Assembly: GCA_913060505.1 (NCBI GenBank)
Contig: CAJXRQ010000001.1
Span: forward strand, 248,001-312,000
DNA from: an uncultured Desulfovibrio sp.
GTDB taxonomy: Bacteria > Desulfobacterota > Desulfovibrionia > Desulfovibrionales > Desulfovibrionaceae
Length of the DNA: 64,000 bases
Direction: 5' to 3'
Below, in pieces: positions 1 to 64,000 of the stretch. Positions within the stretch are counted from its first letter, which is position 1. Each line of letters opens with the position of its first letter. A program made the translations under genes and the position numbers. The notes beneath the pieces are model-generated. The model searched no databases. It had not been told where the DNA came from and saw only the letters and a program-made list of their open reading frames with translations.

Positions 1-159
1 TCATTTAGCTGAGTTCGTGGTAGCGAAATAGGTATGGTGTCCCCCCTAATTCAGAAGCCTAAACAATGACGGCTATCCCGTCTATTGAATTGACTCTCTT
101 TTGTTCTGTGGGGTAATTGACACCCTTGATTTGGTACTAAAACTCCGGTGAGGTTTGGG

Positions 160-642
160 ATGTATGATAATTCATTTCAATTGTTGGAAAAATTCACTGA
201 AAAACGCGAAACATCTATTGTAGAAGCCTCACAGTGGATAAAGGTAGTCCATGAAGATCACAAAGATTGGTATCCAATTGCATATCTATTAACTCATGGA
301 TACCTTGAGTGGTCGATTAAAAGTGACGGGACCAATTGGAACACAACGCAATGCCACTTGGTTGCCAAAGAAATCTTTTTATTATTTATTGGTAACGAAT
401 ACCCAAAATATGGCTATGACATAGGCTATGAATACTCGCCAGAGGAATCAAGAAAGGATCTTTATTTTTATCCATCACCGAAAGCATTTCAATACTTCAA
501 TGAGCAAAAACAAAAGAGGAATGATGTTCGAAACACCTTGTTTGTTGGAATTTTTATCGCGTGCATTACATCATTTTTAACAGCTCTTTTCACTTACAAG
601 ATTGACTCATTATTAATTTGTATTAAAAGACTCTGGAATTAG
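160..642 (+). CDS. Hypothetical protein with C-terminal membrane anchor
   Basis: Not recognised. The product is about 160 residues: a polar N-terminal region rich in aromatic and charged residues, then one hydrophobic segment (about residues 130-152, starting TLFVGIFIACI) and a short basic tail, so it is probably anchored by its C-terminus. I chose ATG at 160 over the GTG at 148 in the track because GAGG lies six bases upstream of the ATG. The gene is clearly more AT-rich than the rest of the window, which suggests acquired DNA. It has no operon partner in view. That it is a real gene is supported by the open frame and RBS; its function is unknown. Confidence 0.55.
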   Translation: MYDNSFQLLEKFTEKRETSIVEASQWIKVVHEDHKDWYPIAYLLTHGYLEWSIKSDGTNWNTTQCHLVAKEIFLLFIGNEYPKYGYDIGYEYSPEESRKDLYFYPSPKAFQYFNEQKQKRNDVRNTLFVGIFIACITSFLTALFTYKIDSLLICIKRLWN

Positions 643-662
643 GGGAACATCATACCTATTTT

Positions 663-947
663 TCAACTTGGCCTATCGAGTAGAATAAAGAGATAGTGGC
701 CCCCCTCCGCAGCCTTACAGCCCCTTTTTTCCTCAATCCACTTATCAACCTGCGGCGGGTCATACTTCTCGAACTGATCAAGCAGCCCATCGGGCGTGGC
801 ATCAGTAAGCACCATGTTGCGGTGCTCCTGTACAAGGAATCCGATCAAGACCATGCGATCCATGTGCTCGGCAAGGCAGGTGTAGTAGCCCTTCACCTCA
901 AGCAAGCCGCACGGCTTAGCGTGATACCCCAACTGGTTCCAGGTCAA
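663..947 (-). pseudogene. Truncated LOG-family gene, C-terminal fragment
   Basis: The translation TWNQLGYHAKPCGLL through YDPPQVDKWIEEK closely matches the C-terminal third of the intact LOG gene at 2761-3351. The N-terminal two thirds, including the PGGxGTxxE catalytic motif, are missing. Homology begins at the LTWNQ position, and an in-frame TAG lies a few codons upstream. The track start is a TTG that corresponds to an internal Leu of the intact gene. After WIEEKRG the C-terminus diverges into an unrelated tail. It is therefore a decayed duplicate, unlikely to make a functional enzyme. Confidence 0.8.
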
Positions 948-993
948 ATGTTTGAGGGACTATCCTGCTTTTGTCTATGAAAGCTAAGACAAA

Positions 994-1024
994 TAAAGGC
1001 CCCGAGTTCCTCGGAGCCTTTTTA
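994..1024. terminator. Rho-independent terminator (bidirectional)
   Basis: An 11-bp hairpin (AAGGCCCCGAG with CTCGGAGCCTT, one G-T type mismatch) has a very short loop. It is followed by TTTTTAT on the plus strand and by TTTATTTG on the minus strand. It lies just past the 3' end of the minus-strand parvulin gene and probably terminates that transcript. Confidence 0.75.
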
Positions 1025-1091
1025 TCAACATTTATAGAAAACGCCTTTGCTGAAAACAGCAGGGCATTTTAGTACAACAATGAAGAAGTGT

Positions 1092-1373
1092 TTAGTCTTC
1101 GCGGCTCGTGATCTCCAGCAGGTGGTAACCGAACTGTGTTTTTACCGGGCCATGAACTTCGCCAACAGCTTCGTTAAACACCACGGTGTCAAATTCCGGG
1201 ACCATGACACCAGGGCCGAACTCACCGAGATCGCCGCCGCTCTGACCGGAAGGACAACTGGAGTGCTTCTTTGCCAGTTCTCCAAAATCGGCGCCGTCCT
1301 GAATTTGTTTTTTCAGGTCCAGGCAGGTTTGTTCATCACTAACCAAGAGGTGGCGGGCCGTTGCTTTTGCCAT
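1092..1373 (-). CDS. ppiC: Parvulin-type peptidyl-prolyl isomerase
   Basis: This 93-residue protein is a single rotamase (parvulin) domain with no signal peptide, so it is probably a cytoplasmic PpiC-like protein folding helper that catalyses cis-trans isomerisation of X-Pro bonds. Family landmarks visible are ATARHLLV at the start, the [15 protein letters not shown] block and the closing [10 protein letters not shown] strand with its conserved His. The length equals that of E. coli PpiC. An AGGAG sits seven bases before the ATG. It is monocistronic, flanked by LOG gene remnants on both sides and by a terminator downstream. Confidence 0.9.
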
Positions 1374-1473
1374 GTGTGGGCTCCTGTAAGTTTGTATATG
1401 GGTTTAATTACTATGCAATTTTGCTGTTACGACTTTGTACACCGCAAATAAAATATACAAATTGGAAGCGCTT

Positions 1474-1598
1474 TTACAACCCTTTCTTCCTCTCAATCCA
1501 TTTGTCCACCAAGGGCGGATCATACGTCTTAAACTGATCAAGCATTTCCTACGTCTTTAAGAGTCGTCTCAGCACTTCAAAACTTCTTCCATTTCCAA
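1474..1598 (-). pseudogene. Second degenerate LOG-family remnant
   Basis: This was not in the ORF track. On the minus strand, 1474-1548 encodes EMLDQFKTYDPPLVDKWIER followed by KKGL and a stop. That is the C-terminus of the intact LOG gene (ELLEKFESYDPPQVDKWIDK). Immediately upstream, about 1565-1598 still resembles the FEEFFEVL block of LOG at the DNA level (TTTGAAGTGCTGA shared). The roughly 130 bases that should lie between the two blocks are missing and a TAG interrupts the frame. It is a pseudogene with an internal deletion and no N-terminus. Confidence 0.7.
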
Positions 1599-1636
1599 TC
1601 CTGCCTCGGTCCGGCGATAATTATAATGCTGACCGC

Positions 1637-1666
1637 TTGATATTAATTCGGAGAGTTTTTTATAGT
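1637..1666 (+). promoter_or_regulatory. Sigma-70-type promoter for the binding-protein gene
   Basis: TTGATA and TATAGT are separated by 18 bases and lie about 35 bases before the start of the gene at 1701. It is a by-eye match with no other support. Confidence 0.4.
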
Positions 1667-1700
1667 TGGACTACCTGTCAATAAGCTCAAAGGAGAGGGG

Positions 1701-2624
1701 ATGAAGTGTTCGCTCGCGTTTCTGCTCATTGCGTTATTCTTGTGTACGCCGGCATTTGCCGATGGTCCCACTGTTCTTGTCATTCCAAAAGGCGAGCGGG
1801 TCCAATATTGGAAATGGGTTAGGAAAGGGGCAGTTCAGGCAGGCGAAGAGCGAGGAGTGTCAATCATTTTCCGTGGTCCGCGCACCTCCGATGACTACCG
1901 GGCGCAGTTGGGAATCATACAGCAGGCGATTGATGACAGGGTTGACGCTATCGTGATAGCGCCAAGCCACAGTTCGATTTCCACAGACCTTCTTGAAAAA
2001 GCTCACCATCAGGGTATTCACGTTGTTATTATCGATTCAGCATCGGAATTCAGCGAGGATGTTTCTTTCGTGGCGACCGACAATTACCGCGCAGGGTATG
2101 ATGCGGCCAAGTTCTTGTTATCCCTCATTGATTCCAACGGAAAAGTACTCCTGCTTCGCTACAAGAAAAATAACGCCTCCACCGTTGCAAGAGAGAAAGG
2201 TATGCTCAAAGCCTTTGGGGAAGCGTCAGGTGTCGAAATCGTTGATTCCGGCTATATCGGTGTGAGCATTGGCAAAACGTATTACCGTGTCTCCGACATC
2301 ATCAAGGCGCATCCGGACGTAGAGGCCGTGATATCTCCGGGAGAGGCGACCACCGTGGGATGTTTGCGTGCTTTGAAAGATACGGGGCTGGCTGGCATCG
2401 TAAAATTTGTGGGATTTGACTACACCAGCGAAGTGCATGCGGCGCTCAAAAGAGGGGAAATCCATGGCGTCGTTTTGCAACGTCCGTATGATATGGGGTA
2501 TCTCGGCGTAATGGCAGCCGCAGACGCAATCGAATCCAAACCAGTAGAAAAGCGAATAACAACTTCAATCAGCATCGCTACCAAACTCGACGATCTTGAT
2601 GCTGTGGACGTTGACGAGCATTGA
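1701..2624 (+). CDS. Periplasmic sugar-type substrate-binding protein
   Basis: This 307-residue protein has a clear signal peptide (MKCSLAFLLIALFLCTPAFA, cleavage after ADA-like FADG). The rest is a type I periplasmic binding fold of the ribose/LacI class, with strand-helix repeats such as GVSIIFRGP, VDAIVIAPSHSS, GIHVVIIDSA and the hinge-region VKFVGFD. The usual role is to capture a sugar or similar small ligand in the periplasm. No ABC ATPase or permease is adjacent, so it may serve a distant transporter or a sensor kinase or chemoreceptor. AAAGGAGAGGGG directly precedes the ATG. Its ligand cannot be read from the sequence. Confidence 0.85.
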   Translation: MKCSLAFLLIALFLCTPAFADGPTVLVIPKGERVQYWKWVRKGAVQAGEERGVSIIFRGPRTSDDYRAQLGIIQQAIDDRVDAIVIAPSHSSISTDLLEKAHHQGIHVVIIDSASEFSEDVSFVATDNYRAGYDAAKFLLSLIDSNGKVLLLRYKKNNASTVAREKGMLKAFGEASGVEIVDSGYIGVSIGKTYYRVSDIIKAHPDVEAVISPGEATTVGCLRALKDTGLAGIVKFVGFDYTSEVHAALKRGEIHGVVLQRPYDMGYLGVMAAADAIESKPVEKRITTSISIATKLDDLDAVDVDEH

Positions 2625-2677
2625 TTCGCAAGTCCTGGACATCTCATTGAGGGCTGCCCTCCAATCGACAACAAAAA

Positions 2678-2713
2678 ATCAGGCGAGCACCTTTCGAATG
2701 CTCACCTGATTTT
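2678..2713. terminator. Rho-independent terminator between convergent genes
   Basis: A 12-bp stem (ATCAGGCGAGCA with TGCTCACCTGAT, one mismatch) with a 9-base loop is flanked by A-rich sequence upstream and TTTTG downstream. It sits between the converging binding-protein and LOG genes and could serve both. Confidence 0.85.
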
Positions 2714-2760
2714 GTCTGATATATGGAACGAAGGCTGGGAAAAGTATTCTTTTCTATAGA

Positions 2761-3351
2761 TTACAACCTCTTCTTCTTATCAATCCACTTGTCCACCTGA
2801 GGCGGATCATAGCTCTCGAACTTTTCGAGCAATTCCTCGGGGCTATCCGAGGCTAGCACCATGTTGCGGTGCTCCTGCATCAAAAAGCCTTCCTGCACGA
2901 CGTTGTCGAGAAAGTTCGCCATTTGGGCGTAATAGCCGTTGACGTTGAGCAGGCCGCACGGTTTCTGGTGATAGCCGAGCTGATTCCACGTCAGCACTTC
3001 AAAGAACTCCTCAAACGTACCGATACCACCGGGCAGGGCGATGAACGCATCGGCCATTTTGGCCATGAGCGCCTTGCGATCATGCATGGATTCTACCACG
3101 TGCAGCTTGGTCAGTTCCGTGTGATAGATTTCCTTGGCGCGGAGCTTCTCAGGTATCACGCCGAAGACCTCGCCGCCTGCGGCAAGGGCAGCATCGGCCA
3201 CGCGCCCCATAAGTCCTACGCTGGAACCGCCATAGACAACGCCAAGGCCTTTTTCGGCGAGGGTCTTGCCCAACTGCGCTGCTGCATCGGCATAGGCTTC
3301 GGTGTTGCCCGGGTTGGAACCGCAGAATACGCAAACTCTTTCAATGATCAT
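2761..3351 (-). CDS. LOG-family nucleoside 5'-monophosphate phosphoribohydrolase
   Basis: This 196-residue protein belongs to the LOG/TIGR00730 family, often labelled lysine decarboxylase-like. Characterised members hydrolyse cytokinin riboside or purine 5'-monophosphates to free base and ribose 5-phosphate. Visible motifs are the N-terminal VCVFCGSNPG, the Rossmann GVVYGGSSVGLMG and the catalytic LPGGIGTFEEFFE. It has full length for the family. Its ATG overlaps the TGA of ltaE in an ATGA arrangement, so the two are translationally coupled. Two decayed copies of the same gene lie within 2.2 kb in the same orientation. Confidence 0.92.
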   Translation of the reverse strand: MIIERVCVFCGSNPGNTEAYADAAAQLGKTLAEKGLGVVYGGSSVGLMGRVADAALAAGGEVFGVIPEKLRAKEIYHTELTKLHVVESMHDRKALMAKMADAFIALPGGIGTFEEFFEVLTWNQLGYHQKPCGLLNVNGYYAQMANFLDNVVQEGFLMQEHRNMVLASDSPEELLEKFESYDPPQVDKWIDKKKRL

Positions 3352-4400
3352 TTCACTTGCTCCACAGCTTTTCTGATGTCTGCCACAAATTCATCAACTT
3401 CCGCTTCCGTGGTGGCCCACGATGTCATCCAGCGCAGGGTGTGGGAATGTTCATCCCAGACGTAAAAGTAGTATTTTTCCAGCAGGATTTCCGTGGATTC
3501 CGGTGGAATTTGAGCAAAAACGCCGTTACTTTGCACCTCGCCCTTGATGGTCACATGCTCGATTTCTCCGGCCTTTTGCGCCAGCCGTTTTGCCATGTCG
3601 TTGGCATTGCGAGCGTTTTCAAGCCAGAGGTCGTCCTGAAGGTAGCGCTCCATCTGGGCGGAAACAAAACGCATCTTGCTCACAAGTTGCATGCCCTGCT
3701 TGCGTAGGTATTGGAATCCTTCCCCGATTTCGGGGTTCAGAAAGACAATGGCCTCACCCATGAGCAGGCCATTCTTGGTCCCCCCAAAAGAAAGCAGGTC
3801 TATGCCCAAAGCCGTGGTCAGGTCGAAGAACGAGCAGTCCAGCGCGGCGCAGGCATTGGCTATACGCGCCCCGTCCATGTGGACCAGCAGATCGTGGTCC
3901 TTGGCGAAATGGACCAGTTCCTCGATTTCGTCCAAAGTGTAGAGCGTGCCTTCTTCGGTCGTCTGGGTGATGGAAATGACTTTGGGCTGGCTGGCGTGAA
4001 CAAAGCCGACATGCCCGAGATACGGAGCGATCATGCCCGGCGTCAGTTTGCCGTCTTCCGAAGGAATGGTCACCAGCTTGGTGCCGCCGAAAGCCTCCGG
4101 TGCACCGCATTCGTCCATGTTTATGTGCGCCATGGATGAGCAGAGCACGGAATTGTATGTGCGGGTGACAGCACGCAGTCCCAGCACATTGGCGGCTGTG
4201 CCTGTGGTCACATAAAATATCCGGGCATCCTCGCCGAACTGCTTCTTGAGCAGCGCGTCGGCCCGTTCGCTAATGGGATCTTCGCCATATCCGCGCATGT
4301 ATCCATGGTTGGCTTCCGCTACGGCCTGCATGATGGCCGGATGCGCGCCTGCATTGTTGTCGCTGGCAAAGGAGCGCAGCAAGGTCTTGTTGTCTGTCAT
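3348..4400 (-). CDS. ltaE: Low-specificity L-threonine aldolase
   Basis: This PLP-dependent aldolase (350 residues) cleaves L-threonine or L-allo-threonine to glycine and acetaldehyde. The fold type I features visible are GYGEDPISERAD, MAHINMDECGAP, the VHMDGARIANA region and the PLP lysine in SFGGTKNGLLMGEA. The track ORF runs 78 residues further upstream, through the end of the neighbouring gene. I placed the start at the ATG at 4400 (MTDNKTLLRSF) because homology begins there. It is followed directly by the overlapping LOG gene. Confidence 0.93.
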   Translation of the reverse strand: MTDNKTLLRSFASDNNAGAHPAIMQAVAEANHGYMRGYGEDPISERADALLKKQFGEDARIFYVTTGTAANVLGLRAVTRTYNSVLCSSMAHINMDECGAPEAFGGTKLVTIPSEDGKLTPGMIAPYLGHVGFVHASQPKVISITQTTEEGTLYTLDEIEELVHFAKDHDLLVHMDGARIANACAALDCSFFDLTTALGIDLLSFGGTKNGLLMGEAIVFLNPEIGEGFQYLRKQGMQLVSKMRFVSAQMERYLQDDLWLENARNANDMAKRLAQKAGEIEHVTIKGEVQSNGVFAQIPPESTEILLEKYYFYVWDEHSHTLRWMTSWATTEAEVDEFVADIRKAVEQVK

Positions 4401-4437
4401 GGTTTCGTTGGTGTTTTGAGGTTTGAGATGCTGGTTA

Positions 4438-4881
4438 TTATTTGACGCGGGCAGTGGCCTTGGCGATGTGCAGGGCGAACACTGCGGTTTTGGGCACAAC
4501 CCGTACATTGTAAGGGAGTGTCTCACCTGCGTATTTCCGGGTGATGATATCAAGGGCGTCCACAGTCTCTTCTTTGGGAAGAAGGTACGGAATGGCCGTG
4601 CCCATGACGCTCTTGAAGTAATAGCCGAAGCCACAGGCGTCTCGGCTGGTTTTTGGCTTCACATCCACCGCACAGCTGAAAGCTATGGTCGCCCTCGTGT
4701 CCAGAGCGCGGAATTTGCGTCCGTCGCGTCCGGAGTGCACGTACAGGATGCCGTCTTCGCGAGCAAAATTCATGGGGATTGAACAGAGACCTTCCTCGTC
4801 CTGAAAAGCCAGCCAGAGGACGTCGGCGCGGTCCAGAATGTCATTTACCACAGACGGTTCCGATGTAACGTCTTTTTTCAC
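4438..4881 (-). CDS. Pyridoxamine 5'-phosphate oxidase-like flavin-binding protein
   Basis: This 147-residue protein has the split-barrel fold of the PNPOx-like FMN-binding family. It shows the pattern ADVLWLAFQDEEGLCSIPMNF, ILYVHSGRDGRKFRAL and a C-terminal FALHIAKATARVK. Family members include NimA-type reductases and F420/FMN-binding proteins, and the substrate here is unknown. The start codon is GTG at 4881 with AAAGGA upstream. It ends 37 bases before ltaE, so the two may be cotranscribed. Confidence 0.8.
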   Translation of the reverse strand: MKKDVTSEPSVVNDILDRADVLWLAFQDEEGLCSIPMNFAREDGILYVHSGRDGRKFRALDTRATIAFSCAVDVKPKTSRDACGFGYYFKSVMGTAIPYLLPKEETVDALDIITRKYAGETLPYNVRVVPKTAVFALHIAKATARVK

Positions 4882-5026
4882 GAGGATTCCTTTGGTAATG
4901 GGGCGGCGATTTTACACAGATGCAGGAAATTTCTTATGCCGGTGCGGCATGGAAAGCAAATGTGATTTTGGGGCGGAGACGGCTGTTGGACGGCCGGATT
5001 TGCCAGGAGTCGAAGAGGAGCTTTGG

Positions 5027-5287
5027 CTAGAAGTCCATAAGATTCAATGGGTCGAGATCCTTTTTTTTGACCCGGCGGAAAATGATTTCATCATGAAACA
5101 TACCGTCCTTCATCTCTATTTCCCACTGGCCGCCGGAGCCGAAGCTGTTCCATAGCTCGTCGCGGATGCCTTGACGGACAAAAACGCGGACTTCGTCTTC
5201 TGTGCGTTTTTCCAGTTCGGAGATGATGGCCGGGACAAGCCCGCAGGTCACATTCTTGAAGTCGATGACGTTTCTGAAATCTTCCAT
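5027..5287 (-). CDS. Hypothetical protein downstream of mnmE
   Basis: An 86-residue acidic soluble protein with no recognised family. I chose ATG at 5287, two bases after the mnmE stop, rather than the ATG at 5305 inside mnmE. The sequence reads MEDFRNVIDFKNVTCGLVPAII and ends KKDLDPLNLMDF. Mixed charged helices are apparent with no membrane segment. The tight spacing says it is the last gene of the rpmH-mnmE string. Confidence 0.6.
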   Translation of the reverse strand: MEDFRNVIDFKNVTCGLVPAIISELEKRTEDEVRVFVRQGIRDELWNSFGSGGQWEIEMKDGMFHDEIIFRRVKKKDLDPLNLMDF

Positions 5288-5289
5288 GG

Positions 5290-6681
5290 TTATTTCCCGA
5301 TGCAAAAATCGTCGAATATTGCGTTGAGGACTTCGTCCGAACTAATGGTTCCGGTGATGGCATCCAGATGGTTACAGGCGGTTTCCAAACGCACGCCCAA
5401 AAGGTCATAGGGTATGCCTGCCGAAGCGTCGGATTCCATGTCCTCCAGTTCCTTGCATGCCTGTTTCAGGGCCATGGCCTGTCGGGCGTTGGGCACCAGT
5501 TCGTCAGGATCGGGTTGCGCCTGGCCTTCCAGAAGGCGTTTGCGAATGGCCGAGGTAAGCTTGTCCAGATTCTTACCTGTTTTGGCCGAAACCTTAACAA
5601 GTTCAAACATGTAACGCTTGAAAATTTTCCATGGCTGGGGTTCCGCAGCGATTTCGTCCGTCTTGTTCATAACGGCGATGGTTTTTGCCGGGTCCAGCGT
5701 AAGGCAGGCGTCCACGTTTTCGTCCGCAATGGTGGCGGAGTTGTCCACCACGAAAAGAATCAGGTCTGCCTGATCCATCAGTTCCCGGCTGATGGTCATG
5801 CCTGCCAGTTCTACGGTGTCTTCGCTTTCGCGCATGCCGGCTGTATCCGCCAGCCGGACCCGCAGGCCGTCAAGATCGAGATTTTCCTCGATGTAGTCGC
5901 GTGTGGTGCCGGGGATATCCGTTACGATTGCGCGGTCCCGGCCGAGCAGGGCGTTCATGAGGCTGGACTTGCCTGCGTTGACCATGCCTGCCAGCACAAC
6001 AAGGGCGCCTTCGCGCCATGCCTTGGTGCGTTCCACGGCGGCGAGCAGGGCATTTATGCTTTCCCTGACCGACGTGCTGGCGGCAATAAGTTGCTGTGGG
6101 GATAGACATTCCAGTTCCTCTTCAGGAAAGTCCACGGCAACACAAAGCTGTGCACGTAGTTCTTCCAACTGGAAGCGCAAAGCTGCAATGGCCTCACCCA
6201 ACAGGCCGGAATGTTTGATCTGCGCCATGTGCGCCGCAGCTCGGGTCGGTGCGTGAATCATTTCCGCAATGGCTTCGGCCTGTGTCAGATCCATGCGGCC
6301 ATTCAGAAAAGCCCGGAGAGTGAATTCACCCTTTTGGGCCAGACGCGCACCTGCGTTCAGACATTCCTGCAACACGGAAGCGAGAATGGCTTGCCCACCG
6401 TGGCAGTTGAATTCCACCACATCTTCGCCGGTAAAGGATTTGGGACCGGGCATGTACGCCGTGAGCACTTCATCCAGCACAAGGCCTTGGGAGTCCTTGA
6501 GCTGACCATGGTGCAACATGTAGGGCTTGAACTCTGAAAAATCGTTTCGGGAAGCGTGAAAAAGCTGTTTGGCTATGGTGAGAGACTGTGGACCGCTCAA
6601 TCGGATGATGCCCACTCCACCTTGTCCGGGGGGCGTGGCTACTGCAGCGATGGTGTCTTTCCTGTGCGCGGCGTTGATCAT
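5290..6681 (-). CDS. mnmE: tRNA modification GTPase MnmE
   Basis: MnmE works with MnmG to put the 5-carboxymethylaminomethyl (or aminomethyl) group on uridine 34 of certain tRNAs, using methylene-tetrahydrofolate and GTP hydrolysis. The 463-residue protein shows the N-terminal folate-binding domain (DTIAAVATPPGQGGVGIIRLSG), a G domain with GMVNAGKSSLMN, DIPGTTRDY, DTAG and MNKTD, and the invariant C-terminal FCIGK. It has normal length. It belongs to the conserved rpmH-rnpA-yidD-yidC-jag-mnmE cluster and lies 95 bases after jag. Confidence 0.97.
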   Translation of the reverse strand: MINAAHRKDTIAAVATPPGQGGVGIIRLSGPQSLTIAKQLFHASRNDFSEFKPYMLHHGQLKDSQGLVLDEVLTAYMPGPKSFTGEDVVEFNCHGGQAILASVLQECLNAGARLAQKGEFTLRAFLNGRMDLTQAEAIAEMIHAPTRAAAHMAQIKHSGLLGEAIAALRFQLEELRAQLCVAVDFPEEELECLSPQQLIAASTSVRESINALLAAVERTKAWREGALVVLAGMVNAGKSSLMNALLGRDRAIVTDIPGTTRDYIEENLDLDGLRVRLADTAGMRESEDTVELAGMTISRELMDQADLILFVVDNSATIADENVDACLTLDPAKTIAVMNKTDEIAAEPQPWKIFKRYMFELVKVSAKTGKNLDKLTSAIRKRLLEGQAQPDPDELVPNARQAMALKQACKELEDMESDASAGIPYDLLGVRLETACNHLDAITGTISSDEVLNAIFDDFCIGK

Positions 6682-6733
6682 GCAGGATGCCTCGCGGGGA
6701 CCGCGTTATATGGGCGCGGGATAAGGGGGCCGA

Positions 6734-6754
6734 CGGTTTCCCCCACGGAAACCG
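6734..6754. other. Intercistronic hairpin between jag and mnmE
   Basis: A perfect 8-bp stem (CGGTTTCC with GGAAACCG) and a 5-base loop lie in the 95-base gap between jag and mnmE. There is no T-tract on either strand, so it is more likely an mRNA stability or processing element than a terminator. Confidence 0.5.
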
Positions 6755-6776
6755 CCGGCGCAATCGGGTAAAACAA

Positions 6777-7730
6777 CTAGTTCCGCTGGTTGCGGCGGTT
6801 GTTCTTACGCTTGGGTACGATGAGCACACGCTTCATGGGACCGTCGCCCTTGGAGCGTGTGAAGACCCCGTCACTGTCCTGCAACGCCAGATGAACAACC
6901 CGGCGATGGTAAGAGCTCAGGGGTTTGGTGCTTTGTGTACGGCCGATACGACAAGCCTTGTCCGCAAGATGGTTGGCGATCTGCCGGAGCTTTTCATCCT
7001 GGCGCTCACGGTATTCACCGGTATCGATCTGGATGCGGATAGAGGCTTCCATGCGGCGTGATACCAGACGATTTGTCAGGTATTGCAGGGAAGAAAGCGT
7101 TTGACCTTCCCGGCCGATGATCAGACCGCTGTTTTCCTCGTCGTCAATGAATACCTTGAGGCGGTCGGGGTCAAACGAGACTTCCAGCTTGGTTTCGCCC
7201 ACGATGGGGAAAAGCAACTTTCCGACAACTTCACGGACGACGGCTTCAAGCTCGTCCTTGTTCATGTCCGCGAATTCGTCCACCACTTCTTTGGGAGCTT
7301 GCTCCGGTGCGCTTTCAGGAGTCGTCTCCTCAATGCGCGGAGCCTCGGCTTCCTCTTCCCGGCGCGGTGCCGGAGCAGGCTTCGGCTTGGCTGCCTTGGG
7401 CTTCTGTTCCCGTTTGGGAGCGGCCTTTTCCTTTTCTTCTTTTAGTTCGGACGGACGCGGTTCCTTTTTCTTGGGAGCACTTTTTTTCGGTGCTTCCTTT
7501 TTGGGCTCTTCCTGCTTACGGGGAGCGGCCAAAAGGTCGCCTGCATCCATGCTTACACGGGGGCGGGCTTTGATTTCGGCCTTTTTTACACCCATAAGAC
7601 CGAAGATGCCCGTAGATCCGCCCTTGATGATTTCAATTTCAAGTTTATCGCGTTTGAGCTCAAAGTGCTCGCACGCCGTTTCGATGGCTTCATCCAGGGT
7701 TTTTCCCTGGAACTCTTTGAATTCACTCAT
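6777..7730 (-). CDS. jag: Jag/KhpB-type RNA-binding protein (Jag-N, KH, R3H)
   Basis: This 317-residue protein has three parts. Residues 1-55 form a Jag-N domain (EFQGKTLDEAIETACEHFELK, STGIFGLMGVKKAEI). Then comes a long Lys/Glu/Pro/Ala-rich disordered linker (about 60-150). The C-terminal RNA-binding half has a KH motif (GLIIGREGQTLSSLQYL) and an R3H motif (SSYHRRVVHLAL). KhpB-type proteins bind RNA and influence cell envelope and division. The gene is usually next to yidC, as here (42-base gap). Confidence 0.93.
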   Translation of the reverse strand: MSEFKEFQGKTLDEAIETACEHFELKRDKLEIEIIKGGSTGIFGLMGVKKAEIKARPRVSMDAGDLLAAPRKQEEPKKEAPKKSAPKKKEPRPSELKEEKEKAAPKREQKPKAAKPKPAPAPRREEEAEAPRIEETTPESAPEQAPKEVVDEFADMNKDELEAVVREVVGKLLFPIVGETKLEVSFDPDRLKVFIDDEENSGLIIGREGQTLSSLQYLTNRLVSRRMEASIRIQIDTGEYRERQDEKLRQIANHLADKACRIGRTQSTKPLSSYHRRVVHLALQDSDGVFTRSKGDGPMKRVLIVPKRKNNRRNQRN

Positions 7731-7772
7731 ATGTGATTCCTTAGGATCTTTCGAGGGGGCCTGCCTCTTTGT

Positions 7773-9416
7773 TTACGCAGCTTTGTTTTGGGCCTCTTTC
7801 TTCTTGTTTTTCGCGATCATGAGCCACTGCTGGCCGATGGACAGCAAGTTGTTGAGCAGCCAGTAGACCACCAACCCTGAAGGGAAGTTAAGGAATATGA
7901 AAGTAAAGACCACGGGCATGAAGAGCATGATCTTCTTTTGGGTCGGGTCACCGGCCGTCGGAGTCATAAGCTGCTGAAGGAACATGGTGGCACCCATTAT
8001 CAGCGGCGTGACGTAATAGGGGTCCTTGGCCGAGAGGTCGGCCAGCCACACTATTTTGGTGAAGGGCACAAATTCGATGAATGGAGCGTGGCGCAATTCA
8101 ATGGCGCCGAGCAGGGCCTTGTACAGGCCGAAGAAGACCGGAATCTGCAACAGCATGGGCACGCAGCCTCCGGCCGGGTTGACTTTGTATGTTTTATACA
8201 GGGCCATGGTTTCCTGCTGCAGCTTTTGCTTGTCATCCCCGTATTTGTCCCTGAGCTTGGTGATCATGGGTTGCAGTTTTTTCATGCGTTCCATGGATTC
8301 GTAGCTTTTTTGGGAAAGGGGCCAGAACACGAGCTTGATGAGAATGGTCAGGATGATGATGGCGATGCCGTAGTTGTGCACGTACTGGTACAGGTAGTCC
8401 AGAGCGATGAGCAACGGCTTTGCCAGCACGTCGAACCAGCCGAAATGCACGGCTTGTTGCAGTTCGTTGGGCATGGTTGCCAGCATGTCGCGTTCGCAGG
8501 GGCCGACATAGTAGGACGCCTTCATGGTCTTGGCCACGTTGGGCAGCAATGTGGCCGGTTCCTCGACGGCCATGCGGAAGATGTCATCCTGCACACCGGA
8601 GTACATCACGGAGTTTTCAGCACCCGGAATGATCGCGAACAGGAAGTAGTTGGACTGGATGCCGGTCCACTTGAGCATATTCCCGGAGGTTACGCCCTCT
8701 TCCTTGAGGTCGTCACGGTCCGTTTCTTCGTCCCTGCCGGAATCGTTGAGCCAGGAAATGCGGGTGGGGTTGTATCGGTCATCTTTCGCGGTCATGGACT
8801 GGGCTGCGGCAGTAAAGGACACGGATGCCTCGAAGCCCGTGGTGCTCATGTTGGTGACCGTAAGGTCTTCGTCTATGAGATAGGTCTTTGCATCAAAGGT
8901 CAGGCGGCGTTCCAGACGATAGTCGCCGGACTGTCCCGTGAAGACCAGCACCTGCTTGCCTTCCGTGATATTCAGATCACTGCCTTCGAAAGCCCATTTG
9001 CCGCCAAGCCACGTATGCAGTTCCTGGCCTTTGCGGGTCAGGATAACGCCCATGGGGCCTTTGGCAATGGCGTCTTTACCCACCAAATCCACATCCGGAG
9101 AGTCGGGCTTGATGGTTTGTTTGTAGTTTTTGAGTACGAAAGATTCAAGAATGCCGCCATCGCTGTTGAAAACCGCCGTGTACAACGGAGTGTCAACCTT
9201 GACGGTACGTCCCTCTGTGGGGACGAAGTCCTGAGAACTGGGCGCAGGGGTAGCCGGAGCGGCCTCGGAAACGGAAGGCGCCTGTCGCGCTTTTTCAGTC
9301 GTAGCTGCCTGCTGAGCGGGATGCTTTTGGGGCGGTGTCGCAAAGAAGAAATTCCACGCGAAAACCACGAGCATGCTCAGGGAAACTGCGAGGATAAGGC
9401 GTTTGTTGTCCATCAA
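7773..9416 (-). CDS. yidC: Membrane protein insertase YidC
   Basis: YidC inserts and folds inner-membrane proteins, alone or with Sec. This 547-residue protein has the Gram-negative layout: an N-terminal signal-anchor (LILAVSLSMLVVFAWNFFFA), a large periplasmic beta domain (about 60-330), then the conserved five-helix core with YGIAIIILTILIKLVFWPLS, NPAGGCVPMLLQIPVFFGLY and FNFPSGLVVYWL-type segments, ending with a basic tail. Its ATG overlaps the yidD stop by four bases, indicating translational coupling. Confidence 0.97.
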   Translation of the reverse strand: MMDNKRLILAVSLSMLVVFAWNFFFATPPQKHPAQQAATTEKARQAPSVSEAAPATPAPSSQDFVPTEGRTVKVDTPLYTAVFNSDGGILESFVLKNYKQTIKPDSPDVDLVGKDAIAKGPMGVILTRKGQELHTWLGGKWAFEGSDLNITEGKQVLVFTGQSGDYRLERRLTFDAKTYLIDEDLTVTNMSTTGFEASVSFTAAAQSMTAKDDRYNPTRISWLNDSGRDEETDRDDLKEEGVTSGNMLKWTGIQSNYFLFAIIPGAENSVMYSGVQDDIFRMAVEEPATLLPNVAKTMKASYYVGPCERDMLATMPNELQQAVHFGWFDVLAKPLLIALDYLYQYVHNYGIAIIILTILIKLVFWPLSQKSYESMERMKKLQPMITKLRDKYGDDKQKLQQETMALYKTYKVNPAGGCVPMLLQIPVFFGLYKALLGAIELRHAPFIEFVPFTKIVWLADLSAKDPYYVTPLIMGATMFLQQLMTPTAGDPTQKKIMLFMPVVFTFIFLNFPSGLVVYWLLNNLLSIGQQWLMIAKNKKKEAQNKAA

Positions 9417-9664
9417 TTTGTCTCACTTTTGGGTTTGGGGCATGGCCAGATGGCAGGGACGGGGTCATAACCCCCCTTGCATAGAGGCTGGCAGCGGACA
9501 AGGCGCAAAAACGTAAGCACGAAGCCCTTGAGGGCGCCGTGTTTGGAGAATGCTTCCAAGGCGTATTCTGAGCACGAGGGAATGAACCGGCAGCAACCGG
9601 GTTTCAGAGGAGAGATGCAGTATTGGTAAAAGCGAATGAGCGCCATGCAAATGAAGCGCATCAT
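9413..9664 (-). CDS. yidD: Membrane protein insertion efficiency factor YidD
   Basis: This 83-residue protein shows the family signature FYQYCISPLKPGCCRFIPSCSEYALEAF and the ending CQPLCKGGYDPVP. YidD is a small membrane-associated protein that assists YidC-dependent insertion. It overlaps rnpA at its 5' end and yidC at its 3' end by four bases each. Confidence 0.96.
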   Translation of the reverse strand: MMRFICMALIRFYQYCISPLKPGCCRFIPSCSEYALEAFSKHGALKGFVLTFLRLVRCQPLCKGGYDPVPAIWPCPKPKSETN

Positions 9665-10047
9665 TTCCTCTCATTGGAGTTCTTGCGTGCCGCCTCCCGA
9701 AGTCGGGAAAGCAGTGGGGCGAACTCCTCTTCTGCGAGGGTGATATCCAGCTGCCCGGGATCAAGCCTGCGTTTGGGAACTATGACAAGGTCCAACGGCA
9801 GGTCGATTTCATGTTGGTGCAGCCTGAAAAACTCGCGCACTACCCGTTTAACGCGATTGCGCACGACTGCCGAACCCACCTTACGGCTAACCACCAGACC
9901 CAACCGGGGGCCGGGTCTGGCGGAGTCCCTGCGCAGGGCAAAGACTATGAAATACCTGCAATGGTGCTTGACGCCACGCTCAAAGCAAGCCGTAAACTGG
10001 GGCCGACTCAGCAGTCGGCGTTCCTTTGTCCAGCTTAAACAGCTAAT
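9661..10047 (-). CDS. rnpA: Ribonuclease P protein component, non-canonical start
   Basis: RnpA is the protein subunit of RNase P, which matures tRNA 5' ends. The core [27 protein letters not shown] is clear. The track starts at an internal TTG (9903) and loses the N-terminal half. The frame stays open upstream and encodes [20 protein letters not shown] and [13 protein letters not shown], a typical RnpA N-terminus. Reading back into rpmH I found no ATG, GTG or TTG in this frame. The best candidate is ATT at 10045-10047, with AAAGGA eight bases upstream. This gives 128 residues and a 13-base overlap with the rpmH stop. CTG codons at the LLSR position are alternatives. Confidence 0.85.
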
Positions 10048-10169
10048 CTCTTGCGTCCTTTGGCGCGACGGCGGGCAATGACTTTCCTGCCGTTTTTGGT
10101 ACGGGAACGCACCAGAAAACCATGAGTTCTTTTCCTGCGGGTCTTGCTCGGCTGATATGTTCTTTTCAT
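10035..10169 (-). CDS. rpmH: 50S ribosomal protein L34
   Basis: This 44-residue basic protein matches L34 throughout ([20 protein letters not shown], ending KGRKRLAV). The track ORF extends upstream through the promoter; the true ATG is at 10169, preceded by AGGAG. It is the first gene of the conserved rpmH-rnpA-yidD-yidC-jag-mnmE cluster, and its stop codon lies inside the start of rnpA. Confidence 0.97.
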
Positions 10170-10220
10170 ATCTAATCTCCTGAGAGTAAAATTGTCGTTG
10201 TTGGCAACGTCGAACGGAAG

Positions 10221-10249
10221 CATATAGCGGGAAGGGCTACATCCGTCAA
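10221..10249 (-). promoter_or_regulatory. Sigma-70-type promoter of the rpmH cluster
   Basis: TTGACG and TATATG are separated by exactly 17 bases on the minus strand, about 50 bases before the rpmH ATG. This is the best promoter match in the gap of about 290 bases between rpmH and the divergent LUD gene. Confidence 0.65.
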
Positions 10250-10455
10250 GGGTTACCCAAGGGCTTTTCGATGATATCGGTATTGGCCTGCTTTTCGCCA
10301 ACGGGTGAATCTGATATACGAACTTTTGATGAAATGCGAGAGGAAAAACAGCCGCTTCGCTGATGAAAGTTCCGGCAGGTATCAGGGCGCGGCTTGGAAT
10401 ATCTTTTTGATAGGAAAATAATAAGCATGGCGTGGATCGCGCCGGGAGCAGTGTT

Positions 10456-11109
10456 ATGGGCGACGTTATTGCCGATTACTGGAACCTGCGGTTGCAGGAC
10501 GTGGCAGAGGCCTTGAAAGAAAATAATTTTGCGGTTTCGGTGGTAGATGACGGTGCCGAAGCCCGTCGCGTCGTGCTGGAAGAAATCGTGCCTGCGCTCA
10601 AACCAAAGTCCGTATCCTGGGGTGGTTCTCTGACCATGGTGGGAACCGGAGTTTACGATGCTCTCAAGGACAGGCACGATTTTGAAGTCATCGATACGTA
10701 TGACAAGAGCCTCACTCCTGAAGCCATGGTCGAACGGCGGCGGCAGGCGTTGCTGTCGGACCTTTTCATCACCGGTTCCAATGCCGTTACCGAAGATGGC
10801 TGGCTGGTGAATCTCGACATGATCGGCAATCGCGTGGGAGCCATAAATTTCGGGCCGCGTAATGTCGTCATCATTATGGGCCGCAACAAGGTTGTGCCGG
10901 GCCTGGAACAGGCCATGGACCGGATCAAGGATTATGTCGCTCCGGTCAACGCCATGCGCCTGAAAAAGAAAACACCCTGTAGCAAAACCGGCATCTGTCA
11001 TGACTGTAGCAGTCCAGATCGTATCTGCAACGTTTGGACTGTCACGGAAAAATCTTTCCCCAAGGGGCGTGTTCACGTCATTCTCGTCAATGAAGATATG
11101 GGATTTTAA
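10456..11109 (+). CDS. LUD-domain (lactate utilisation-type) protein
   Basis: A 217-residue LUD/DUF162 family protein, related to LutC of the LutABC lactate oxidation complex. It shows [37 protein letters not shown] and [12 protein letters not shown] Cys-rich stretch near the C-terminus ([17 protein letters not shown]) could bind a metal or Fe-S cluster. I chose ATG at 10456, with GGGAG seven bases upstream, rather than the GTG at 10432. No lutA or lutB lies beside it. It may form an operon with the UPF0280 gene 39 bases downstream. The exact reaction is unknown. Confidence 0.85.
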
Positions 11110-11148
11110 TCGTGATCCGTTTTTCTGCTGAACAGAGGAACGCATAGG

Positions 11149-11895
11149 ATGAGTCCTGTTCATGATACTGTCGGCCGTGGGTACCGGGAAACGATCCATC
11201 CCGCCTCAGGCGAGATGGGCTTTCAGGTCGTTGTTGAGGAAACAGATCTTTTCCTTTTGGCCGCAAAGGATTTGAGTCGGGAAACTGCGGATGTGGTTCG
11301 TGAACTGCGTGGGCAACTCAAAAATCATATTCTGCTGCATCCTGAATTCAGTGCGAGTTTGGTGCCTGTCCCTGTGCCGGAGACTGCACCGGAAATCGTG
11401 CATCGTATGGCGAAGGCCGGCAAAGCCTGTGGTGTAGGCCCTATGGCAGCTGTGGCCGGGACTGTGGCGCAGATGGTTGCCGAACGTTTGCAGCCGGATC
11501 ATGGTGACATTGTGGTGGAGAATGGCGGGGACGTTTTTCTTCATTCGTCCCGGGAGAGGATTGTTGCGTTGCTTCCTGATCCGAAAGGCGGTTCCCACGT
11601 GGGGATTCGTCTTGCCCCGGACCGTTTCCCCTTGGCCGTATGTTCTTCATCCGGCAGGATAGGGCATTCCCTGAGTCTCGGATGCGGCGATTTGGTGACA
11701 GTGCTTTCCAAAGACGGTGCATTTGCCGACGCAGCCGCGACGGCTTTATGCAATCTGCTTAAGAGTGGGGACGACGTTGAGCAGGTGTTGGAGCGGGCAG
11801 GGGTGTTGGTTTCAGCCGGGCTGTCCGGAGTCTTCGCCCAGTGTGGGCAGCAGGTAGCTGCATGGGGCGATCTGGAACTGGTGGCTGTCGGTTAA
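11149..11895 (+). CDS. UPF0280 family protein (ApbE-like)
   Basis: This 248-residue protein has the UPF0280 hallmarks: ILLHPEFSASLVPVPVP, ACGVGPMAAVAGTVAQ, DIVVENGGDVFL and GRIGHSLSLGCGDLVTVL. The family is distantly related to the FAD:protein FMN transferase ApbE and is common in sulfate reducers and methanogens, with no settled function. GAGGAA precedes the ATG. Its stop overlaps the stop of the convergent CRP-like gene across a TTAA. Confidence 0.85.
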   Translation: MSPVHDTVGRGYRETIHPASGEMGFQVVVEETDLFLLAAKDLSRETADVVRELRGQLKNHILLHPEFSASLVPVPVPETAPEIVHRMAKAGKACGVGPMAAVAGTVAQMVAERLQPDHGDIVVENGGDVFLHSSRERIVALLPDPKGGSHVGIRLAPDRFPLAVCSSSGRIGHSLSLGCGDLVTVLSKDGAFADAAATALCNLLKSGDDVEQVLERAGVLVSAGLSGVFAQCGQQVAAWGDLELVAVG

Positions 11896-12557
11896 GTCTG
11901 CTTTCCGCTTTTCTGAATAACCTGATTGAGCAGATCGACATGGTTGATGTGGATTATGCATTTGTCCTTGCTGTTTCTGCCCATGGACAAGAAACCTTGT
12001 GCCACCATGTTGGAAATGTAGTTTTCCACTTTTTCCCGGGGCGCTACCAAGGTTTCCATGAGAGTCTGCACGGTAGGCGTATATTCCAGCTCCATGCAGC
12101 CGTTGGTCGCGAAAAGGTCCAGGGTGCGTACTATTCCCATGGGAATGCTCGGTACGCGCATGGCTTTTTTCGTGGTAGCCTTGAGACGGCTTACCAGTAC
12201 CGTAAGGATGGATGAAATTACTTTGGGGGCCGTGTTCAGGTAGTCGTCGAGGTCGTCCCGGGTAACGACCACCACCTCGGAGTCTTCCAGAGCCGTGGCT
12301 GTAGCCGTTCTGGTTTGATCCTCCAGAAAAAGGGCCATTTCACCAAATATGGAAATGGGATTGACGATGGCGAAAACTTTTTTGCGGTCGTCAACCGTGC
12401 CGGAGATTTCCACCTTCCCCCTGATGAGAATGAATGCAGCATCGCCCCGTGACCCCTGGTTGAAGATCACGTTGTGCTTGAGCATGGTACGAGAGAGAAA
12501 GTTGCCTTGCGAAACCTGCTTCATGGGCATGGTCGGTTGCTGGCCGAGAAGAGGCAT
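11892..12557 (-). CDS. CRP/FNR-like cyclic nucleotide-binding regulator
   Basis: This 221-residue protein has an N-terminal cyclic nucleotide-binding beta roll (about 25-115, with NQGSRGDAAFILIRGKVEIS and SIFGEMALFLEDQTRTATATAL) and a C-terminal winged-helix-like region (about 145-215). There is no Cys set typical of FNR. The helix-turn-helix is not textbook, so DNA binding is probable but not certain; FRP/CRP-type sensing of a small molecule is the family expectation. GGAG lies eight bases before the ATG. It is transcribed alone. Confidence 0.8.
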   Translation of the reverse strand: MPLLGQQPTMPMKQVSQGNFLSRTMLKHNVIFNQGSRGDAAFILIRGKVEISGTVDDRKKVFAIVNPISIFGEMALFLEDQTRTATATALEDSEVVVVTRDDLDDYLNTAPKVISSILTVLVSRLKATTKKAMRVPSIPMGIVRTLDLFATNGCMELEYTPTVQTLMETLVAPREKVENYISNMVAQGFLSMGRNSKDKCIIHINHVDLLNQVIQKSGKQT

Positions 12558-12620
12558 GGTGTAATCTCCGGTTGCGGTTGCTCGAATTCACGTCATGGCC
12601 GGTATCGTTATATATCCTTT

Positions 12621-12917
12621 TTACTCTATTTTGTCCCGTACGCTCTGGGTTTTGGACTTCATTCCATCGGTTCGGCCTTTGCGCCAGTCAGCCTTCATGC
12701 TCATGTAGACCCGTTCGCTGTCGACCTGCATGGCGGCCATGCATTGCCCGGCGACCTCGGATACCTGTTCCCAGCTTCCTTCGATGCAAGTCCCCATGGG
12801 ACCGAATTTGAAAGGAAGGCCCGAGTCCCGGATAATCTTTACGGCTTTGGCTACATGAGGGCTGACACTCGCGCCCTTGTCCATTGGAAAGATGGAAAAC
12901 TCCAAAATTACACTCAT
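12621..12917 (-). CDS. MTH1187/YkoF-type thiamine-binding protein
   Basis: A 98-residue protein of the MTH1187 (DUF77) family, small ferredoxin-like folds that bind thiamine or related ligands. Typical features are VILEFSIFPMDKGASVSPHVAKAV, the FKFGPMGTCIEG turn and RVYMSMKADWRKGR near the end. I chose ATG at 12917 (AGGAG six bases upstream) and not the track start at 12959. There are no thiamine genes around it, so its partner is unknown. Confidence 0.8.
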   Translation of the reverse strand: MSVILEFSIFPMDKGASVSPHVAKAVKIIRDSGLPFKFGPMGTCIEGSWEQVSEVAGQCMAAMQVDSERVYMSMKADWRKGRTDGMKSKTQSVRDKIE

Positions 12918-13056
12918 TATCTGCTCCTGTGCAAGAAAAACGCTTATCCTCGTTGACATGGCGAGGGGTTTTGGCTAAAAACAGCGGACCTTTTTGACAC
13001 CAAGCACGATTGCCGCATCCAAAGGTGACGTAGGAGTGGCATTTCATATGAGGAGC

Positions 13057-13087
13057 GGGGAAGGATTTGCGGCCTTCCCCTCTTTTT
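13057..13087 (+). terminator. Hairpin with T-tract between two minus-strand genes
   Basis: A perfect 8-bp stem (GGGGAAGG with CCTTCCCC) is followed by TCTTTTTTT on the plus strand. The flanking genes are both on the minus strand, where the hairpin immediately follows the Cys-cluster gene but lacks a good T-tract. So either it ends that gene weakly, or an unannotated plus-strand transcript stops here. Confidence 0.55.
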
Positions 13088-13882
13088 TTATGCCTTGTCA
13101 CAATAGCACATGGACGCAAAGTCCAGAAAGCGCCCAATCATGTTTTCCGCCGGGAGTTCCGGCAAGTCCTGTTCTTCCAGCTCTTCTTCGGCCATCAGTG
13201 CAAAAATGATGGGTACCACCCGGCTGGCTCGAGTTCCTGCCCCGGTGAATGCCGCCAGCGTACCGCCCAGATCCACGGGCTGGTGTATCTCATCCACGAC
13301 ATGGTCCGACGAGAACACGAAACGACAGTTTTCCGGGGAGCCTGTTACTGAATACTGACGGCAGGTTATGGGACGTTGCTTGTGGATGGAACATGATTCG
13401 TCCACCAGAAACGGGCAGGAAATTCCAAGTTCCCAATACTGCTTTTGCCACTTCCTGTATTCCGCGGCGTTATGCACCCGGTTGCGGAAAAAATCCAATA
13501 GCTCTTCCAATATCCCGGCTGATCGCAGTTTATCCAGTTCGGCTTCAAAGCGGGCTTCGGTTTGCCGCCGTTGTGGTTCGGGCATCTCACGCACCACACG
13601 GGCCAGATGGAAAGCTTCATGGTCGCTAACGGGAACCAGTTGTTTGCAGCAATGTCCACACCCCGGACCGCAGGCCATATGCAGCCCCTTGTCGGCATGC
13701 TCGCGTATTGTCAGGTCAAAAGCCTTGTCCGCAATATGGAACAGGATTGGGAGAATGTCTGATATTCGTACTGGCTCTTTTGGAATGATCAACGATAGCG
13801 GTAGCGGTGGGAGATGCGGCCCTCGCTCAAGTACAAAACGCTTTTTACTGACCTCAAGGGTTTTCCTGAAAGGTGTTTTCAT
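13088..13882 (-). CDS. YkgJ-family cysteine-cluster protein
   Basis: A 264-residue protein of the YkgJ family, whose Cys cluster probably holds zinc or an Fe-S centre. Visible are ACGPGCGHCCKQLVPVS near residue 95 and a second set, SCPFLVDESCSIHKQRPITC and ENC, near residues 170-200. There is no signal peptide or membrane helix. The function of the family is unsettled. It is divergent from the hydrogenase operon, with 369 bases between the starts, so the two could share a control region. Confidence 0.85.
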   Translation of the reverse strand: MKTPFRKTLEVSKKRFVLERGPHLPPLPLSLIIPKEPVRISDILPILFHIADKAFDLTIREHADKGLHMACGPGCGHCCKQLVPVSDHEAFHLARVVREMPEPQRRQTEARFEAELDKLRSAGILEELLDFFRNRVHNAAEYRKWQKQYWELGISCPFLVDESCSIHKQRPITCRQYSVTGSPENCRFVFSSDHVVDEIHQPVDLGGTLAAFTGAGTRASRVVPIIFALMAEEELEEQDLPELPAENMIGRFLDFASMCYCDKA

Positions 13883-14251
13883 GTATAAATGGTAACCAAA
13901 ACCTTTTTGTTTGGGAAGATACGGCTCTTTTTATACTTGAGACGGTAAAATACCATGAAACCTGTGCCTGCTTGCTGCCGATTCTTTGTTTATTCGTGCA
14001 TAGGTTTGTCACCGTTGAAACTTTTTTGGCACTCGCTATTGCTTTTGTCCGTAAAGACTAGTAGTGATTTGTTAGTCAATCTTTCCAGGTGGTTATGTTA
14101 CTTTTGGCAGATTGATGTGTTCGTTATGACACGAATAAATTCTTCGTGTTACAAGGGTGGCTGGTGTATTCGGGCGTTCGCCCGGTATCTATGAGTGGAT
14201 AAACGGCGTATTTGCGCCAGAAGAGACTCATACTTTTTACGGAGGTGTTCT
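13883..14251 (+). promoter_or_regulatory. Control region upstream of the hydrogenase operon
   Basis: No gene is visible in these 369 bases, which are AT-richer than their surroundings. They hold an inverted repeat ACACGAA-7-TTCGTGT at 14129-14149 that could be an operator, a short CGGGC/GCCCG hairpin at 14171-14184, and GGAGG just before the hydrogenase start. A TGGCAC...TTGCT string at 14027-14043 resembles a sigma-54 site but its spacing is one base too long. No convincing sigma-70 promoter was found. Confidence 0.4.
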
Positions 14252-15241
14252 ATGAAAATTTCCGTAGGTCATGGCAGGGATGGTGCTGTGGAACGGTTGG
14301 AGAAGCGGGGGATATCTCGCCGTGATTTCATGAAGTTCTGTGGGACCGTTGCCGCTGTTATGGGCATGGGACCGGCTTTCGCTCCGAAAGTGGCCCAGGC
14401 TTTGACCTCAGACAAACGGCCTAATGTCATTTGGCTCCACAACGCGGAATGTACCGGATGTTCCGAGTCCATTTTGCGTACTGTCGAGCCGTATATCGAT
14501 GCTTTGATCCTCGATGTAATTTCTCTCAACTACCACGAAACCATCATGGCTGCTGCCGGTGAAATGGCTGAAAAAGCCATGATCGACACCATGAACGACC
14601 CCAAGGGGTACGTCGCTGTGGTGGAAGGTGCCGTTCCTACCGCCGTTGCTGGTGTGCACAACGAAGCGGGCGCTTACGGCAAGGTCTCCGGCCACACCAT
14701 GCTGGATACCACCATAAAAGTGGTCAAAGGCGCACAGGCTACCATCTGTTATGGTACCTGCGCTACCTATGGCGGCGTTCAGGCTGCCGCTCCGAACCCG
14801 ACGCAGGCCAAGGGTGTCAGCGAAGTGGTTCCCGGCGCGCCCATCGTGAATGTACCTGGTTGTCCGCCAAACCCGTTCAACTTGGTCGGCACCATTGTTC
14901 ACTACCTCACCAAGGGCTTGCCCGAGCTGGACGATGTCCTGCGCCCGGTCGCATTCTATGGCGAGAGCGTGCACGACAACTGCCCGCGTCAAGAACATTT
15001 CGACAATGACGAGTTCGCCCCCTCCTTCGGCTCTGAAGAAGCCAGAAAGGGATGGTGCTTGCGTAAACTCGGCTGCCGCGGTCCCGAAACCTATAACAAC
15101 TGCCCCACGGTCAAATTCAACCAGATCAACTGGCCGGTTCAGGCGGGTCACCCCTGCATCGGTTGCTCCGAACCCAACTTCTGGGATGGAGAGAATTGGG
15201 AAGGCATTAAAGACATTTATGCCGATTTGACGGAAATCTAG
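14252..15241 (+). CDS. hynB: Periplasmic [NiFe] hydrogenase small subunit
   Basis: The electron-transfer subunit of an uptake [NiFe] hydrogenase, 329 residues. A twin-arginine signal (RRDFMKFCG at about 23-31) exports the folded heterodimer to the periplasm. Cluster ligands visible are [17 protein letters not shown] and CPPNPFN (proximal cluster), then CPRQEHF, CLRKLGC, NNCP and [11 protein letters not shown] (distal and medial clusters). I chose ATG at 14252 after GGAGG and dropped the 19-residue track extension. There is no C-terminal membrane anchor, so it is the soluble Desulfovibrio type, likely paired with periplasmic cytochrome c3. Confidence 0.96.
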
Positions 15242-15300
15242 GACAGTTCAGCGTTTCGTTAACAAAGTAGACGAGTTAGACGAAGCAAGGAGGAAACGAT

Positions 15301-17031
15301 ATGGCTGGTTGCACTCCTAAAGCTCCCGCATGGACGTGGGCCGAGGGCAAGGGCGAGCGGGTCGTAGTCGACCCGGTTACCCGTATCGAGGGCCATCTTC
15401 GCGTTGAAGCCATCGTTGAAGACGGCAAAATTATTGACGTGAAAAGCAGCTCGCAGCTCTTTCGCGGTCTTGAAATTATCCTGAAGGGTCGCGACCCGCG
15501 CGATGCTCAGCATTTCACCCAGCGTTCCTGCGGTGTTTGTACATATGTGCACGCACTGGCATCCACCCGCGCCGTTGATAATGCTGTAGGTGTTGACAAG
15601 GTTCTGCCTCACAACGCCACCATCATCCGCAACCTGGTCCTGGCCGCTCAGTTCATGCACGACCACATCGTGCATTTCTATCATCTGCATGCTCTGGACT
15701 GGGTCAACGTCGCCAATGCCCTGAACGCCGACGTGGACAAGGCTGCCGAACTGGCCAAGGCTGTTGCCGGAACCGTTCGTACGCCCAAAACCTTCTCCAC
15801 CAAGGAAGACCTCCAGAAGACCAAGGATACCGTCAAGGGTATCGTGGATTCCGGACGTTTGGGCATTTTTACCAATGCCTACTTCCTGCGGCCTGGCGGA
15901 CACGATGCATACAAGCTTCCTGCGGAAGTGGATCTGATCGCCACGTGCCACTACCTGAAGGCTCTGCACCTCCAGGTCAAGGCTGCACGCATGATGGCCG
16001 TGTACGGGGCGAAAAACCCGCACACCCAGTTCACCGTTATGGGCGGCGTGACCTGCTACGAAGGCCTCACCGACAAATACATTAATGACTTCTTGGGCCT
16101 GTACGAAGAGGTCAAGGACTTCATTCTGGATTACTACATCCCGGATCTGGTCGCTGTTGCCGGGTTCTACAAGGATTGGGCCGCTATCGGCGGAACCACC
16201 AACTTCCTGAGCTTCGGCGAATTCCCCGTACAGGGCGGCGAAGCCGATCTCGATTCCCGCTACATCAAGCCGGGCGTCATCTTTGATCGCAAGATCGCCG
16301 ATGTGAAAGACTTTGATCCTCGCAAGATTGAAGAACACGTCAAGCACAGCTGGTACAAGCCGGGTTCTCCGAAGCATCCGTACAAGGGTGTTACCGAGCC
16401 TGAATACACCAGCCTGGACGACAACGAACGCTACAGCTGGATGAAAGCCCCGCGCTATGACGGCCGCAGCATCGAAGTCGGTCCGCTGGCTCACTGTCTG
16501 GTCAACTACGGCCTCGGTCAGCCAGAATTCGTCAAGTACGTCAACTTCGTGCTGGATAAGCTGGAAGTTGGTCCGGACGCCCTGTTCTCCACCTTGGGCC
16601 GTACCGGCGCACGCGGCATCGAGTGCCTGATCATCGCACTCAAGACTGCCGAGTGGGTCGAAGACCTGAAGGAAAACGTGGCCAAGGGCAAAGTCGACAT
16701 CTGCAAGGATTGGGACATGCCCGCAAGCGCCATGGGCGTGGGTTTTGTCAACGCTCCTCGCGGCGCCCTGTCCCACTGGATCGACATCAAGGACAGCAAG
16801 ATCAACAACTTCCAGTTGGTCGTGCCTTCCACATGGAACCTCGGCCCCCGTTGCGACAACGACCTGGCCAGCCCCGTGGAAGAAGCCCTTATGGACAATA
16901 CCCCGATCTTCGATCCCGAGCGTCCGGTCGAAATCCTTCGTACCGTTCACTCCTATGACCCCTGCATCGCCTGCGGCGTGCACGTCATCGACAACAAGAC
17001 CGGTAACGTCCAGAAGTTCAAGATCCTGTAG
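15301..17031 (+). CDS. hynA: Periplasmic [NiFe] hydrogenase large subunit
   Basis: The catalytic subunit, 576 residues, holding the NiFe(CN)2CO site that oxidises or produces H2. The four nickel cysteines are present: RSCGVCTYVH at about 75-84 and DPCIACGVH at the C-terminus (ending about residue 561). The last 15 residues after that His (VIDNKTGNVQKFKIL) are the extension removed by the maturation protease encoded downstream. It has a standard Cys rather than Sec at the first C-terminal position. AAGGAGG lies before the ATG. It has no signal of its own and travels with the Tat-tagged small subunit. Confidence 0.97.
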   Translation: MAGCTPKAPAWTWAEGKGERVVVDPVTRIEGHLRVEAIVEDGKIIDVKSSSQLFRGLEIILKGRDPRDAQHFTQRSCGVCTYVHALASTRAVDNAVGVDKVLPHNATIIRNLVLAAQFMHDHIVHFYHLHALDWVNVANALNADVDKAAELAKAVAGTVRTPKTFSTKEDLQKTKDTVKGIVDSGRLGIFTNAYFLRPGGHDAYKLPAEVDLIATCHYLKALHLQVKAARMMAVYGAKNPHTQFTVMGGVTCYEGLTDKYINDFLGLYEEVKDFILDYYIPDLVAVAGFYKDWAAIGGTTNFLSFGEFPVQGGEADLDSRYIKPGVIFDRKIADVKDFDPRKIEEHVKHSWYKPGSPKHPYKGVTEPEYTSLDDNERYSWMKAPRYDGRSIEVGPLAHCLVNYGLGQPEFVKYVNFVLDKLEVGPDALFSTLGRTGARGIECLIIALKTAEWVEDLKENVAKGKVDICKDWDMPASAMGVGFVNAPRGALSHWIDIKDSKINNFQLVVPSTWNLGPRCDNDLASPVEEALMDNTPIFDPERPVEILRTVHSYDPCIACGVHVIDNKTGNVQKFKIL

Positions 17032-17059
17032 TTGACGGGACATACTATCAAAACACTGG

Positions 17060-17098
17060 CGGGAATCCGGAGATTGACCTCCGGGTTTCCGTCTTTTA
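17060..17098 (+). terminator. Partial terminator between hynA and the maturation genes
   Basis: A 13-bp imperfect stem (CGGGAATCCGGAG with CTCCGGGTTTCCG) followed by TCTTTTA lies in the 77-base gap after hynA. Its position suggests it stops most transcripts after the structural genes and lets a fraction continue into the protease gene, a sensible ratio for an operon of this kind. Confidence 0.7.
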
Positions 17099-17108
17099 CT
17101 TCAATTTA

Positions 17109-17660
17109 ATGGAAAACAAAGATACACGCATACTCGTACTTGGCGTAGGCAACGTGCTCTATACGGACGAAGGCTTCGGCGTTCGGGTTGTTGAAGAGTT
17201 GGAACAGAAATATGAATTTTCTTCCAATGTCACGGTCATGGACGGCGGAACGCTTGGGTCCAAACTCATGGGGCCGATCATGGAGTGCGATGCGCTGGTC
17301 ATCGTTGATATCGTGCTCAACGACGGCGAACCCGGCGACATCCATCGCCTGATGGGAGATGATCTGAGCAAGTGTCTCGCCTTCAAGAATTCCATGCACC
17401 AGACAGACTTGCTTGACGTGCTGGCAAACTGTAAACTGATCGGGCAATGTCCGTCCGCGGAAAAGGTTGTGCTTATAGGGATCGAACCTCGCGATTACCA
17501 GAACATGGCCACGTCGCTTTCCCGGGAGCTGGAAGACAGGCTTTCGGAAGTCGTCGGGACCATGCTCAAGGAAATCGAAGCCGTTGGCGGAACCTGGAAG
17601 GAGCGCTCTGCGGACAATCCTTCAGAGGAGAAGATTTATGTGCCTCGCAGTTCCGATTGA
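17109..17660 (+). CDS. hupD: Hydrogenase maturation protease (HyaD/HupD family)
   Basis: This 183-residue endopeptidase removes the C-terminal tail of the large subunit once nickel is inserted. Family motifs are ILVLGVGNVLYTDEGFGVRV, with a nickel-sensing Glu, ALVIVDIVLNDGEPG with the conserved Asp, and the MHQTDLLDVL His. It follows hynA in the operon and overlaps the hypC-type gene by 23 bases. It is called hynD in some Desulfovibrio annotations; the naming is not uniform. Confidence 0.93.
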   Translation: MENKDTRILVLGVGNVLYTDEGFGVRVVEELEQKYEFSSNVTVMDGGTLGSKLMGPIMECDALVIVDIVLNDGEPGDIHRLMGDDLSKCLAFKNSMHQTDLLDVLANCKLIGQCPSAEKVVLIGIEPRDYQNMATSLSRELEDRLSEVVGTMLKEIEAVGGTWKERSADNPSEEKIYVPRSSD

Positions 17661-17895
17661 GATACTGGAAATTGAAGACGACATGGCTACCGGACGGGTA
17701 GGCGAAGGCGATGCCACAATTCAGACGTCGCTTATGCTGCTTGACGAACCCGTCGAAGTTGGCGACTGGATTATCGTCCACGCCGGTTTTGCCCTGCGCA
17801 AGCTTGACCCGCAGGAAGCCATGGAAACTCTCAAGATATTGCGCGATATCGTTCGGCTGACCGAAGAAGCCGGCATTCAGCAGGATATGTTGTAG
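17638..17895 (+). CDS. hypC: HypC/HupF-type hydrogenase assembly chaperone
   Basis: An 85-residue protein starting MCLAVPIEILEIEDDMA, with the essential Cys2 of HypC chaperones, which carry the Fe(CN)2CO unit to the large subunit. The GDWIIVHAGFALRKLDPQEA block is also typical. I started at ATG 17638 behind GAGGAG; the track version is 18 residues too long. No hypA, B, D, E or F is nearby, so it is the operon-dedicated member and the rest must be elsewhere. Confidence 0.93.
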   Translation: MCLAVPIEILEIEDDMATGRVGEGDATIQTSLMLLDEPVEVGDWIIVHAGFALRKLDPQEAMETLKILRDIVRLTEEAGIQQDML

Positions 17896-17914
17896 CCATA
17901 CTTTACCCAAAGTA

Positions 17915-17948
17915 AAAGCGCGGCCCCTGTGAGAGCCGCGCTTTTTTT
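17915..17948. terminator. Bidirectional terminator of hydrogenase and efflux operons
   Basis: A perfect 10-bp stem (AAAGCGCGGC with GCCGCGCTTT) is followed by a T-run on the plus strand. On the minus strand the same stem is followed by TTTTACTTT. It separates hypC from the convergent RND gene, whose stop codon lies inside the T-run. Confidence 0.92.
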
Positions 17949-20900
17949 ATGCCTTGTGTTCTGCTGTGTCCGGATGGAGTGGATGTTTGCGCTGCCAGAA
18001 TGTTTGGACGTCGTGCAGTATCTTGTACAGGCACGGTACGATGACCAGCGTAATGCCCGTGGCAAAGACGATGCCGAACCCGAGGGACAAGGCCATGGGG
18101 ATCATGAACTTGGCCTGGCGCGACGTTTCGAAGATGAGCGGCATAATGCCGAAGAATGTTGTCAACGTCGTCAGGATAATGGGACGGAATCGCTGTGATC
18201 CTGCCAGAAGGATGGCCTGCCACACTTCCTTGCCCTGGGCGCGAAGTTTGTTGATGCAATCCAGAAACACCAGCGAGTCGTTTACCACCACCCCGGTGAG
18301 AGCCACGATGCCGAACAGGCTCATGAGCGAGAGAGAGTAGCCCATGATCAAATGCCCGGCAATGGCCCCAACCATGCCAAAGGGAATGGCTGTCATGATT
18401 ACCAGAGGTTGGAAGTAACTGCGCAAGGGGATGGCCAACAGGGCGAAGATGCCGAGCATGGCCATGAGCAGGCCGGTAATGAGCGAGGACACGCCTTCGG
18501 AGATGTCGGCCTGTTTGCCTTCAAAGCCATAGCTCAGTCCCGGATATTTCGCCACGAGCTTGGGCAATACGTTTTTGACGACATCGGCCTTGACCCGATC
18601 GGTCTGGCTTTCGGGCCGGATGTCGGCTGTCACTTCGATGATGCGCTGACCGTTTCGGCGGTCAATGGAGGTGTATGAACGGCCTTCGGTAATGTTTACC
18701 GCGTCCCGAAGCAGAACTTCCTTGCCTTCGTCCGTCAGCAGGACAAAGTCGTCAAGACTTTGCTCTGTCATGCGTTCTTTCTTGGGTAGACGAACCATGA
18801 CGGTGACTTCATTGCGGCCGCGCTGGAAACTCGTGGCCTGCGTCCCGTAATAGGCTGCCCGTACCTGACGGGCTACGGATTCGGCGGTCAGGGCAAGGCT
18901 TTTCGCTTCTGGCCGGACCGTGAAGTCCAGTTGCCGTTTGCCGGGAATAAAACCATCATCAATCTCGCTGGCATTGGGATACGTGTGCAGTTTTTCCGCC
19001 AGTTCCGCCGCAGCAAGTTTGAGAGTTTCCACGTCCTTGTGACGCAGTTCAGCGGTAAAGGATTTTTCGGAACCGGGGCCGCCTTTGTCGCTTTTGAAGG
19101 TTATAGTATCCAGACCGGCGATATCTCCGGTCTGTTCCTTCCATTTGCGGACAAAGTCGAACGTGGATATGGGCCGCTTTTTGGCATCTGTTAAATAGAA
19201 GAACGCTTCCACAACATGGGAACCGGAAGAGTTGTCCGTGCTGCCGCCGATCTGGGAGTAATATCCTTTGCAGAGATTGTTCTTGCCGTTGCCCTGAACA
19301 ACCTTTCTGCCTGCAGCGAGCAGTTTGTCACGCACTTTTTCACTGGCTTCCACTGGTGAACCGTATGGGAGCACGGCAAGACAATAGGCGTAGTCCGACT
19401 CGGTTCGCTCCATGAATGTCAGACCGATTCGTCCGCTGGCAACATAGGCACCGGTCAGAACCAGAATGGTAATAGCCGTGGCAATGACCATATACCGGGC
19501 GCGCAACAGTTTTTCCAACGAAGGTTCGTAAACCCTGTTGATGAATCCTTGGAGCCAGATGTTGACATAACGCTGGACCGCAAGAATGGGTTTGAGGAAA
19601 CGGCTGCCTTCTCCATGCACATGTGTAAGGTGGGCAGGTAACACAAAGAGGCTTTCAATGAGTGAAATGGCGAAAACAATGGTTACGACTGCCGGAATGT
19701 TGACCATCAGTTTGCCCATGACGCCGGGAAGGAAAAACAGGGGCATGAAGGTCACGATATTGGTCAGCACGGAAAAGACCACGGGCACGGCGACACCGCG
19801 CGTTCCCTCAATAGCCGCCTGTTTGGCGCTCATGCCTTCCTGCATTTTCGTGTAGACGTTTTCTCCCACCACAATGGCATCGTCCACCACTATGCCGAGG
19901 GCTATCAGAAAACCGAACATGCTGATCATGTTGATGCTGATGTCCGCAGAGGGCATCAACAGGAACGCACCGCAAAAGGAAATGGGAATTCCCAGTCCGA
20001 CCCAGAAGGCGAGCCTCGGTTCGAGAAACAGTCCCAGCAATATGAAGACAAGTCCCAAGCCGAGATAGGCGTTCTTCAGCAACAGTTCCATGCGGCTTCT
20101 GAACATGTCCGAAGAGTCGTTGAGGATTTCGACATGCACGCCGTCCGGGAGTTCGTTTTTGAGGTTTTTCAGGTATTCCTTGCCCGCGTCGGACACCTCA
20201 ATCGGCGTCTGGTCGCCTACACGGTATACCTCAACCTTGATAGCTGGCTGCCCGTTGTAAGTCGTGACGATATCTTCGTCCTCAAAACCGTCGATAACCG
20301 TACCGATGTCGCCCACGAGAACCTGGGAGCCTGTGGAGGTGCTCAGAAGCGGGGTGTCCTCGAACTGTCTTCCGTAGTCCCTGCGCTCTTTCATGCGGAC
20401 GAGTATTTCCCCGCCCGAGGCCTTGATGCTGCCTCCGGGCAGTTCCACGGATGCCGCCTCGATCTTGTCCGCAACATTCTGAAGCGTCAGACCGTAAGCT
20501 CGCAGTTTTTCCTGCGGGATCTCGATGGATATTTCGTAGTCCGGAACCAGTGATAATTCTGTCTTTGTAATGTGCGGGCTGAGAGTCATGTCGTCGCGCA
20601 CCTGTTCGGCCAGGCTGCGCAATGTGGTATCCGGAACATCTCCATATACCATGACCTGCAAAACTTCATGACTGCGGGAAATGGTGGTTATTTCGGGTTC
20701 ATCCGCATCCTCCGGGAAGTTGGATATTCGATCCACTTCGGACTGGATTTCATCCTTGAGCTTCATGAGGTCGTAGCCCTCGACCGCTTCCACGGTCACG
20801 GTGCCACTTTGTTCCTGTGCAGTGGAGGTGACTTCGTTTACACCGTCAAGGCCGCGAATGGCGTCCTCAATGGGCAGAATAATGCCCTTTTCCACTTCTT

Positions 20901-21084
20901 CGGGGCTTGCACCGTCGTAGGCGACGGAGACCATGACCCAATCTATTTCGAAGTCCGGCATGACCTGTTGCTTGATCTGCGGCATAAACAAAAGACCACC
21001 AACCAAGAGTACGGCCATGAGCAGGTTGGCGGCAACCGTGTTGCCAGCCATCCATGCGATAGGGCCTTTGCCGTTATCCGTCAT
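17947..21084 (-). CDS. RND-family efflux permease
   Basis: A 1045-residue inner-membrane proton antiporter of the RND superfamily, the pump of a tripartite exporter. It has a first membrane helix (NTVAANLLMAVLLVGGLLF), a large periplasmic loop, helices 2-6 with the conserved GIVVDDAIVVGENVY segment, a second periplasmic loop and a matching C-terminal half (GVVVNDSLVFLDCIN). The charge relay in GIVVDDAIVV is present. It is closer to the generic HAE/AcrB-like branch than to the metal-exporting CusA branch, but the substrate is not readable. It overlaps the adaptor gene by 11 bases. Confidence 0.93.
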   Translation of the reverse strand: MTDNGKGPIAWMAGNTVAANLLMAVLLVGGLLFMPQIKQQVMPDFEIDWVMVSVAYDGASPEEVEKGIILPIEDAIRGLDGVNEVTSTAQEQSGTVTVEAVEGYDLMKLKDEIQSEVDRISNFPEDADEPEITTISRSHEVLQVMVYGDVPDTTLRSLAEQVRDDMTLSPHITKTELSLVPDYEISIEIPQEKLRAYGLTLQNVADKIEAASVELPGGSIKASGGEILVRMKERRDYGRQFEDTPLLSTSTGSQVLVGDIGTVIDGFEDEDIVTTYNGQPAIKVEVYRVGDQTPIEVSDAGKEYLKNLKNELPDGVHVEILNDSSDMFRSRMELLLKNAYLGLGLVFILLGLFLEPRLAFWVGLGIPISFCGAFLLMPSADISINMISMFGFLIALGIVVDDAIVVGENVYTKMQEGMSAKQAAIEGTRGVAVPVVFSVLTNIVTFMPLFFLPGVMGKLMVNIPAVVTIVFAISLIESLFVLPAHLTHVHGEGSRFLKPILAVQRYVNIWLQGFINRVYEPSLEKLLRARYMVIATAITILVLTGAYVASGRIGLTFMERTESDYAYCLAVLPYGSPVEASEKVRDKLLAAGRKVVQGNGKNNLCKGYYSQIGGSTDNSSGSHVVEAFFYLTDAKKRPISTFDFVRKWKEQTGDIAGLDTITFKSDKGGPGSEKSFTAELRHKDVETLKLAAAELAEKLHTYPNASEIDDGFIPGKRQLDFTVRPEAKSLALTAESVARQVRAAYYGTQATSFQRGRNEVTVMVRLPKKERMTEQSLDDFVLLTDEGKEVLLRDAVNITEGRSYTSIDRRNGQRIIEVTADIRPESQTDRVKADVVKNVLPKLVAKYPGLSYGFEGKQADISEGVSSLITGLLMAMLGIFALLAIPLRSYFQPLVIMTAIPFGMVGAIAGHLIMGYSLSLMSLFGIVALTGVVVNDSLVFLDCINKLRAQGKEVWQAILLAGSQRFRPIILTTLTTFFGIMPLIFETSRQAKFMIPMALSLGFGIVFATGITLVIVPCLYKILHDVQTFWQRKHPLHPDTAEHKA

Positions 21085-22282
21085 TGCGTTTCTCCGCTGC
21101 CACCTGAAGGGACATTCCGTTCACCGGGGTGGAAATGCCTGAGGTCACGACAGCTTCACCGGGCTTGATTTCATCGCGGATAACGATTTTGGAGACATCT
21201 TTCCAGACAGGATCTACCTTGCGTATTTCCAGTTTGTCGTCCGTGCCGAGAATCCATACCGTACTATTGTCGTGCAGGGCGGTACGAGGGATGACGACCA
21301 CGTTGTCCAGTTCGGTGCTCTGTATTTCGGCGCGGACATATGTGTCCAGAAGCAGGGGCGGTGTCTTGTCCCGGCCTTCCAGGTTCAGGGGATCCTTGAC
21401 TGTGATGAGCACTCGGGCCATGCGGCTGTCGGTTTCAAGCGAGGGCAGCAGGCTGGTGACTTTGCCGGTGCGGGTATGTGTAAGACCGCCGCTTTTTACG
21501 GTAATACGCACTGGGGATCCTTCCCCTTCGTGTCCTTGTCGGGGGATTTTGATCCAGCCCAGCCGGTCCGCGGCAATCGATGCTTCTATCCAGAATTCAT
21601 CCGTGCCCACAAGCGTGGCCACGGTGTCGTTTGTCGAGAGCGTGGAACCCACATCGACACTTTTTGTCTGCACTATGGCCGAGAACGGGGCCTTGATGCT
21701 GGTGCGTTCAAGATTGAGCCGTGCGTCGCGGAGCTTGGATTCCGCAGCGCCCAGTGCGGCTTGCACCTTGAGCAGGTGCGGCTTTCGCAGCGCCAGCTCC
21801 GCATCTTTACTGCTGGCCGGTTTGGTGCCGAGAACAGCCCATTCCTTTTTGGCTACATTCTGGTAGCCCTCTTCCACTCGCAGGTCATATTCGGCTTCGG
21901 CAACTGTGCTTTTTGCCTCGTTGACCGCGAGTTCATATTCCTCGCGTTCGATCTGTACCAGTAGTTCTCCCTTGTCCACATGTCCGCCCGGTTTGAAGTG
22001 GGAACTCACGGAATGCACGCGTCCGCTGACCTGCGTACCGATTGTCACTTCCTTGGAAGCGGTAACGGTTCCCATGACCGGCAGCCAGACCTGATAGCTG
22101 CCCAAAGCCGCCGGACTGGTGGTTACCAGCGGAAGCACCCGCTTGGGCTTGGCCCTTTGCGGCTTGGGTGAGGTCGCGATCATGGCACATGCTCCGGCCA
22201 CGCCTGCCAGCACGATTATCAGCGGCAGCAGGAATTTGATCAGGATCGTAAATATTCGTTTTGGGGGCTTACTGTCTTTCAT
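21074..22282 (-). CDS. RND periplasmic adaptor (membrane fusion protein)
   Basis: A 402-residue adaptor linking pump and outer-membrane channel. An N-terminal membrane anchor (FLLPLIIVLAGVAGACAMIA) precedes the lipoyl-like half with VTIGTQVSGRVHSVSSHFKPGGHVDKGELLVQI, a helical hairpin (about 110-185), then the second lipoyl half (RTSIKAPFSAIVQTKSVDVGS) and beta-barrel domains. It lies between the channel and pump genes, with short gaps or overlaps on both sides. Confidence 0.93.
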   Translation of the reverse strand: MKDSKPPKRIFTILIKFLLPLIIVLAGVAGACAMIATSPKPQRAKPKRVLPLVTTSPAALGSYQVWLPVMGTVTASKEVTIGTQVSGRVHSVSSHFKPGGHVDKGELLVQIEREEYELAVNEAKSTVAEAEYDLRVEEGYQNVAKKEWAVLGTKPASSKDAELALRKPHLLKVQAALGAAESKLRDARLNLERTSIKAPFSAIVQTKSVDVGSTLSTNDTVATLVGTDEFWIEASIAADRLGWIKIPRQGHEGEGSPVRITVKSGGLTHTRTGKVTSLLPSLETDSRMARVLITVKDPLNLEGRDKTPPLLLDTYVRAEIQSTELDNVVVIPRTALHDNSTVWILGTDDKLEIRKVDPVWKDVSKIVIRDEIKPGEAVVTSGISTPVNGMSLQVAAEKRNDG

Positions 22283-22288
22283 GATGTA

Positions 22289-23725
22289 TTACCCTTGTTT
22301 TTTCTTTTCGGTTTTCGGCTTGTTGTTGGTGCTGTCAAAAGGAATGGCTCGCATCCAGTCTCCGCCGAGGGCGTCATAAAGTGATATTCTGTATTCCAGG
22401 AGGTCCAGTTTGTTTTCGACCAGCGAGATCTCCAGATCCTGTACACTGGTGAGGGCGCTGAGCACATCCAGATATTCGGTGAGTCCGGCTACATAGCGGG
22501 CAAGCGCTTCCTTGAAATTGTTGCGGGCCGCATTCAATTCCGCATCCAGGGCCGCAACGTATTTGCGTTGCCATTTTTCCCCGGCCATGGCGTTTTCCAC
22601 TTCCATGACGGCCGTGAGAACCGTTTCCCGATAAGCGTAGAGTTTTTCCTCGGCGGCGGCACGTGTCCGTTCCACTTCGGCCTTGCGGCTGCCTCCGTCG
22701 AATATTGGTGCGGTAATGGAGGCGGCCAGCGAGTACATCCAGCCGTCGAACAGGGTAGCGAGCTGAGTTCCGTTGAATTGCCCGTTGCCCGTCAGGCTGA
22801 GCGACGGCAGGCGGTCCGCACGGGCCGCGGCCACACTCCAGTCCGCCTCGTGAAGTCGCAATCCGGCAGCCCGTACATCCGGCCGTTTTGCCAGCAGGTC
22901 GGCAGGCAGTCCCGCAGATGGCGGAGCAGGCATGTCGGGAAGTGGTTTTCGGGCGATATCCAGCTTGCTCCCGGCAGGTTTGCCCAGCAACAGGTTGAGC
23001 TGGTTCTGCAACGTTTGCTGCTTCCGTAGGATCGGCGGGAGTTTGGCCTTGGCGCTGGCAACGGCTTCGCGCTGCTGATAAACGTCCAGTGCCGTGGAAA
23101 GTGAATTCGCGAAGCGCAACTCGATCAGTTCGAGATAGGTCTCGTTGGTTTTAATCTGGTCCCGGACCAGCTTTTCAAGTTCCCGCTGGGCCTTGATTTC
23201 AAGCCAGCGGGAGGCGACTTCCGAGGCCACGGTCATGGCCGTCGCGGACATGTCCTCACGGGTGGCGTTGGCTTCCAGCGTGTCGGCCATGGTGTCGGCG
23301 TTGATGCGGCCCCACAGGTCCAACTCATAGCTGGCGGTCAATCCCAGTTTATGGGTTTCCGTATTGTACGCGGACCCGCCGCTTTCCGGGCGGGTGCGTT
23401 TATGCGTGTAGCTGCCGGTGCCGCTCAGGGTCGGGTATTTGTCCGCACCGGATTTGACGGCCGAGGCATTGGCCTGCTTGAGCTTCGCCCATGCCTGACG
23501 GATATCCATATTGGCTTTCAGAGCCGACTCCACAAACGTGTTCAGCTCGGTATCATTGAAATTGCGCCACCATTGGTCTGGAGTGGCGGGTTCTGTCGAG
23601 TACAGGGAAAACGACTTGGGAAGGGAACCTTCCGGATGTTCTCTCGGTTCTGGTGTGAAAAAAGCGCAGGCGCCCAGCAGCATGAGCAGCGGCAGGAACC
23701 CTGCGATAGTGAGTTTCTGTTTCAT
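22289..23725 (-). CDS. Outer-membrane efflux lipoprotein (NodT/TolC family)
   Basis: A 478-residue channel with a lipobox (LLMLLGAC) at residues 15-20. It has two repeats of the outer-membrane efflux domain, with ELDLWGRINADTMA, the family phrase DLLAKRPDVRAAGLRLHEADW and ITAPIFDGGSRKAEVERTRA. It is first in the minus-strand efflux operon. No TetR or MarR regulator adjoins the operon, so its control is not evident. Confidence 0.93.
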   Translation of the reverse strand: MKQKLTIAGFLPLLMLLGACAFFTPEPREHPEGSLPKSFSLYSTEPATPDQWWRNFNDTELNTFVESALKANMDIRQAWAKLKQANASAVKSGADKYPTLSGTGSYTHKRTRPESGGSAYNTETHKLGLTASYELDLWGRINADTMADTLEANATREDMSATAMTVASEVASRWLEIKAQRELEKLVRDQIKTNETYLELIELRFANSLSTALDVYQQREAVASAKAKLPPILRKQQTLQNQLNLLLGKPAGSKLDIARKPLPDMPAPPSAGLPADLLAKRPDVRAAGLRLHEADWSVAAARADRLPSLSLTGNGQFNGTQLATLFDGWMYSLAASITAPIFDGGSRKAEVERTRAAAEEKLYAYRETVLTAVMEVENAMAGEKWQRKYVAALDAELNAARNNFKEALARYVAGLTEYLDVLSALTSVQDLEISLVENKLDLLEYRISLYDALGGDWMRAIPFDSTNNKPKTEKKKQG

Positions 23726-23838
23726 GTTTTCCCCTGAAATGATTGTTATGCCTTATTGTTCGCCAGGGAAGGCTGGATGGTTACATGATAGGCCGTTAAA
23801 TGGTTAACAAAAAAAATGTTTTTATTTATCACGCTTTT

Positions 23839-24966
23839 TTATTTAACTATTTTTTTCTTGAGTTTCATTATCCGTTCATAGGATTCGCGGATTCTTTCTT
23901 CGGGTACGGCTCCAGACTCCACAAGATTGCATATCGTGTCGATGGCTTTGGCCGCGATATCGGGATCGTATTCGAGATTGTTTCCGAAGAGCAATATGTC
24001 CGCTCCTGCCTGAATGGCAAGGCGAATCCGTTCACTGAGCCCGTATTGTTCGCTGACGGCCTTCATGTCCAGGTCGTCGGTAATTACCACGCCTTGCCAG
24101 TCAAGTTTGTCCCGCAGCATACCGGTAATGACCGCTTTGGAAAGGGTGGCCGGAAGTTTCGGGTCCAGCTTGGCATTGAAAATGTGCGCGGTCATGATCA
24201 TGTCCGGCTTGTTCTTTTCGATAAGCGTGCGATAAGGAATCAGTTCTTCGGGCTTCCATGTTCTGGTAACATCTGTAACCCCAAGATGGCTGTCGCTTCC
24301 TGCGCTGCCATGACCCGGGAAATGCTTGATGCAGGACAGTACGCCGTGTGCGTGCAGCCCATTGATGAAACGTTCCGCAAACGCTGCCACGCGGTTCGGA
24401 TTGGATGAAAAGCTGCGGCCGATTGCACCGATGACCGGGCTTCTCGGATTTTCATTGACGTCCACCACCGGGGCGAAATCAAGATTGAAACCGACCATGC
24501 TCAGCATTGAACCTATTTGTTCTCCAGCACGCCAAGCCTGTCGTACGTCTCCTGATGCGCCGATTCTCTGTGCGGAAGGTGTGTTCGCAAAACCGTTGCC
24601 GGGTTTAAGTCGTTGTACACGTCCTCCTTCCTGATCTATGGCAATCAGAAGGGGGATGGTCGCCGCAGCCCGGAGACCTGTTGTCAATCGATCCAACTGC
24701 TGCGGACTCTGGATATTGCGTCTTGGTTTTTTCAAAGCCACATCATGGGCGAAAATGATCACACCGCCAAGATTCCTTTCCCGGATGTTACGCATAATGG
24801 GTGAGCCCTCTGTGGCGCAATAGCCGCGAAATCCGACCATGAGCATCTGGCCGGCCATATCTTTTAGTTCGGTGGAATTCTTTTGGCTGTGAGCTGATGA
24901 TGGAGTTGCGGTAACCAATAGAAACAAGACCGTGAAAAGAGCGCCAAGAGAGCGAATGTGCGTCAT
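23839..24966 (-). CDS. nagZ: Secreted family 3 beta-N-acetylhexosaminidase
   Basis: A 375-residue glycoside hydrolase family 3 enzyme of the NagZ type, which cleaves N-acetylglucosamine from muropeptides or other beta-GlcNAc substrates. A signal peptide (MTHIRSLGALFTVLFLLVTATPSSA) places it in the periplasm, unlike the cytosolic enterobacterial NagZ. The catalytic motif KHFPGHGSAGSDSHLGVT and the nucleophile region VVITDDLDMKAV are present. The track start is 106 codons too early; I used the ATG at 24966. It is divergent from the rhomboid gene. Confidence 0.88.
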   Translation of the reverse strand: MTHIRSLGALFTVLFLLVTATPSSAHSQKNSTELKDMAGQMLMVGFRGYCATEGSPIMRNIRERNLGGVIIFAHDVALKKPRRNIQSPQQLDRLTTGLRAAATIPLLIAIDQEGGRVQRLKPGNGFANTPSAQRIGASGDVRQAWRAGEQIGSMLSMVGFNLDFAPVVDVNENPRSPVIGAIGRSFSSNPNRVAAFAERFINGLHAHGVLSCIKHFPGHGSAGSDSHLGVTDVTRTWKPEELIPYRTLIEKNKPDMIMTAHIFNAKLDPKLPATLSKAVITGMLRDKLDWQGVVITDDLDMKAVSEQYGLSERIRLAIQAGADILLFGNNLEYDPDIAAKAIDTICNLVESGAVPEERIRESYERIMKLKKKIVK

Positions 24967-25052
24967 GGACTGGAGATACCTGCTTTTCTCTTTTCTGTGA
25001 AGGTGTCGCATGTGACTCTTCACGAAAGATACGGAACAGTTTATCAAAAGAT

Positions 25053-26057
25053 ATGGAAATCGAACCGTCCCGTCCCACATTCCTGCGTCGACTTTTACAT
25101 CCTGTGTGGACGGATGTCGTTGCTTTGGTGCTTGATGCCCACGAGCCGCGCCCAGATGAGGATAACCTTCGGATTTGGCGGCTTGTCCTTCTTGCGCGGG
25201 GTGTGCCTTGTCGCATGTTATCGGATTCGAGGCCCGAGGGGCACAGGCTGGTTGTTCCTGCATGGTTCGGCCAGCGGGCCGCACGGGAGATCGAATTGTA
25301 TCACCAGGAGAATAAGGCTGCCCCCATCAAGAGGGAGCCGGAGGCTCCTGTGGTGCCGGGAAGTCTTTCCCTTCCTGTTGCTTTTATGAGTTTGCTTGTG
25401 CTGTTTCATGCATGCACCACAATGGCTTTTCCCAGATTCGGTGTTTTCCCCGGTAGCTGGGCGCCATTGGGCAGTGCCAACGCCAGGCAGATGTTGAATG
25501 GAGAATGGTGGCGGGCGATAACCGCCCTGACTCTGCACGGCGATGGAGCACATGTGGTCGGAAACGCAATGGTTGGTGGCGCGTTTCTGGTAGTTCTCGG
25601 TAGGCGCGTCGGGCCGGGCCTTGCGCTCGGATTAACTTTGGTCGCGGGTGTATTGGGCAACATTGCCAATGCGTTTGCGCTTGGTGCTCCGCATGATTCC
25701 ATAGGTTTTTCCACGGCTGTATTCGGTGCAGCCGGCTTGCTTTCTTCGGTACAGGCGTTTTCCGGCAGCTCGTACCGTGTTGATGAAGTCGATTTGTATG
25801 GGCGTATAGTCACCGCCGTACGGTCATTTTTTGTTCCCATGGCCGCAGGGTTGGGGTTACTGGCCATGCTGGGAACGGGCGGAGAAAATACCGATCTTGG
25901 AGCGCATCTGTTCGGATTTCTGGCCGGATTGGTGATGGGAGTGCCGCTTGGTGTATTTGTTCGCCGTCACAGGGCGTTACCGCATTCCATGGATGGCAGT
26001 GTGGCTATTTTATCCTTTTTTCTGCTTGTAGCCACATGGATTGCTGTTTCCTGCTAA
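25053..26057 (+). CDS. Rhomboid-family intramembrane serine protease
   Basis: A 334-residue protein with a soluble N-terminal region of about 105 residues and then six or seven membrane helices. Rhomboid features are the LTLHGDGAHVVGNAMVGG block in the second helix region, the serine motif GFSTAVFGAAG (usually GASGAIFG) and the His of GAHLFGFLAGLVMG. The catalytic Ser and His are therefore present, although the residue after Ser is Thr rather than the usual Gly. It probably cuts membrane protein substrates in the inner membrane; the target is unknown. Confidence 0.88.
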   Translation: MEIEPSRPTFLRRLLHPVWTDVVALVLDAHEPRPDEDNLRIWRLVLLARGVPCRMLSDSRPEGHRLVVPAWFGQRAAREIELYHQENKAAPIKREPEAPVVPGSLSLPVAFMSLLVLFHACTTMAFPRFGVFPGSWAPLGSANARQMLNGEWWRAITALTLHGDGAHVVGNAMVGGAFLVVLGRRVGPGLALGLTLVAGVLGNIANAFALGAPHDSIGFSTAVFGAAGLLSSVQAFSGSSYRVDEVDLYGRIVTAVRSFFVPMAAGLGLLAMLGTGGENTDLGAHLFGFLAGLVMGVPLGVFVRRHRALPHSMDGSVAILSFFLLVATWIAVSC

Positions 26058-26135
26058 TCATTGGCATTGGTTGCTTTTTTTTTAGCGTTTTGTATTCTCG
26101 CCCGAAGCACAGTATCTTTTAACCATAAGGGGGGC

Positions 26136-26936
26136 ATGGTGGCGGACCATGTTATATCCTTGCAGGATGTGACGTTTTCCTACAACGGCGCTCCTGTTCT
26201 CGAACAAGTGAATCTCGAAATTGAGCGCGGCGATTTTACTGCCGTTCTCGGTCCGAATGGAGGAGGGAAATCTACCCTCATCAAGCTGCTGCTCGGGCTG
26301 ATTATTCCACAGAGAGGAACCGTGCGTGTTCTTGGACGCGCTCCCGGCAAATGCGGGGACCGTATCGGTTACATGCCGCAATATACCTATGTTTCAGGAG
26401 CTTTTCCCATAACCGTGCTTGACGTCGTTTCCATGGGCGTCGTTCGTTCCGGGCTTTCCGGTGTAGCCGGTTTTCGCCCCGGAAAGAGTGTGATGAAAAA
26501 AGCCCATGCCGCATTGGAGCGCGTCGGACTCGGCTCCATGGCAAAACGGCGTATTTCCGATCTTTCCGGCGGACAACGCCAGCGGGTATTCATCGCCCGG
26601 GCGGTGGTGTCCGATCCGGAGTTGTTGCTGCTGGACGAACCCACGGCCAGTGTTGATCAGGAAAATCGTGTCAGCCTGTTTGGGTTGCTCCGCGAACTGA
26701 ACAACAACATGACAATCATTATGGTCAGCCACGACCTTTCCACTATCGCCAAAAGCGTTAAATCCGTGGCTTGTGTGAACAAAACATTGCATTTCCACAA
26801 TGCGCCGCTGATAACCGGCGAAATGTTCAAGATGGCCTATGGCGAGCAGAATGGCTGCTGCCCCGTGGAACTGGTGGCCCATGGTGACATTCCCCACCGG
26901 GTTTTGGAACATCATCATACGGAGGAAGAGAATTAG
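26136..26936 (+). CDS. znuC: Zinc/manganese-type ABC transporter ATPase
   Basis: A 266-residue ABC ATPase with Walker A GPNGGGKST, signature LSGGQRQR, Walker B LLLLDEPTASVD and the switch His in MVSHD. Its similarity to ZnuC/MntB-like importers and its partner permease point to divalent metal uptake. I started at ATG 26136 behind AAGGGGGGC and not at the upstream track start. Its end is two bases from the permease gene. No metal-binding lipoprotein gene (ZnuA) adjoins it. Confidence 0.88.
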   Translation: MVADHVISLQDVTFSYNGAPVLEQVNLEIERGDFTAVLGPNGGGKSTLIKLLLGLIIPQRGTVRVLGRAPGKCGDRIGYMPQYTYVSGAFPITVLDVVSMGVVRSGLSGVAGFRPGKSVMKKAHAALERVGLGSMAKRRISDLSGGQRQRVFIARAVVSDPELLLLDEPTASVDQENRVSLFGLLRELNNNMTIIMVSHDLSTIAKSVKSVACVNKTLHFHNAPLITGEMFKMAYGEQNGCCPVELVAHGDIPHRVLEHHHTEEEN

Positions 26937-26938
26937 CC

Positions 26939-27745
26939 ATGGATGTCCTGCATCTTGAGTTCATGCAAAACGCGCTGTTGGCCGGAATTCTGGCCAGCAT
27001 CATTTGCGGTGTCATCGGCTCACTCGTCGTGGTCAACCGTATTGTCTTTCTGTCCGGGGGCGTGGCCCATGCTTCTTACGGCGGCGTCGGGCTGGCTTTT
27101 TTTCTGGGATTGCCGGTCATGCCTGTCACCACGTTGTTCGCACTGGGCGTGTCCATGATCATGGCGTGGGTGACCTTGCACCGCAAAGACCGCGCAGACA
27201 CCGTCATTGGGGTGCTTTGGGCCGCAGGCATGGCGTTCGGCATTATCCTGCTGGATATAACACCGGGCTACAATGTGGACCTGATGAGTTATCTCTTCGG
27301 CAGCATTCTGGCTGTTCCCCGCGCAGACCTTTTGCCCATGGTCGGACTGGCGGCTTTGGTACTTGGGGTGACGCTCGCCTGTTATCGCGGTTTTCAGGTC
27401 ATGAGTTTTGACGAGGATTTTGCGCGTGCCCGCGGTGTGCCTGTCGACTTTCTGCATTTTCTCTTACTGGGCCTGATAGCTCTGTGCGTGGTGATGATTA
27501 TCCGCGTGGTGGGGTTGATTCTGGTCATCGCCTTGTTGACCATTCCTCCCTTTATTGCCGAGCGGCGCTCTCGTTCGCTTGGAGGAATGATGCTGCGGTC
27601 CAGTCTGTTGAGTGTATTTTTTTGCGTGGTGGGGCTATGGATTTCCTACGCACTGGACATTACTTCCGGGGCGGCCATTATCGCTGTGGCCTCCGCGGCA
27701 TTTTTCCTGTCCTTTCTGTTTCCTGTGAGGGGAGAAGAGAGCTGA
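26939..27745 (+). CDS. znuB: Zinc/manganese-type ABC transporter permease
   Basis: A 268-residue membrane protein of the ABC-3 (ZnuB/MntC) family with about eight hydrophobic segments. Diagnostic parts are GIIASIICG-like ILASIICGVIGSLVVVNRIVFLSGG near the N-terminus, AHASYGGVGLAFFLGLP, and RARGVPVDFLHFLLLGLIAL. Together with the upstream ATPase it makes an importer; the binding protein must be encoded elsewhere. Confidence 0.9.
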   Translation: MDVLHLEFMQNALLAGILASIICGVIGSLVVVNRIVFLSGGVAHASYGGVGLAFFLGLPVMPVTTLFALGVSMIMAWVTLHRKDRADTVIGVLWAAGMAFGIILLDITPGYNVDLMSYLFGSILAVPRADLLPMVGLAALVLGVTLACYRGFQVMSFDEDFARARGVPVDFLHFLLLGLIALCVVMIIRVVGLILVIALLTIPPFIAERRSRSLGGMMLRSSLLSVFFCVVGLWISYALDITSGAAIIAVASAAFFLSFLFPVRGEES

Positions 27746-27762
27746 CTCAACGCAGTGGGAAA

Positions 27763-28191
27763 TTATTTTCCATGAATCCACTGGCGAAGCTTGACCTGAA
27801 AGGCTGGTTCTATCATGTATTGCGCCCGGGCCAAGGCAGGATTTGCCCGGGCAAAGAAAATGACGAGCCTATCGCCTTTCCTCATGCGCTGCCATCTGTC
27901 CTGCGGCATGTTGGCCACACCGATGTATTCGATGCCGCCTGTGTCCGCATAACGGTATGAAACAAGGTACAAGGGGCCGTCGGGGTCCGGTTGGATGCGT
28001 TTGGAAAAAATGATTCCGCGGGTAACCTGCTCGCCCAGAGCTCGGATTCGTTCTTCGCGAAACGTTTCGTAGGGCAGGGCACTCAGTGCCCAGACGATCA
28101 GCCCTGTGGCCAAAAAGCCTGCCACAATACGTAGCGTGCGGACTCTTTTGCTGCGCGGGGGGCCGCTTTTATGAAACCTGTCGCCGAACAT
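27763..28191 (-). CDS. Small membrane protein, DUF3592-like
   Basis: A 142-residue protein with one N-terminal membrane helix (IVAGFLATGLIVWALSAL) and a periplasmic beta-rich domain containing LYLVSYRYADTGGIEYIGVANM, which resembles the DUF3592 pattern. I placed the start at ATG 28191 (MFGDRFHKSG); the track extension crosses the opposite-strand gene. The gene converges on the zinc permease gene with only 17 bases between. The function is unknown. Confidence 0.6.
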   Translation of the reverse strand: MFGDRFHKSGPPRSKRVRTLRIVAGFLATGLIVWALSALPYETFREERIRALGEQVTRGIIFSKRIQPDPDGPLYLVSYRYADTGGIEYIGVANMPQDRWQRMRKGDRLVIFFARANPALARAQYMIEPAFQVKLRQWIHGK

Positions 28192-28311
28192 GAAAATACA
28201 ATAGCCTGAGGTTGAGAGGGGCGCAAGGCCCAACTCCCTGTGAAAACGGTTGCTTTTTGTGCCGGGCTGAATACAATGTCTTTTGGGAGTCTGCGCTCCC
28301 TGGAGAAAAGA

Positions 28312-28689
28312 ATGAATCATTGTGCCATAGATACCATAGAACAGAGCATTCTGCGCATGACGGCAACTGTCCGGGAGACGATTGCCCGTGATATTGCGCG
28401 CAGTTTTGGCGAAGACCCGGATGCCCAGGCGCTTGGCTGGTGGGTGTTGGCCTGCGGAAAATCGCTGGACCCGGAAGATTTTCGTTGCCGCGACGCCGTG
28501 CGTGACGAACTGCGGAACCAGGTGGAGGAATCCGGAATATTCCTGCCGGAGCATGTTTGGGTTTGGGATGAAGCAGGCATCGCGCAACTGGTAATCACCA
28601 CCTTACCCACCAGGGAACGGGCCGAACGGGTTGCCGAGAAGTTGCGGTCAAAGGGATTGAATGTTCGGGTATGCATTGAAAAAATATGA
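28312..28689 (+). CDS. Hypothetical protein
   Basis: A 125-residue soluble protein, not recognised. It begins MNHCAIDTIEQSILRMTATV, with GGAGAAAAG upstream supporting this ATG over the track start. A C-terminal helix-strand unit (TRERAERVAEKLRSKGLNVRVCI) suggests a small alpha/beta fold. It is monocistronic and ends at a strong terminator shared with gmhA. Confidence 0.6.
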   Translation: MNHCAIDTIEQSILRMTATVRETIARDIARSFGEDPDAQALGWWVLACGKSLDPEDFRCRDAVRDELRNQVEESGIFLPEHVWVWDEAGIAQLVITTLPTRERAERVAEKLRSKGLNVRVCIEKI

Positions 28690-28710
28690 TTTTTAATTGA
28701 GAAAAAACAA

Positions 28711-28743
28711 AAAAGCCGGGCCTGTTGAGGTCCGGCTTTTTTT
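28711..28743. terminator. Bidirectional terminator before gmhA
   Basis: AAAAAGCCGGGCC and GGTCCGGCTTTTTTT form a GC-rich stem of 12-13 bp with a 6-base loop. It has A- and T-runs on both sides and lies between the hypothetical gene and the convergent gmhA. Confidence 0.92.
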
Positions 28744-28767
28744 GTTGGGTGTAGGACGAGGACAATC

Positions 28768-29385
28768 CTATTGTCCTGTAAGATATGGCGTGAGTTCCGC
28801 AACATCCTCGAACAGGAAGTGATCTATCAGGTGGCAGAGCATGTGCCCTGCCGCAATGTGGATTTCCTGAATCACCGGAGTGTCGTCGCTGGGGGTCAGA
28901 AGCAGATAGTCGCTGACCGGGAGCATTTCCCCGCCGTGCTGTCCTGCCATGCCCACGGTGATCACGTTGCGTTTGCGGGCTTCGCGCATGGCACGAATCA
29001 CGTTGGTGCTGGTGCCCGACGTGGACAGGCCGATAAGAATATCGCCAGGATTTCCCAAGGCCATGACCTGCTTTTCGAATATCTCGTCAAAGCTGTAGTC
29101 ATTGCCAATGGCCGTAATGGCCGAGGTGTCTGTTGTCAGGGCCAGCCCCGGCAGGGGGGGGCGCTCCATTTTAAAGCGGTTCACAAGTTCGGCAGCAAGG
29201 TGCTGGCTGTCCGCCGCGCTGCCGCCGTTGCCACAGAACATCACTTTTCCGCCATTGGCAAGGCAAACAGCCAGCGTGCGAGCGACATCCACCAGTGTCT
29301 CGGCTCTTTCGTCAAAGAACTTCTGGCGGGCTTCAATCCCCGCTTTGGCATGGTCCATTACCTTTTTTAATGCGTTTTTGGACAT
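28768..29385 (-). CDS. gmhA: Sedoheptulose 7-phosphate isomerase
   Basis: A 205-residue SIS-domain isomerase that makes D-glycero-manno-heptose 7-phosphate, the first step of LPS inner-core heptose synthesis. Key parts are KVMFCGNGGSAADSQHLAAELVNRFK, TTDTSAITAIGNDYSFDEIFE, the phosphate-binding ISTSGTS-type GLSTSGTSTNV, and IQEIHIAAGHMLCHLIDHFLF with metal-site residues. The pathway partner gmhB lies at 62.1 kb. Confidence 0.95.
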   Translation of the reverse strand: MSKNALKKVMDHAKAGIEARQKFFDERAETLVDVARTLAVCLANGGKVMFCGNGGSAADSQHLAAELVNRFKMERPPLPGLALTTDTSAITAIGNDYSFDEIFEKQVMALGNPGDILIGLSTSGTSTNVIRAMREARKRNVITVGMAGQHGGEMLPVSDYLLLTPSDDTPVIQEIHIAAGHMLCHLIDHFLFEDVAELTPYLTGQ

Positions 29386-29467
29386 TATCAGTCTCCCCTG
29401 AGGGTTGTTTTTTGGTCATTATTCGAAAAAAGCAAGTGTAAAGCGTACCGGAAACCAGATCTTGACG

Positions 29468-29615
29468 CAACGCAATGTGCGTTGATGCACTGATTTCCGA
29501 CTTGGCTGCAAGAAAAATCTTTTGTTTCGATTTGATTTGCGCTAGATGGGCCGCTGGCGTCCACGATTAACCTGCAAGGGGTTTGGTGGCTCCAAATGAC
29601 TCTTGATTAAATCAA
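29468..29615 (+). promoter_or_regulatory. Two palindromes upstream of purU
   Basis: The 266-base gap between gmhA and purU holds CAACGCA-3-TGCGTTG at 29468-29484 and the perfect palindrome TTGATTAAATCAA at 29603-29615. The second resembles an FNR-type site but has three rather than four central bases. A TATATAT run follows at 29632. They may be operators for one or both divergent genes; this is a by-eye call. Confidence 0.35.
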
Positions 29616-29651
29616 AATAAAGTTTTTCCAAGTATATATGGGGAGAGTAAA

Positions 29652-30536
29652 ATGAACAAAGAATCCCGCGAGGGTGTGGCTCGCCTGGTGGTCAAATGTC
29701 AGGACAAGCCAGGAATCGTGGCAGCGGTTTCCGGTTTTCTGTATTCAAGAGGCGCGAACATCATTCATTCGGACCAACATTCCACGGACGCGCAGGGCGG
29801 TACGTTTTTCATGCGTAACGAATTTTACATGCCCGGCATGGATATGGACGGCCTCAACGCGTTCAAGCAGGAGTTCAGGAAAGAGGTAGCCGAACGTTTT
29901 GACATGCGCTGCTGGACCATGAACCCCGCGTGGGTGCGCAAGAAAATGGCCATTCTTGTTTCCCGCTATGACCATGCGCTCATGGAACTGCTCTGGCGTT
30001 GGGCCCGTGGAGAAATCTACGCGGACATCACCATGGTAATCAGCAACCATCCTGATCTGCGCGAGCCTGTGGAGGCATTTGTCCCCTATCACCATGTTCC
30101 GGTGGGGCGCAGCCCTGAGGAGAAAGCCGAAGCCGAAGCCAGGATTTTCGGACTGCTTGAAGGTCAGGCCGATGTCGTCGTACTGGCCCGTTACATGCAG
30201 ATTCTGTCTTCGGACTTTGTGCGCCGTTTTCCCATGCGCGTCATCAACATTCATCATTCCTTTCTGCCGGCTTTTGTGGGGGCGGACCCGTATCGTCGCG
30301 CTGCGGAGCGGGGAGTGAAGCTCATTGGTGCCACTGCGCACTATGTGACCGAGGAGTTGGATCAGGGCCCCATTATCGAACAGGACGTGATCCGGGTGAA
30401 GCATAGCCACAGCATTGAGGATCTCAAATCCAGCGGTGCCGATGTAGAGCGGCACGTGCTGGCGCGGGCTGTCCGCTGGCATGTGGAAGACCGTGTTATT
30501 GTGGACGGCAACAAGACTGTTGTGTTCCAGCCCTAG
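29652..30536 (+). CDS. purU: Formyltetrahydrofolate deformylase
   Basis: PurU hydrolyses 10-formyl-THF to formate and THF, balancing the one-carbon pool. The 294-residue protein has an N-terminal ACT domain ([26 protein letters not shown]) and a formyltransferase-like C-terminal domain with the signature [19 protein letters not shown] and [20 protein letters not shown]. It has full length. GGGGAGAGTAAA precedes the ATG. It is monocistronic. Confidence 0.96.
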
Positions 30537-30572
30537 GACGAAACCTTTTTCATGAATTATGGCCCCGGAGAG

Positions 30573-32147
30573 TCAGGCGTTGGGTTCCGGCTCCTGCTGT
30601 GCTTCTTCCTGAGGCGTTTTTTTGCTAGCTGGTGAGGAAACGCCATACTTGGAAAGGATTTCGCCAAGTTTGACGTTCAGATTTGTGGTTGTGCGGGAGA
30701 CCTGCTCCAGATTGACCAGCACCATGATGTCCACGCGGGAAAGGGGCGCAGCCCAGAGTGCTTTGATCCCCTCCAGAAATTCCGGTTCCACCCGTAAAAT
30801 ATTCAGCATTTCCACCAACTGTTTTGCCGTCTTGGCGCGGAAGAGCATGGTTTCTTCCTTGGTGGTGTCGTGAGCGAAAAGTTTTGTTTTCCGGATTTTG
30901 CTTATGTTCGGCAACTTGTCGACCTCGGCCTCCGGTGCGCGCTTGGCGCGAGCGCTACGGACCGTGATCTTGCTCCCCTCACTTTCTCCGATTTCCCGAA
31001 GGATATGCATGAAGTGGTGCTCCAGCATGAAGAAAAGCACCTTCTCAAGAGCTTCCGTGTTGAAGTTTCGCATGAGCGGCACAATCCTTTTCGCTTCACC
31101 GGGGATGAATTTTTCCAGTGCGGAAAAGAAGTTGCGGCTGGTCATGCCGATAGCCAGCGTTGCTCCAACGCCGAGGGCAACAATCTGGTTGAGAAGAAAT
31201 TCAAATGAGCTTTCCTGTTCCTTGGCCTCTTCTCCGGTTTTGCCTTTGTTGAGCATCCTGTTTTGATACTCTCGGGCAAAATCTTCGGATATGGGGTCGA
31301 TGCTGACGATGCGGGCCGCATTGAAGTAGTCGCTCTCCTTGAGAAAGCCTTCCGGCATGAAGGAAGAAAGGCCGCGGACCAAGGTGTTTTGTACGATTTT
31401 AGCCCGGCGCCGATCCTTGAACCCTCCGTCGCTGAGTTCATAGGTTTTTTGCAGCCTCGTTTTTTCAATTGTGGCTGATGTCGGGTTGAGCTGAGCCAGA
31501 ATGTTGTCGAAAAGGAACCGGATGACCAGAAAAGAGCGTTCCTTGGAAAGCGCGTATTTGCGTTCGCTCAGGATTTCCTTGTGCGCGTTTTCGACCCGGC
31601 TGGCTACGAAATGTTGCACGAAAGCGTGCCAGAAATTGATGCCCAGCTCATGTTTTTCGATCAGTGCGCTGTAGTCGTTGAGAGACCCCTGCCCGAAGTA
31701 GCGGAGAATCATTTCCTCGAAATTGTCCGTGATCAGTGCCATACCATAAACAATGCCCTGTACGCATTTGATGAGGATGGCTTCGGTGTTGTGGAGTTGT
31801 GATCCGATGTTTTCCATCGACTCCTTGTCGTTGTTGGTCCGCGCCTTGTCGTAGCGGGTCACCAACGTCATGAAGATCCCCGTCATTTTCTGGATGAAGT
31901 CGTAGCCGGGGTGTTGTCCCCGGTTGCACATCAGTTCGATGACACTGTTCTGTTGGGCTTTGAGTAAAGGAAATTCGTTAATGTTTCCGTGGTTGATGCG
32001 CACGAATTCGAGCAGCATTTCCCGTTCGATAACTTCACGCAGGGCCGCTCCATCCTTGAGCGCCAGAATTTTTTTTCGGTAGGCGGCATAGCGTTGCTCT
32101 CTGCTAAGTTGCGAGCCGCCTTGGGCTTGGGCACTGTTTGCGGTCAT
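30573..32147 (-). CDS. Large hypothetical protein, mostly helical
   Basis: A 524-residue protein with no family I recognise. It looks soluble and alpha-helical, with a hydrophobic patch FLLNQIVALGVGATLAIGM near residues 325-345 that could be membrane-associated. A Lys/Arg-rich stretch (SARAKRAPEAEVDKLPN) precedes the C-terminal third, and an acidic Gln/Glu/Pro tail ends the chain. The region at 70-130 (DFIQKMTGIFMTLVTRYDKA) suggests helical repeats. It is monocistronic and convergent with purU. Coding is supported by its length, GC pattern and lack of overlap; the role is unknown. Confidence 0.8.
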   Translation of the reverse strand: MTANSAQAQGGSQLSREQRYAAYRKKILALKDGAALREVIEREMLLEFVRINHGNINEFPLLKAQQNSVIELMCNRGQHPGYDFIQKMTGIFMTLVTRYDKARTNNDKESMENIGSQLHNTEAILIKCVQGIVYGMALITDNFEEMILRYFGQGSLNDYSALIEKHELGINFWHAFVQHFVASRVENAHKEILSERKYALSKERSFLVIRFLFDNILAQLNPTSATIEKTRLQKTYELSDGGFKDRRRAKIVQNTLVRGLSSFMPEGFLKESDYFNAARIVSIDPISEDFAREYQNRMLNKGKTGEEAKEQESSFEFLLNQIVALGVGATLAIGMTSRNFFSALEKFIPGEAKRIVPLMRNFNTEALEKVLFFMLEHHFMHILREIGESEGSKITVRSARAKRAPEAEVDKLPNISKIRKTKLFAHDTTKEETMLFRAKTAKQLVEMLNILRVEPEFLEGIKALWAAPLSRVDIMVLVNLEQVSRTTTNLNVKLGEILSKYGVSSPASKKTPQEEAQQEPEPNA

Positions 32148-32361
32148 TGGTATCCGGTGGTGGCGTTGTAGTGATGGTCGTTTCGTGTCTCACTTGTTGA
32201 AATAACGCAAACTGTTCGTCAAAGCAATATTCCCCCCCTGTTCAACCTTTTGTATCTGCTGGAATCGGGAACGGTTATGGGCTAGGGTCAGGAACAATGG
32301 ATGCGGGGTGATGGAGTTTCCCTTTTTGAGGATGTTAAGCAACAGAGATTTGGAGCAATGA

Positions 32362-32670
32362 ATGATCGTTTGTACCCGGTGCGGAACGCCTAATCAGGAC
32401 AAGGCCCGCCGTTGTGAACGTTGTGGGCATAAACTTCAGTCCTCGGCACGTCCCGTGGCCGAGCCTGTAAAGGTTTGGGAACAGCTTGAGCCGTTACGCT
32501 CCAATGTTACCCCGGAAAAGCGCGCTGAGTTGTTGCGCATGGTTGAAGCATGCCTGTATTCCGCGGCGCTTTTGATTGCTGCTGTTGTTTCTGCCGTTCT
32601 GGGAACCTGGACGCCTTTGTATGCGGCCATAGCCGTTGTTGCCATATTGGTGCTGGTGCGCCGGCTATAG
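32362..32670 (+). CDS. Zinc-ribbon membrane protein
   Basis: A 102-residue protein with an N-terminal zinc ribbon (CTRCGTPNQDKARRCERCGHKL, two CxxC pairs), a linker and a C-terminal hydrophobic region forming one hairpin (LYSAALLIAAVVSAVLG and LYAAIAVVAILVLV). GGAG lies six bases before the ATG. Such proteins are common small membrane adaptors with no defined role. It converges with the secreted hypothetical gene, four bases away. Confidence 0.75.
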   Translation: MIVCTRCGTPNQDKARRCERCGHKLQSSARPVAEPVKVWEQLEPLRSNVTPEKRAELLRMVEACLYSAALLIAAVVSAVLGTWTPLYAAIAVVAILVLVRRL

Positions 32671-32674
32671 CCTG

Positions 32675-33199
32675 TTATTGCTTTGGAGGCTCCGGCGTGA
32701 CGTTTTCAGGTTGCTCCGGTTTGGTGGCGTTCAGATCGTCAAGCGCTCTCTTGAGATCCTCGTCGAGAAGGTCGGGGATGGGACGGTTCCAGAAGTCCTG
32801 AGCAGACTGTTCGTCAAGCGTTTTTTGTGCGCAAACGACAATGGGACTGCTGTTGGGGCAGTCCGGGCTGGAATAATTTACCACGCTGCATTTTGACTTC
32901 ATATCGAATACATAAGGAATGGTATGAGTCATTGTGCGGAATTCCCTGCCTTGAACGCGAATGTAACCACCGCCGATCCCACAGAAAAACTGGGTTTCCT
33001 TGTTGGCGTAGAAGGTGCTGAGCAGAAAAAGGCCTTCCCTGACCTTGGCAACCATGTTGAAGTCCTGAGGCGATTTGCAGAACATTCTGGCCATGACCTG
33101 CTTGCACAGCTCTATGTTCATGATATCGATTTCGTCGCATTGGGCCCGAACGGGGGCAAGAAGGGAGATGGCAAGAACCAGGGCTGCCAGAATTCTCAT
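32675..33199 (-). CDS. Secreted Cys-containing hypothetical protein
   Basis: A 174-residue protein with a signal peptide (MRILAALVLAISLLAPVRA) and about six Cys in the mature part (IELCKQVMARMFCK, FFCGIGGG, KCSVVNYSSPDCP, VVCAQK), which suggests disulfides in the periplasm. It has an acidic, Pro-rich C-terminus. I used ATG 33199 (GGAG eight bases upstream) and dropped the 121-residue track extension. It is coupled to the small gene five bases upstream. No family was recognised. Confidence 0.7.
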   Translation of the reverse strand: MRILAALVLAISLLAPVRAQCDEIDIMNIELCKQVMARMFCKSPQDFNMVAKVREGLFLLSTFYANKETQFFCGIGGGYIRVQGREFRTMTHTIPYVFDMKSKCSVVNYSSPDCPNSSPIVVCAQKTLDEQSAQDFWNRPIPDLLDEDLKRALDDLNATKPEQPENVTPEPPKQ

Positions 33200-33204
33200 G
33201 GTAG

Positions 33205-33474
33205 TCACTCCATAAAAAGAAACATTTGAAAGCCTTCCGAGCTGTCGGTCTCGCATTGCTCCTTGCACCCGATGCACTGGTAGCTTCCTTTTTTGAAGTA
33301 CCATGCTGCTTTTTCCGGATTGGGGCACTGGAAGTATTCGTAGACGCTTTTGTCCACGGCTCCCCGGTAGCGAGTGTAGCCCTCTTTTTTTACATACTCC
33401 GTAAATTTCATGCCGGTTCCGTACGTTTTTCCGTTGGGATAGGTTGTCTGAAACCAACATGATATGAGACTCAT
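33205..33474 (-). CDS. Small Cys-containing hypothetical protein
   Basis: An 89-residue protein, not recognised. Features are a Tyr/Lys-rich middle (KKEGYTRYRGAVDKSVYEYF) and a Cys set, CPNPEKAAWYFKKGSYQCIGC followed by KEQC, that could bind zinc. There is no signal peptide. It lies five bases before the secreted hypothetical gene, so the two probably form one operon. Confidence 0.55.
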   Translation of the reverse strand: MSLISCWFQTTYPNGKTYGTGMKFTEYVKKEGYTRYRGAVDKSVYEYFQCPNPEKAAWYFKKGSYQCIGCKEQCETDSSEGFQMFLFME

Positions 33475-34216
33475 CGGCGCAAAAGCAAGGACTATTTAGG
33501 GTTGGGGCATCGCTTCGTTTGTTAGGTATGCAAAAATGTTCACTTCCAGCATTGTCGTCCATCGAAAAGGAGTGGTTTTGATCGTATCGTTCTTTCTTCG
33601 ATAGAAATGCAGTTTTACGTCGATTCGGTGACAGTCCAGAAACAACGCAGGTTCTGAATGAGGATTGAAATCCTTGGGAGTTTCTCCCGGATTTTTATGT
33701 GGAATAATGGGTGATTCCGGTTTTCAATCGGTGAGCCTTGTGCTACAACGATTTTCTCATCACGCACTTCGCGTTTTCTCTCCCATATTTTTTTACGCTT
33801 GTAGAAAACATCCTCTGGTCTAGAGGTTTGCAATTTTTTTTCTAAACTTGCTCTAGAAAAAGCGCTGTTTTTTCGGGGTTGTGGTAAATTTATAATTGTG
33901 GAAAAATTTTTTAATATCTCGTTAATCGCATGTAAACTCCCGTAGTAGACTCAAACAGGAGAAGTTATTAAAAAAAACACAGAAAGCCCCTGTACAAAAA
34001 AAACTCGCTGGTTTATTGTCCCCTTCATGGTTCGGACGCTGCTTTGTGGCAGCCATTCCACTTTATCGAATACGGACGACCGCACGGAACAGCGTTGATT
34101 CTGGGCAGAGAACACGCTTGTTACGGACGGCTCGGCCGGACCCTCTCCGGCCTCGTCCGCATTCGATCATTAATCTACCAGACGCATGTCCGCGCGTTTT
34201 GCGGGCGAGGGAATGA
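33475..34216. other. 742-base intergenic region with strong hairpins
   Basis: No convincing gene is present in this unusually long, partly AT-rich stretch. It holds a terminator-like hairpin at 33668-33695 (GGGAG-TTT-CTCCC inside AATCC/GGATT, then TTT) and a strong 13-bp hairpin at 34124-34159 (CGGACG plus GGCCGGA pairing with TCCGGCC plus CGTCCG). There is also a GCTGC/GCAGC hairpin near 34038-34053. The last 200 bases are GC-rich, in contrast to the A/T-rich 33780-34010. I saw no cobalamin-riboswitch box or NrdR-type repeat. A structured nrdGD leader or an unannotated RNA is possible. Confidence 0.5.
33668..33695 (+). terminator. Orphan terminator-like hairpin
   Basis: AATCC-TT-GGGAG-TTT-CTCCC-GGATT followed by TTT forms a 10-bp interrupted stem. 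No annotated plus-strand gene ends here, so an unannotated plus-strand transcript is one reading. Confidence 0.45.
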
Positions 34217-34900
34217 ATGGGTACTCTATCCAATGTATGGAGCTATGTCCGCGGGTTTGAACATTTCAGCCTGTGCGACTGGCCCGGAAGAACAAGTTGT
34301 GTTTTCTTTCTCGGAGGCTGCAATCTGCGTTGCCCCACCTGCCACAACTCCCAAATGGCTTGGCATATGAAGGATTTGCCCGTTGTGCCGGAAAAGGATT
34401 TGAGGATCTTTTTGCGAGACCGGGCCAAATGGCTCGATGGCGTAACCGTTACGGGCGGAGAACCTTCCTGCGTGCCGGGGCTTGGCGAGTTACTGTACGA
34501 AATCAAAAAATTCGATCTGCCCGTGAAGATGGACTCCAATGGAATGCGTCCCGAAGTTGTTCGGGACATCCTTGAATCGGACCTTGCGGACGTGTTCGCC
34601 GTTGACGTGAAGGGACCGTATTCGAAATATCCCGAGCTTACTGGCGACGCCGTGTCTGCGATCGCTGCCCGGGCTCGTCTTGAGGAGATCTTTGCACTTG
34701 CCCGACAAAACCCGCAATCGTTCTATTTCCGGCTGACAAAAGTGCCCAGCCTTACGGATGCGGATATCGAGGAAGCCCGAAGCTATCTGCCGGAGGGTTT
34801 TGAGTTGAAACTTCAGGATTTTGTGCCACCCAGAAGGAGGACGGAGAATGCCCAGCCAGATCATGAAACGCGACGGGCGGTTGGAAACGTGGTCGAATAA
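34217..34900 (+). CDS. nrdG: Anaerobic ribonucleotide reductase activating enzyme
   Basis: A 227-residue radical SAM protein that puts the glycyl radical on NrdD. The [4Fe-4S] motif CNLRCPTC follows GRTSCVFFLGG, and the SAM-binding GGEP appears in GVTVTGGEPSCVPG. Members of this size are the longer NrdG subtype. It overlaps nrdD by 53 bases and precedes it, the reverse of the E. coli order. The start at 34217 is weakly supported by GCGAGGG upstream. Confidence 0.92.
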   Translation: MGTLSNVWSYVRGFEHFSLCDWPGRTSCVFFLGGCNLRCPTCHNSQMAWHMKDLPVVPEKDLRIFLRDRAKWLDGVTVTGGEPSCVPGLGELLYEIKKFDLPVKMDSNGMRPEVVRDILESDLADVFAVDVKGPYSKYPELTGDAVSAIAARARLEEIFALARQNPQSFYFRLTKVPSLTDADIEEARSYLPEGFELKLQDFVPPRRRTENAQPDHETRRAVGNVVE

Positions 34901-36905
34901 TCGCATTTCCCAAGCCATTTTCAAAGCACTCAACGCCAATGGCATCAAGGATCCTCTTCTAGCCCGGCGTTTGGGGAAGAAAGTCGAGCAAAAGCTTGAC
35001 GGCGTGGACATTCCCGAACAGGAGCACGTCCAGAACACTGTTGAACAGGTGCTCATGGAGGCGCGTCAGTACGACGTTGCCAAGAAGTACATCGTATATC
35101 GCGAAAAGCGTCGTGCCATCCGTTCCCACAAGGAAGCAGTACTCGACGTCATGGGCGTCATAGACGAGTACCTGGGCAAGGCCGATTGGCGTGTTAATGA
35201 AAACGCCAACATGACCCACTCATTCCAGGGGATGATGTTGCACCTTTCCGGTACTGTCCAGGCTCGTTATTCCTTGGAAAAGTATCCCGAAGAAGTGCGC
35301 CTTGCCCACGAACATGGGTATTTCCATATTCATGATCTTTCCTTTGGTCTTGCCGGATATTGCGCCGGTTGGTCCTTGCGGGATCTGTTACTGGAAGGCT
35401 TCAATCTTGAAGGCCGTGCTTCTGCCGGGCCTGCCAAGCATTTCGATACCGCACTCGGACAGATGAACAATTTCCTCGGTACGCTTCAGAACGAGTGGGC
35501 CGGTGCGCAGGCATTCAACAATGTGGATACCTATCTGGCTCCGCTGGTGCGGTTCGACGAGCTGACCTATGATCAGGTCCGCCAGTGCATGCAGAAATTC
35601 GTGTTCAACCTGAACACCACGTCGCGCTGGGGCGGCCAGTCTCCGTTCACCAACCTGACCTTTGACCTCGTGGCTCCCAAGCATATTGCCAAGGAGCCGG
35701 TCATCATCGGCGGCAAGTACCATGACGAGTTGACCTATGGTGACTTTGAAGAGGAAATGGCCATGATCAACAAGGCCTTCATCGAAGTCATGCTTGAAGG
35801 CGACTATCATGACCGCATCTTCTCGTTCCCCATTCCCACGTACAACGTGACTGAGGATTTTCCTTGGGATTCCGAGATCGGCGAACTGCTGTTGAAGCTT
35901 ACTTCCAAGTACGGCGTTCCCTATTTTCAGAACTTCATCAACTCGGATCTCAATCCCGAAGACGTGCGTTCCATGTGCTGCCGTCTGCAAATGGACATTC
36001 GCGAGTTGCGCACCAAGACTGGCGGTCTGTTCGGAGCGGGCGACCTGACCGGCTCCATCGGCGTGGTCACTCTGAACCTGCCCAAGCTGGCCTATCTGGC
36101 ACAGTCCGAGGACGAATTCCTGGACATGGTTACCGAGTATGCGGAACTGGCCAAGGATTCCCTGGAGTTTAAACGCAAGGTCGTTACGGACAACTTGGAA
36201 AAGGGCATGTTCCCGTGGTCCAAGAGGTATTTGAAGAACGGCCTCAACGGCCATTTCTCCACCATTGGGCTCATCGGCGGGCACGAGGCTTGCCTGAATA
36301 TGTTGGGCAAGGGCATTGAGACGGAATCCGGTATCCGGTTCATGCGCCGTACGCTCGACCATTTGCGCCGCGTCACTTCCCGCTTTCAGGAGGAAACCGG
36401 CAACCTCTATAATCTGGAAGCAACGCCTGCCGAAGGCACCAGCTATCGTCTGGCTAAGATCGACAAGGCTTTGTACGCAGATATTCAGGCTCAGGGTAAT
36501 GGTACGCCGTACTACACCAACTCCACGGCTTTGCCCGTTGGGATTTCCGATGACGTCCTGTACGCCTTGGAGCACCAGAACAACCTGCAGCCCCTGTATA
36601 CGGGCGGCACGGTATTCCATACCTTCCTTGGCGAAGCCGTCACGGATACCGAAGCGCTCAAGAGTTTCATCATCAAGGCCTTTACCAAAACCAAGATTCC
36701 TTATGTGTCCATCACGCCGACCTTCTCCATTTGCAAGGAGCATGGATACATCCGCGGTGAGCATTTCGAATGCCCCACCTGCGGTAATGAAGCCGAAGTT
36801 TATACCCGCATCGTGGGCTACTATCGGCCTGTTTCCCGCTGGAACAAGGGCAAACAGGCCGAGTATACGGATCGGGTAGTGTTTAGCGATTGCCTGTGCA
36901 ACTGA
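34848..36905 (+). CDS. nrdD: Anaerobic (class III) ribonucleoside-triphosphate reductase
   Basis: This 685-residue glycyl-radical enzyme makes dNTPs without oxygen. An N-terminal ATP-cone (MKRDGRLETWSNNRISQAIF) gives allosteric control. The ten-stranded barrel follows, with SPFTNLTFDL and MCCRLQMDI. A C-terminal zinc site uses Cys in SICKEHGY and ECPTCGNE. The radical Gly is in RIVGYYRPVSRW (about residue 657). I chose ATG 34848 with AAGGAGG seven bases upstream. The length is near the usual 600-700. Confidence 0.95.
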   Translation: MPSQIMKRDGRLETWSNNRISQAIFKALNANGIKDPLLARRLGKKVEQKLDGVDIPEQEHVQNTVEQVLMEARQYDVAKKYIVYREKRRAIRSHKEAVLDVMGVIDEYLGKADWRVNENANMTHSFQGMMLHLSGTVQARYSLEKYPEEVRLAHEHGYFHIHDLSFGLAGYCAGWSLRDLLLEGFNLEGRASAGPAKHFDTALGQMNNFLGTLQNEWAGAQAFNNVDTYLAPLVRFDELTYDQVRQCMQKFVFNLNTTSRWGGQSPFTNLTFDLVAPKHIAKEPVIIGGKYHDELTYGDFEEEMAMINKAFIEVMLEGDYHDRIFSFPIPTYNVTEDFPWDSEIGELLLKLTSKYGVPYFQNFINSDLNPEDVRSMCCRLQMDIRELRTKTGGLFGAGDLTGSIGVVTLNLPKLAYLAQSEDEFLDMVTEYAELAKDSLEFKRKVVTDNLEKGMFPWSKRYLKNGLNGHFSTIGLIGGHEACLNMLGKGIETESGIRFMRRTLDHLRRVTSRFQEETGNLYNLEATPAEGTSYRLAKIDKALYADIQAQGNGTPYYTNSTALPVGISDDVLYALEHQNNLQPLYTGGTVFHTFLGEAVTDTEALKSFIIKAFTKTKIPYVSITPTFSICKEHGYIRGEHFECPTCGNEAEVYTRIVGYYRPVSRWNKGKQAEYTDRVVFSDCLCN

Positions 36906-36943
36906 TTCCCGTCCTCCTAACGGGTTTTCAACCTCCAACGTGG

Positions 36944-36977
36944 CAAGGGCCGGACATGGTGTCCGGCCCTTGTTGAG
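36944..36977. terminator. Terminator between nrdD and pepA
   Basis: A perfect 13-bp stem (CAAGGGCCGGACA with TGTCCGGCCCTTG) and 3-base loop lie between the convergent genes. The T-tract is only moderate (TTGTTGAGTTT), but the stem is very stable. Confidence 0.85.
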
Positions 36978-37006
36978 TTTGAAGAAGCGAATGGCGGCAG
37001 AAACAA

Positions 37007-38515
37007 CTATTTTGCTATGCCGTCGCGCACCAGTTCCAGAAGTGTGCGCACACCAAAACCGGTGGCACCGCCCGTATAAAGCGGGGTCTTTTTGGCGCCG
37101 CTGGCAGGACCGGCAATGTCCAGATGTGCGTACCGGGTGCCGTCCTTGATGAACTGGTTAAGGAACTGGGCCGCGCTTGATGCTGCACCCGGACGTGCTC
37201 CCGCGTTTTTCATGTCCGCCACATCTGACTTCAACCCATCGAAGTACAGGTCCCACATGGGCAGAGGCCAGAACCTATCTCCAACCGGCTCGGCAGCCTC
37301 GCAGACCTGTCGGCCAAGAGTTTCGTCCAGGCTGAACACGCCGCCAACTTCATGGCCAAGTGCCACAACGCACGCTCCGGTCAGTGTGGCAAGGTCAAGA
37401 ATTGCCTCAGCATTGTATTCGCGTTGCGCCCATGTCAGGGCATCGCACAGAGCCATACGGCCTTCCGCATCCGTGTTGATGATTTCCACGGTCTTTCCAC
37501 TTAAAGTGGTGACAACGTCTCCCGGGCGATAGGCGCTGCCGTCCGGCATGTTTTCCGTGCAGGGCATGATGCCGATGACACGTCTGTCAGAGCCGATCTG
37601 GCCCAAGGCTTTGAACAGGCCCAGCACAGTGGCGGCTCCGGCCATATCGTCCTTGAGTTCATGCAACTTGGCACTGGGCTTGAGCGAAATGCCCCCGGTG
37701 TCAAAAGTAATGCCTTTACCAACGAAGATGATCGGCTTCTGTTTTTCCGTACCTTGCGGAGCGTGTTCCAGCACGATGAATTTAGGCTCCTCCGTGGCAC
37801 CACGAGCCACGGATTCCAGACCGCCCATGCCCATGGCCGTGATTTCATCGCGTCCAAAAGCGATAGTGGAAAATCCGTATTCTTTCGCCATCTCCTGCGC
37901 TACGGAAGCGAGATGGGATGGTGTGACGATGTTGGCCGGACCATTGGTCAGGTCGCGAGTAAGCATGACGCCCTGTGCGGTCGCTTTTCCGCGCTCCGCG
38001 CCAGACTGTATTTTCTTTTCCTCGTCTTCCTCTGCGGAAAACAGCGTCATATCTTCCATTTCGAAATCATTATCATTCTTCCTGGATTTCAATGCGTCGT
38101 ATGAATAAAGTCCGAGATGAGAAGCAAAGACTATTTCTTCGGCCAACTTCGAAAGTGGGTGCCCCAAGTCGGTAAGGTTTTCCATGTCGACGGTGCATCC
38201 CGGAATTTTGAGAGCCTTGCATTTTTGTATGGCTGTAGCTGCGGAAAAACGGAGTGTTTCCAGTTCGAATTTTTCGCGTTTGCCCAGGCCGACCACAATT
38301 ACGCGGCTCAACTGGTCGCTGCTCGCCGGACCGTAGACAGTAATTGTTTCCTTTGGATTGCCTCCGAAGTCCTTGAGTGCCGGATTGCCTTGTATCCAAT
38401 CGGTTTTGCCGGTCAGAGTCGGAATGTTTTTCGAAATATCTTCGCCTTCGAAGCCGAAGGCAATCACGGTATTGGTGTTCAATGCAGCGTGTCCGCTCAG
38501 GTAGCTAATTTCCAT
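37007..38515 (-). CDS. pepA: Leucyl aminopeptidase (M17)
   Basis: A 502-residue cytosolic dizinc aminopeptidase that removes N-terminal residues. The M17 signature NTDAEGR is present in EIINTDAEGRMALCDAL. The metal ligands appear in VGKGITFDTGGISLKPS and DMAGAATVLG. I chose ATG 38515 (MEISYLSGH) over the upstream track start. It is monocistronic between the nrd operon and the hybrid kinase gene. Confidence 0.95.
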   Translation of the reverse strand: MEISYLSGHAALNTNTVIAFGFEGEDISKNIPTLTGKTDWIQGNPALKDFGGNPKETITVYGPASSDQLSRVIVVGLGKREKFELETLRFSAATAIQKCKALKIPGCTVDMENLTDLGHPLSKLAEEIVFASHLGLYSYDALKSRKNDNDFEMEDMTLFSAEEDEEKKIQSGAERGKATAQGVMLTRDLTNGPANIVTPSHLASVAQEMAKEYGFSTIAFGRDEITAMGMGGLESVARGATEEPKFIVLEHAPQGTEKQKPIIFVGKGITFDTGGISLKPSAKLHELKDDMAGAATVLGLFKALGQIGSDRRVIGIMPCTENMPDGSAYRPGDVVTTLSGKTVEIINTDAEGRMALCDALTWAQREYNAEAILDLATLTGACVVALGHEVGGVFSLDETLGRQVCEAAEPVGDRFWPLPMWDLYFDGLKSDVADMKNAGARPGAASSAAQFLNQFIKDGTRYAHLDIAGPASGAKKTPLYTGGATGFGVRTLLELVRDGIAK

Positions 38516-38609
38516 GGTATATCGGTCTCCGTTTGCTGGTTGAAGCAATGTATTTGATCAGCAAACAAAGCTAACGCAGAACGTACGGATTGTCACCGGG
38601 GCAAGCGGC

Positions 38610-40307
38610 TCAACCGGGAGGATTTTCGAAATGCTCCATTTTGTTCATCTGTTTGTCCATGACCTGTTGCAGGCTGGTCATATCGATGGGCTTGGCAAGA
38701 TAGTCGTTCATGCCTGCGGCAAGAAAACGCTTCCGGTCACCGGGCATGGCATAGGCGGTCAGAGCGACGATGGGGATGTTTTGTTTGTCGACCCCGGCCT
38801 TCCCGTTGCGGATGGATTTTGTGGTTTCGAAACCGTCCATGACCGGCATCTGGATATCCATGAGCACGATGTCATGGCTGTCAGTGCGGATTTTTTCCAG
38901 AGCCTCAAGCCCGTTACAGGCAATATCCACATGCATGCTTTGTTTTTGCAGCAGGCTTTGAAGCGCTGTCTGGGTTACGGAATCGTCTTCCACCAGCAGA
39001 ACCTTATAGGAAGAATTCCGTGTGTTCTCAGCAATTGGTATGATCAGGTGGGGGCTCGTTGTCTTCGGAATTTTCAGGGGCAGGCATATGCAGATTTCTG
39101 TTCCCTCATTTTCTTCGGTGGAGATGGCGGCCGTGCCGCGCATGAGTTCCGTGAGGCGCCGGATAATGGCCAACCCCAGCCCTGCACCACCATGTTGGCG
39201 AACCAGGTAGTCTTCTCCCTGAGTGAAAGGGGATGTGATTTCATTCATTATTTTATTGGGAATTCCCGGACCTGTATCGATGATTGTGAAAAGCACCAAC
39301 AGCCTGTCGTCAGCGCGTGTGCCTAACCCCTGTGCATGAATTTCAACCTTTCCTTCACTGGTAAATTTCACGGCATTCCCGACCACGTTGAACAGAATCT
39401 GGCGCAAGCGAACTTCGTCGCCTTCCAAGGTGGTGGGCAGGGAAGGGGCAATTTCCAGATGCAATTCGATTCCCTTCTGGTCGGCCTCGGTATTGTATAT
39501 ATCCCGGATACCAAAAAGTATTTCCGGCAAATTGAAACCATCCTCCTGAAGGATCATTTTTCCGGTTTCCAGTCGGGAAAGGTCCAGTATGTCGTTGAGG
39601 AGCAGGGTCAGCCGGCGTGAGGATGTTGTGGCCATTTCCACATAGGTGTGCTGTTCTCCATTGAGTCTGGTGGATTCCAGCAGCTGCAACATTCCCAATA
39701 TGCCGTTGAGCGGAGTGCGGATTTCATGGCTCATGTTGGCGAGGAATTCACTCTTGGCGCGCATGGCGGCTTCCGCGTCCACCTTGGCCCGGCGCAGCTC
39801 GTCTTCGATGTTTTTTTGTTCGGTGATGTCCTGCACTGTGCCGAGTGAGCGAAGGGCAGCCGCGGATTTGTCGTAAAACGTGTGGCAACGTTCATAGACA
39901 TAACGGATGTCGCCATTCTTGCTGAGAATGCGGTGAATGACGTCATATTGTTCGCCGGTTTGCAGGGAATTGGCATATTTTTTCTTTACCAGAGGCAGAT
40001 CGTCCGGATGGATAAGCTCAAAAAAGGCATCCAATGTGCCGTCAAAGTCGTCTTTTCCCATACCGAAAATACGGTATACCTCGTCCGACCATGTTAAGAC
40101 GTTGTTTTGGATATCCAGATCCCAATGTCCCATGCGGCCAATACGCTGGGCTTCCTTGTACCGTTCCCGGCTGAAGTCCAGTTCTTTTTTTGTGTCGGAA
40201 ATATGTTTTTTGGCTCGTAGATTGCGCACGATGACAGACGCAATGAAAATGAGGACCGCGGTAATGCCTATGATAATGCCGCTGGAGTCCACTATTATCT
40301 GTGTCAT
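38610..40307 (-). CDS. Hybrid sensor histidine kinase (TM-PAS-HisKA-HATPase-REC)
   Basis: A 565-residue membrane kinase: one helix at about 8-28 ([17 protein letters not shown]), a PAS domain (about 45-175, with [22 protein letters not shown]), a HisKA domain with the phospho-His in [20 protein letters not shown], an ATPase domain with NAVKFT, DTGPGIP and GAGLGLAI, and a C-terminal receiver with the Asp in [12 protein letters not shown]. It probably passes phosphate on to a separate Hpt protein. The start is uncertain: ATG 40307 fits a short cytoplasmic end, and the track start is 24 codons earlier. Confidence 0.9.
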
Positions 40308-40540
40308 AAGCCCGCCCGGGGTTTGGTTGTTACCTGTCCCTCCATGATGGAATATGACCCCATAGTGGGGAGAGGACAATTAGAAATCACCCCCCGGAAA
40401 AGGCGTGAATGTTCAGACTGGAACAGAAGGCAGAGCCGGTTTTGTTTCTATGGAAATACGATTTGCGGGATGCAGGAAAAGTGTTTCTGAAAAATGCCAG
40501 AACAAATGGAAGAAAGACAAACCAGTCAAGTTGATTTTGT

Positions 40541-40566
40541 TTGTGGTGGGCCTAGGCCCACCACAA
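40541..40566. repeat. 26-bp perfect palindrome downstream of lipA
   Basis: TTGTGGTGGGCCT followed at once by its exact reverse complement. It starts four bases after the lipA stop codon (minus strand) and lacks a T-run there, so it is either a Rho-assisted terminator stem or a protein-binding site. Confidence 0.8.
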
Positions 40567-40570
40567 CATT

Positions 40571-41446
40571 CTATTTCCGGATGAATTTTTCGGCGTTGTA
40601 GCTGCTGCGTACCAACGGGGCACAGAACATGTGCGGGATGCCTTTGGCTGTTCCTGCTGCTGCGTACTCATCAAAGCTTGGCGGCGGCACATATCGTTGT
40701 ACTTGAGGGTGTTGGCGTGAGGGCTGCATATATTGGCCGACCGTCACAATGTCACAGTTGACGGCAGCCAGATCTCCCAGCACGCGCAGAACTTGCGAGT
40801 CGTTTTCGCCAAGCCCTACCATGATACCGCTTTTCGTCGGGATATTCGGATCGATCTGTTTGGAATTGACCAGCAGGTCAAGGCTCTGGCGATAGTCGGC
40901 CTGGGGCCTGATTTTACTATAGAGCTCCGACGCGGTTTCAAGGTTGTGGTTCAGGATATCCGGCTTGGCGTCGAGCACGGTTTTCAGGGCGTTCCGATTC
41001 CCCTTGAAATCGGGAATGAGTACTTCCACGCTGCATCCTGGCTGCACTCGCCGCACTGCCTGAATGGTGGCGGCAAAATGCGCTGCCCCGCCGTCAGGCA
41101 GGTCGTCACGCGTCACGGAAGTAATGACGACGTGCTTGAGTTTGAGCCTGCGAGCCGCTTCCGCAACCCTGTCCGGTTCATCCTCGGCCAGCGGTTCGGT
41201 CTTTCCGGGCGTGATGTTGCAGAACGCACAGTTGCGGGTACAAATGCTGCCCATGATCAGGAACGTGGCCACATTCTTGCCGAAGCACTCCCAACAGTTG
41301 GGGCATTTCGCACTTTGGCAGACCGTGTTCAGCTCAAGATCCCTGAGCAGATCACGAGTTCCTGCAAACTTCGCGTCCCCGGGCAGTTTGATGCGCAACC
41401 ACGGCGGTATGCGCAAAGGTTTTTTCAAATTCTTCTCGGAAGACAT
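40571..41446 (-). CDS. lipA: Lipoyl synthase
   Basis: A 291-residue radical SAM enzyme that inserts two sulfurs into protein-bound octanoate. The auxiliary cluster motif [12 protein letters not shown] and the SAM-cluster motif CTRNCAFC are both present, as are [12 protein letters not shown] and the C-terminal [10 protein letters not shown]. It lies downstream of lipB with an unusually long 95-base overlap. Confidence 0.96.
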
Positions 41447-42035
41447 CTTTCACATCCCGGACTGAGATTTCCCTGTCGGCCTCCATGCTCAGCGAAGTGG
41501 GGGATGCCCCCTGAATTCCGCACAGGGTAATGAGGTTGAAAAGACTGACGTCCGGCCCTACGTTCAGGGCCAATCCGTGATAGGTGACCCATTTGCGGAC
41601 GCCGATACCCATGGAACAGATTTTCCGGTTTTCGTCCACCCAGACACCCGGATATCCTTTGCGTCTGGCTGTCTGTACGCCGAAGCGGGCACAGGTGTTG
41701 ATAACCGTACTTTCCATGTCATGGAAAAAAGCGCGTATGCCGCCCGGCCGTTTTTCCACTTTCCAGATGGGGTAGCCCACGAGTTGGCCCGGAAAGTGGC
41801 AGGTGATATTGCCACCCCTTGTCGTTTGGGCGAGCGTGATCCCCTGCCGGGCCAGAAATTCCTTGCCCACGTGCAGGTTCTCGCCGCCGCCCTGCCTGCC
41901 GTAGGTGATGACCTTGGGGTGTTCCAACAGGAAGAGGGTATTGTCCGTCTGTCCGTCCATGACGGATTGCAACCGTTCGAGCTGCAATGTTTCGGCCTCT
42001 TTGTAGCCCACAAGTCCAAGGTCTATGATGTTCAT
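41352..42035 (-). CDS. lipB: Octanoyl-ACP:protein octanoyltransferase
   Basis: LipB moves octanoate from ACP to lipoyl domains. In 227 residues it shows [20 protein letters not shown], the catalytic Lys in [21 protein letters not shown] and the catalytic Cys in [10 protein letters not shown] chose ATG 42035, because the 133-residue track extension lies inside the previous gene. It overlaps the Rsm22-like gene by four bases and lipA by 95; its last ~30 residues (after EEFEKTF) are probably a non-conserved tail. Confidence 0.94.
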
Positions 42036-43165
42036 TGTTTCCTGTCCTGTTTCATGGCAACAGGCAGCACCACGGCTCCGGATTTTATATCGGTTTTCGA
42101 TTCCTCGGGCCATTGTGGAATGACGAATTGGCCGGGATAGAGCATTGCTCCGGTTGGCGGGTATTGCAACAATGTCAGCCCTCTGGAACTGCATGCGTAT
42201 TGTCCGCGTCCTTCCGGCAGGGGGAAAGGCTCGGATATGACGCGTACTGAGTCGCCGTGCTCCACCTCGGATTCGGACATGTACAGAAAGCTCAAGCTCA
42301 ATCCGGACTTGGTCAACCGAGCGCGACGTGTCAGGTCCATGAGTTTGGACGGTGCTCCGTCGATTCCAAAATTGAAATGACACCATGGAGCCTTCCCCAG
42401 CCCTGTCATGGGACATTCCGCAGAATGAGTGCACGGAGCCAGAGGCGTGAATCCATGTTCCAAAAGCAGGCCTCGCAGGCAGGAAAGTATTTCACCGGAT
42501 CGGCGCAGGCCCGGTTCAATCAAAAGCAGCCGGGCGTTTGGAGCCATATATTGCCTGAGGTTGCGCGCCAGTTTGCCCATGGGATCCTGCTGTTTCCCTC
42601 GTGCAGTCAGGTTCAGCTCGTTGAGCGTGTTGGCGGCTACCACGAGGTCGCCCTCTTCGCGCAGCTTGGTGCCAAGCGATCCTTTGACCGTAACAATACG
42701 CCATGGGGCTTTGTTTCCGGCAATCTGCTCAAAGAGCTTGCGGCCCTCGTTCATGACTTTGGGGGCGCGGTCCACGCAGACGAAGGTGAGAGGGCGAGTG
42801 CGGAGCGCCGGCATGGACATCCACATGGCAAGGGGTACTGTCAGTGGCCCGGAACCGAGGTCGATGATGGTGCCGTTTTCACGCACCGAAGGATTGATGC
42901 CGCTGAAAAGCCGGGACATACGGTACAGGTTCCACGGCAGGAAATAGTGCAGGTAAGCCCCCATGAAACGGGCATCGCCCATATAATCCTTTTTCAGGGA
43001 TTCCCGGTCCGAGGTCAGACAGTCGGAAAGAGCGCGCACATTCTTGTGCAAGACTTCCCGGTGTTTTCCCTTGAGGGGAAACGTTTTGGACAGGGCCGAA
43101 TGGAAACGGTTCAGCATGTCCAGCGTGTCCTTTTCCAGACGGGGAAACAAATTTTTAATCAACAT
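42032..43165 (-). CDS. Rsm22-like SAM-dependent methyltransferase
   Basis: A 377-residue protein of the Rsm22 family, linked to small ribosomal subunit assembly in mitochondria and found in some bacteria. It has a SAM-binding Rossmann motif ([27 protein letters not shown]) and the family Cys motif [18 protein letters not shown], which can bind an Fe-S cluster. I used ATG 43165 ([11 protein letters not shown]); it overlaps the upstream gene by 11 bases. The RNA target is unknown. Confidence 0.8.
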
Positions 43166-44705
43166 AGGTAAAACGCATCCTTTCCACATATCTGTTGCCG
43201 AAATCGGGATCATCGGTCAGATCCAGCACCCTCATGGATTCGGGCGTTTCGGCCAGCCAGGTGCGAGCCTCTGGCTGTGTCAGCAACAGTTCGGTTCCCC
43301 TGAGTGATGTGTTGCCTGCACGGAATGTACGATCGCGTATGTCCGGGGGCAGGAACCCGAGGGTTTCGAGGTCTTCCAGAGAAACATGCTCGCCCATGGC
43401 TCCGGCAACATGCACGGCGGCCAGGTCGCGGACTTTCAGTCCCGCTTTCGCCAGCAAGGCGGCTATGGCCAGATTGAAGGCGGCCTTGACCTTGAGAATT
43501 TCTTCCATGTCCGAGGCCGGTACAATCAACTCCGGCATGACCGTAAAGGCCGGTTCATTGCCGAGCGAAGTCAGGCGCGGCCTGAGTTTGAAGGCAAGCG
43601 GTGTGCACCCTGACCGGAAAAGGCCCTGCTCGTCAAGCACACCGTTGCTGTACAACAATGCCGCAAGCGAAAGATAGCCTGTGCCTGTCATTGCGGAAAC
43701 GGTTGCATTGCCGTCGGAAATACGCTGAGGCGCTATGCCCGCCGGAGTGGCTGCAAAGCTGGAGATTATGCCCGGCCCTGCGGTTTGTCCATGACGCAGG
43801 CCCACTCCTTCCAGTGCCGGTCCCATGGGAACGCTGGCACAAATGCGTTCCGTCTCGGAAAGGCTGAGAATGAACTCGCCGTTGGTTCCCATGTCTGCCA
43901 GCAGGTGTGGAAAGGTCTCCTCCCCGGAAAAATGTATGGCCGCCAGTCCTGCACTAATGTCCGCGCCAACGAATGGCGCGAAAAGCGGAGGAATGTATGC
44001 CGGTGGCAGATTGGGCGACAGGGGGCGGCTGTCGTTGCCCACATAGGGGAGGGTGTAGGGCGCGCTTGCAAGCGGGGCTGTGTCCAGTCCCAACAGAATA
44101 TAGGTCATGGCCGGATTGCCGGATACGGCCAAAGCCTTGCATGAACCGCCCAACGTCTCCTGTGCTGTCGAGGCGTACTCTTCAATCCGTTGTAACACCA
44201 GAGTCCGTAGAATCCCGGCCTGTTTGGGGTGCGCCGCCTGTGCCAGACGGGACATGACTTCGCTGCCCAGTCCTGTCTGCGGGTTGAGTCCGGTCTGAAG
44301 CAGAGCCCGTTCACCGTGTACCAGAGCCGAGCAATGAATGCTGGTGGTGCCGAGGTCTACTGCCAGCAGGAAGTCTCCGCCGGACGTTGATAAGTGTTTT
44401 TTTGTGGCCGAACTGCGCCGTGGCGCTGGAAGCTCCAAAACGCAAGCACGCGAGTCGTGCAGGCAGGACAAACGCCACCCGTTTTTCAGATCCTCGTCGG
44501 AAAAACGTTTGCGTTCCTCGGGCAGGGGAGCGGGGGGCTCGCTTATGAATCGGACCTTGCACAGTCCGCATTTGCCAAGCCCGGAGCAGAGCGGGACATC
44601 CTGCCACAGACCGAGCAGAAAGATGGTTTGGGCCAGCGACACGTTGGGATCGTGTTCTGTAGCAAGCGTTTTGCCGTCACTGGTCGTAATGGAAATTTTT
44701 GTCAT
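43155..44705 (-). CDS. Ferredoxin-ASKHA protein (RACo-like)
   Basis: A 516-residue fusion. An N-terminal [2Fe-2S] ferredoxin domain (CSGLGKCGLCKVRF plus a later SCLHD Cys) is followed by an ASKHA ATPase domain (FLLAVDLGTTSIHCSAL, LLADMGTNGEFIL, VHVAGAMGEHV). This is the layout of RACo proteins, which reductively reactivate corrinoid proteins using ATP. No corrinoid protein or methyltransferase is near, so the client is unknown. It is first gene in an overlapping series with the Rsm22-like gene, lipB and lipA. Confidence 0.87.
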   Translation of the reverse strand: MTKISITTSDGKTLATEHDPNVSLAQTIFLLGLWQDVPLCSGLGKCGLCKVRFISEPPAPLPEERKRFSDEDLKNGWRLSCLHDSRACVLELPAPRRSSATKKHLSTSGGDFLLAVDLGTTSIHCSALVHGERALLQTGLNPQTGLGSEVMSRLAQAAHPKQAGILRTLVLQRIEEYASTAQETLGGSCKALAVSGNPAMTYILLGLDTAPLASAPYTLPYVGNDSRPLSPNLPPAYIPPLFAPFVGADISAGLAAIHFSGEETFPHLLADMGTNGEFILSLSETERICASVPMGPALEGVGLRHGQTAGPGIISSFAATPAGIAPQRISDGNATVSAMTGTGYLSLAALLYSNGVLDEQGLFRSGCTPLAFKLRPRLTSLGNEPAFTVMPELIVPASDMEEILKVKAAFNLAIAALLAKAGLKVRDLAAVHVAGAMGEHVSLEDLETLGFLPPDIRDRTFRAGNTSLRGTELLLTQPEARTWLAETPESMRVLDLTDDPDFGNRYVERMRFTYVD

Positions 44706-44835
44706 TGTTTCGCCTTGCCCGGTAAAAGGAAACGCATGCTATCGTAAGCCCTGTGGTGTGTAAACGTTGCGGTGCGAAGAAACAGCTTGGAAAAATACAA
44801 TAGTGATGATAGTAACTCAACCGCAAGGGTAGACC

Positions 44836-45189
44836 ATGTCATATTCCGAAACAACAAATCGCGAGTTGTATCGCGCGACGAAATTCAACCTGTATGCCAA
44901 GGTGGCAAATCAGGATGTTGCTTTTGGTGTGCGTGATATTTCCGTGGAATCCCTTGGACTTGCCGTCGAAGGGCGACTCGTGTTGGGTATGCAGTTCAGT
45001 GTTTATCTCTTTTGTGGGGAAATTCCTGTGGCCAGCAATTTGCGCGTGCAGGTGGTCCATTACGAAAAAGGATATGCCCGCTGCCAGTACGTGGATTTGA
45101 CTCAGGGGCAGTCCCAATCCCTGCAACGTATCGTGACCCGTCGTTACGTGAGCGGCACTCCCATACAGCGTCGTCGTCTCTATTCTTAA
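44836..45189 (+). CDS. PilZ-like domain protein
   Basis: A 117-residue single-domain protein. The c-di-GMP-binding RxxxR occurs as RELYR near residue 9. The second motif, normally DxSxxG, reads DISVESLG, with two extra residues before the Gly, so ligand binding is uncertain. The rest fits a PilZ barrel (QFSVYLFCGEIPVASNLRVQVVHYEKGYARCQYVDL). It is monocistronic. Confidence 0.7.
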   Translation: MSYSETTNRELYRATKFNLYAKVANQDVAFGVRDISVESLGLAVEGRLVLGMQFSVYLFCGEIPVASNLRVQVVHYEKGYARCQYVDLTQGQSQSLQRIVTRRYVSGTPIQRRRLYS

Positions 45190-45503
45190 TCATTCTGAAC
45201 CGTATCGGTTCTGCTTCATTGTGCCTCCCGTTTTGGCCTCGGCCTTTGCTGCGGTGTTTGAGCCGAGTCGCACCCGTATTGTTTGAGGGCGAGGGCACTT
45301 CGCCTGCTTTCTGGGAGGATCTCTATTATTGGTTTCAGAGACTTTTCCTGCATGAGTCCCGGTGACACACGTGCTGTTTCGGCGTGGACGGTACCCCGAA
45401 GAATCAAGGAGATCCCTCAGAGGAGGATGAGAGACAAACCGCCCACGCCGACAGTAATCAGCAAGGATTGGGTGTATTGTTCGATCTGGCCGTCATGTTT
45501 TTT
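45190..45503. other. Intergenic region with an orphan hydrophobic frame
   Basis: No gene was called. It holds a short GAACCG/CGGTTC hairpin near 45197-45211. Directly after the TonB receptor stop, on the minus strand and in the same frame, an open stretch of 28 codons encodes KKHDGQIEQYTQSLLITVG then VGGLSLILL and a stop. That stretch has no ATG or GTG start before the hydrophobic segment. No clear terminator was seen for the receptor gene. Confidence 0.4.
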
Positions 45504-47573
45504 TTAAAAACGGACGGTGAATTTCGTGCCGATTGTAAGCGGCTTTCCGGAAATTAACGCTCCGTTGAAGCAGGAAACGGCGTAGTCTTCGTCCAGCAGG
45601 TTGTTTCCGTAAAGGTACAGATCCCAATCTTCAGACTCGTATCCGATCTTGGCGTTGACCAGTGTGTAATCCGACTGCTTGTAATTATTGTCTTCCGTGA
45701 GATATTGTGCTCCGCGACGGCTGGCGTTTATGCCCAGATAGTAGCCGGAGTCAAAGCGGTAAGTTGTGCCGCAAGTCACAGTATACTCGTTGGTAAAAGG
45801 CAGTTTGTTGCCTTTAAAGTTGGTTGTGGAGTTGAACTTGAAGTCGTCGAATTCATATTCGAACATGTATCCGCCTGAAGCGAATACATCCCATCCGCGC
45901 GTCAGGCGGAGTCGGGCATCCAGTTCCATGCCCGAGCTGTGCGCCTTGGCCGCATTGCGTTTTTCATAGTTGCCGAACGGGCTGGACGCGCTGTACGTGT
46001 CCACCTGCATGTCGTCCCAATCAATATAGAAGAGGGCGGCGTTGCATTCCAACCTGTCATCAAAATGGCGGCCTTTGTAGCCGACTTCATAGGTTGTGGT
46101 GAATTCAGGGTCCACCGCTTCCTGAACCAGAGCTACCTCGGTCATGACGTTGTTGTAGTCGCCAGCCTTGAATCCGCGGGCCACAGAGGCGTATATACGT
46201 TTTTGTTTGTCGAGAAGGTAGGAAACGTTGAGAGACGGTGAAGCGGCTATCCAATGCTTGCTGAGGTTCAGGTCGCCAGTGGCCAGACCGCTGATGTTAG
46301 TCGTGTTTTCCCAATCCAGCTCCTTATGCTCATAGTCGACGCGCATTGTACCGGTAACTTCAACCCTGTCAAAGAACCGGTGGGATAACTCCCCGAATAC
46401 TGCCAAACCTGTAGTCTGGATCGTGGAATCCTGGCGCATGGTGGCACCGGGAGTCATGCCCCAGTCCGCCGCGTTGTTTCCGAAGCTGATTTCCGTGCTG
46501 GTGTCGATGTTTTCATACAGGCCGAACACACCGGCAAGCCATTTCAGGTTTTCCATGTCTCCACCGTTAAGACGGATTTCCTGAGTCACCGTATTGAAGT
46601 CTTCTTCATACTCGCATTGCTGGATATCCCGGCTGGAAAAATCCCAGTCGTGGAGAAAACCATATTGTGATCGGCTGTAGTTGGTGATTGAGGTCATTTT
46701 GAATCCGTCAAAATCCTTTTCCCAGCGAAGGGTCGGAGAGACGAGGAACCCTTTATTGTATCCGGGCTCGTTATTTTCGGTCTTGGTCGTAACCGATTCA
46801 TTCATGAGGCCGCATTGATCGAATCCGCTGTCATAGGAATCGGCATACATGCTGAACGTGAATTTACCTGCTTCGTCCGGTGTCCACTCCAGTTTGCCGC
46901 GTCCGGTAAATTGCTCCGAATTGTTGGAGTCATCCTCATCCAGATACGTGTTTTCGAAATAACCGTCCGAGCGTTTGTAGGATAACGCTACGCGAAATGC
47001 CGACAAATCGTTCAGGGCGCTTCCCAATACACAACTTGTGTTCACGGTATTGTAACTACTGTAATCAACGGATGCTTCGGTCGTGGTCTCACGGGATACC
47101 GGCTTGGTGGTGATGGTGACCATTCCTGCATGGGTGTTGCGTCCGTAAAGAGCTCCCTGGCTGCCGCGAACCACCTCGATCTGTTCCACGTCAAGCTCGG
47201 TATCCAGCGCCACGTAGGGAACGAACACATCATCGATACTGATATTCCAGACCTTATTCATGTTGGATAGCCCGCCCACGCCCCGGTATGAGATTTGGGT
47301 GGTGTAGCCATCCATTTTGTTGAATCCGATGTTCGGGGAAAAGAGTGCCACATCTTCAAGATTTTCTATGTTCAGGTCTTGAAGCTGCGTTTCGGTAAAA
47401 GCCGTCACACTGGCCGGGACGTCCTGCTTGTCTGTTTTTACTTTTTGCGATGTGACCACAACCGGGTCGAGTCGCAAGGCGTCGTCTTCATCCGTATCCT
47501 CATCGGCAAGGGCCGTGAATGGCAACAACAGGCATGCCAACAGGCACAGCAGCAAATGCATAAATTTTTTCAT
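45504..47573 (-). CDS. TonB-dependent outer-membrane receptor
   Basis: A 689-residue outer-membrane barrel. Visible parts are a signal peptide (MKKFMHLLLCLLACLLLPFTALA), a TonB box (DPVVVTSQK), a plug domain (VPASVTAFTETQLQDLNIENL, VRGSQGALYGRNTHAGMV) and a barrel ending in an aromatic FTVRF. I chose ATG 47573, six bases after GGAG, over the GTG at 47585. It is of the siderophore/FyuA-like class. It is divergent from an AraC regulator and next to the cobalamin-riboswitch operon, so the ligand could be a siderophore, heme or a corrinoid; the sequence does not decide. Confidence 0.92.
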   Translation of the reverse strand: MKKFMHLLLCLLACLLLPFTALADEDTDEDDALRLDPVVVTSQKVKTDKQDVPASVTAFTETQLQDLNIENLEDVALFSPNIGFNKMDGYTTQISYRGVGGLSNMNKVWNISIDDVFVPYVALDTELDVEQIEVVRGSQGALYGRNTHAGMVTITTKPVSRETTTEASVDYSSYNTVNTSCVLGSALNDLSAFRVALSYKRSDGYFENTYLDEDDSNNSEQFTGRGKLEWTPDEAGKFTFSMYADSYDSGFDQCGLMNESVTTKTENNEPGYNKGFLVSPTLRWEKDFDGFKMTSITNYSRSQYGFLHDWDFSSRDIQQCEYEEDFNTVTQEIRLNGGDMENLKWLAGVFGLYENIDTSTEISFGNNAADWGMTPGATMRQDSTIQTTGLAVFGELSHRFFDRVEVTGTMRVDYEHKELDWENTTNISGLATGDLNLSKHWIAASPSLNVSYLLDKQKRIYASVARGFKAGDYNNVMTEVALVQEAVDPEFTTTYEVGYKGRHFDDRLECNAALFYIDWDDMQVDTYSASSPFGNYEKRNAAKAHSSGMELDARLRLTRGWDVFASGGYMFEYEFDDFKFNSTTNFKGNKLPFTNEYTVTCGTTYRFDSGYYLGINASRRGAQYLTEDNNYKQSDYTLVNAKIGYESEDWDLYLYGNNLLDEDYAVSCFNGALISGKPLTIGTKFTVRF

Positions 47574-47790
47574 AAGGTTCTCCACGTATCTAAAAAAATG
47601 GGGTTGGATTTCCCTTTAGGTAGTCGGAGTCCCATATGATTTCTTCCCGCAGCCGTACAAAAACGACTCACGGAAGGTTTGCACTTCTTTTCTCCCGACG
47701 TTTAATTCCCACATCCGGGCTTGACATTTGTCGCGATATTGATTTTCGTTCTCAGTGTTTTGTCTGTCTTAAAAGAGGGGGAGTTGATTG

Positions 47791-48765
47791 ATGGAGGGAA
47801 ACTCGCACCGCGGCAAAGCCGTGGACGGGAATGATTTTCCCCAGCTGCGGCGCCATGAGGTCCAGCAGGGGATTTTTTTGAGCTTGTTGGATGGAAAGTT
47901 CGAGAAAGATGCGGTCTCGCATTTCGAGCACAAACGGGAAACTGTCGAGTTCAATTTTATTTTGTCGGGGCGGGCTCGGGCTTCGGTTCGGCGGCATACG
48001 GACTTTGAGCGTATTGATGTCCAGCCGGGCACTTTTATGGCGATTTACCTGCCTTCATCCGAGGGAGATTTTAGCATCAGCGCAGGGCAGGACGTACGGA
48101 TGCTGGGCATCGAATTAGAGCTGGCGCAGCTTGAATCACTGTTCGCACAGCAGGATTCAGGACTGCTCAAACGGTTGCATGTGGCCCCGGAAACCCTGTT
48201 CAACAACAGTCTCGCCATTTCTCCGGCCCAGAAAATGGTTGCTCGCCAGATGTTGGCCTGTTCGCTTTCGGGCGTTGCTCTGACCTTGTTTCTTCAGGCC
48301 AAGACATTAGAAATGCTTGCTTACCAGATAGAGTTGTTCACCCGATTCGAAAGCCGGGATGACAATGCCAGACCGCATGAGCCGCTGCCTTTGGGGGACG
48401 AGAAAAAAGTCCGCCGGGCGAGGGAGCTTCTGAAGGAACAGATGGCCGATCCGCCGAATCTTGAGGAATTGGCCCGGTTGTGCCATCTCAATGTTGGCAA
48501 GCTGAAAAAAGGGTTTCGCAGTGTTTTTGGGAGCACGGCCTTTGGGTGCCTGCACGAGGATCGTATGGAACGGGCGCACCAGTTGCTGTCCACACGGCAG
48601 ATGAATGTCAGTCAGGTGGCCTGGGAGGTCGGGTATACCAATGTAGGCCATTTTAGCGTGGCGTTTCGCAAGGCCTACGGAGAAAGCCCCAAGAAGTTTC
48701 AGCAGCAGCTTGCTCTTTTCCCCGAAATGGCGGGCCACAGGTTCCGGTTGGATGTGTGTTCCTGA
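47791..48765 (+). CDS. AraC-family transcriptional regulator (PchR-like)
   Basis: A 324-residue regulator with an N-terminal ligand-sensing domain (FNFILSGRARASVRRH, GTFMAIYLPSSEGDF) and a C-terminal double helix-turn-helix (NLEELARLCHLNVGKLKKGF; VSQVAWEVGYTNVGHFSVAF). PchR-type proteins activate siderophore receptor genes when the ligand is bound, and the divergent TonB receptor gene fits that. I used ATG 47791 with GGGGAG seven bases upstream. The 217-base gap likely holds the shared operators. Confidence 0.9.
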   Translation: MEGNSHRGKAVDGNDFPQLRRHEVQQGIFLSLLDGKFEKDAVSHFEHKRETVEFNFILSGRARASVRRHTDFERIDVQPGTFMAIYLPSSEGDFSISAGQDVRMLGIELELAQLESLFAQQDSGLLKRLHVAPETLFNNSLAISPAQKMVARQMLACSLSGVALTLFLQAKTLEMLAYQIELFTRFESRDDNARPHEPLPLGDEKKVRRARELLKEQMADPPNLEELARLCHLNVGKLKKGFRSVFGSTAFGCLHEDRMERAHQLLSTRQMNVSQVAWEVGYTNVGHFSVAFRKAYGESPKKFQQQLALFPEMAGHRFRLDVCS

Positions 48766-48796
48766 GCCGGCTGGGGGCGTATGGCACGGGGTGCAA

Positions 48797-48902
48797 AAAA
48801 CAGGAAATTCGGGACAGGGATAAGGTCAGGGGTGAAAGCTCTTTTGGTGGCGCAAATGCGCTATTGCAACCGGTGAGTACCACGAAAGGCATTTCCTGTT
48901 TT
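48797..48902. repeat. Long-spaced inverted repeat between convergent genes
   Basis: AAAACAGGAAAT at 48797-48808 and its exact reverse complement at 48891-48902 enclose 82 bases. It lies between the converging AraC and cbiK genes. The enclosed part has a GCGCAAATGCGC-like dyad. It may form a large cruciform or RNA stem and act as a terminator. Confidence 0.55.
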
Positions 48903-48943
48903 CAGGGGAACTTCAAAAAACGGGATGGGAAGCTGCATGCTGC

Positions 48944-49738
48944 CTAACGGCGTTCAAGCCGTTTCATGGCTTCGTCGAGATGGGCCAGCCATATTGCCGC
49001 CAGCGCATCGTATTCTCCGGCTCCTTTGAGTACGGCTTCGCAGGATATTCCGATTTTTTCCAGCACACTTTTCCATGTGTGCCCGCTTTTGCCCACCATA
49101 TCTTTTGAGGCGTGGTGCCCTGCGCCGAACAGGAATGGAAGCAGAAATGCCTTTTCCACGCCCCGTTGCATGAGCTTGTCGCGTATTGCTTCTATGCCGG
49201 GTTCGGCCTCAAGCGCTCCTACGAATACGTCCGGATCAAGCTGCTGGATACAGTCGTGCAATCCTTCGTAATAGACGTTGCCCGGATGCAGTGTGCCATG
49301 TCCCATGAGCAGGACCGCCTCGCGAGCCTTGCGGTGTGTTGGGAGTACGGAAAGTATGGCCTGCGCCACCTGTTCAATGTCTTCTTCTCCGGCCAGCAGC
49401 GGAAAACCCACTTCAACGCGTTCGAATCCGTTTTCTTGGAGCATGAACTTGCTGGCCAGCGGGAGAAGATCATGAAATTCCGATCCGGGGATCATGTGGA
49501 GGGATTGCACGGCCACGCGCTTTGTGCCCTGATCCAGCAGCCGTTGCAATGCTTCGGAAACGGAGTCGGCCTGTTCTCCGGCCCGGACCATGCGTCCGCG
49601 GATGGCTTTCGAGGTGTAAGCCTTGAAAACGGGCACATTTGGCCATGCTTTTTGTACGCGTTCCACCATCCGGTCGAGGGCCGCCATTGCGTTTTGATGG
49701 CGTGATCCGTACGAGGCCAATATTATTGCTTTATTCAT
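48944..49738 (-). CDS. cbiK: Sirohydrochlorin cobaltochelatase, cytoplasmic form
   Basis: A 264-residue CbiK that inserts Co2+ into sirohydrochlorin in the anaerobic B12 pathway. The catalytic His and metal ligands are seen in LLMGHGTLHPGN, VGALEAEPGIE and FGAGHHASKDM. There is no signal peptide. It is last in the riboswitch-controlled operon and overlaps cobI by eight bases. A second CbiK with a signal peptide opens the same operon. Confidence 0.93.
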   Translation of the reverse strand: MNKAIILASYGSRHQNAMAALDRMVERVQKAWPNVPVFKAYTSKAIRGRMVRAGEQADSVSEALQRLLDQGTKRVAVQSLHMIPGSEFHDLLPLASKFMLQENGFERVEVGFPLLAGEEDIEQVAQAILSVLPTHRKAREAVLLMGHGTLHPGNVYYEGLHDCIQQLDPDVFVGALEAEPGIEAIRDKLMQRGVEKAFLLPFLFGAGHHASKDMVGKSGHTWKSVLEKIGISCEAVLKGAGEYDALAAIWLAHLDEAMKRLERR

Positions 49739-50447
49739 GCGGGTTCTTTCGTACCAGCGCCAGACTGAAGTAGTGCGGCTTTTCCGGAGCGTCCTTGATG
49801 TCCATGAGTATGGATTCGTTTTCCATGCCCAGCCGTGAAACCAGTACGGTTTTGTCGTCGAGACGCAATTCGTTCAATGTGTCGCGTATTTCCGTAAAGT
49901 TTTTGTAGGTCTTCAGGATAACGGCATTGTCGGCATTGTCCAGCAGTTCTTTAAGCCGGTTTTTATCGCAAACCCCGGACGTGACCACAAGGCTTTCCTT
50001 GGATTCCGCCAATATGAAGCCCACGCGGGCAGCAGCGGCCTGATAGGAAGTAATACCGGGAACCACGCCGGTACGCAATTCCGGGGCGAGACGCTTGAGT
50101 GTGTTCAGCAGGTAGCCGAAGGTGCTGTAGGTCAGAGGATCGCCCAGTGTCAGGAAGACGGCGTTGTTTCCATCTCGCAGTTCTTCCGCCACGATGTTGG
50201 CATTGGTTTCCCAAGCGTTGCGCAACAATGCCTTGTCGCGGGTCATGGGAAAGCCCAGTTGCACTATGCGCACTTCTTTGCGCATGTGCGGACGGGCGAT
50301 GTTCAAGGCCGTGGAGTAGTCGTTTTTGGTGGAAGATGCCGCAAAAACGACGTCCGCATCGTTGAGTATTCTGACGGCCTTGAGTGTCAGCAGTTCCGGA
50401 TCTCCGGGGCCGACGCCGATGCCGTACAGCATGCCGGGTTTTGTCAT
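49731..50447 (-). CDS. cbiL: Precorrin-2/cobalt-factor II C20-methyltransferase
   Basis: A 238-residue tetrapyrrole methylase that uses SAM to methylate C20 of the cobalt-factor. Typical parts are GMLYGIGVGPGDPELLTLKAV, FLTLGDPLTYSTFGYLL, the VVPGITSYQAAAARVGF turn and AVILKTYKNF. CbiL is the anaerobic-pathway name and CobI the aerobic one; the CbiK neighbour favours CbiL. It acts directly after CbiK in the pathway. Confidence 0.93.
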   Translation of the reverse strand: MTKPGMLYGIGVGPGDPELLTLKAVRILNDADVVFAASSTKNDYSTALNIARPHMRKEVRIVQLGFPMTRDKALLRNAWETNANIVAEELRDGNNAVFLTLGDPLTYSTFGYLLNTLKRLAPELRTGVVPGITSYQAAAARVGFILAESKESLVVTSGVCDKNRLKELLDNADNAVILKTYKNFTEIRDTLNELRLDDKTVLVSRLGMENESILMDIKDAPEKPHYFSLALVRKNPHE

Positions 50448-50504
50448 TGTATGGTATCCCTTTCGCCTGTTTCGGGCAGGCGTTGGTGAATGTTGTTTAC
50501 AGTG

Positions 50505-51440
50505 TTATTGGATTGGCAATTTCAGAATGGAACGGATTTTTTCGATTCCTTCAAGCAGACGCAGGGTGGGGCGTGACACAATGTCCTCATCCACCGTATA
50601 CACCCGTCCTTCCTTCACGGCCTTGATGGCGTTAAAGCCGGGCGTTTTTTTGATGCCATTTATATTTGTTTTGTTCATGGTCCCCGTTTGGGCCAGATAT
50701 ACGTCAATACTTGCTCCCCTGGCGATGATTCGTTCCGCGCCGTAGTTGGCTATGTTGGTGCCGTGACGCGGGGTTGCATCCTGTGCCGCGTTAATGCCTC
50801 CGGCTGCCATAAGGGCGAACATGGTTGAGGACTGCGGTGAAAACGTGCTCAGTTTGCGGTGTATTGACTCAAAAAAGACCCGTGGCCGTTGTTTGGCGGG
50901 AATATGCTCAATGGCCTGATTCAGTGTATGAATCCGTGCCTTGAAGTTCCTGACCATGGTTTTGGCCTGGACTTCGGAACCGGTCAATGTTCCCAGCATT
51001 TTCCAGTAGTCGTAGATGGATTTCATGTCCGAAGGCTGGAGAACTGCTATCGTAATACCGGAGCGTTGCAAAGCCTGCCATAGGGCTGAATAGGCGCGCC
51101 AGTGCATGGGACGGATAAGCACGAGATCGGGCTTGGCGGCCAGAAAGCGTTCAATGCCGTCTCGGGCGTTGAAACGAGGTCTGTTCGTGATGGAAGCCGG
51201 ATAGTGATCGCTGCGGGATATGCCGATAATGGCATCCTCCCGTCCCAGTGAACACAGGTTTTCCGTGTGCGCGCCGTAAAGTGAGATGATGCGCGTAAAT
51301 GGTTTGTGTACGGCAACGATTCGGCCCACGGAATCCGTGATTGTGGTTTCAGTCGCGGAGGCAGCAGAGGCTGGTGCCGCCAGCAAAAGGGACATGAAAA
51401 GGGCAATGTAAACGGTATACCGCGCAAACATTGAAAACAT
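50505..51440 (-). CDS. Periplasmic binding protein of a BtuF/FepB-type importer
   Basis: A 311-residue class III binding protein with a signal peptide (IALFMSLLLAAPASA). It shows the paired lobes of the B12/siderophore group (RIISLYGAHTENLCSLGREDAIIG; FLAAKPDLVLIRPMHW) joined by one long helix. I used ATG 51440, which shares one base with the ATPase stop. The ligand is unknown; the operon suggests corrinoid, cobalt-chelate or heme. Confidence 0.88.
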   Translation of the reverse strand: MFSMFARYTVYIALFMSLLLAAPASAASATETTITDSVGRIVAVHKPFTRIISLYGAHTENLCSLGREDAIIGISRSDHYPASITNRPRFNARDGIERFLAAKPDLVLIRPMHWRAYSALWQALQRSGITIAVLQPSDMKSIYDYWKMLGTLTGSEVQAKTMVRNFKARIHTLNQAIEHIPAKQRPRVFFESIHRKLSTFSPQSSTMFALMAAGGINAAQDATPRHGTNIANYGAERIIARGASIDVYLAQTGTMNKTNINGIKKTPGFNAIKAVKEGRVYTVDEDIVSRPTLRLLEGIEKIRSILKLPIQ

Positions 51441-52228
51441 TATGAGGACTCCGGCCGGAAGAAAACAGCCAGTGATTCGGAAAAAACGTCTCGGCGTACC
51501 TGGCAATCCACGTCGAATACCGTATGCACGTTTTGTGTGGTCAGTGTTTCGGATACCGGGCCGGCGGCATGGACGCTTCCTTGCCGCAGGAAGACGATAT
51601 GATCTGCAAAAGCAGCGGCGTGGTTCAGGTCATGCAGCACGGACACCACGGTGTTTCCTTTCTCGCGGACCAATGTGCGCATTGTGCGCAGTGTGCGCAT
51701 AGAGTGGCTGATGTCCTGATTGGCTGTTGGTTCGTCCAGAAGCAGCACGGGCGTATCCTGAGCCAGTGTGCGTGCCAGCATGGTGCGCTGGCGTTCCCCG
51801 CCGGAGAGTTCCGTCACCCGGCGAAGGGCAAACTGTGCAATGTTCATGGCAGCCATGGCCTGTTCCACCTGCTCGAAGTCTGAGGCGCGAGGGGCGGCAA
51901 AGCGGGGAATGTGCGGATGGCGTCCCATGAATACGGTTTCACGTACGGTGAATGGAAAGGAAAATTCGTGGAATTGCGGCATGAGAGCCGCATTGCGCGC
52001 CATTTTTCTCGGAGACATGCCCGTGGTGGATTCGCCGAACAGATGTACGGTCCCTGATTGCGGCTTGAGTTGGCCAGTCATAATGTTCAACAGCGTGGAT
52101 TTGCCGCTGCCGTTGGGACCGACGATGGCTGTCAGCAGTCCTTGCGGGATATCCAGATTCAGTCCGGCAAAAAGCGGTTGCCCGTGACCAAAATATAGAT
52201 CCCGTATGGTGTATGCGTGTCGTGGCAT
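51440..52228 (-). CDS. ABC transporter ATPase of the B12/siderophore type
   Basis: A 262-residue ATPase with GPNGSGKSTLLN, LSGGERQR and VLLLDEPTANQD. The family (BtuD/FecE/FepC) drives vitamin B12, heme or ferric-siderophore uptake. It lies one base after the permease gene and overlaps the binding-protein gene by one base. It was not named btuD because the substrate is not proven. Confidence 0.92.
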   Translation of the reverse strand: MPRHAYTIRDLYFGHGQPLFAGLNLDIPQGLLTAIVGPNGSGKSTLLNIMTGQLKPQSGTVHLFGESTTGMSPRKMARNAALMPQFHEFSFPFTVRETVFMGRHPHIPRFAAPRASDFEQVEQAMAAMNIAQFALRRVTELSGGERQRTMLARTLAQDTPVLLLDEPTANQDISHSMRTLRTMRTLVREKGNTVVSVLHDLNHAAAFADHIVFLRQGSVHAAGPVSETLTTQNVHTVFDVDCQVRRDVFSESLAVFFRPESS

Positions 52229-52229
52229 T

Positions 52230-53264
52230 TTAGCTCCGGGCCAGCTTGCGGCTGAAGATGAAGCAGAAAACGGGACCGCCTATCAACGCGGTAAGGACAC
52301 CCACCGGGACTTCGTGCGGTAATACAGCCCGTGTCAATGTGTCTGCCCCCAAAAGCAGGATGGCTCCACCAAGGCCGGAGGCAGGAAGTAACAGGCGGTT
52401 GTCCGGGCCGCAGGCAAGACGCATGAGGTGGGGAACAATCAGGCCCACGAAACCGATGATTCCGGATACGGCGACACATGCTGCGCCCATAAGCGTGGCA
52501 ATGGCCAGCAGGGCCGTTCTGGTTTTGCCTGTTTCCACCCCCAACGAACGAGCCGTGGTGTCGCCCGTGGACATGATGTTCATGTCCCGCGCCATGAACA
52601 GGCAGGCAGTAAGCCCGGCACCCGCTGCAGTCACGGCCAGCAGGGCCTCGGACCATGTCGTGGCGGTAAAGCTGCCCATGAGCCAGTAGATGATCACGGA
52701 AACACGTTCATCGGCCATGTATTTCATGAAACTGATGCCTGCAGAAAGCATGGCCGAGACAATGACACCGGAAAGAATGAGGTTGGTGGGGGAAAGTTTG
52801 TGTGTGCTCCCGGCGATTGCCATGACTCCCAGCAGGGTTGCCGCCGCGCCTGCAAAAGCGCACAGGCCAACGGACCAGATCCCGGCGAAGTTGAGTCCCA
52901 GCAACAACGCCAGCGACGCTCCGAAAGCAGCGCCCGAGGAAACTCCCAACGTAAACGGTTCGGCCAGCGGGTTGAGCAGTATGCCCTGAAAGGTCGTTCC
53001 GGCCACGGCAAGACCAAATCCCACCGCCGCTGACGTAATGATACGCGGCAACCGTACATTGAAAATTACTTCCGAAATCATCGGGTCGGAAAGAGAACCC
53101 GCTCCCCGCAGTTGTTCCGCCAAAATCGAGAGGACTTTGGCGGGTGCCACAGGAATGAATCCCATGCCTGTGGCCGCGACCATCAGGCAGAGAAGCACTG
53201 CCGTCATCAGGGTCAGCCAAAACAAAGGCTTGCTGACGGACATGCGGGGAGCGGTTGCTTTCAT
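52230..53264 (-). CDS. ABC transporter permease of the FecCD/BtuC type
   Basis: A 344-residue membrane protein with about ten helices. Markers are VRLPRIITSAAVGFGLAVAG, LNPLAEPFTLGVSSGAAFGA and the coupling-helix region ARSLGVETGKTR, plus GFVGLIVPHLMRLACG and the closing GGPVFCFIFSRKL. It lies seven bases after the periplasmic chelatase gene and is cotranscribed with it. Confidence 0.93.
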   Translation of the reverse strand: MKATAPRMSVSKPLFWLTLMTAVLLCLMVAATGMGFIPVAPAKVLSILAEQLRGAGSLSDPMISEVIFNVRLPRIITSAAVGFGLAVAGTTFQGILLNPLAEPFTLGVSSGAAFGASLALLLGLNFAGIWSVGLCAFAGAAATLLGVMAIAGSTHKLSPTNLILSGVIVSAMLSAGISFMKYMADERVSVIIYWLMGSFTATTWSEALLAVTAAGAGLTACLFMARDMNIMSTGDTTARSLGVETGKTRTALLAIATLMGAACVAVSGIIGFVGLIVPHLMRLACGPDNRLLLPASGLGGAILLLGADTLTRAVLPHEVPVGVLTALIGGPVFCFIFSRKLARS

Positions 53265-53271
53265 TGTTGCC

Positions 53272-54258
53272 CTATTGAGCGGCTTTTTGGGTCATGGCGT
53301 CCTTGAGGTGGACCACATAGAGTTGCGCCCATTCCGGAACAACGCCCAGTCCGCGAAGTTCAGCCTTCACAGTAAAGCCTGCCTTTGTCAGCATAGTTTT
53401 CCATGCGTCGTCTTCGTCCCCGGCCATGTCATTGTTGGCGTGATCGCCCGCAACGATCATGAGCGGTTTCAAGAGCACCTTCTTTTTGCCGGAGACCTTG
53501 AGCGCAGCCAAAGCCTGATCGAATCCGGGGAATCCTTCCACGCAGCCGATGATAACGGGCCAACCGTATTCTTTTTGCAAAACAGTCTGGAATTCTGCGT
53601 AAATACCAGTGGAGAAAAAGTCGTTGCCGTGTCCCATGTAGACCAGGGCGGCGTCCATTTTTCTGGCCTGTTCCACGTCCGCTTTCAGAGTCTTGGCGGC
53701 AATGGCGAGATCTGTTTTATATGGATGGGCTTCTCCCGGCATACCCAGTGCAGGACGTCCAAGTTCCAGGCGTGTGAACGGCGTGTGACGCGGCTTGAGC
53801 GCATGGATGGAACGCAGGCCCTGAACCATGTTGGCTGTATCCTGATACTCCTCGCCAGCAAAAACATGCAGGGATTGAACTGTGATGTCGCGATATCCCT
53901 GATTTTGCAGGTCGGCAATAGTGGCTAACGGAGTCTTCACGTGCAGCACTTCGGCCGGAACTTCGGGGTGAGCTTTTTGCCATGCCTTGTCTTGGCTGCG
54001 CTCAATCCAGATTTTGCGAATGATGTTCGACGTGAAAGCCAGTTTAACCGGAATTTTCGGAAAAGCCTTTTGTACTGTTTTTTGAATGGAAAGAATGGAA
54101 ACAAGAGCTTCGGGATAGGATGTACCGAATGCCGTGAGCACAATTGCTTTTTTGGCCGTGCCGTTTTCATTGCCGTGGCTTGCGTTGGCAACGGTAGCTG
54201 CCATAAACAAGACCATGGCCAGACATATGGCCACAATTTTTCTGCAATGGTTGTGCAT
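53272..54258 (-). CDS. Periplasmic cobaltochelatase-type protein (CbiKP)
   Basis: A 328-residue CbiK homologue with a signal peptide (MHNHCRKIVAICLAMVLFMAATVANA). The chelatase residues are kept: YMGHGNDFFS, IGCVEGFPGFD and MIVAGDHANNDMAGD. Desulfovibrio vulgaris is known to have both cytosolic and periplasmic CbiK proteins, with the periplasmic one linked to heme or metal transport. I used ATG 54258 with GGAGG five bases upstream. It is first in the operon, straight after the riboswitch. Confidence 0.92.
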   Translation of the reverse strand: MHNHCRKIVAICLAMVLFMAATVANASHGNENGTAKKAIVLTAFGTSYPEALVSILSIQKTVQKAFPKIPVKLAFTSNIIRKIWIERSQDKAWQKAHPEVPAEVLHVKTPLATIADLQNQGYRDITVQSLHVFAGEEYQDTANMVQGLRSIHALKPRHTPFTRLELGRPALGMPGEAHPYKTDLAIAAKTLKADVEQARKMDAALVYMGHGNDFFSTGIYAEFQTVLQKEYGWPVIIGCVEGFPGFDQALAALKVSGKKKVLLKPLMIVAGDHANNDMAGDEDDAWKTMLTKAGFTVKAELRGLGVVPEWAQLYVVHLKDAMTQKAAQ

Positions 54259-54383
54259 GATATCCTCCGACTGTTGGGAGGGGCGGTGAATAAGAAGTGC
54301 AAAGAAGAAGCGTATTGAAACACCTGCACCGAAGTATTCGTACGGCAATTGCCCCGTTGCCGCCGAATTTGCCATGGACAAGC

Positions 54384-54541
54384 TTCGGGCAGGTCTTCCG
54401 GCTTTCCCCGCCTGTTTTCGGCCTTCCCGGACAAATAAGCCCAGTGGCTCGCTTGGAAAACAGGTTTTAGAGGTCTACGGCGGCGGGTCCGCTCCCGATT
54501 TTCACGGGATTCCCTATCAAGTCCTGGCGGACACCTGAAGC
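54384..54541 (-). promoter_or_regulatory. Cobalamin riboswitch
   Basis: The minus strand carries the cobalamin riboswitch core: CTTCAGGTGTCC at the 5' end, TTGATAGGGAATCCCGTGAA, GCGGACCCGCCGC, the B12 box GCCACTGGGC (54442-54448 region), CCGGGAAGGCCG and closing GGAAGACCTGCC. The 125-base stretch to the cbiKP start should hold the expression platform. When adenosylcobalamin is plentiful, the operon below should be off. Confidence 0.95.
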
Positions 54542-54547
54542 AAGGTC

Positions 54548-54577
54548 GTTGTATTCAAGGTGGGTTAGGCGTGTCAA
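54548..54577 (-). promoter_or_regulatory. Promoter of the riboswitch-controlled operon
   Basis: TTGACA and TACAAC are separated by 18 bases, starting inside the cheA stop region and ending just before the riboswitch 5' end. The predicted transcription start is near 54541. Confidence 0.65.
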
Positions 54578-54578
54578 G

Positions 54579-56246
54579 CTAGCCGGCGTGTTTGTCCATC
54601 TTTTGCAGAAGCTCTTCCGTGTCCACGACAAGGGCATCGGATTCACCCATCATGCCGTATCCGAGCAGGGGCAGATCAAACACTTCTTCCACAGGTACGG
54701 TAAAACGGGTAATGACCACCTGTTGCTGGCGGATAACGTCGTCCACCATTATGGCAGCCTTGTAGTCACCGGTCCGGACAACAACGGTCTGGGCTTTTTC
54801 CACTTCCTGAATTTTCGGAACTATGCCGAGGTGGTCACCCAACCTCAGGAGAGAGTGTACTTCGCCTCGCACGTCCACGGTTTCACGGCCATCAGGGAGC
54901 TCTACGACTTCGTTGCTGTTGGGAACGTAAATTTCCACCACGTCGCGGCTCGGGATGATGAAGGTTTCGCCGCCCACCTTGCAGACGAGTGCATCCACAA
55001 TGCCTTCATTGGCGGAACGATCCAGAGGTATGCTGATAATGAACGCCGCACCCTTGCCCAAGGTGCTCTCGATGGTAACGTCGCCATCAAGGGAAACCCG
55101 GATGGCGTTGACCACTGCGTCCATACCGACGCCACGGCCGGATACGTCCGTAATTTTTTCCGCAGTGCTGAATCCTGACATGAGCACGAACTGGAGGATT
55201 TCGGCCTCGGTGTACTCCCTGTCTGGTTCCGCGAGCCCCTTTTCCTGCGCTTTTGCCATGATTTTTTCAGGGTCAAGCCCACGTCCGTCGTCGCGTACTT
55301 CAATATAGGCGAATTCGCCCTTGCGCCATGCGGAAAGTTTTACGCTTCCTGTTTCCGGTTTCCCGGCTTCAACACGGCCCTCCGGCGTTTCCAGACCGTG
55401 GTCAACGGCGTTGCGCAGGAGATGTACGAGCGGTTCGTTCAGGGATTCCACTATGGTCTTGTCCAATGCGAGGCTTTCGCCGGACATCTCGAATGTCAGC
55501 TTCTTGCCGATCTTTTGGCTCAGACTCTTCACCAAACGGTGCATGGGCATGAAAATCTGCTTGAGCGGAACAAGCCGGATGGCATCCACTTCAAACTGAA
55601 GTTTGCTGATGACGTTGTCCAGTTCGCGGAGGCTGGCCATGATTTTGGAGTCCACGCTCATGCCGCCCTGAGCAATGACCGCATAGGTGACCATGAGTTT
55701 GCCTACCAGCTCAATGACGCGATCCAGACGGTCCGTGCTGACGCGGATGGAAGAAATGGCCTGGGCTGCCGGTCCCTTGTCCTGCGCTCCCGTTTTTTCC
55801 GCATCCTTGGGTTTGGCGGACTTGGAGGCTGGAGCGTCTTCTTGTGCTTCCTCGTCTGCCGAGGCTTCGGTTACGGCTTCTCCACTCATTGCCGCGGCAA
55901 TGGCTGCTTCGGATTCTTCCTCGGTCTTTTCCGCTTCCTTGGCTTGGGCCGAGATTTCGTCCGTATCCAGTACGGTCGGCCCCTGATCCAAAATGCCGGC
56001 CAGTGAATACAAAAACTGTTTCTGGGCATCGAGCACGCCCAGCATGGAAGTGACGATTTCCTTGCTGACAGGTGTTATGCCGTCGTTGAGCATGTCCAGT
56101 ATGGCTATTATCTGGGCGGATTGGATTTTCATCCGCGAGAGGCCGAGCGCTGACAGCACCTCGTCAACGTTGCTGCCCCCGGAAGATTCCAGGGTCAGAA
56201 CTTCGTTTTCCAGTGCTTCAATACACTCAAGTATAGTTTCGCGCAT
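54579..56246 (-). CDS. CheA-type histidine kinase lacking its own Hpt domain
   Basis: A 555-residue CheA-like kinase. About residues 1-90 are helical with no histidine at all, so the P1 phosphotransfer domain is absent or degenerate. An acidic Ala/Glu/Lys linker (95-165) follows, then the dimerisation domain (TDRLDRVIELVGKLMV). The ATPase domain has NEPLVHLLRNAVDHGLE, DDGRGLDPEKI and GRGVGMDAV. A CheW-like P5 domain is C-terminal. The gene two bases upstream supplies an Hpt domain. No chemoreceptor, CheW, CheR or CheB is near, so the output is probably not classic chemotaxis. Confidence 0.9.
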   Translation of the reverse strand: MRETILECIEALENEVLTLESSGGSNVDEVLSALGLSRMKIQSAQIIAILDMLNDGITPVSKEIVTSMLGVLDAQKQFLYSLAGILDQGPTVLDTDEISAQAKEAEKTEEESEAAIAAAMSGEAVTEASADEEAQEDAPASKSAKPKDAEKTGAQDKGPAAQAISSIRVSTDRLDRVIELVGKLMVTYAVIAQGGMSVDSKIMASLRELDNVISKLQFEVDAIRLVPLKQIFMPMHRLVKSLSQKIGKKLTFEMSGESLALDKTIVESLNEPLVHLLRNAVDHGLETPEGRVEAGKPETGSVKLSAWRKGEFAYIEVRDDGRGLDPEKIMAKAQEKGLAEPDREYTEAEILQFVLMSGFSTAEKITDVSGRGVGMDAVVNAIRVSLDGDVTIESTLGKGAAFIISIPLDRSANEGIVDALVCKVGGETFIIPSRDVVEIYVPNSNEVVELPDGRETVDVRGEVHSLLRLGDHLGIVPKIQEVEKAQTVVVRTGDYKAAIMVDDVIRQQQVVITRFTVPVEEVFDLPLLGYGMMGESDALVVDTEELLQKMDKHAG

Positions 56247-56248
56247 GG

Positions 56249-57001
56249 TTAATCGTTCTCCGTACCGGATGCCGCATTCTTGAAATAGGAGTCTTCGTCA
56301 GGGTATACGGCGATCTTGTCATCCATTCCCCAGGAGAAGAATGTCGTTTTACAGGCTGGGCACATTCCTGAAACGGCAATCTCGAATGCCTCGGAGTAGG
56401 CGGCTACGGTTTCCCATGCTGCGGAGTTGAAGGTCAGCACGCCGCTCAAATCCAAAAGAATTTTGCTGCCGGGTTCGGCCTTGATGATTGCGGATGTAAG
56501 CAAATCGCGCTGAGGGCCCAGATGCACCCGGGCATCCTTGACCCTCAGTACGAGAACGTCTTCCTTTTCTTCGGTGTCCACGCCGTCGAAGGCCAGAGCT
56601 TCTTCGCCCCCGCCCGTGCCGGACGCCTCGTCAATTTTTTTCAGAACTTCGTCAGGTTCCTGTTCGTCGGGTGCTCCGTCGTCGCGGATTTGCTCCACAA
56701 CCTGGAAAATCATGTTCACGGCCCGGGAGAGCAGGGTGATGTTTTCCGAAGACTGTTCCACGCCCCCGGCTTGAACCTTTTTGAGAAAATCCTCCACCTT
56801 GTGCGTGAAACCAGAGGCGTATTCGAATCCGGCCATGAAGCCGGTGACACCTTTTATGGTGTGCAACGGGCGCGACAGAATTTCGATGCCTTCACCGATG
56901 TCGCCTCCTTCGAGCATGCCGATGCCTTCAAGCACCTGCGGATAGTACTTGTCGTTGACTTCCGAAAAAAATTCGTCGACCAACGCGTCTTCTTCACTCA
57001 T
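56249..57001 (-). CDS. Hpt-STAS fusion, partner of the split CheA
   Basis: A 250-residue two-domain protein. The N-terminal Hpt (about 1-110) has the phospho-His 47 in RPLHTIKGVTGFMAGF, the HxxKGxxGxxG-like pattern of CheA P1. A Glu/Gly-rich linker (about 110-150) leads to a STAS-like domain (about 153-250) with ILLDLSGVLTFNSAAW, as in anti-sigma antagonists, and a CPAC pair. It lies between cheY and cheA and is probably the substrate of that kinase. This is an unusual domain pairing. Confidence 0.87.
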   Translation of the reverse strand: MSEEDALVDEFFSEVNDKYYPQVLEGIGMLEGGDIGEGIEILSRPLHTIKGVTGFMAGFEYASGFTHKVEDFLKKVQAGGVEQSSENITLLSRAVNMIFQVVEQIRDDGAPDEQEPDEVLKKIDEASGTGGGEEALAFDGVDTEEKEDVLVLRVKDARVHLGPQRDLLTSAIIKAEPGSKILLDLSGVLTFNSAAWETVAAYSEAFEIAVSGMCPACKTTFFSWGMDDKIAVYPDEDSYFKNAASGTEND

Positions 57002-57025
57002 GTATCATGATCCCAGGCTTGAGGA

Positions 57026-57421
57026 CTACTCCTTGAGCAGTCCCAGTTTTTCGAGTTCAACGAAAAGTTTGTCTTTATCCACGGGCTTTACGATGTAGCC
57101 GGAGGCTTCACCCTCGTGGAATGATTTTATGACGGTTTTCGGGTCATCCAGAGCCGAAGTCATGATGACTTTTGCTCTCGGACTGAGCTTCTTTTCTCGT
57201 TCAAGTGTTCGAATTTGTTCAAGGGCTTCTATTCCATCCACTTCGGGCATCATGATGTCCATGAGGATGAGCGAATAGGGGTTGCCCTCGCTATGAGCCA
57301 ATTGAAATGCGTCAACAGCTTCCTTGCCGTTGACCACGATATCAATCTCGAAAAGGCTCATGAGGAAGGAACGTAGAACCTTCCTGCTCAGGAATTCGTC
57401 TTCAACTATCAGGGCCCGCAT
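57026..57421 (-). CDS. Single-domain response regulator (CheY-like)
   Basis: A 131-residue receiver with acidic pocket residues in LIVEDEF, the phospho-Asp in LILMDIMMPEVDG, the Thr of VIMTSALDD and the Lys of YIVKPVD. There is no output domain. It is first in the cheY, hpt-STAS, cheA operon and is the likely phosphate acceptor. Confidence 0.93.
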   Translation of the reverse strand: MRALIVEDEFLSRKVLRSFLMSLFEIDIVVNGKEAVDAFQLAHSEGNPYSLILMDIMMPEVDGIEALEQIRTLEREKKLSPRAKVIMTSALDDPKTVIKSFHEGEASGYIVKPVDKDKLFVELEKLGLLKE

Positions 57422-57558
57422 GCCAGCTCCGTATGCCTGTATTGGTTAAATGTCCGTAGAGTCACTTTGTTCTGAATTACGTGAAAAAGTCAACCGGAGG
57501 TCATAAAAAATAATGTTAGTACTTGCGTTTGGAAATTATTGTCGCTACGACCGCGAAC

Positions 57559-58149
57559 ATGAACATACCAGTGACAGATCGGCGCAAGGAGCGCATTGAT
57601 GGAGTTTTGGCGAAACGTCAGCCCGACTTGACTCTTGTCATGGATAATATTTGGGATCCGCACAACGTGTCTGCCGTGCTGCGGAGTTGTGACGCGTTCG
57701 GCGTACACGAAGTACAATTGTATTATACCACATCTCCATGGCCCGATCTCGGCAAGCGGACGTCCGCCTCAGCCAAGAAATGGGTCCGCCGCATACGCCA
57801 TGAGGACGGCCCGGGGATGATCAATACACTTCAGAGCAGGGGATATCAAATCCTGCGTACAGGTTTTTCCGAAACAGCTCGGCCTGTTATGGATTTTGAC
57901 TATACAATCCCCACTGCCATCATTTTGAGCAATGAACATGACGGAACCGCGCCCGAGCTTGCGGAGTTGGTTTCCAATGAAGTATATATCCCCATGCAGG
58001 GCATGGTTCAAAGTTTCAATGTTTCCGTTGCCGCAGCCATAATACTCTATCAGGCTTTTCTGCAGCGTACTGCGGCCGGAATGTATGACGAACCGCGTTT
58101 TGATTCTGAAGAGATGGAAGTGTTGCGCAGGGATTGGTACAGCCGTTAG
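57559..58149 (+). CDS. trmH: TrmH-type tRNA 2'-O-methyltransferase
   Basis: A 196-residue SPOUT methyltransferase close to E. coli TrmH, which methylates G18 of tRNA. Motif 1 is MDNIWDPHNVSAVLRSCDAFG, motif 2 SNEHDGTAPELA and motif 3 IPMQGMVQSFNVSVAAAI. I set the start at ATG 57559 because homology begins there; a TTG at 57523 is an alternative. No clear RBS precedes either. It is divergent from cheY. Confidence 0.9.
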   Translation: MNIPVTDRRKERIDGVLAKRQPDLTLVMDNIWDPHNVSAVLRSCDAFGVHEVQLYYTTSPWPDLGKRTSASAKKWVRRIRHEDGPGMINTLQSRGYQILRTGFSETARPVMDFDYTIPTAIILSNEHDGTAPELAELVSNEVYIPMQGMVQSFNVSVAAAIILYQAFLQRTAAGMYDEPRFDSEEMEVLRRDWYSR

Positions 58150-58181
58150 GCTGGCGGTCGAACAAACGTTTTGGAGAGAAT

Positions 58182-58781
58182 TTGCAAAAGGTGTTAGAAT
58201 CCCTGAGCCGTGGCGGCGTTGCCGTATACCCAACGGAGACGCTCTATGCGTTGGGTTGTGTAGCGACAGACGAAAACGCGTGTGCCCGTGTCGCGGCTAT
58301 CAAGAAGCGTCCGTCCAGCAAGCCGTTGCCGTTGATTGTTGGGTGGCGCGAGGGATTGAAACTGGTGTCCGACGACATCCCGCGCTCGCTGGTCGCCCTT
58401 GTGGAACTTTTTTGGCCCGGTCCCTTGTCCGTATTGGTGCGCGCCAAGGACTCTCTGGCGCCACAGGTGTCCGATGAAAATGGATTTACTTCCGTGCGCC
58501 TGTGCCCTCACCCTGTGGCCGCGGCTCTCAGCCGGGAACTGGCTGCTCCCCTTGTGGCTACCAGCGCCAATATCAGTGGACGTGCTGCCGCAGCCGTCCC
58601 AGATGAACTCGATTCGGAACTGATGGAACAGGCGGACGCGGCGTATCTTGGCAAGCCCTGGCCCATGGGAGGTGTTCCCTCCACCGTGGTTCGCCTCAAA
58701 GGCGGCAATGAGCTTGAGGTAGTGCGCCCAGGAGCGGTGCCTCTGAGCAGACTCGAAGAGCAGGGGTTCGTTATCCGATAA
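58182..58781 (+). CDS. tsaC: Threonylcarbamoyl-AMP synthase (YrdC domain)
   Basis: A 199-residue YrdC-domain protein that makes threonylcarbamoyl-AMP for the t6A37 modification of tRNA. Typical parts are GGVAVYPTETLYALGCVA, SSKPLPLIVG and LVATSANISGRAAA. No ATG fits. I chose the TTG at 58182, with GGAG five bases upstream, rather than the track start inside trmH. It follows trmH closely, and both act on tRNA. Confidence 0.88.
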   Translation: MQKVLESLSRGGVAVYPTETLYALGCVATDENACARVAAIKKRPSSKPLPLIVGWREGLKLVSDDIPRSLVALVELFWPGPLSVLVRAKDSLAPQVSDENGFTSVRLCPHPVAAALSRELAAPLVATSANISGRAAAAVPDELDSELMEQADAAYLGKPWPMGGVPSTVVRLKGGNELEVVRPGAVPLSRLEEQGFVIR

Positions 58782-58804
58782 CGTTGACTTACGGGAGGAA
58801 AGGC

Positions 58805-60298
58805 ATGGCCCACAATCAGACAACGGATCAGCCGTTGGTTCTTGTGGTCGAAGACAGCAGGATGGTCTTGCAGGAGATTTCCCGATGCCTTCTTGATACT
58901 CGTGAGTTTCGTGTCGTTACTGCCACTACCTACGCCGAGGCTGTCGATGTCATCGACGAAATGGCCTCCGAAATCTTTTTTTCAATCCTTGATGTGACAC
59001 TTCCCGACGCACCGGATGGTGAGGTTGTTGACCTTGCCCGGGATCGAGGTATTCCGGCCATCGTCTTTACCGCAAATCTGGATGAGGAGCTGCGTAGCGC
59101 GATTTTATCGAAAGATGTAATCGACTATGTGGTCAAGGATCGGGCGGCCGTGTTGCAGTTGAAGGAGCAAAGCCTTCGGCTCAAGCGCAATCGGGGTGTT
59201 CGCACCATGGTTGTGGACGACTCCTCCTCCTTTCGTGGCTTCATCCGCCAGCTTCTGAAACGGCAGATGTTTGATGTCCTTGAGGCGGCGAATGCCGAGC
59301 AGGCGTTGCAAATGTTCGCGGAGCATGATGACATCCTTCTGGCGATCATTGATTATGAAATGCCGGGGATGAGCGGTATTGATCTGGTTAAGAAGCTGCG
59401 AATGGAACACGGCCGCGACAAACTGACCCTCATCGGGGTTTCCGCCCGTGTGAGCGAACCGCTTTCGGCCTGGTACATCAAAAGCGGTGCCAATGATTTT
59501 CTCCATAAGCCTTTTACTGAAGAAGAATTTAACTGCCGTGTGTTGCAGAATATGGAAATGCTGCATATGGTGCACGCCCTCAAGCGGCATGATGAAGAGA
59601 AAAACCGTTTCCTCGGCATCGTTGCTCATGATTTGCGTACTCCCATCAACGGTATAAGCGGTTTTTTGGAAATGCTGCTTGACGATCTTGCCGGTCCGCT
59701 TTCTGAGGACCAGCGGGAGCTGTTGGAAATCGTGAATACGGCCAACGACAACATGCTCTACATGGTCAATGACCTGCTTGATATTTCCGTCATTCATTCC
59801 GGCAGACTTGATCTGCGTGTTTCAGAGACCGATTTTGGGCAATTGGTACGCGAGCGTGTGCGCATTCATGGATTTGCCGCAGCGCAGAAGGAGATTGTTT
59901 TGGAATTGGACGCTCCCCCAGTTCCTGCACTGAATATTGATGCGCAGCGTATGGCCCAGCTGGTGGATAACCTGCTTTCCAATGCTATCAAGTATTCGCC
60001 TCACGGAAGTGTTACGCAGGTAATTTTGGAGCAGGACGGCGACATGGTGCATTTGATCGTTGAGGACGAAGGGCCCGGAATTTCCGAAGAGGATCAGGCC
60101 CGCCTGTTCCAGAGTTTTGCCCGAACCGGGAATCAGCCGACAGGCGACGAGTTGAGCGTGGGCTTGGGGCTGATGATCGTGCGCAGCATCGCCCTGGCTC
60201 ATGGCGGAAAAGTGTGGGTTGAATCTGAAGTGGGGCATGGAGCACAATTTCACGTAACCTTGCCTTTGGCCTCCGCTGCTCGTAGTGAAAAAAATTGA
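58805..60298 (+). CDS. Two-receiver histidine kinase (REC-REC-HisKA-HATPase)
   Basis: A 497-residue soluble signalling protein. Receiver 1 (about 10-125) has VVEDSR and the Asp of ILDVTLPDAPDG. Receiver 2 (about 130-255) has VVDDSS, IIDYEMPGMSG and FLHKPF. The kinase part has HDLRTPINGISGFLEML, NAIKYSPHG, DEGPGISEED and GLGLMIVRS. Being both receiver and kinase, it can be an intermediate in a relay, perhaps with the CheA-like kinase across the divergent promoter. ATG 58805 follows GGGAGGAAAGGC. Confidence 0.92.
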   Translation: MAHNQTTDQPLVLVVEDSRMVLQEISRCLLDTREFRVVTATTYAEAVDVIDEMASEIFFSILDVTLPDAPDGEVVDLARDRGIPAIVFTANLDEELRSAILSKDVIDYVVKDRAAVLQLKEQSLRLKRNRGVRTMVVDDSSSFRGFIRQLLKRQMFDVLEAANAEQALQMFAEHDDILLAIIDYEMPGMSGIDLVKKLRMEHGRDKLTLIGVSARVSEPLSAWYIKSGANDFLHKPFTEEEFNCRVLQNMEMLHMVHALKRHDEEKNRFLGIVAHDLRTPINGISGFLEMLLDDLAGPLSEDQRELLEIVNTANDNMLYMVNDLLDISVIHSGRLDLRVSETDFGQLVRERVRIHGFAAAQKEIVLELDAPPVPALNIDAQRMAQLVDNLLSNAIKYSPHGSVTQVILEQDGDMVHLIVEDEGPGISEEDQARLFQSFARTGNQPTGDELSVGLGLMIVRSIALAHGGKVWVESEVGHGAQFHVTLPLASAARSEKN

Positions 60299-60451
60299 AC
60301 CACGTCCGGCTGAAAAGTCGCTTTTCTTCGTCGACGGTTCAAAAAATAACACTTTATTTCCCTGTTCCCAAAGATGTCTTTCTGTTCTTTTGTTTTAAGT
60401 AATTCTTTGAAATAAAAGGAATATAAATTTAATTTGCGGCAAGGTGTGCTG

Positions 60452-60467
60452 TGGCACGGGCTTTGCT
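60452..60467 (+). promoter_or_regulatory. Sigma-54 promoter, perfect consensus
   Basis: TGGCACG-GGCT-TTGCT matches the -24/-12 consensus TGGCACG-N4-TTGCW at every defined base with correct spacing (GG at 60453-60454, GC at 60465-60466). The predicted start is near 60478. Transcription would need an enhancer-binding protein, none of which is encoded in this window. Confidence 0.85.
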
Positions 60468-60477
60468 TGTAACAAAG

Positions 60478-60539
60478 CATCCTTCTTCTTGCATAACGAT
60501 TCGAAGAAAGTCCTCTGGCCATTAGTCGGAGGCTTTTTT
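60478..60539 (+). ncRNA. Candidate sigma-54-driven small RNA or attenuated leader
   Basis: From the predicted sigma-54 start to the T-run of the next terminator is about 62 bases. The segment can form a first hairpin from a CCTTCTTCTTG/CGAAGAAAG pairing and then the terminator hairpin. No ORF fits. It could be an independent small RNA, or a leader that limits read-through to the NUDIX gene 90 bases downstream. Confidence 0.5.
60511..60539 (+). terminator. Terminator downstream of the sigma-54 promoter
   Basis: CCTCTGG pairs with GTCGGAGG-type bases (7 bp including G-U pairs) around a 6-base loop, followed by CTTTTTTC. The distance to the upstream promoter makes it the likely end of a short transcript. 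Confidence 0.65.
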
Positions 60540-60629
60540 CGTTTGGTTGATATTTATACCCGGCATTGTCGGTTCCGGTTTGACATGGGGCGATTCTTGG
60601 TCAAGTCTTTGCGCACACAAGGAGATTCC

Positions 60630-61088
60630 ATGCAAAACGAAAAGCAGCCCAGAAATCCTTTCCCAACAGTGGACGGAATAATTTTTGTACCGGGCGCGTC
60701 CGGCAAGACGGACGGTGTGGTGCTGGTAAAAAGGCGTAATCCTCCCCATGGATGGGCTCTCCCCGGAGGTTTTGTGGACTATGGCGAATCCTGCGAAAAC
60801 GCTGTGATGCGCGAGATGAAGGAAGAAACCAACCTCGACATAGTGCTGACAGGGCTGCTGGGGGTTTACTCAGACCCGAAACGCGATCCTCGTTTTCACA
60901 CCATGAGCGTTGTTTACACGGCGATGGCACGTGATATTTCCCGCCTTTCGGCTGGGGATGATGCCGGTGAAGCAAAAGTTTTTTCCTTGGATGAATTGCC
61001 TGAACTGACCTTTGACCATGGGCGGATTCTTTCGGATTTCATTAATGGACCTTATTCGTTGAATCGAACAACGGACATATTAGGATAA
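60630..61088 (+). CDS. NUDIX hydrolase
   Basis: A 152-residue NUDIX protein with a complete box GGFVDYGESCENAVMREMKE followed by ETNLDI. Members hydrolyse nucleoside diphosphate derivatives such as ADP-ribose or oxidised nucleotides; the PPHGWALPGGFVDYGE context resembles the ADP-ribose/nucleotide-sugar types, but the substrate is not fixed. I used ATG 60630 with AAGGAG five bases upstream; the track start would run through the promoter and terminator. It is followed by pdxA nine bases later. Confidence 0.88.
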   Translation: MQNEKQPRNPFPTVDGIIFVPGASGKTDGVVLVKRRNPPHGWALPGGFVDYGESCENAVMREMKEETNLDIVLTGLLGVYSDPKRDPRFHTMSVVYTAMARDISRLSAGDDAGEAKVFSLDELPELTFDHGRILSDFINGPYSLNRTTDILG

Positions 61089-61097
61089 CAATTCAAG

Positions 61098-62114
61098 ATG
61101 ACTGTTAATACCATTTGCGTAACGCTGGGTGATCCCGGCGGATTGGGGCCGGAGCTGGTCCATCGTTGTCTGGCGGGGCGCACGGACGCCCGATATCTTT
61201 TGGTAGGGCCGGAATCCTGCCTGAAGCGGCTGCTTGGTGAGGAAGAAGTGCCCTATTGGACCCGCGTATCGTCGCCGGATGTCTTGCCGGAAGCAGGCGG
61301 TGTGTTTTTATTGGAACCGCCCCAGCTCTCCCGTTTGGGATTCCCGGAAGGAGCCGCTTCCATGGAAGGCGGACTGGCTGCCGGGGTCTCCCTGGAAAAG
61401 GCCATTGAATTGCTTCAGGCCGGAGTGGCGGACGGCTTGTTGACCTGCCCCCTGAACAAGGCCATGCTCCAAAAAGCCGGTTTTGATTTCCCCGGGCATA
61501 CGGAATTCTTGGCGACAAGGCTGGGCGTGGGGCCGGAAGGTGTCTGCATGCACCTTTGCGGTCATGACCCGAACAACGAAGGCCGCCCGCTGCTGCGCGT
61601 GAGTCTGGTAACCACACATCCCCGGCTTGCAGATGTTCCGGCTTTGGTGACCCGGGAGCGGATTTTGCGCTGCCTGCGCCTGACGCGTAATTTCCTGAAG
61701 AATATTTGTCTGGATGGTCCTATTGCCGTGTGCGGACTGAACCCCCATGCGGGAGAGTCCGGACGCATCGGTGACGAAGAAATCAAGACGTTGATCCCGG
61801 CGCTAAAGGCCGCTAACGACGAAGGACTGCTTGCCGAGGGGCCTATCCCCGCAGATACGGTGTTCCACTTTGCCTCGACCGGCAAGTATCCCGCAGTGCT
61901 GGCCATGTATCATGATCAGGGACTTGGGCCTCTCAAATTGTTGCATTTCGGCGAGGCCGTGAACGTGACTTTGGGATTGCCGTATCCTCGCACCTCCCCG
62001 GATCATGGGACAGGGTACGACGTTGTCGGCACCGGTACGGCATCCACCAAGAGCTTTGAAGCCGCGTTGGACATGGTGCTCAAAATGGTTGCTTCCTGCG
62101 GGGAACAAGCATGA
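61098..62114 (+). CDS. pdxA: 4-hydroxythreonine-4-phosphate dehydrogenase
   Basis: A 338-residue enzyme of the DXP-dependent pyridoxal phosphate pathway. It oxidises 4-phosphohydroxy-L-threonine with NAD and then decarboxylates it. Typical parts are VTLGDPGGLGPEL, DGLLTCPLNKAML, GHTEFLATRLG, the metal His region CGLNPHAGESGRIGDEE, AMYHDQGLGPLKLLHF and TSPDHGTGYDVVGTG. It overlaps gmhB by four bases. Confidence 0.95.
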   Translation: MTVNTICVTLGDPGGLGPELVHRCLAGRTDARYLLVGPESCLKRLLGEEEVPYWTRVSSPDVLPEAGGVFLLEPPQLSRLGFPEGAASMEGGLAAGVSLEKAIELLQAGVADGLLTCPLNKAMLQKAGFDFPGHTEFLATRLGVGPEGVCMHLCGHDPNNEGRPLLRVSLVTTHPRLADVPALVTRERILRCLRLTRNFLKNICLDGPIAVCGLNPHAGESGRIGDEEIKTLIPALKAANDEGLLAEGPIPADTVFHFASTGKYPAVLAMYHDQGLGPLKLLHFGEAVNVTLGLPYPRTSPDHGTGYDVVGTGTASTKSFEAALDMVLKMVASCGEQA

Positions 62115-62695
62115 GCAAACGGCGTTTTGTCTTGTTGGATCGTGACGGCACGGTCATTGTGGACAAGCATTACCTGCATGATCCGGAACTGGTCGAACTG
62201 CTTCCCGGGGCTGTTTCGGGCTTGCGAAGGATGCAGGATATGGGCTTCGGACTTGCGTTGCTCACCAACCAGAGCGGAGTCGGCAGGGGCTATTTCAGCG
62301 AAAACGACGTTCATGCTGTCAACAACCGGCTACTGGCCATGCTTGCAGAGCAGGGGGTGACCATTGACGCCGTGTATCATTGCCCTCATGCTCCCGAGGA
62401 ACAATGCCGTTGCCGCAAACCGGAACCGGGCATGATGATGCAGGCTGCCGGGGAATTGGGCTTTGATCCTTTTGATTGCTTTATGGTCGGCGACAAGCTG
62501 GTTGATGTGCAACTTGGCCGCAATACGGGAGCCGTGTCCATTTTGGTGCGCACTGGCAAAGGTGCGGAAGAGGAATCTCGCTGCAAGGGCGTGGCAGACT
62601 TCGTTGTTGACGACCTTGCGCAGGCCGCCGAAATCATTGCCAGTCTTAAGGACAAACAGGCCGGGCGACTGGATTCCCCGAAGCGTCCTCAGTAA
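62111..62695 (+). CDS. gmhB: D-glycero-manno-heptose 1,7-bisphosphate 7-phosphatase
   Basis: A 194-residue HAD phosphatase of LPS heptose synthesis. Motif I is FVLLDRDGTVIVD, the capping loop is LTNQSGVGRGYF, zinc is held by the CPHAPEEQCRCRKPEPG cysteines, and motif III/IV is FMVGDKLVDVQLG. The heptose isomerase gmhA lies at 28.8 kb. Its 3' end overlaps the convergent phzF-like gene by 50 bases. Confidence 0.94.
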   Translation: MSKRRFVLLDRDGTVIVDKHYLHDPELVELLPGAVSGLRRMQDMGFGLALLTNQSGVGRGYFSENDVHAVNNRLLAMLAEQGVTIDAVYHCPHAPEEQCRCRKPEPGMMMQAAGELGFDPFDCFMVGDKLVDVQLGRNTGAVSILVRTGKGAEEESRCKGVADFVVDDLAQAAEIIASLKDKQAGRLDSPKRPQ

Positions 62696-63596
62696 GAATC
62701 ACGTCCATGGAACCGGCCACCACAGCCGTTCCGCCAACCTGCATGGTTTTGGGAATGCCATTTTCCCTATGGACAGTGACCTCGATGACCCCTTCCTTGC
62801 CCATGGCTACCCCTTGACGGCCCATGTAGGAAAACATGGGGACGTCCGGCAGACGCCCGTAGCGGGAGAGGTAGGCTCCGCAAGGACCATTGCCGTTGCC
62901 CGTCACCGGGTCTTCATCAATTCCGGCGATAGGCGCGAACATGCGACCCGAGGTCAGACATTCGTCTTCTTCCTCATTGAAAGCAAAGACAAAATATCCG
63001 TTGCAGTTGATTTCTTTGCTGATCGCCTTGAGGCTGTCCATGTCCGGCGTGAGACTGTCCAGCTTTTGCACTGAATTGATCGGAATCATGACTTTGGAAT
63101 GGCCGGTCGAAACTTCCTGAACGGGTAATTCCGCAATCATGTCTACGGAATCGAGTCCCAGCGCTTTCAGTATTTCCAGTCTCAGCGTTTCGTCATATTC
63201 GGGGGTGAACTTGATTTCACCCTGAGTCATGATCACCTTTTTGACACCGTCTTGCATGCTGATGTCCACAGGAAGAATCCCTGCACCGATTTTGGCGATG
63301 ACCCGGCCATTGTCCATGCTCAGAGAATTGGATCGGGCAAAGTGCGAGGCGATGGTCGCATGGCCGCAGGATGGTACTTCCACTGTTGGAGTAAAGTATC
63401 GCACCTGCAATGCATGGTCGTTTGACTCGGGAGTGGGGATCATGAATGCAGTTTCGGAAACGTTGGCCAGTTTCGCGATGGCTTGCATTTGTTCTTTATT
63501 CAGATCTGAGGCGTCAAGCACGACACCGGCCCGATTGCCCTTGCCGGGAGTCGTGGTGAAAGCATCCACCAGCAGTACGGAAATTTTTTTATTCAT
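62646..63596 (-). CDS. PhzF-family isomerase-like protein
   Basis: A 316-residue protein of the PhzF superfamily, diaminopimelate epimerase-like folds. It shows VLLVDAFTTTPGKGNRAGVVLDA, FMIPTPESNDHALQVRYFTPTVEVPSCGHAT with the catalytic Glu in TVEVPSCGHA, and DEDPVTGNGNGPCGAYLSRYG. The substrate is unknown. It is transcribed against gmhB, with their 3' ends overlapping by 50 bases. Confidence 0.9.
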   Translation of the reverse strand: MNKKISVLLVDAFTTTPGKGNRAGVVLDASDLNKEQMQAIAKLANVSETAFMIPTPESNDHALQVRYFTPTVEVPSCGHATIASHFARSNSLSMDNGRVIAKIGAGILPVDISMQDGVKKVIMTQGEIKFTPEYDETLRLEILKALGLDSVDMIAELPVQEVSTGHSKVMIPINSVQKLDSLTPDMDSLKAISKEINCNGYFVFAFNEEEDECLTSGRMFAPIAGIDEDPVTGNGNGPCGAYLSRYGRLPDVPMFSYMGRQGVAMGKEGVIEVTVHRENGIPKTMQVGGTAVVAGSMDVILTEDASGNPVARPVCP

Positions 63597-63658
63597 GGGG
63601 ATTGAATAGCTGTTCAGCCTTTGGGTTGCAAGATTTGACCTGTGAAAAGTATTCCCAC

Positions 63659-64000
63659 TTACCCCGCATGGGCTTGGCGCATGCTTGTGGTCACCTCCAG
63701 AGCCGATAGAGCCAGAAGAGCAGTGTATCTGTTCGTGCCAGTACTTAATTTCTCGAGGCGCTCAATAAAAGCCTCAAGTCCGGGGTCGGGCATGAACAGA
63801 GCATGCTGCTGCAATCCTAATGATATCTCCGGGCAGGATTGAACTGTAGTGTGGTTATTGCTTACCAGTTGCGCAACCAGCTCTTGTAAATATTGTTTCT
63901 TGGGTTTCGTGTGGCTTTCTGCGTACCGAACTGCCGCGATACCGGCACGATGCCCGAACACCTGTGTGGCTGCGACCATGGCCCCGCCCAATCGGTTGGC
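63659..64000 (-). CDS. FAD-binding flavoprotein, 3' end only (window edge)
   Basis: The frame is open to the window end, so the 5' part lies outside. The visible part starts ANRLGGAMVAATQVFGHRAGIAAVRYAE, the C-terminal FAD-binding motif of the fumarate reductase/succinate dehydrogenase/L-aspartate oxidase family. About 80 residues of helical C-terminal domain follow, ending ALEVTTSMRQAHAG. The usual SRGAHxRxDxP ending is missing, so it may be a divergent member or shortened. Which family member it is cannot be decided here. Confidence 0.6.
   Translation of the reverse strand, partial: ANRLGGAMVAATQVFGHRAGIAAVRYAESHTKPKKQYLQELVAQLVSNNHTTVQSCPEISLGLQQHALFMPDPGLEAFIERLEKLSTGTNRYTALLALSALEVTTSMRQAHAG

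Follow-up and report, generated by a model that had tools for sequence, protein, structure and literature searches.

A multi-copy sigma-54 small-RNA family in Desulfovibrio relatives whose 5' end is predicted to pair with porin mRNA leaders

The window, by which we mean the whole stretch of 64,000 nucleotides that was analysed, contains a predicted small-RNA gene located between a hybrid histidine kinase gene and a NUDIX gene (Table 1). Promoters of the sigma-54 type were defined by the pattern TGGCAC-N5-TTGCW with exact spacing, and this pattern was found at the locus and throughout the small-RNA family described below. The original prediction had placed TGGCACG-GGCT-TTGCT, with the exact -24/-12 spacing, at this position of the forward strand; this was confirmed and it is the sole such site in the window. 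When up to one mismatch was allowed, 1.03 matches were expected per 64-kb window from shuffled sequences. As such a match is expected about once in 64 kb, the promoter alone is not beyond chance and was rejected as sufficient proof by itself; comparison was needed, and it is the conservation across relatives that raised the small-RNA element above chance. Elsewhere, an exact sigma-54 promoter (L096:1501-1516, at G000:C3:45806) precedes the gene of a short protein whose start is TadE-like. This promoter lies outside the small-RNA family and is possibly a pilus gene promoter.

Table 1. Features at and around the predicted small-RNA gene, in window coordinates.
Feature	Position	Strand	Basis or remark
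Sua5/YrdC gene	58134-58781	+	Open reading frame; Sua5 family confirmed for the counterparts L142 and L149
Histidine kinase gene with two receiver domains, adjoining the RNA	58784-60298	+	Pfam Response_reg (two), HisKA, HATPase_c
Activator-type site 1, AGTGAAAAAAATTGAACC	60284-60301	+	Motif score 19.8; position kept in syntenic orthologues
Activator-type site 2, GGTTCAAAAAATAACACT, weak copy	60336-60353	+	Motif score 9.3
A+T-rich stretch between sites and promoter	60417-60440	+	
Sigma-54 -24/-12 promoter, TGGCACGGGCTTTGCT	60452-60467	+	Exact consensus; conserved in the family
Small RNA, predicted start ∼60478, end ∼60539-60545	60478-60541	+	Covariance model, fold
C/U-rich unpaired 5' end, ATCCTTCTTCTTGCA, proposed porin-leader pairing region	60479-60493	+	
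Terminator hairpin	60502-60541	+	Fold; family-wide co-variation
NUDIX gene downstream, not the proposed target	60630-61088	+	Pfam NUDIX

Folding of the predicted RNA gave an energy of -21.5 kcal/mol, with a z score of -3.5. A terminator-like stem ending in a T-run had been proposed and was recovered at 60512-60539. Two hairpins had been expected within the RNA; they were replaced by one long hairpin in two parts, with an outer stem in which CGAAGAAAG (60502-60510) pairs with CTTTTTTCG (60533-60541) and an inner stem in which CCTCTGGC (60512-60519) pairs with GTCGGAGG (60525-60532). Most of the T-run therefore belongs to the 3' arm of the outer stem. The second apparent hairpin (60460-60478) is not part of the RNA and overlaps the -12 element. 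The statement that the region holds no ORF needs a correction: the frame of the NUDIX gene is open through the region from a GTG at 60444, but a separate ribosome-binding site serves the NUDIX ATG at 60630, and copies of the element at other loci are not followed by that gene. A search of Rfam (4227 families) gave no match at the gathering score for the element or for 12 loci carrying copies of it. The only Rfam match in the window was a cobalamin riboswitch at 54371-54553 on the reverse strand (96.5 bits).

Two 18-bp sites, both of which had been overlooked, are present upstream of the promoter. Site 1 is the sole strong site of this type in a motif scan of the window; it lies 168 bp before the -24 box and overlaps the end of the kinase gene. 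Site 2 is located 116 bp before the -24 box and 52 bp from site 1, and both its position and the 52-bp spacing are retained in the orthologues, and in other genera too. The interval between the sites and the promoter includes an A+T-rich stretch; across 49 copies of the element the A+T fraction reached up to 0.97 at ∼20-30 bp before the -24 box, and the stretch is possibly a candidate site for a bending protein (IHF).

A DNA search of 60 genomes returned one clear orthologue (G016, 89%) together with weaker matches that spanned the promoter and the RNA start; several of these weaker matches came from the genome to which the window belongs. The unit common to these matches consists of TGGCACG-N4-TTGCT, ∼10 nt, AARYATC, a C/U-rich stretch and a hairpin of the form CGAGAA-(inner stem)-TTCTCG. 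The pattern of promoter and 5' end identified 48 copies in 24 of the 36 genus genomes, and the reversed-pattern control identified none; the matching records were mostly Pseudodesulfovibrio, Salidesulfovibrio and Desulfovibrionaceae. Covariance models (R1 and R2), which were iterated because the first MAFFT alignments had placed the outer stem wrongly, recovered the family in all 36 genomes of the Pseudodesulfovibrio-like genus, mostly with 2-6 copies each. The order-wide covariance search, which stayed within the order and whose weakest matches (E 0.001-0.01) will include chance matches, found the family in 192 of 247 genomes and in 44 of 51 genera. The window RNA itself scored an E value of 1.1e-5 with R1 and of 5.6e-9 with R2, a model that includes the window copy. 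Four convincing copies are present in the window's genome (the window copy on C1, C17:63577-63668, C35:12231-12322 and C2:221609-221702). A fifth match (G000:C19:33670) was ruled out as a plain terminator lacking sigma-54 elements.

The copies encode predicted RNAs of ∼62-75 nt and have in common the sigma-54 promoter, the two upstream 18-bp sites, the C/U-rich 5' end and the co-varying terminator hairpin. They occur in varied gene contexts, some of them in tandem arrays, and this recurrence of the same promoter, 5' end and hairpin supports the view of the element as a stand-alone sigma-54-dependent small RNA. The co-variation of the hairpin was assessed on alignments that were structure-fitted and therefore favour pairing; sliding the pairing partner by one column lowered pairing to 55-60%. 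Within the genus (53 distinct sequences) 97.0% of the alignment cells were paired and double changes were present in 12 of the 14 pairs, with 146 double-change cells observed compared to 41.7 in shuffles. For the other genera (30 distinct sequences) the corresponding values were 96.4% and 14 of 14 pairs, with 109 cells compared to 26.5. The stems thus co-vary in relatives, a comparison that had been proposed as a check; loss of both the -24/-12 site and the hairpins in close relatives had been named as counter-evidence, and the opposite was found, with both kept.

The 18-bp site has the consensus rGTnnAAAAwtTTGtACy, and two such sites accompany nearly every copy of the genus; a single site only was found at one of 49 copies. 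The genus pairs are mostly 40 bp apart, at -157 and -117 from the -24 box, and the 52-bp spacing (∼-168 and -116) is that of the window copy and its syntenic orthologues. Most copies of the other genera, including those of a second family of the order, also have a site pair, at 40 or 52 bp. This paired layout is that expected for a sigma-54 activator, which is the likely protein bound. The window's genome has 33 activator loci, and the 30 of them that were scanned showed no 18-bp site; no activator gene was present within ∼5 kb of the two copies of a genus relative (G148). In G171 (L160:5001-11432) a gene for a PAS-domain sigma-54 activator and transporter-like genes lie between the RNA copies. 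Its congener G116 showed no activator gene of this kind next to the RNA copies; since it is absent near the other copies, the L160 gene was rejected as the family regulator and taken as unrelated. From the literature, DVU3220 and DVU1419 were considered as candidate activators.

To what else the 18-bp site is attached was investigated by a genus-wide scan with the site alone, which returned the RNA loci and, in most genomes, one further place. There the site precedes a gene whose product is an outer-membrane protein of ∼420-480 aa with a signal peptide; the gene is near or divergent from an uvrC-like gene. The protein was assigned to NF033939, outer membrane homotrimeric porin, and no relative of it was found by sequence among solved structures. 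By its name, rather than by alignment, we take it to resemble the DVU0799 family. In Desulfovibrio vulgaris, DVU0799 is the major porin (PMC5686591). The 18-bp site was present upstream of 18 of 18 porins of the genus; in other genera 16 of 21 had it, compared to 2 of 96 random stretches. It is usually located ∼120-140 bp before the start codon and, as judged by eye, upstream of a sigma-70-like promoter. Since porin and RNA genes carry the same site, one regulator probably touches both. In G016 (L203:3968-3985) and G023 (L204:4055-4072) the site was also found upstream of a gene for a small putative lipoprotein (178-183 aa), possibly a further member of the regulon.

Just before the start codon the porin leaders carry GCAAAA-(purines)-AAGGAAG, with a purine run of 7 in most of them, and this is the complement of the RNA seed. 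The 5' end of the RNA is accordingly complementary to the Shine-Dalgarno region of the porin mRNA, in perfect or near-perfect matches of up to 24 bp. The leader GCAAAAAAGGAAGA of G004 corresponds to the RNA TCTTCCTTTTTTGC, and in G023 the two are GCAAAAGAAGGA and TCCTTCTTTTGC; in G022 the leader has seven A and the RNA seven T. The RNA L065 of G016 pairs over 24 nt including one G-U, and the RNA L031 of G014 over ∼20 bp with one bulge. All 38 RNA-porin pairs of the genus had energies between -17.8 and -38.0 kcal/mol, and in no case did more than 8 of 200 dinucleotide shuffles do as well.

The pairing rule was derived from this one genus. As an out-of-sample test, 24 genomes from other genera were searched for porins, which were present in all of them. 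Matches were found in G189 (15 nt perfect, GCAAAAGAAAGAAGG), G143 (TTTAGCAAAAGAA), G126 (16 nt with two G-U) and G116 (13 nt). In G193 the change is compensatory, the leader having ACAAAAG for GCAAAAG and the RNA CTTTTGT for CTTTTGC. When RNAs and porins were paired within their own genome the score was 13.6, compared to 11.1 for swapped partners, and the longest perfect run was 11.2 compared to 8.4 nt; own-genome pairs were better at p=5e-5 (permutation over 33 genomes, relatedness not corrected). The fit is not universal: for G079, G211, G223 and G239 a single porin leader each was tested and did not stand out, and most of these genomes carry further porin genes beyond the one leader that was read. 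Taken across species, the 5' end of the RNA appears to be tailored to the ribosome-binding site of the local porin.

It is improbable that the RNAs mainly target other mRNAs and that the porin match is mostly an effect of purine-rich Shine-Dalgarno sequences. The C/U-rich seed does pair with many such regions, so that further targets are possible, and in a ranking with 397 other gene starts that carry a Shine-Dalgarno, the porin was in the top 2% at the median and not always first. However, the match extends past the Shine-Dalgarno into GCAAAA and further (for example CTTAATCGCAAAAG in G016), the seed changes together with the porin leader, and the porin gene has the same regulator site. The porin as the target, like the RNA family itself, is strongly supported by these comparisons.

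No porin gene was found in the assembly of the window's genome, which is 81% complete, and the pairing of the window copy was therefore scored on the porins of relatives only. In G016, three tandem porin paralogues with different leaders, the first of which lacks the GCAAAA leader, are located at L199 (C1:907903-912350). The seed of the window copy pairs with porins 2 and 3 of G016 at -15.7 and -25.1 kcal/mol, respectively, and the C2 copy with porin 2 at -34.0 kcal/mol. This difference in score hints that the RNA copies may be tuned to different porins. The porin leader or leaders of the window's genome are predicted to be complementary to ATCCTTCTTCTTGCA of the window copy and TATCCTTCTTTTTTTTGCGATTAAG of the C2 copy.

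We consider it highly probable that the locus belongs to a multi-copy family of activator-driven sigma-54 small RNAs that block porin translation, with the activator site also present at the porin gene. A sigma-54 activator would bind the two 18-bp sites, which lie upstream of the -24 box at distances of ∼115 and 155-168 bp, transcription would start at ∼60478, and the RNA would stop at its own terminator. Its unpaired C/U-rich first ∼20 nt would pair with the message of the major homotrimeric porin at the Shine-Dalgarno region, and this pairing would block ribosome binding and lower porin synthesis. The small RNA is thereby pictured as a switch that probably turns porin synthesis down on a putative sigma-54 signal. 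As the same DNA site is upstream of the porin gene, the regulator probably acts on porin transcription too, and its action on both porin transcription and a porin-silencing RNA would constitute a feed-forward loop. That the RNA instead raises porin output, by activation or stabilisation of the mRNA, is very unlikely: direction is not readable from sequence and the shared DNA site is also compatible with co-activation of porin and RNA, but the duplex would occupy the Shine-Dalgarno a short distance before the AUG, and such pairing normally blocks initiation. Beyond translational silencing, we lean somewhat towards an order-wide circuit in which one sigma-54 activator would bind a common palindromic site both at the porin promoters and at several of the small-RNA genes. 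Individual RNA copies would be tuned to individual porin paralogues, the L065/L093 type to porin 2 of G016, for instance, and the window type to porin 3. Such a circuit would be an independently evolved sigma-54 counterpart of the sigma-E porin RNAs.

The porin-repressing small RNAs of enterobacteria are MicA, RybB, MicC and MicF, of which MicA and RybB use sigma-E. They share with the present family a short RNA whose 5' region pairs, here by prediction, with the ribosome-binding region of a porin mRNA. The present family differs in being unrelated in sequence, in its sigma-54 promoter with paired activator sites, in its several copies per genome and in its occurrence in another phylum with another porin family. 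Judged from sequence, it would work like the porin repressors of the MicA/RybB type and is not a member of those families. The Qrr1-5 RNAs of Vibrio are sigma-54-dependent small-RNA paralogues with LuxO as their activator. They resemble the present family in the several sigma-54 paralogues per genome with upstream activator sites and differ in sequence, structure and targets; LuxO is known for Qrr, whereas the activator here is putative.

In D. vulgaris Hildenborough four sigma-54 ncRNAs without known function were reported, three beside DVU0653, DVU0679 (Dv_sRNA2) and DVU2357 and one upstream of DVU3282 under the control of the envelope-stress regulator DVU1419 (PMC3333781, PMC4641369). They belong to the same order and likewise combine a sigma-54 promoter, an activator site and a non-coding product; three of them adjoin their activator gene, whereas the copies of the present family generally do not. 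The family may be identical with the DVU1419-controlled ncRNA, a comparison made by description only, Hildenborough standing outside the genome set. NcS25 of Burkholderia cenocepacia is a porin-regulating small RNA outside the enterobacteria, in a different phylum and with a different porin (PMC10117139). We found no paper joining Desulfovibrio, small RNA and porin in the sense of the proposed circuit, and none on how DVU0799 is controlled; the gene family is apparently undescribed. The proposal offers a testable small-RNA circuit for deep-branching anaerobes whose reported sigma-54 ncRNAs have no known function, and the shared binding site is a handle on the activator and its signal. The RNA-mRNA co-variation over many genera constitutes a natural data set on the co-evolution of small RNAs and their targets.

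Other genera likewise have the RNA between Sua5/YrdC and NUDIX genes, where it forms tandem arrays of two or three, and this interval therefore is likely the ancestral locus of the family. The least credible alternative, raised in the original prediction, is that the sigma-54 promoter serves an attenuated leader of the NUDIX-pdxA-gmhB string with the hairpin as attenuator: the element does precede NUDIX in the window, and several other genera also have a NUDIX gene next to the RNA, but the hairpin is a terminator in each copy at which the RNA ends, most copies are in other contexts, beside unrelated genes, or in tandem arrays, and the changes in the RNA 5' end go with those in porin leaders instead. 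A downstream NUDIX gene is thus not a conserved neighbour of the RNA, although this interval is a common site. At five other loci (L035, L037, L039, L046 and L072) the product of the upstream gene ends in ..FDPRVVEAF.., which by eye is typical of HD-GYP response regulators, and these neighbours possibly indicate a link to cyclic-di-GMP.
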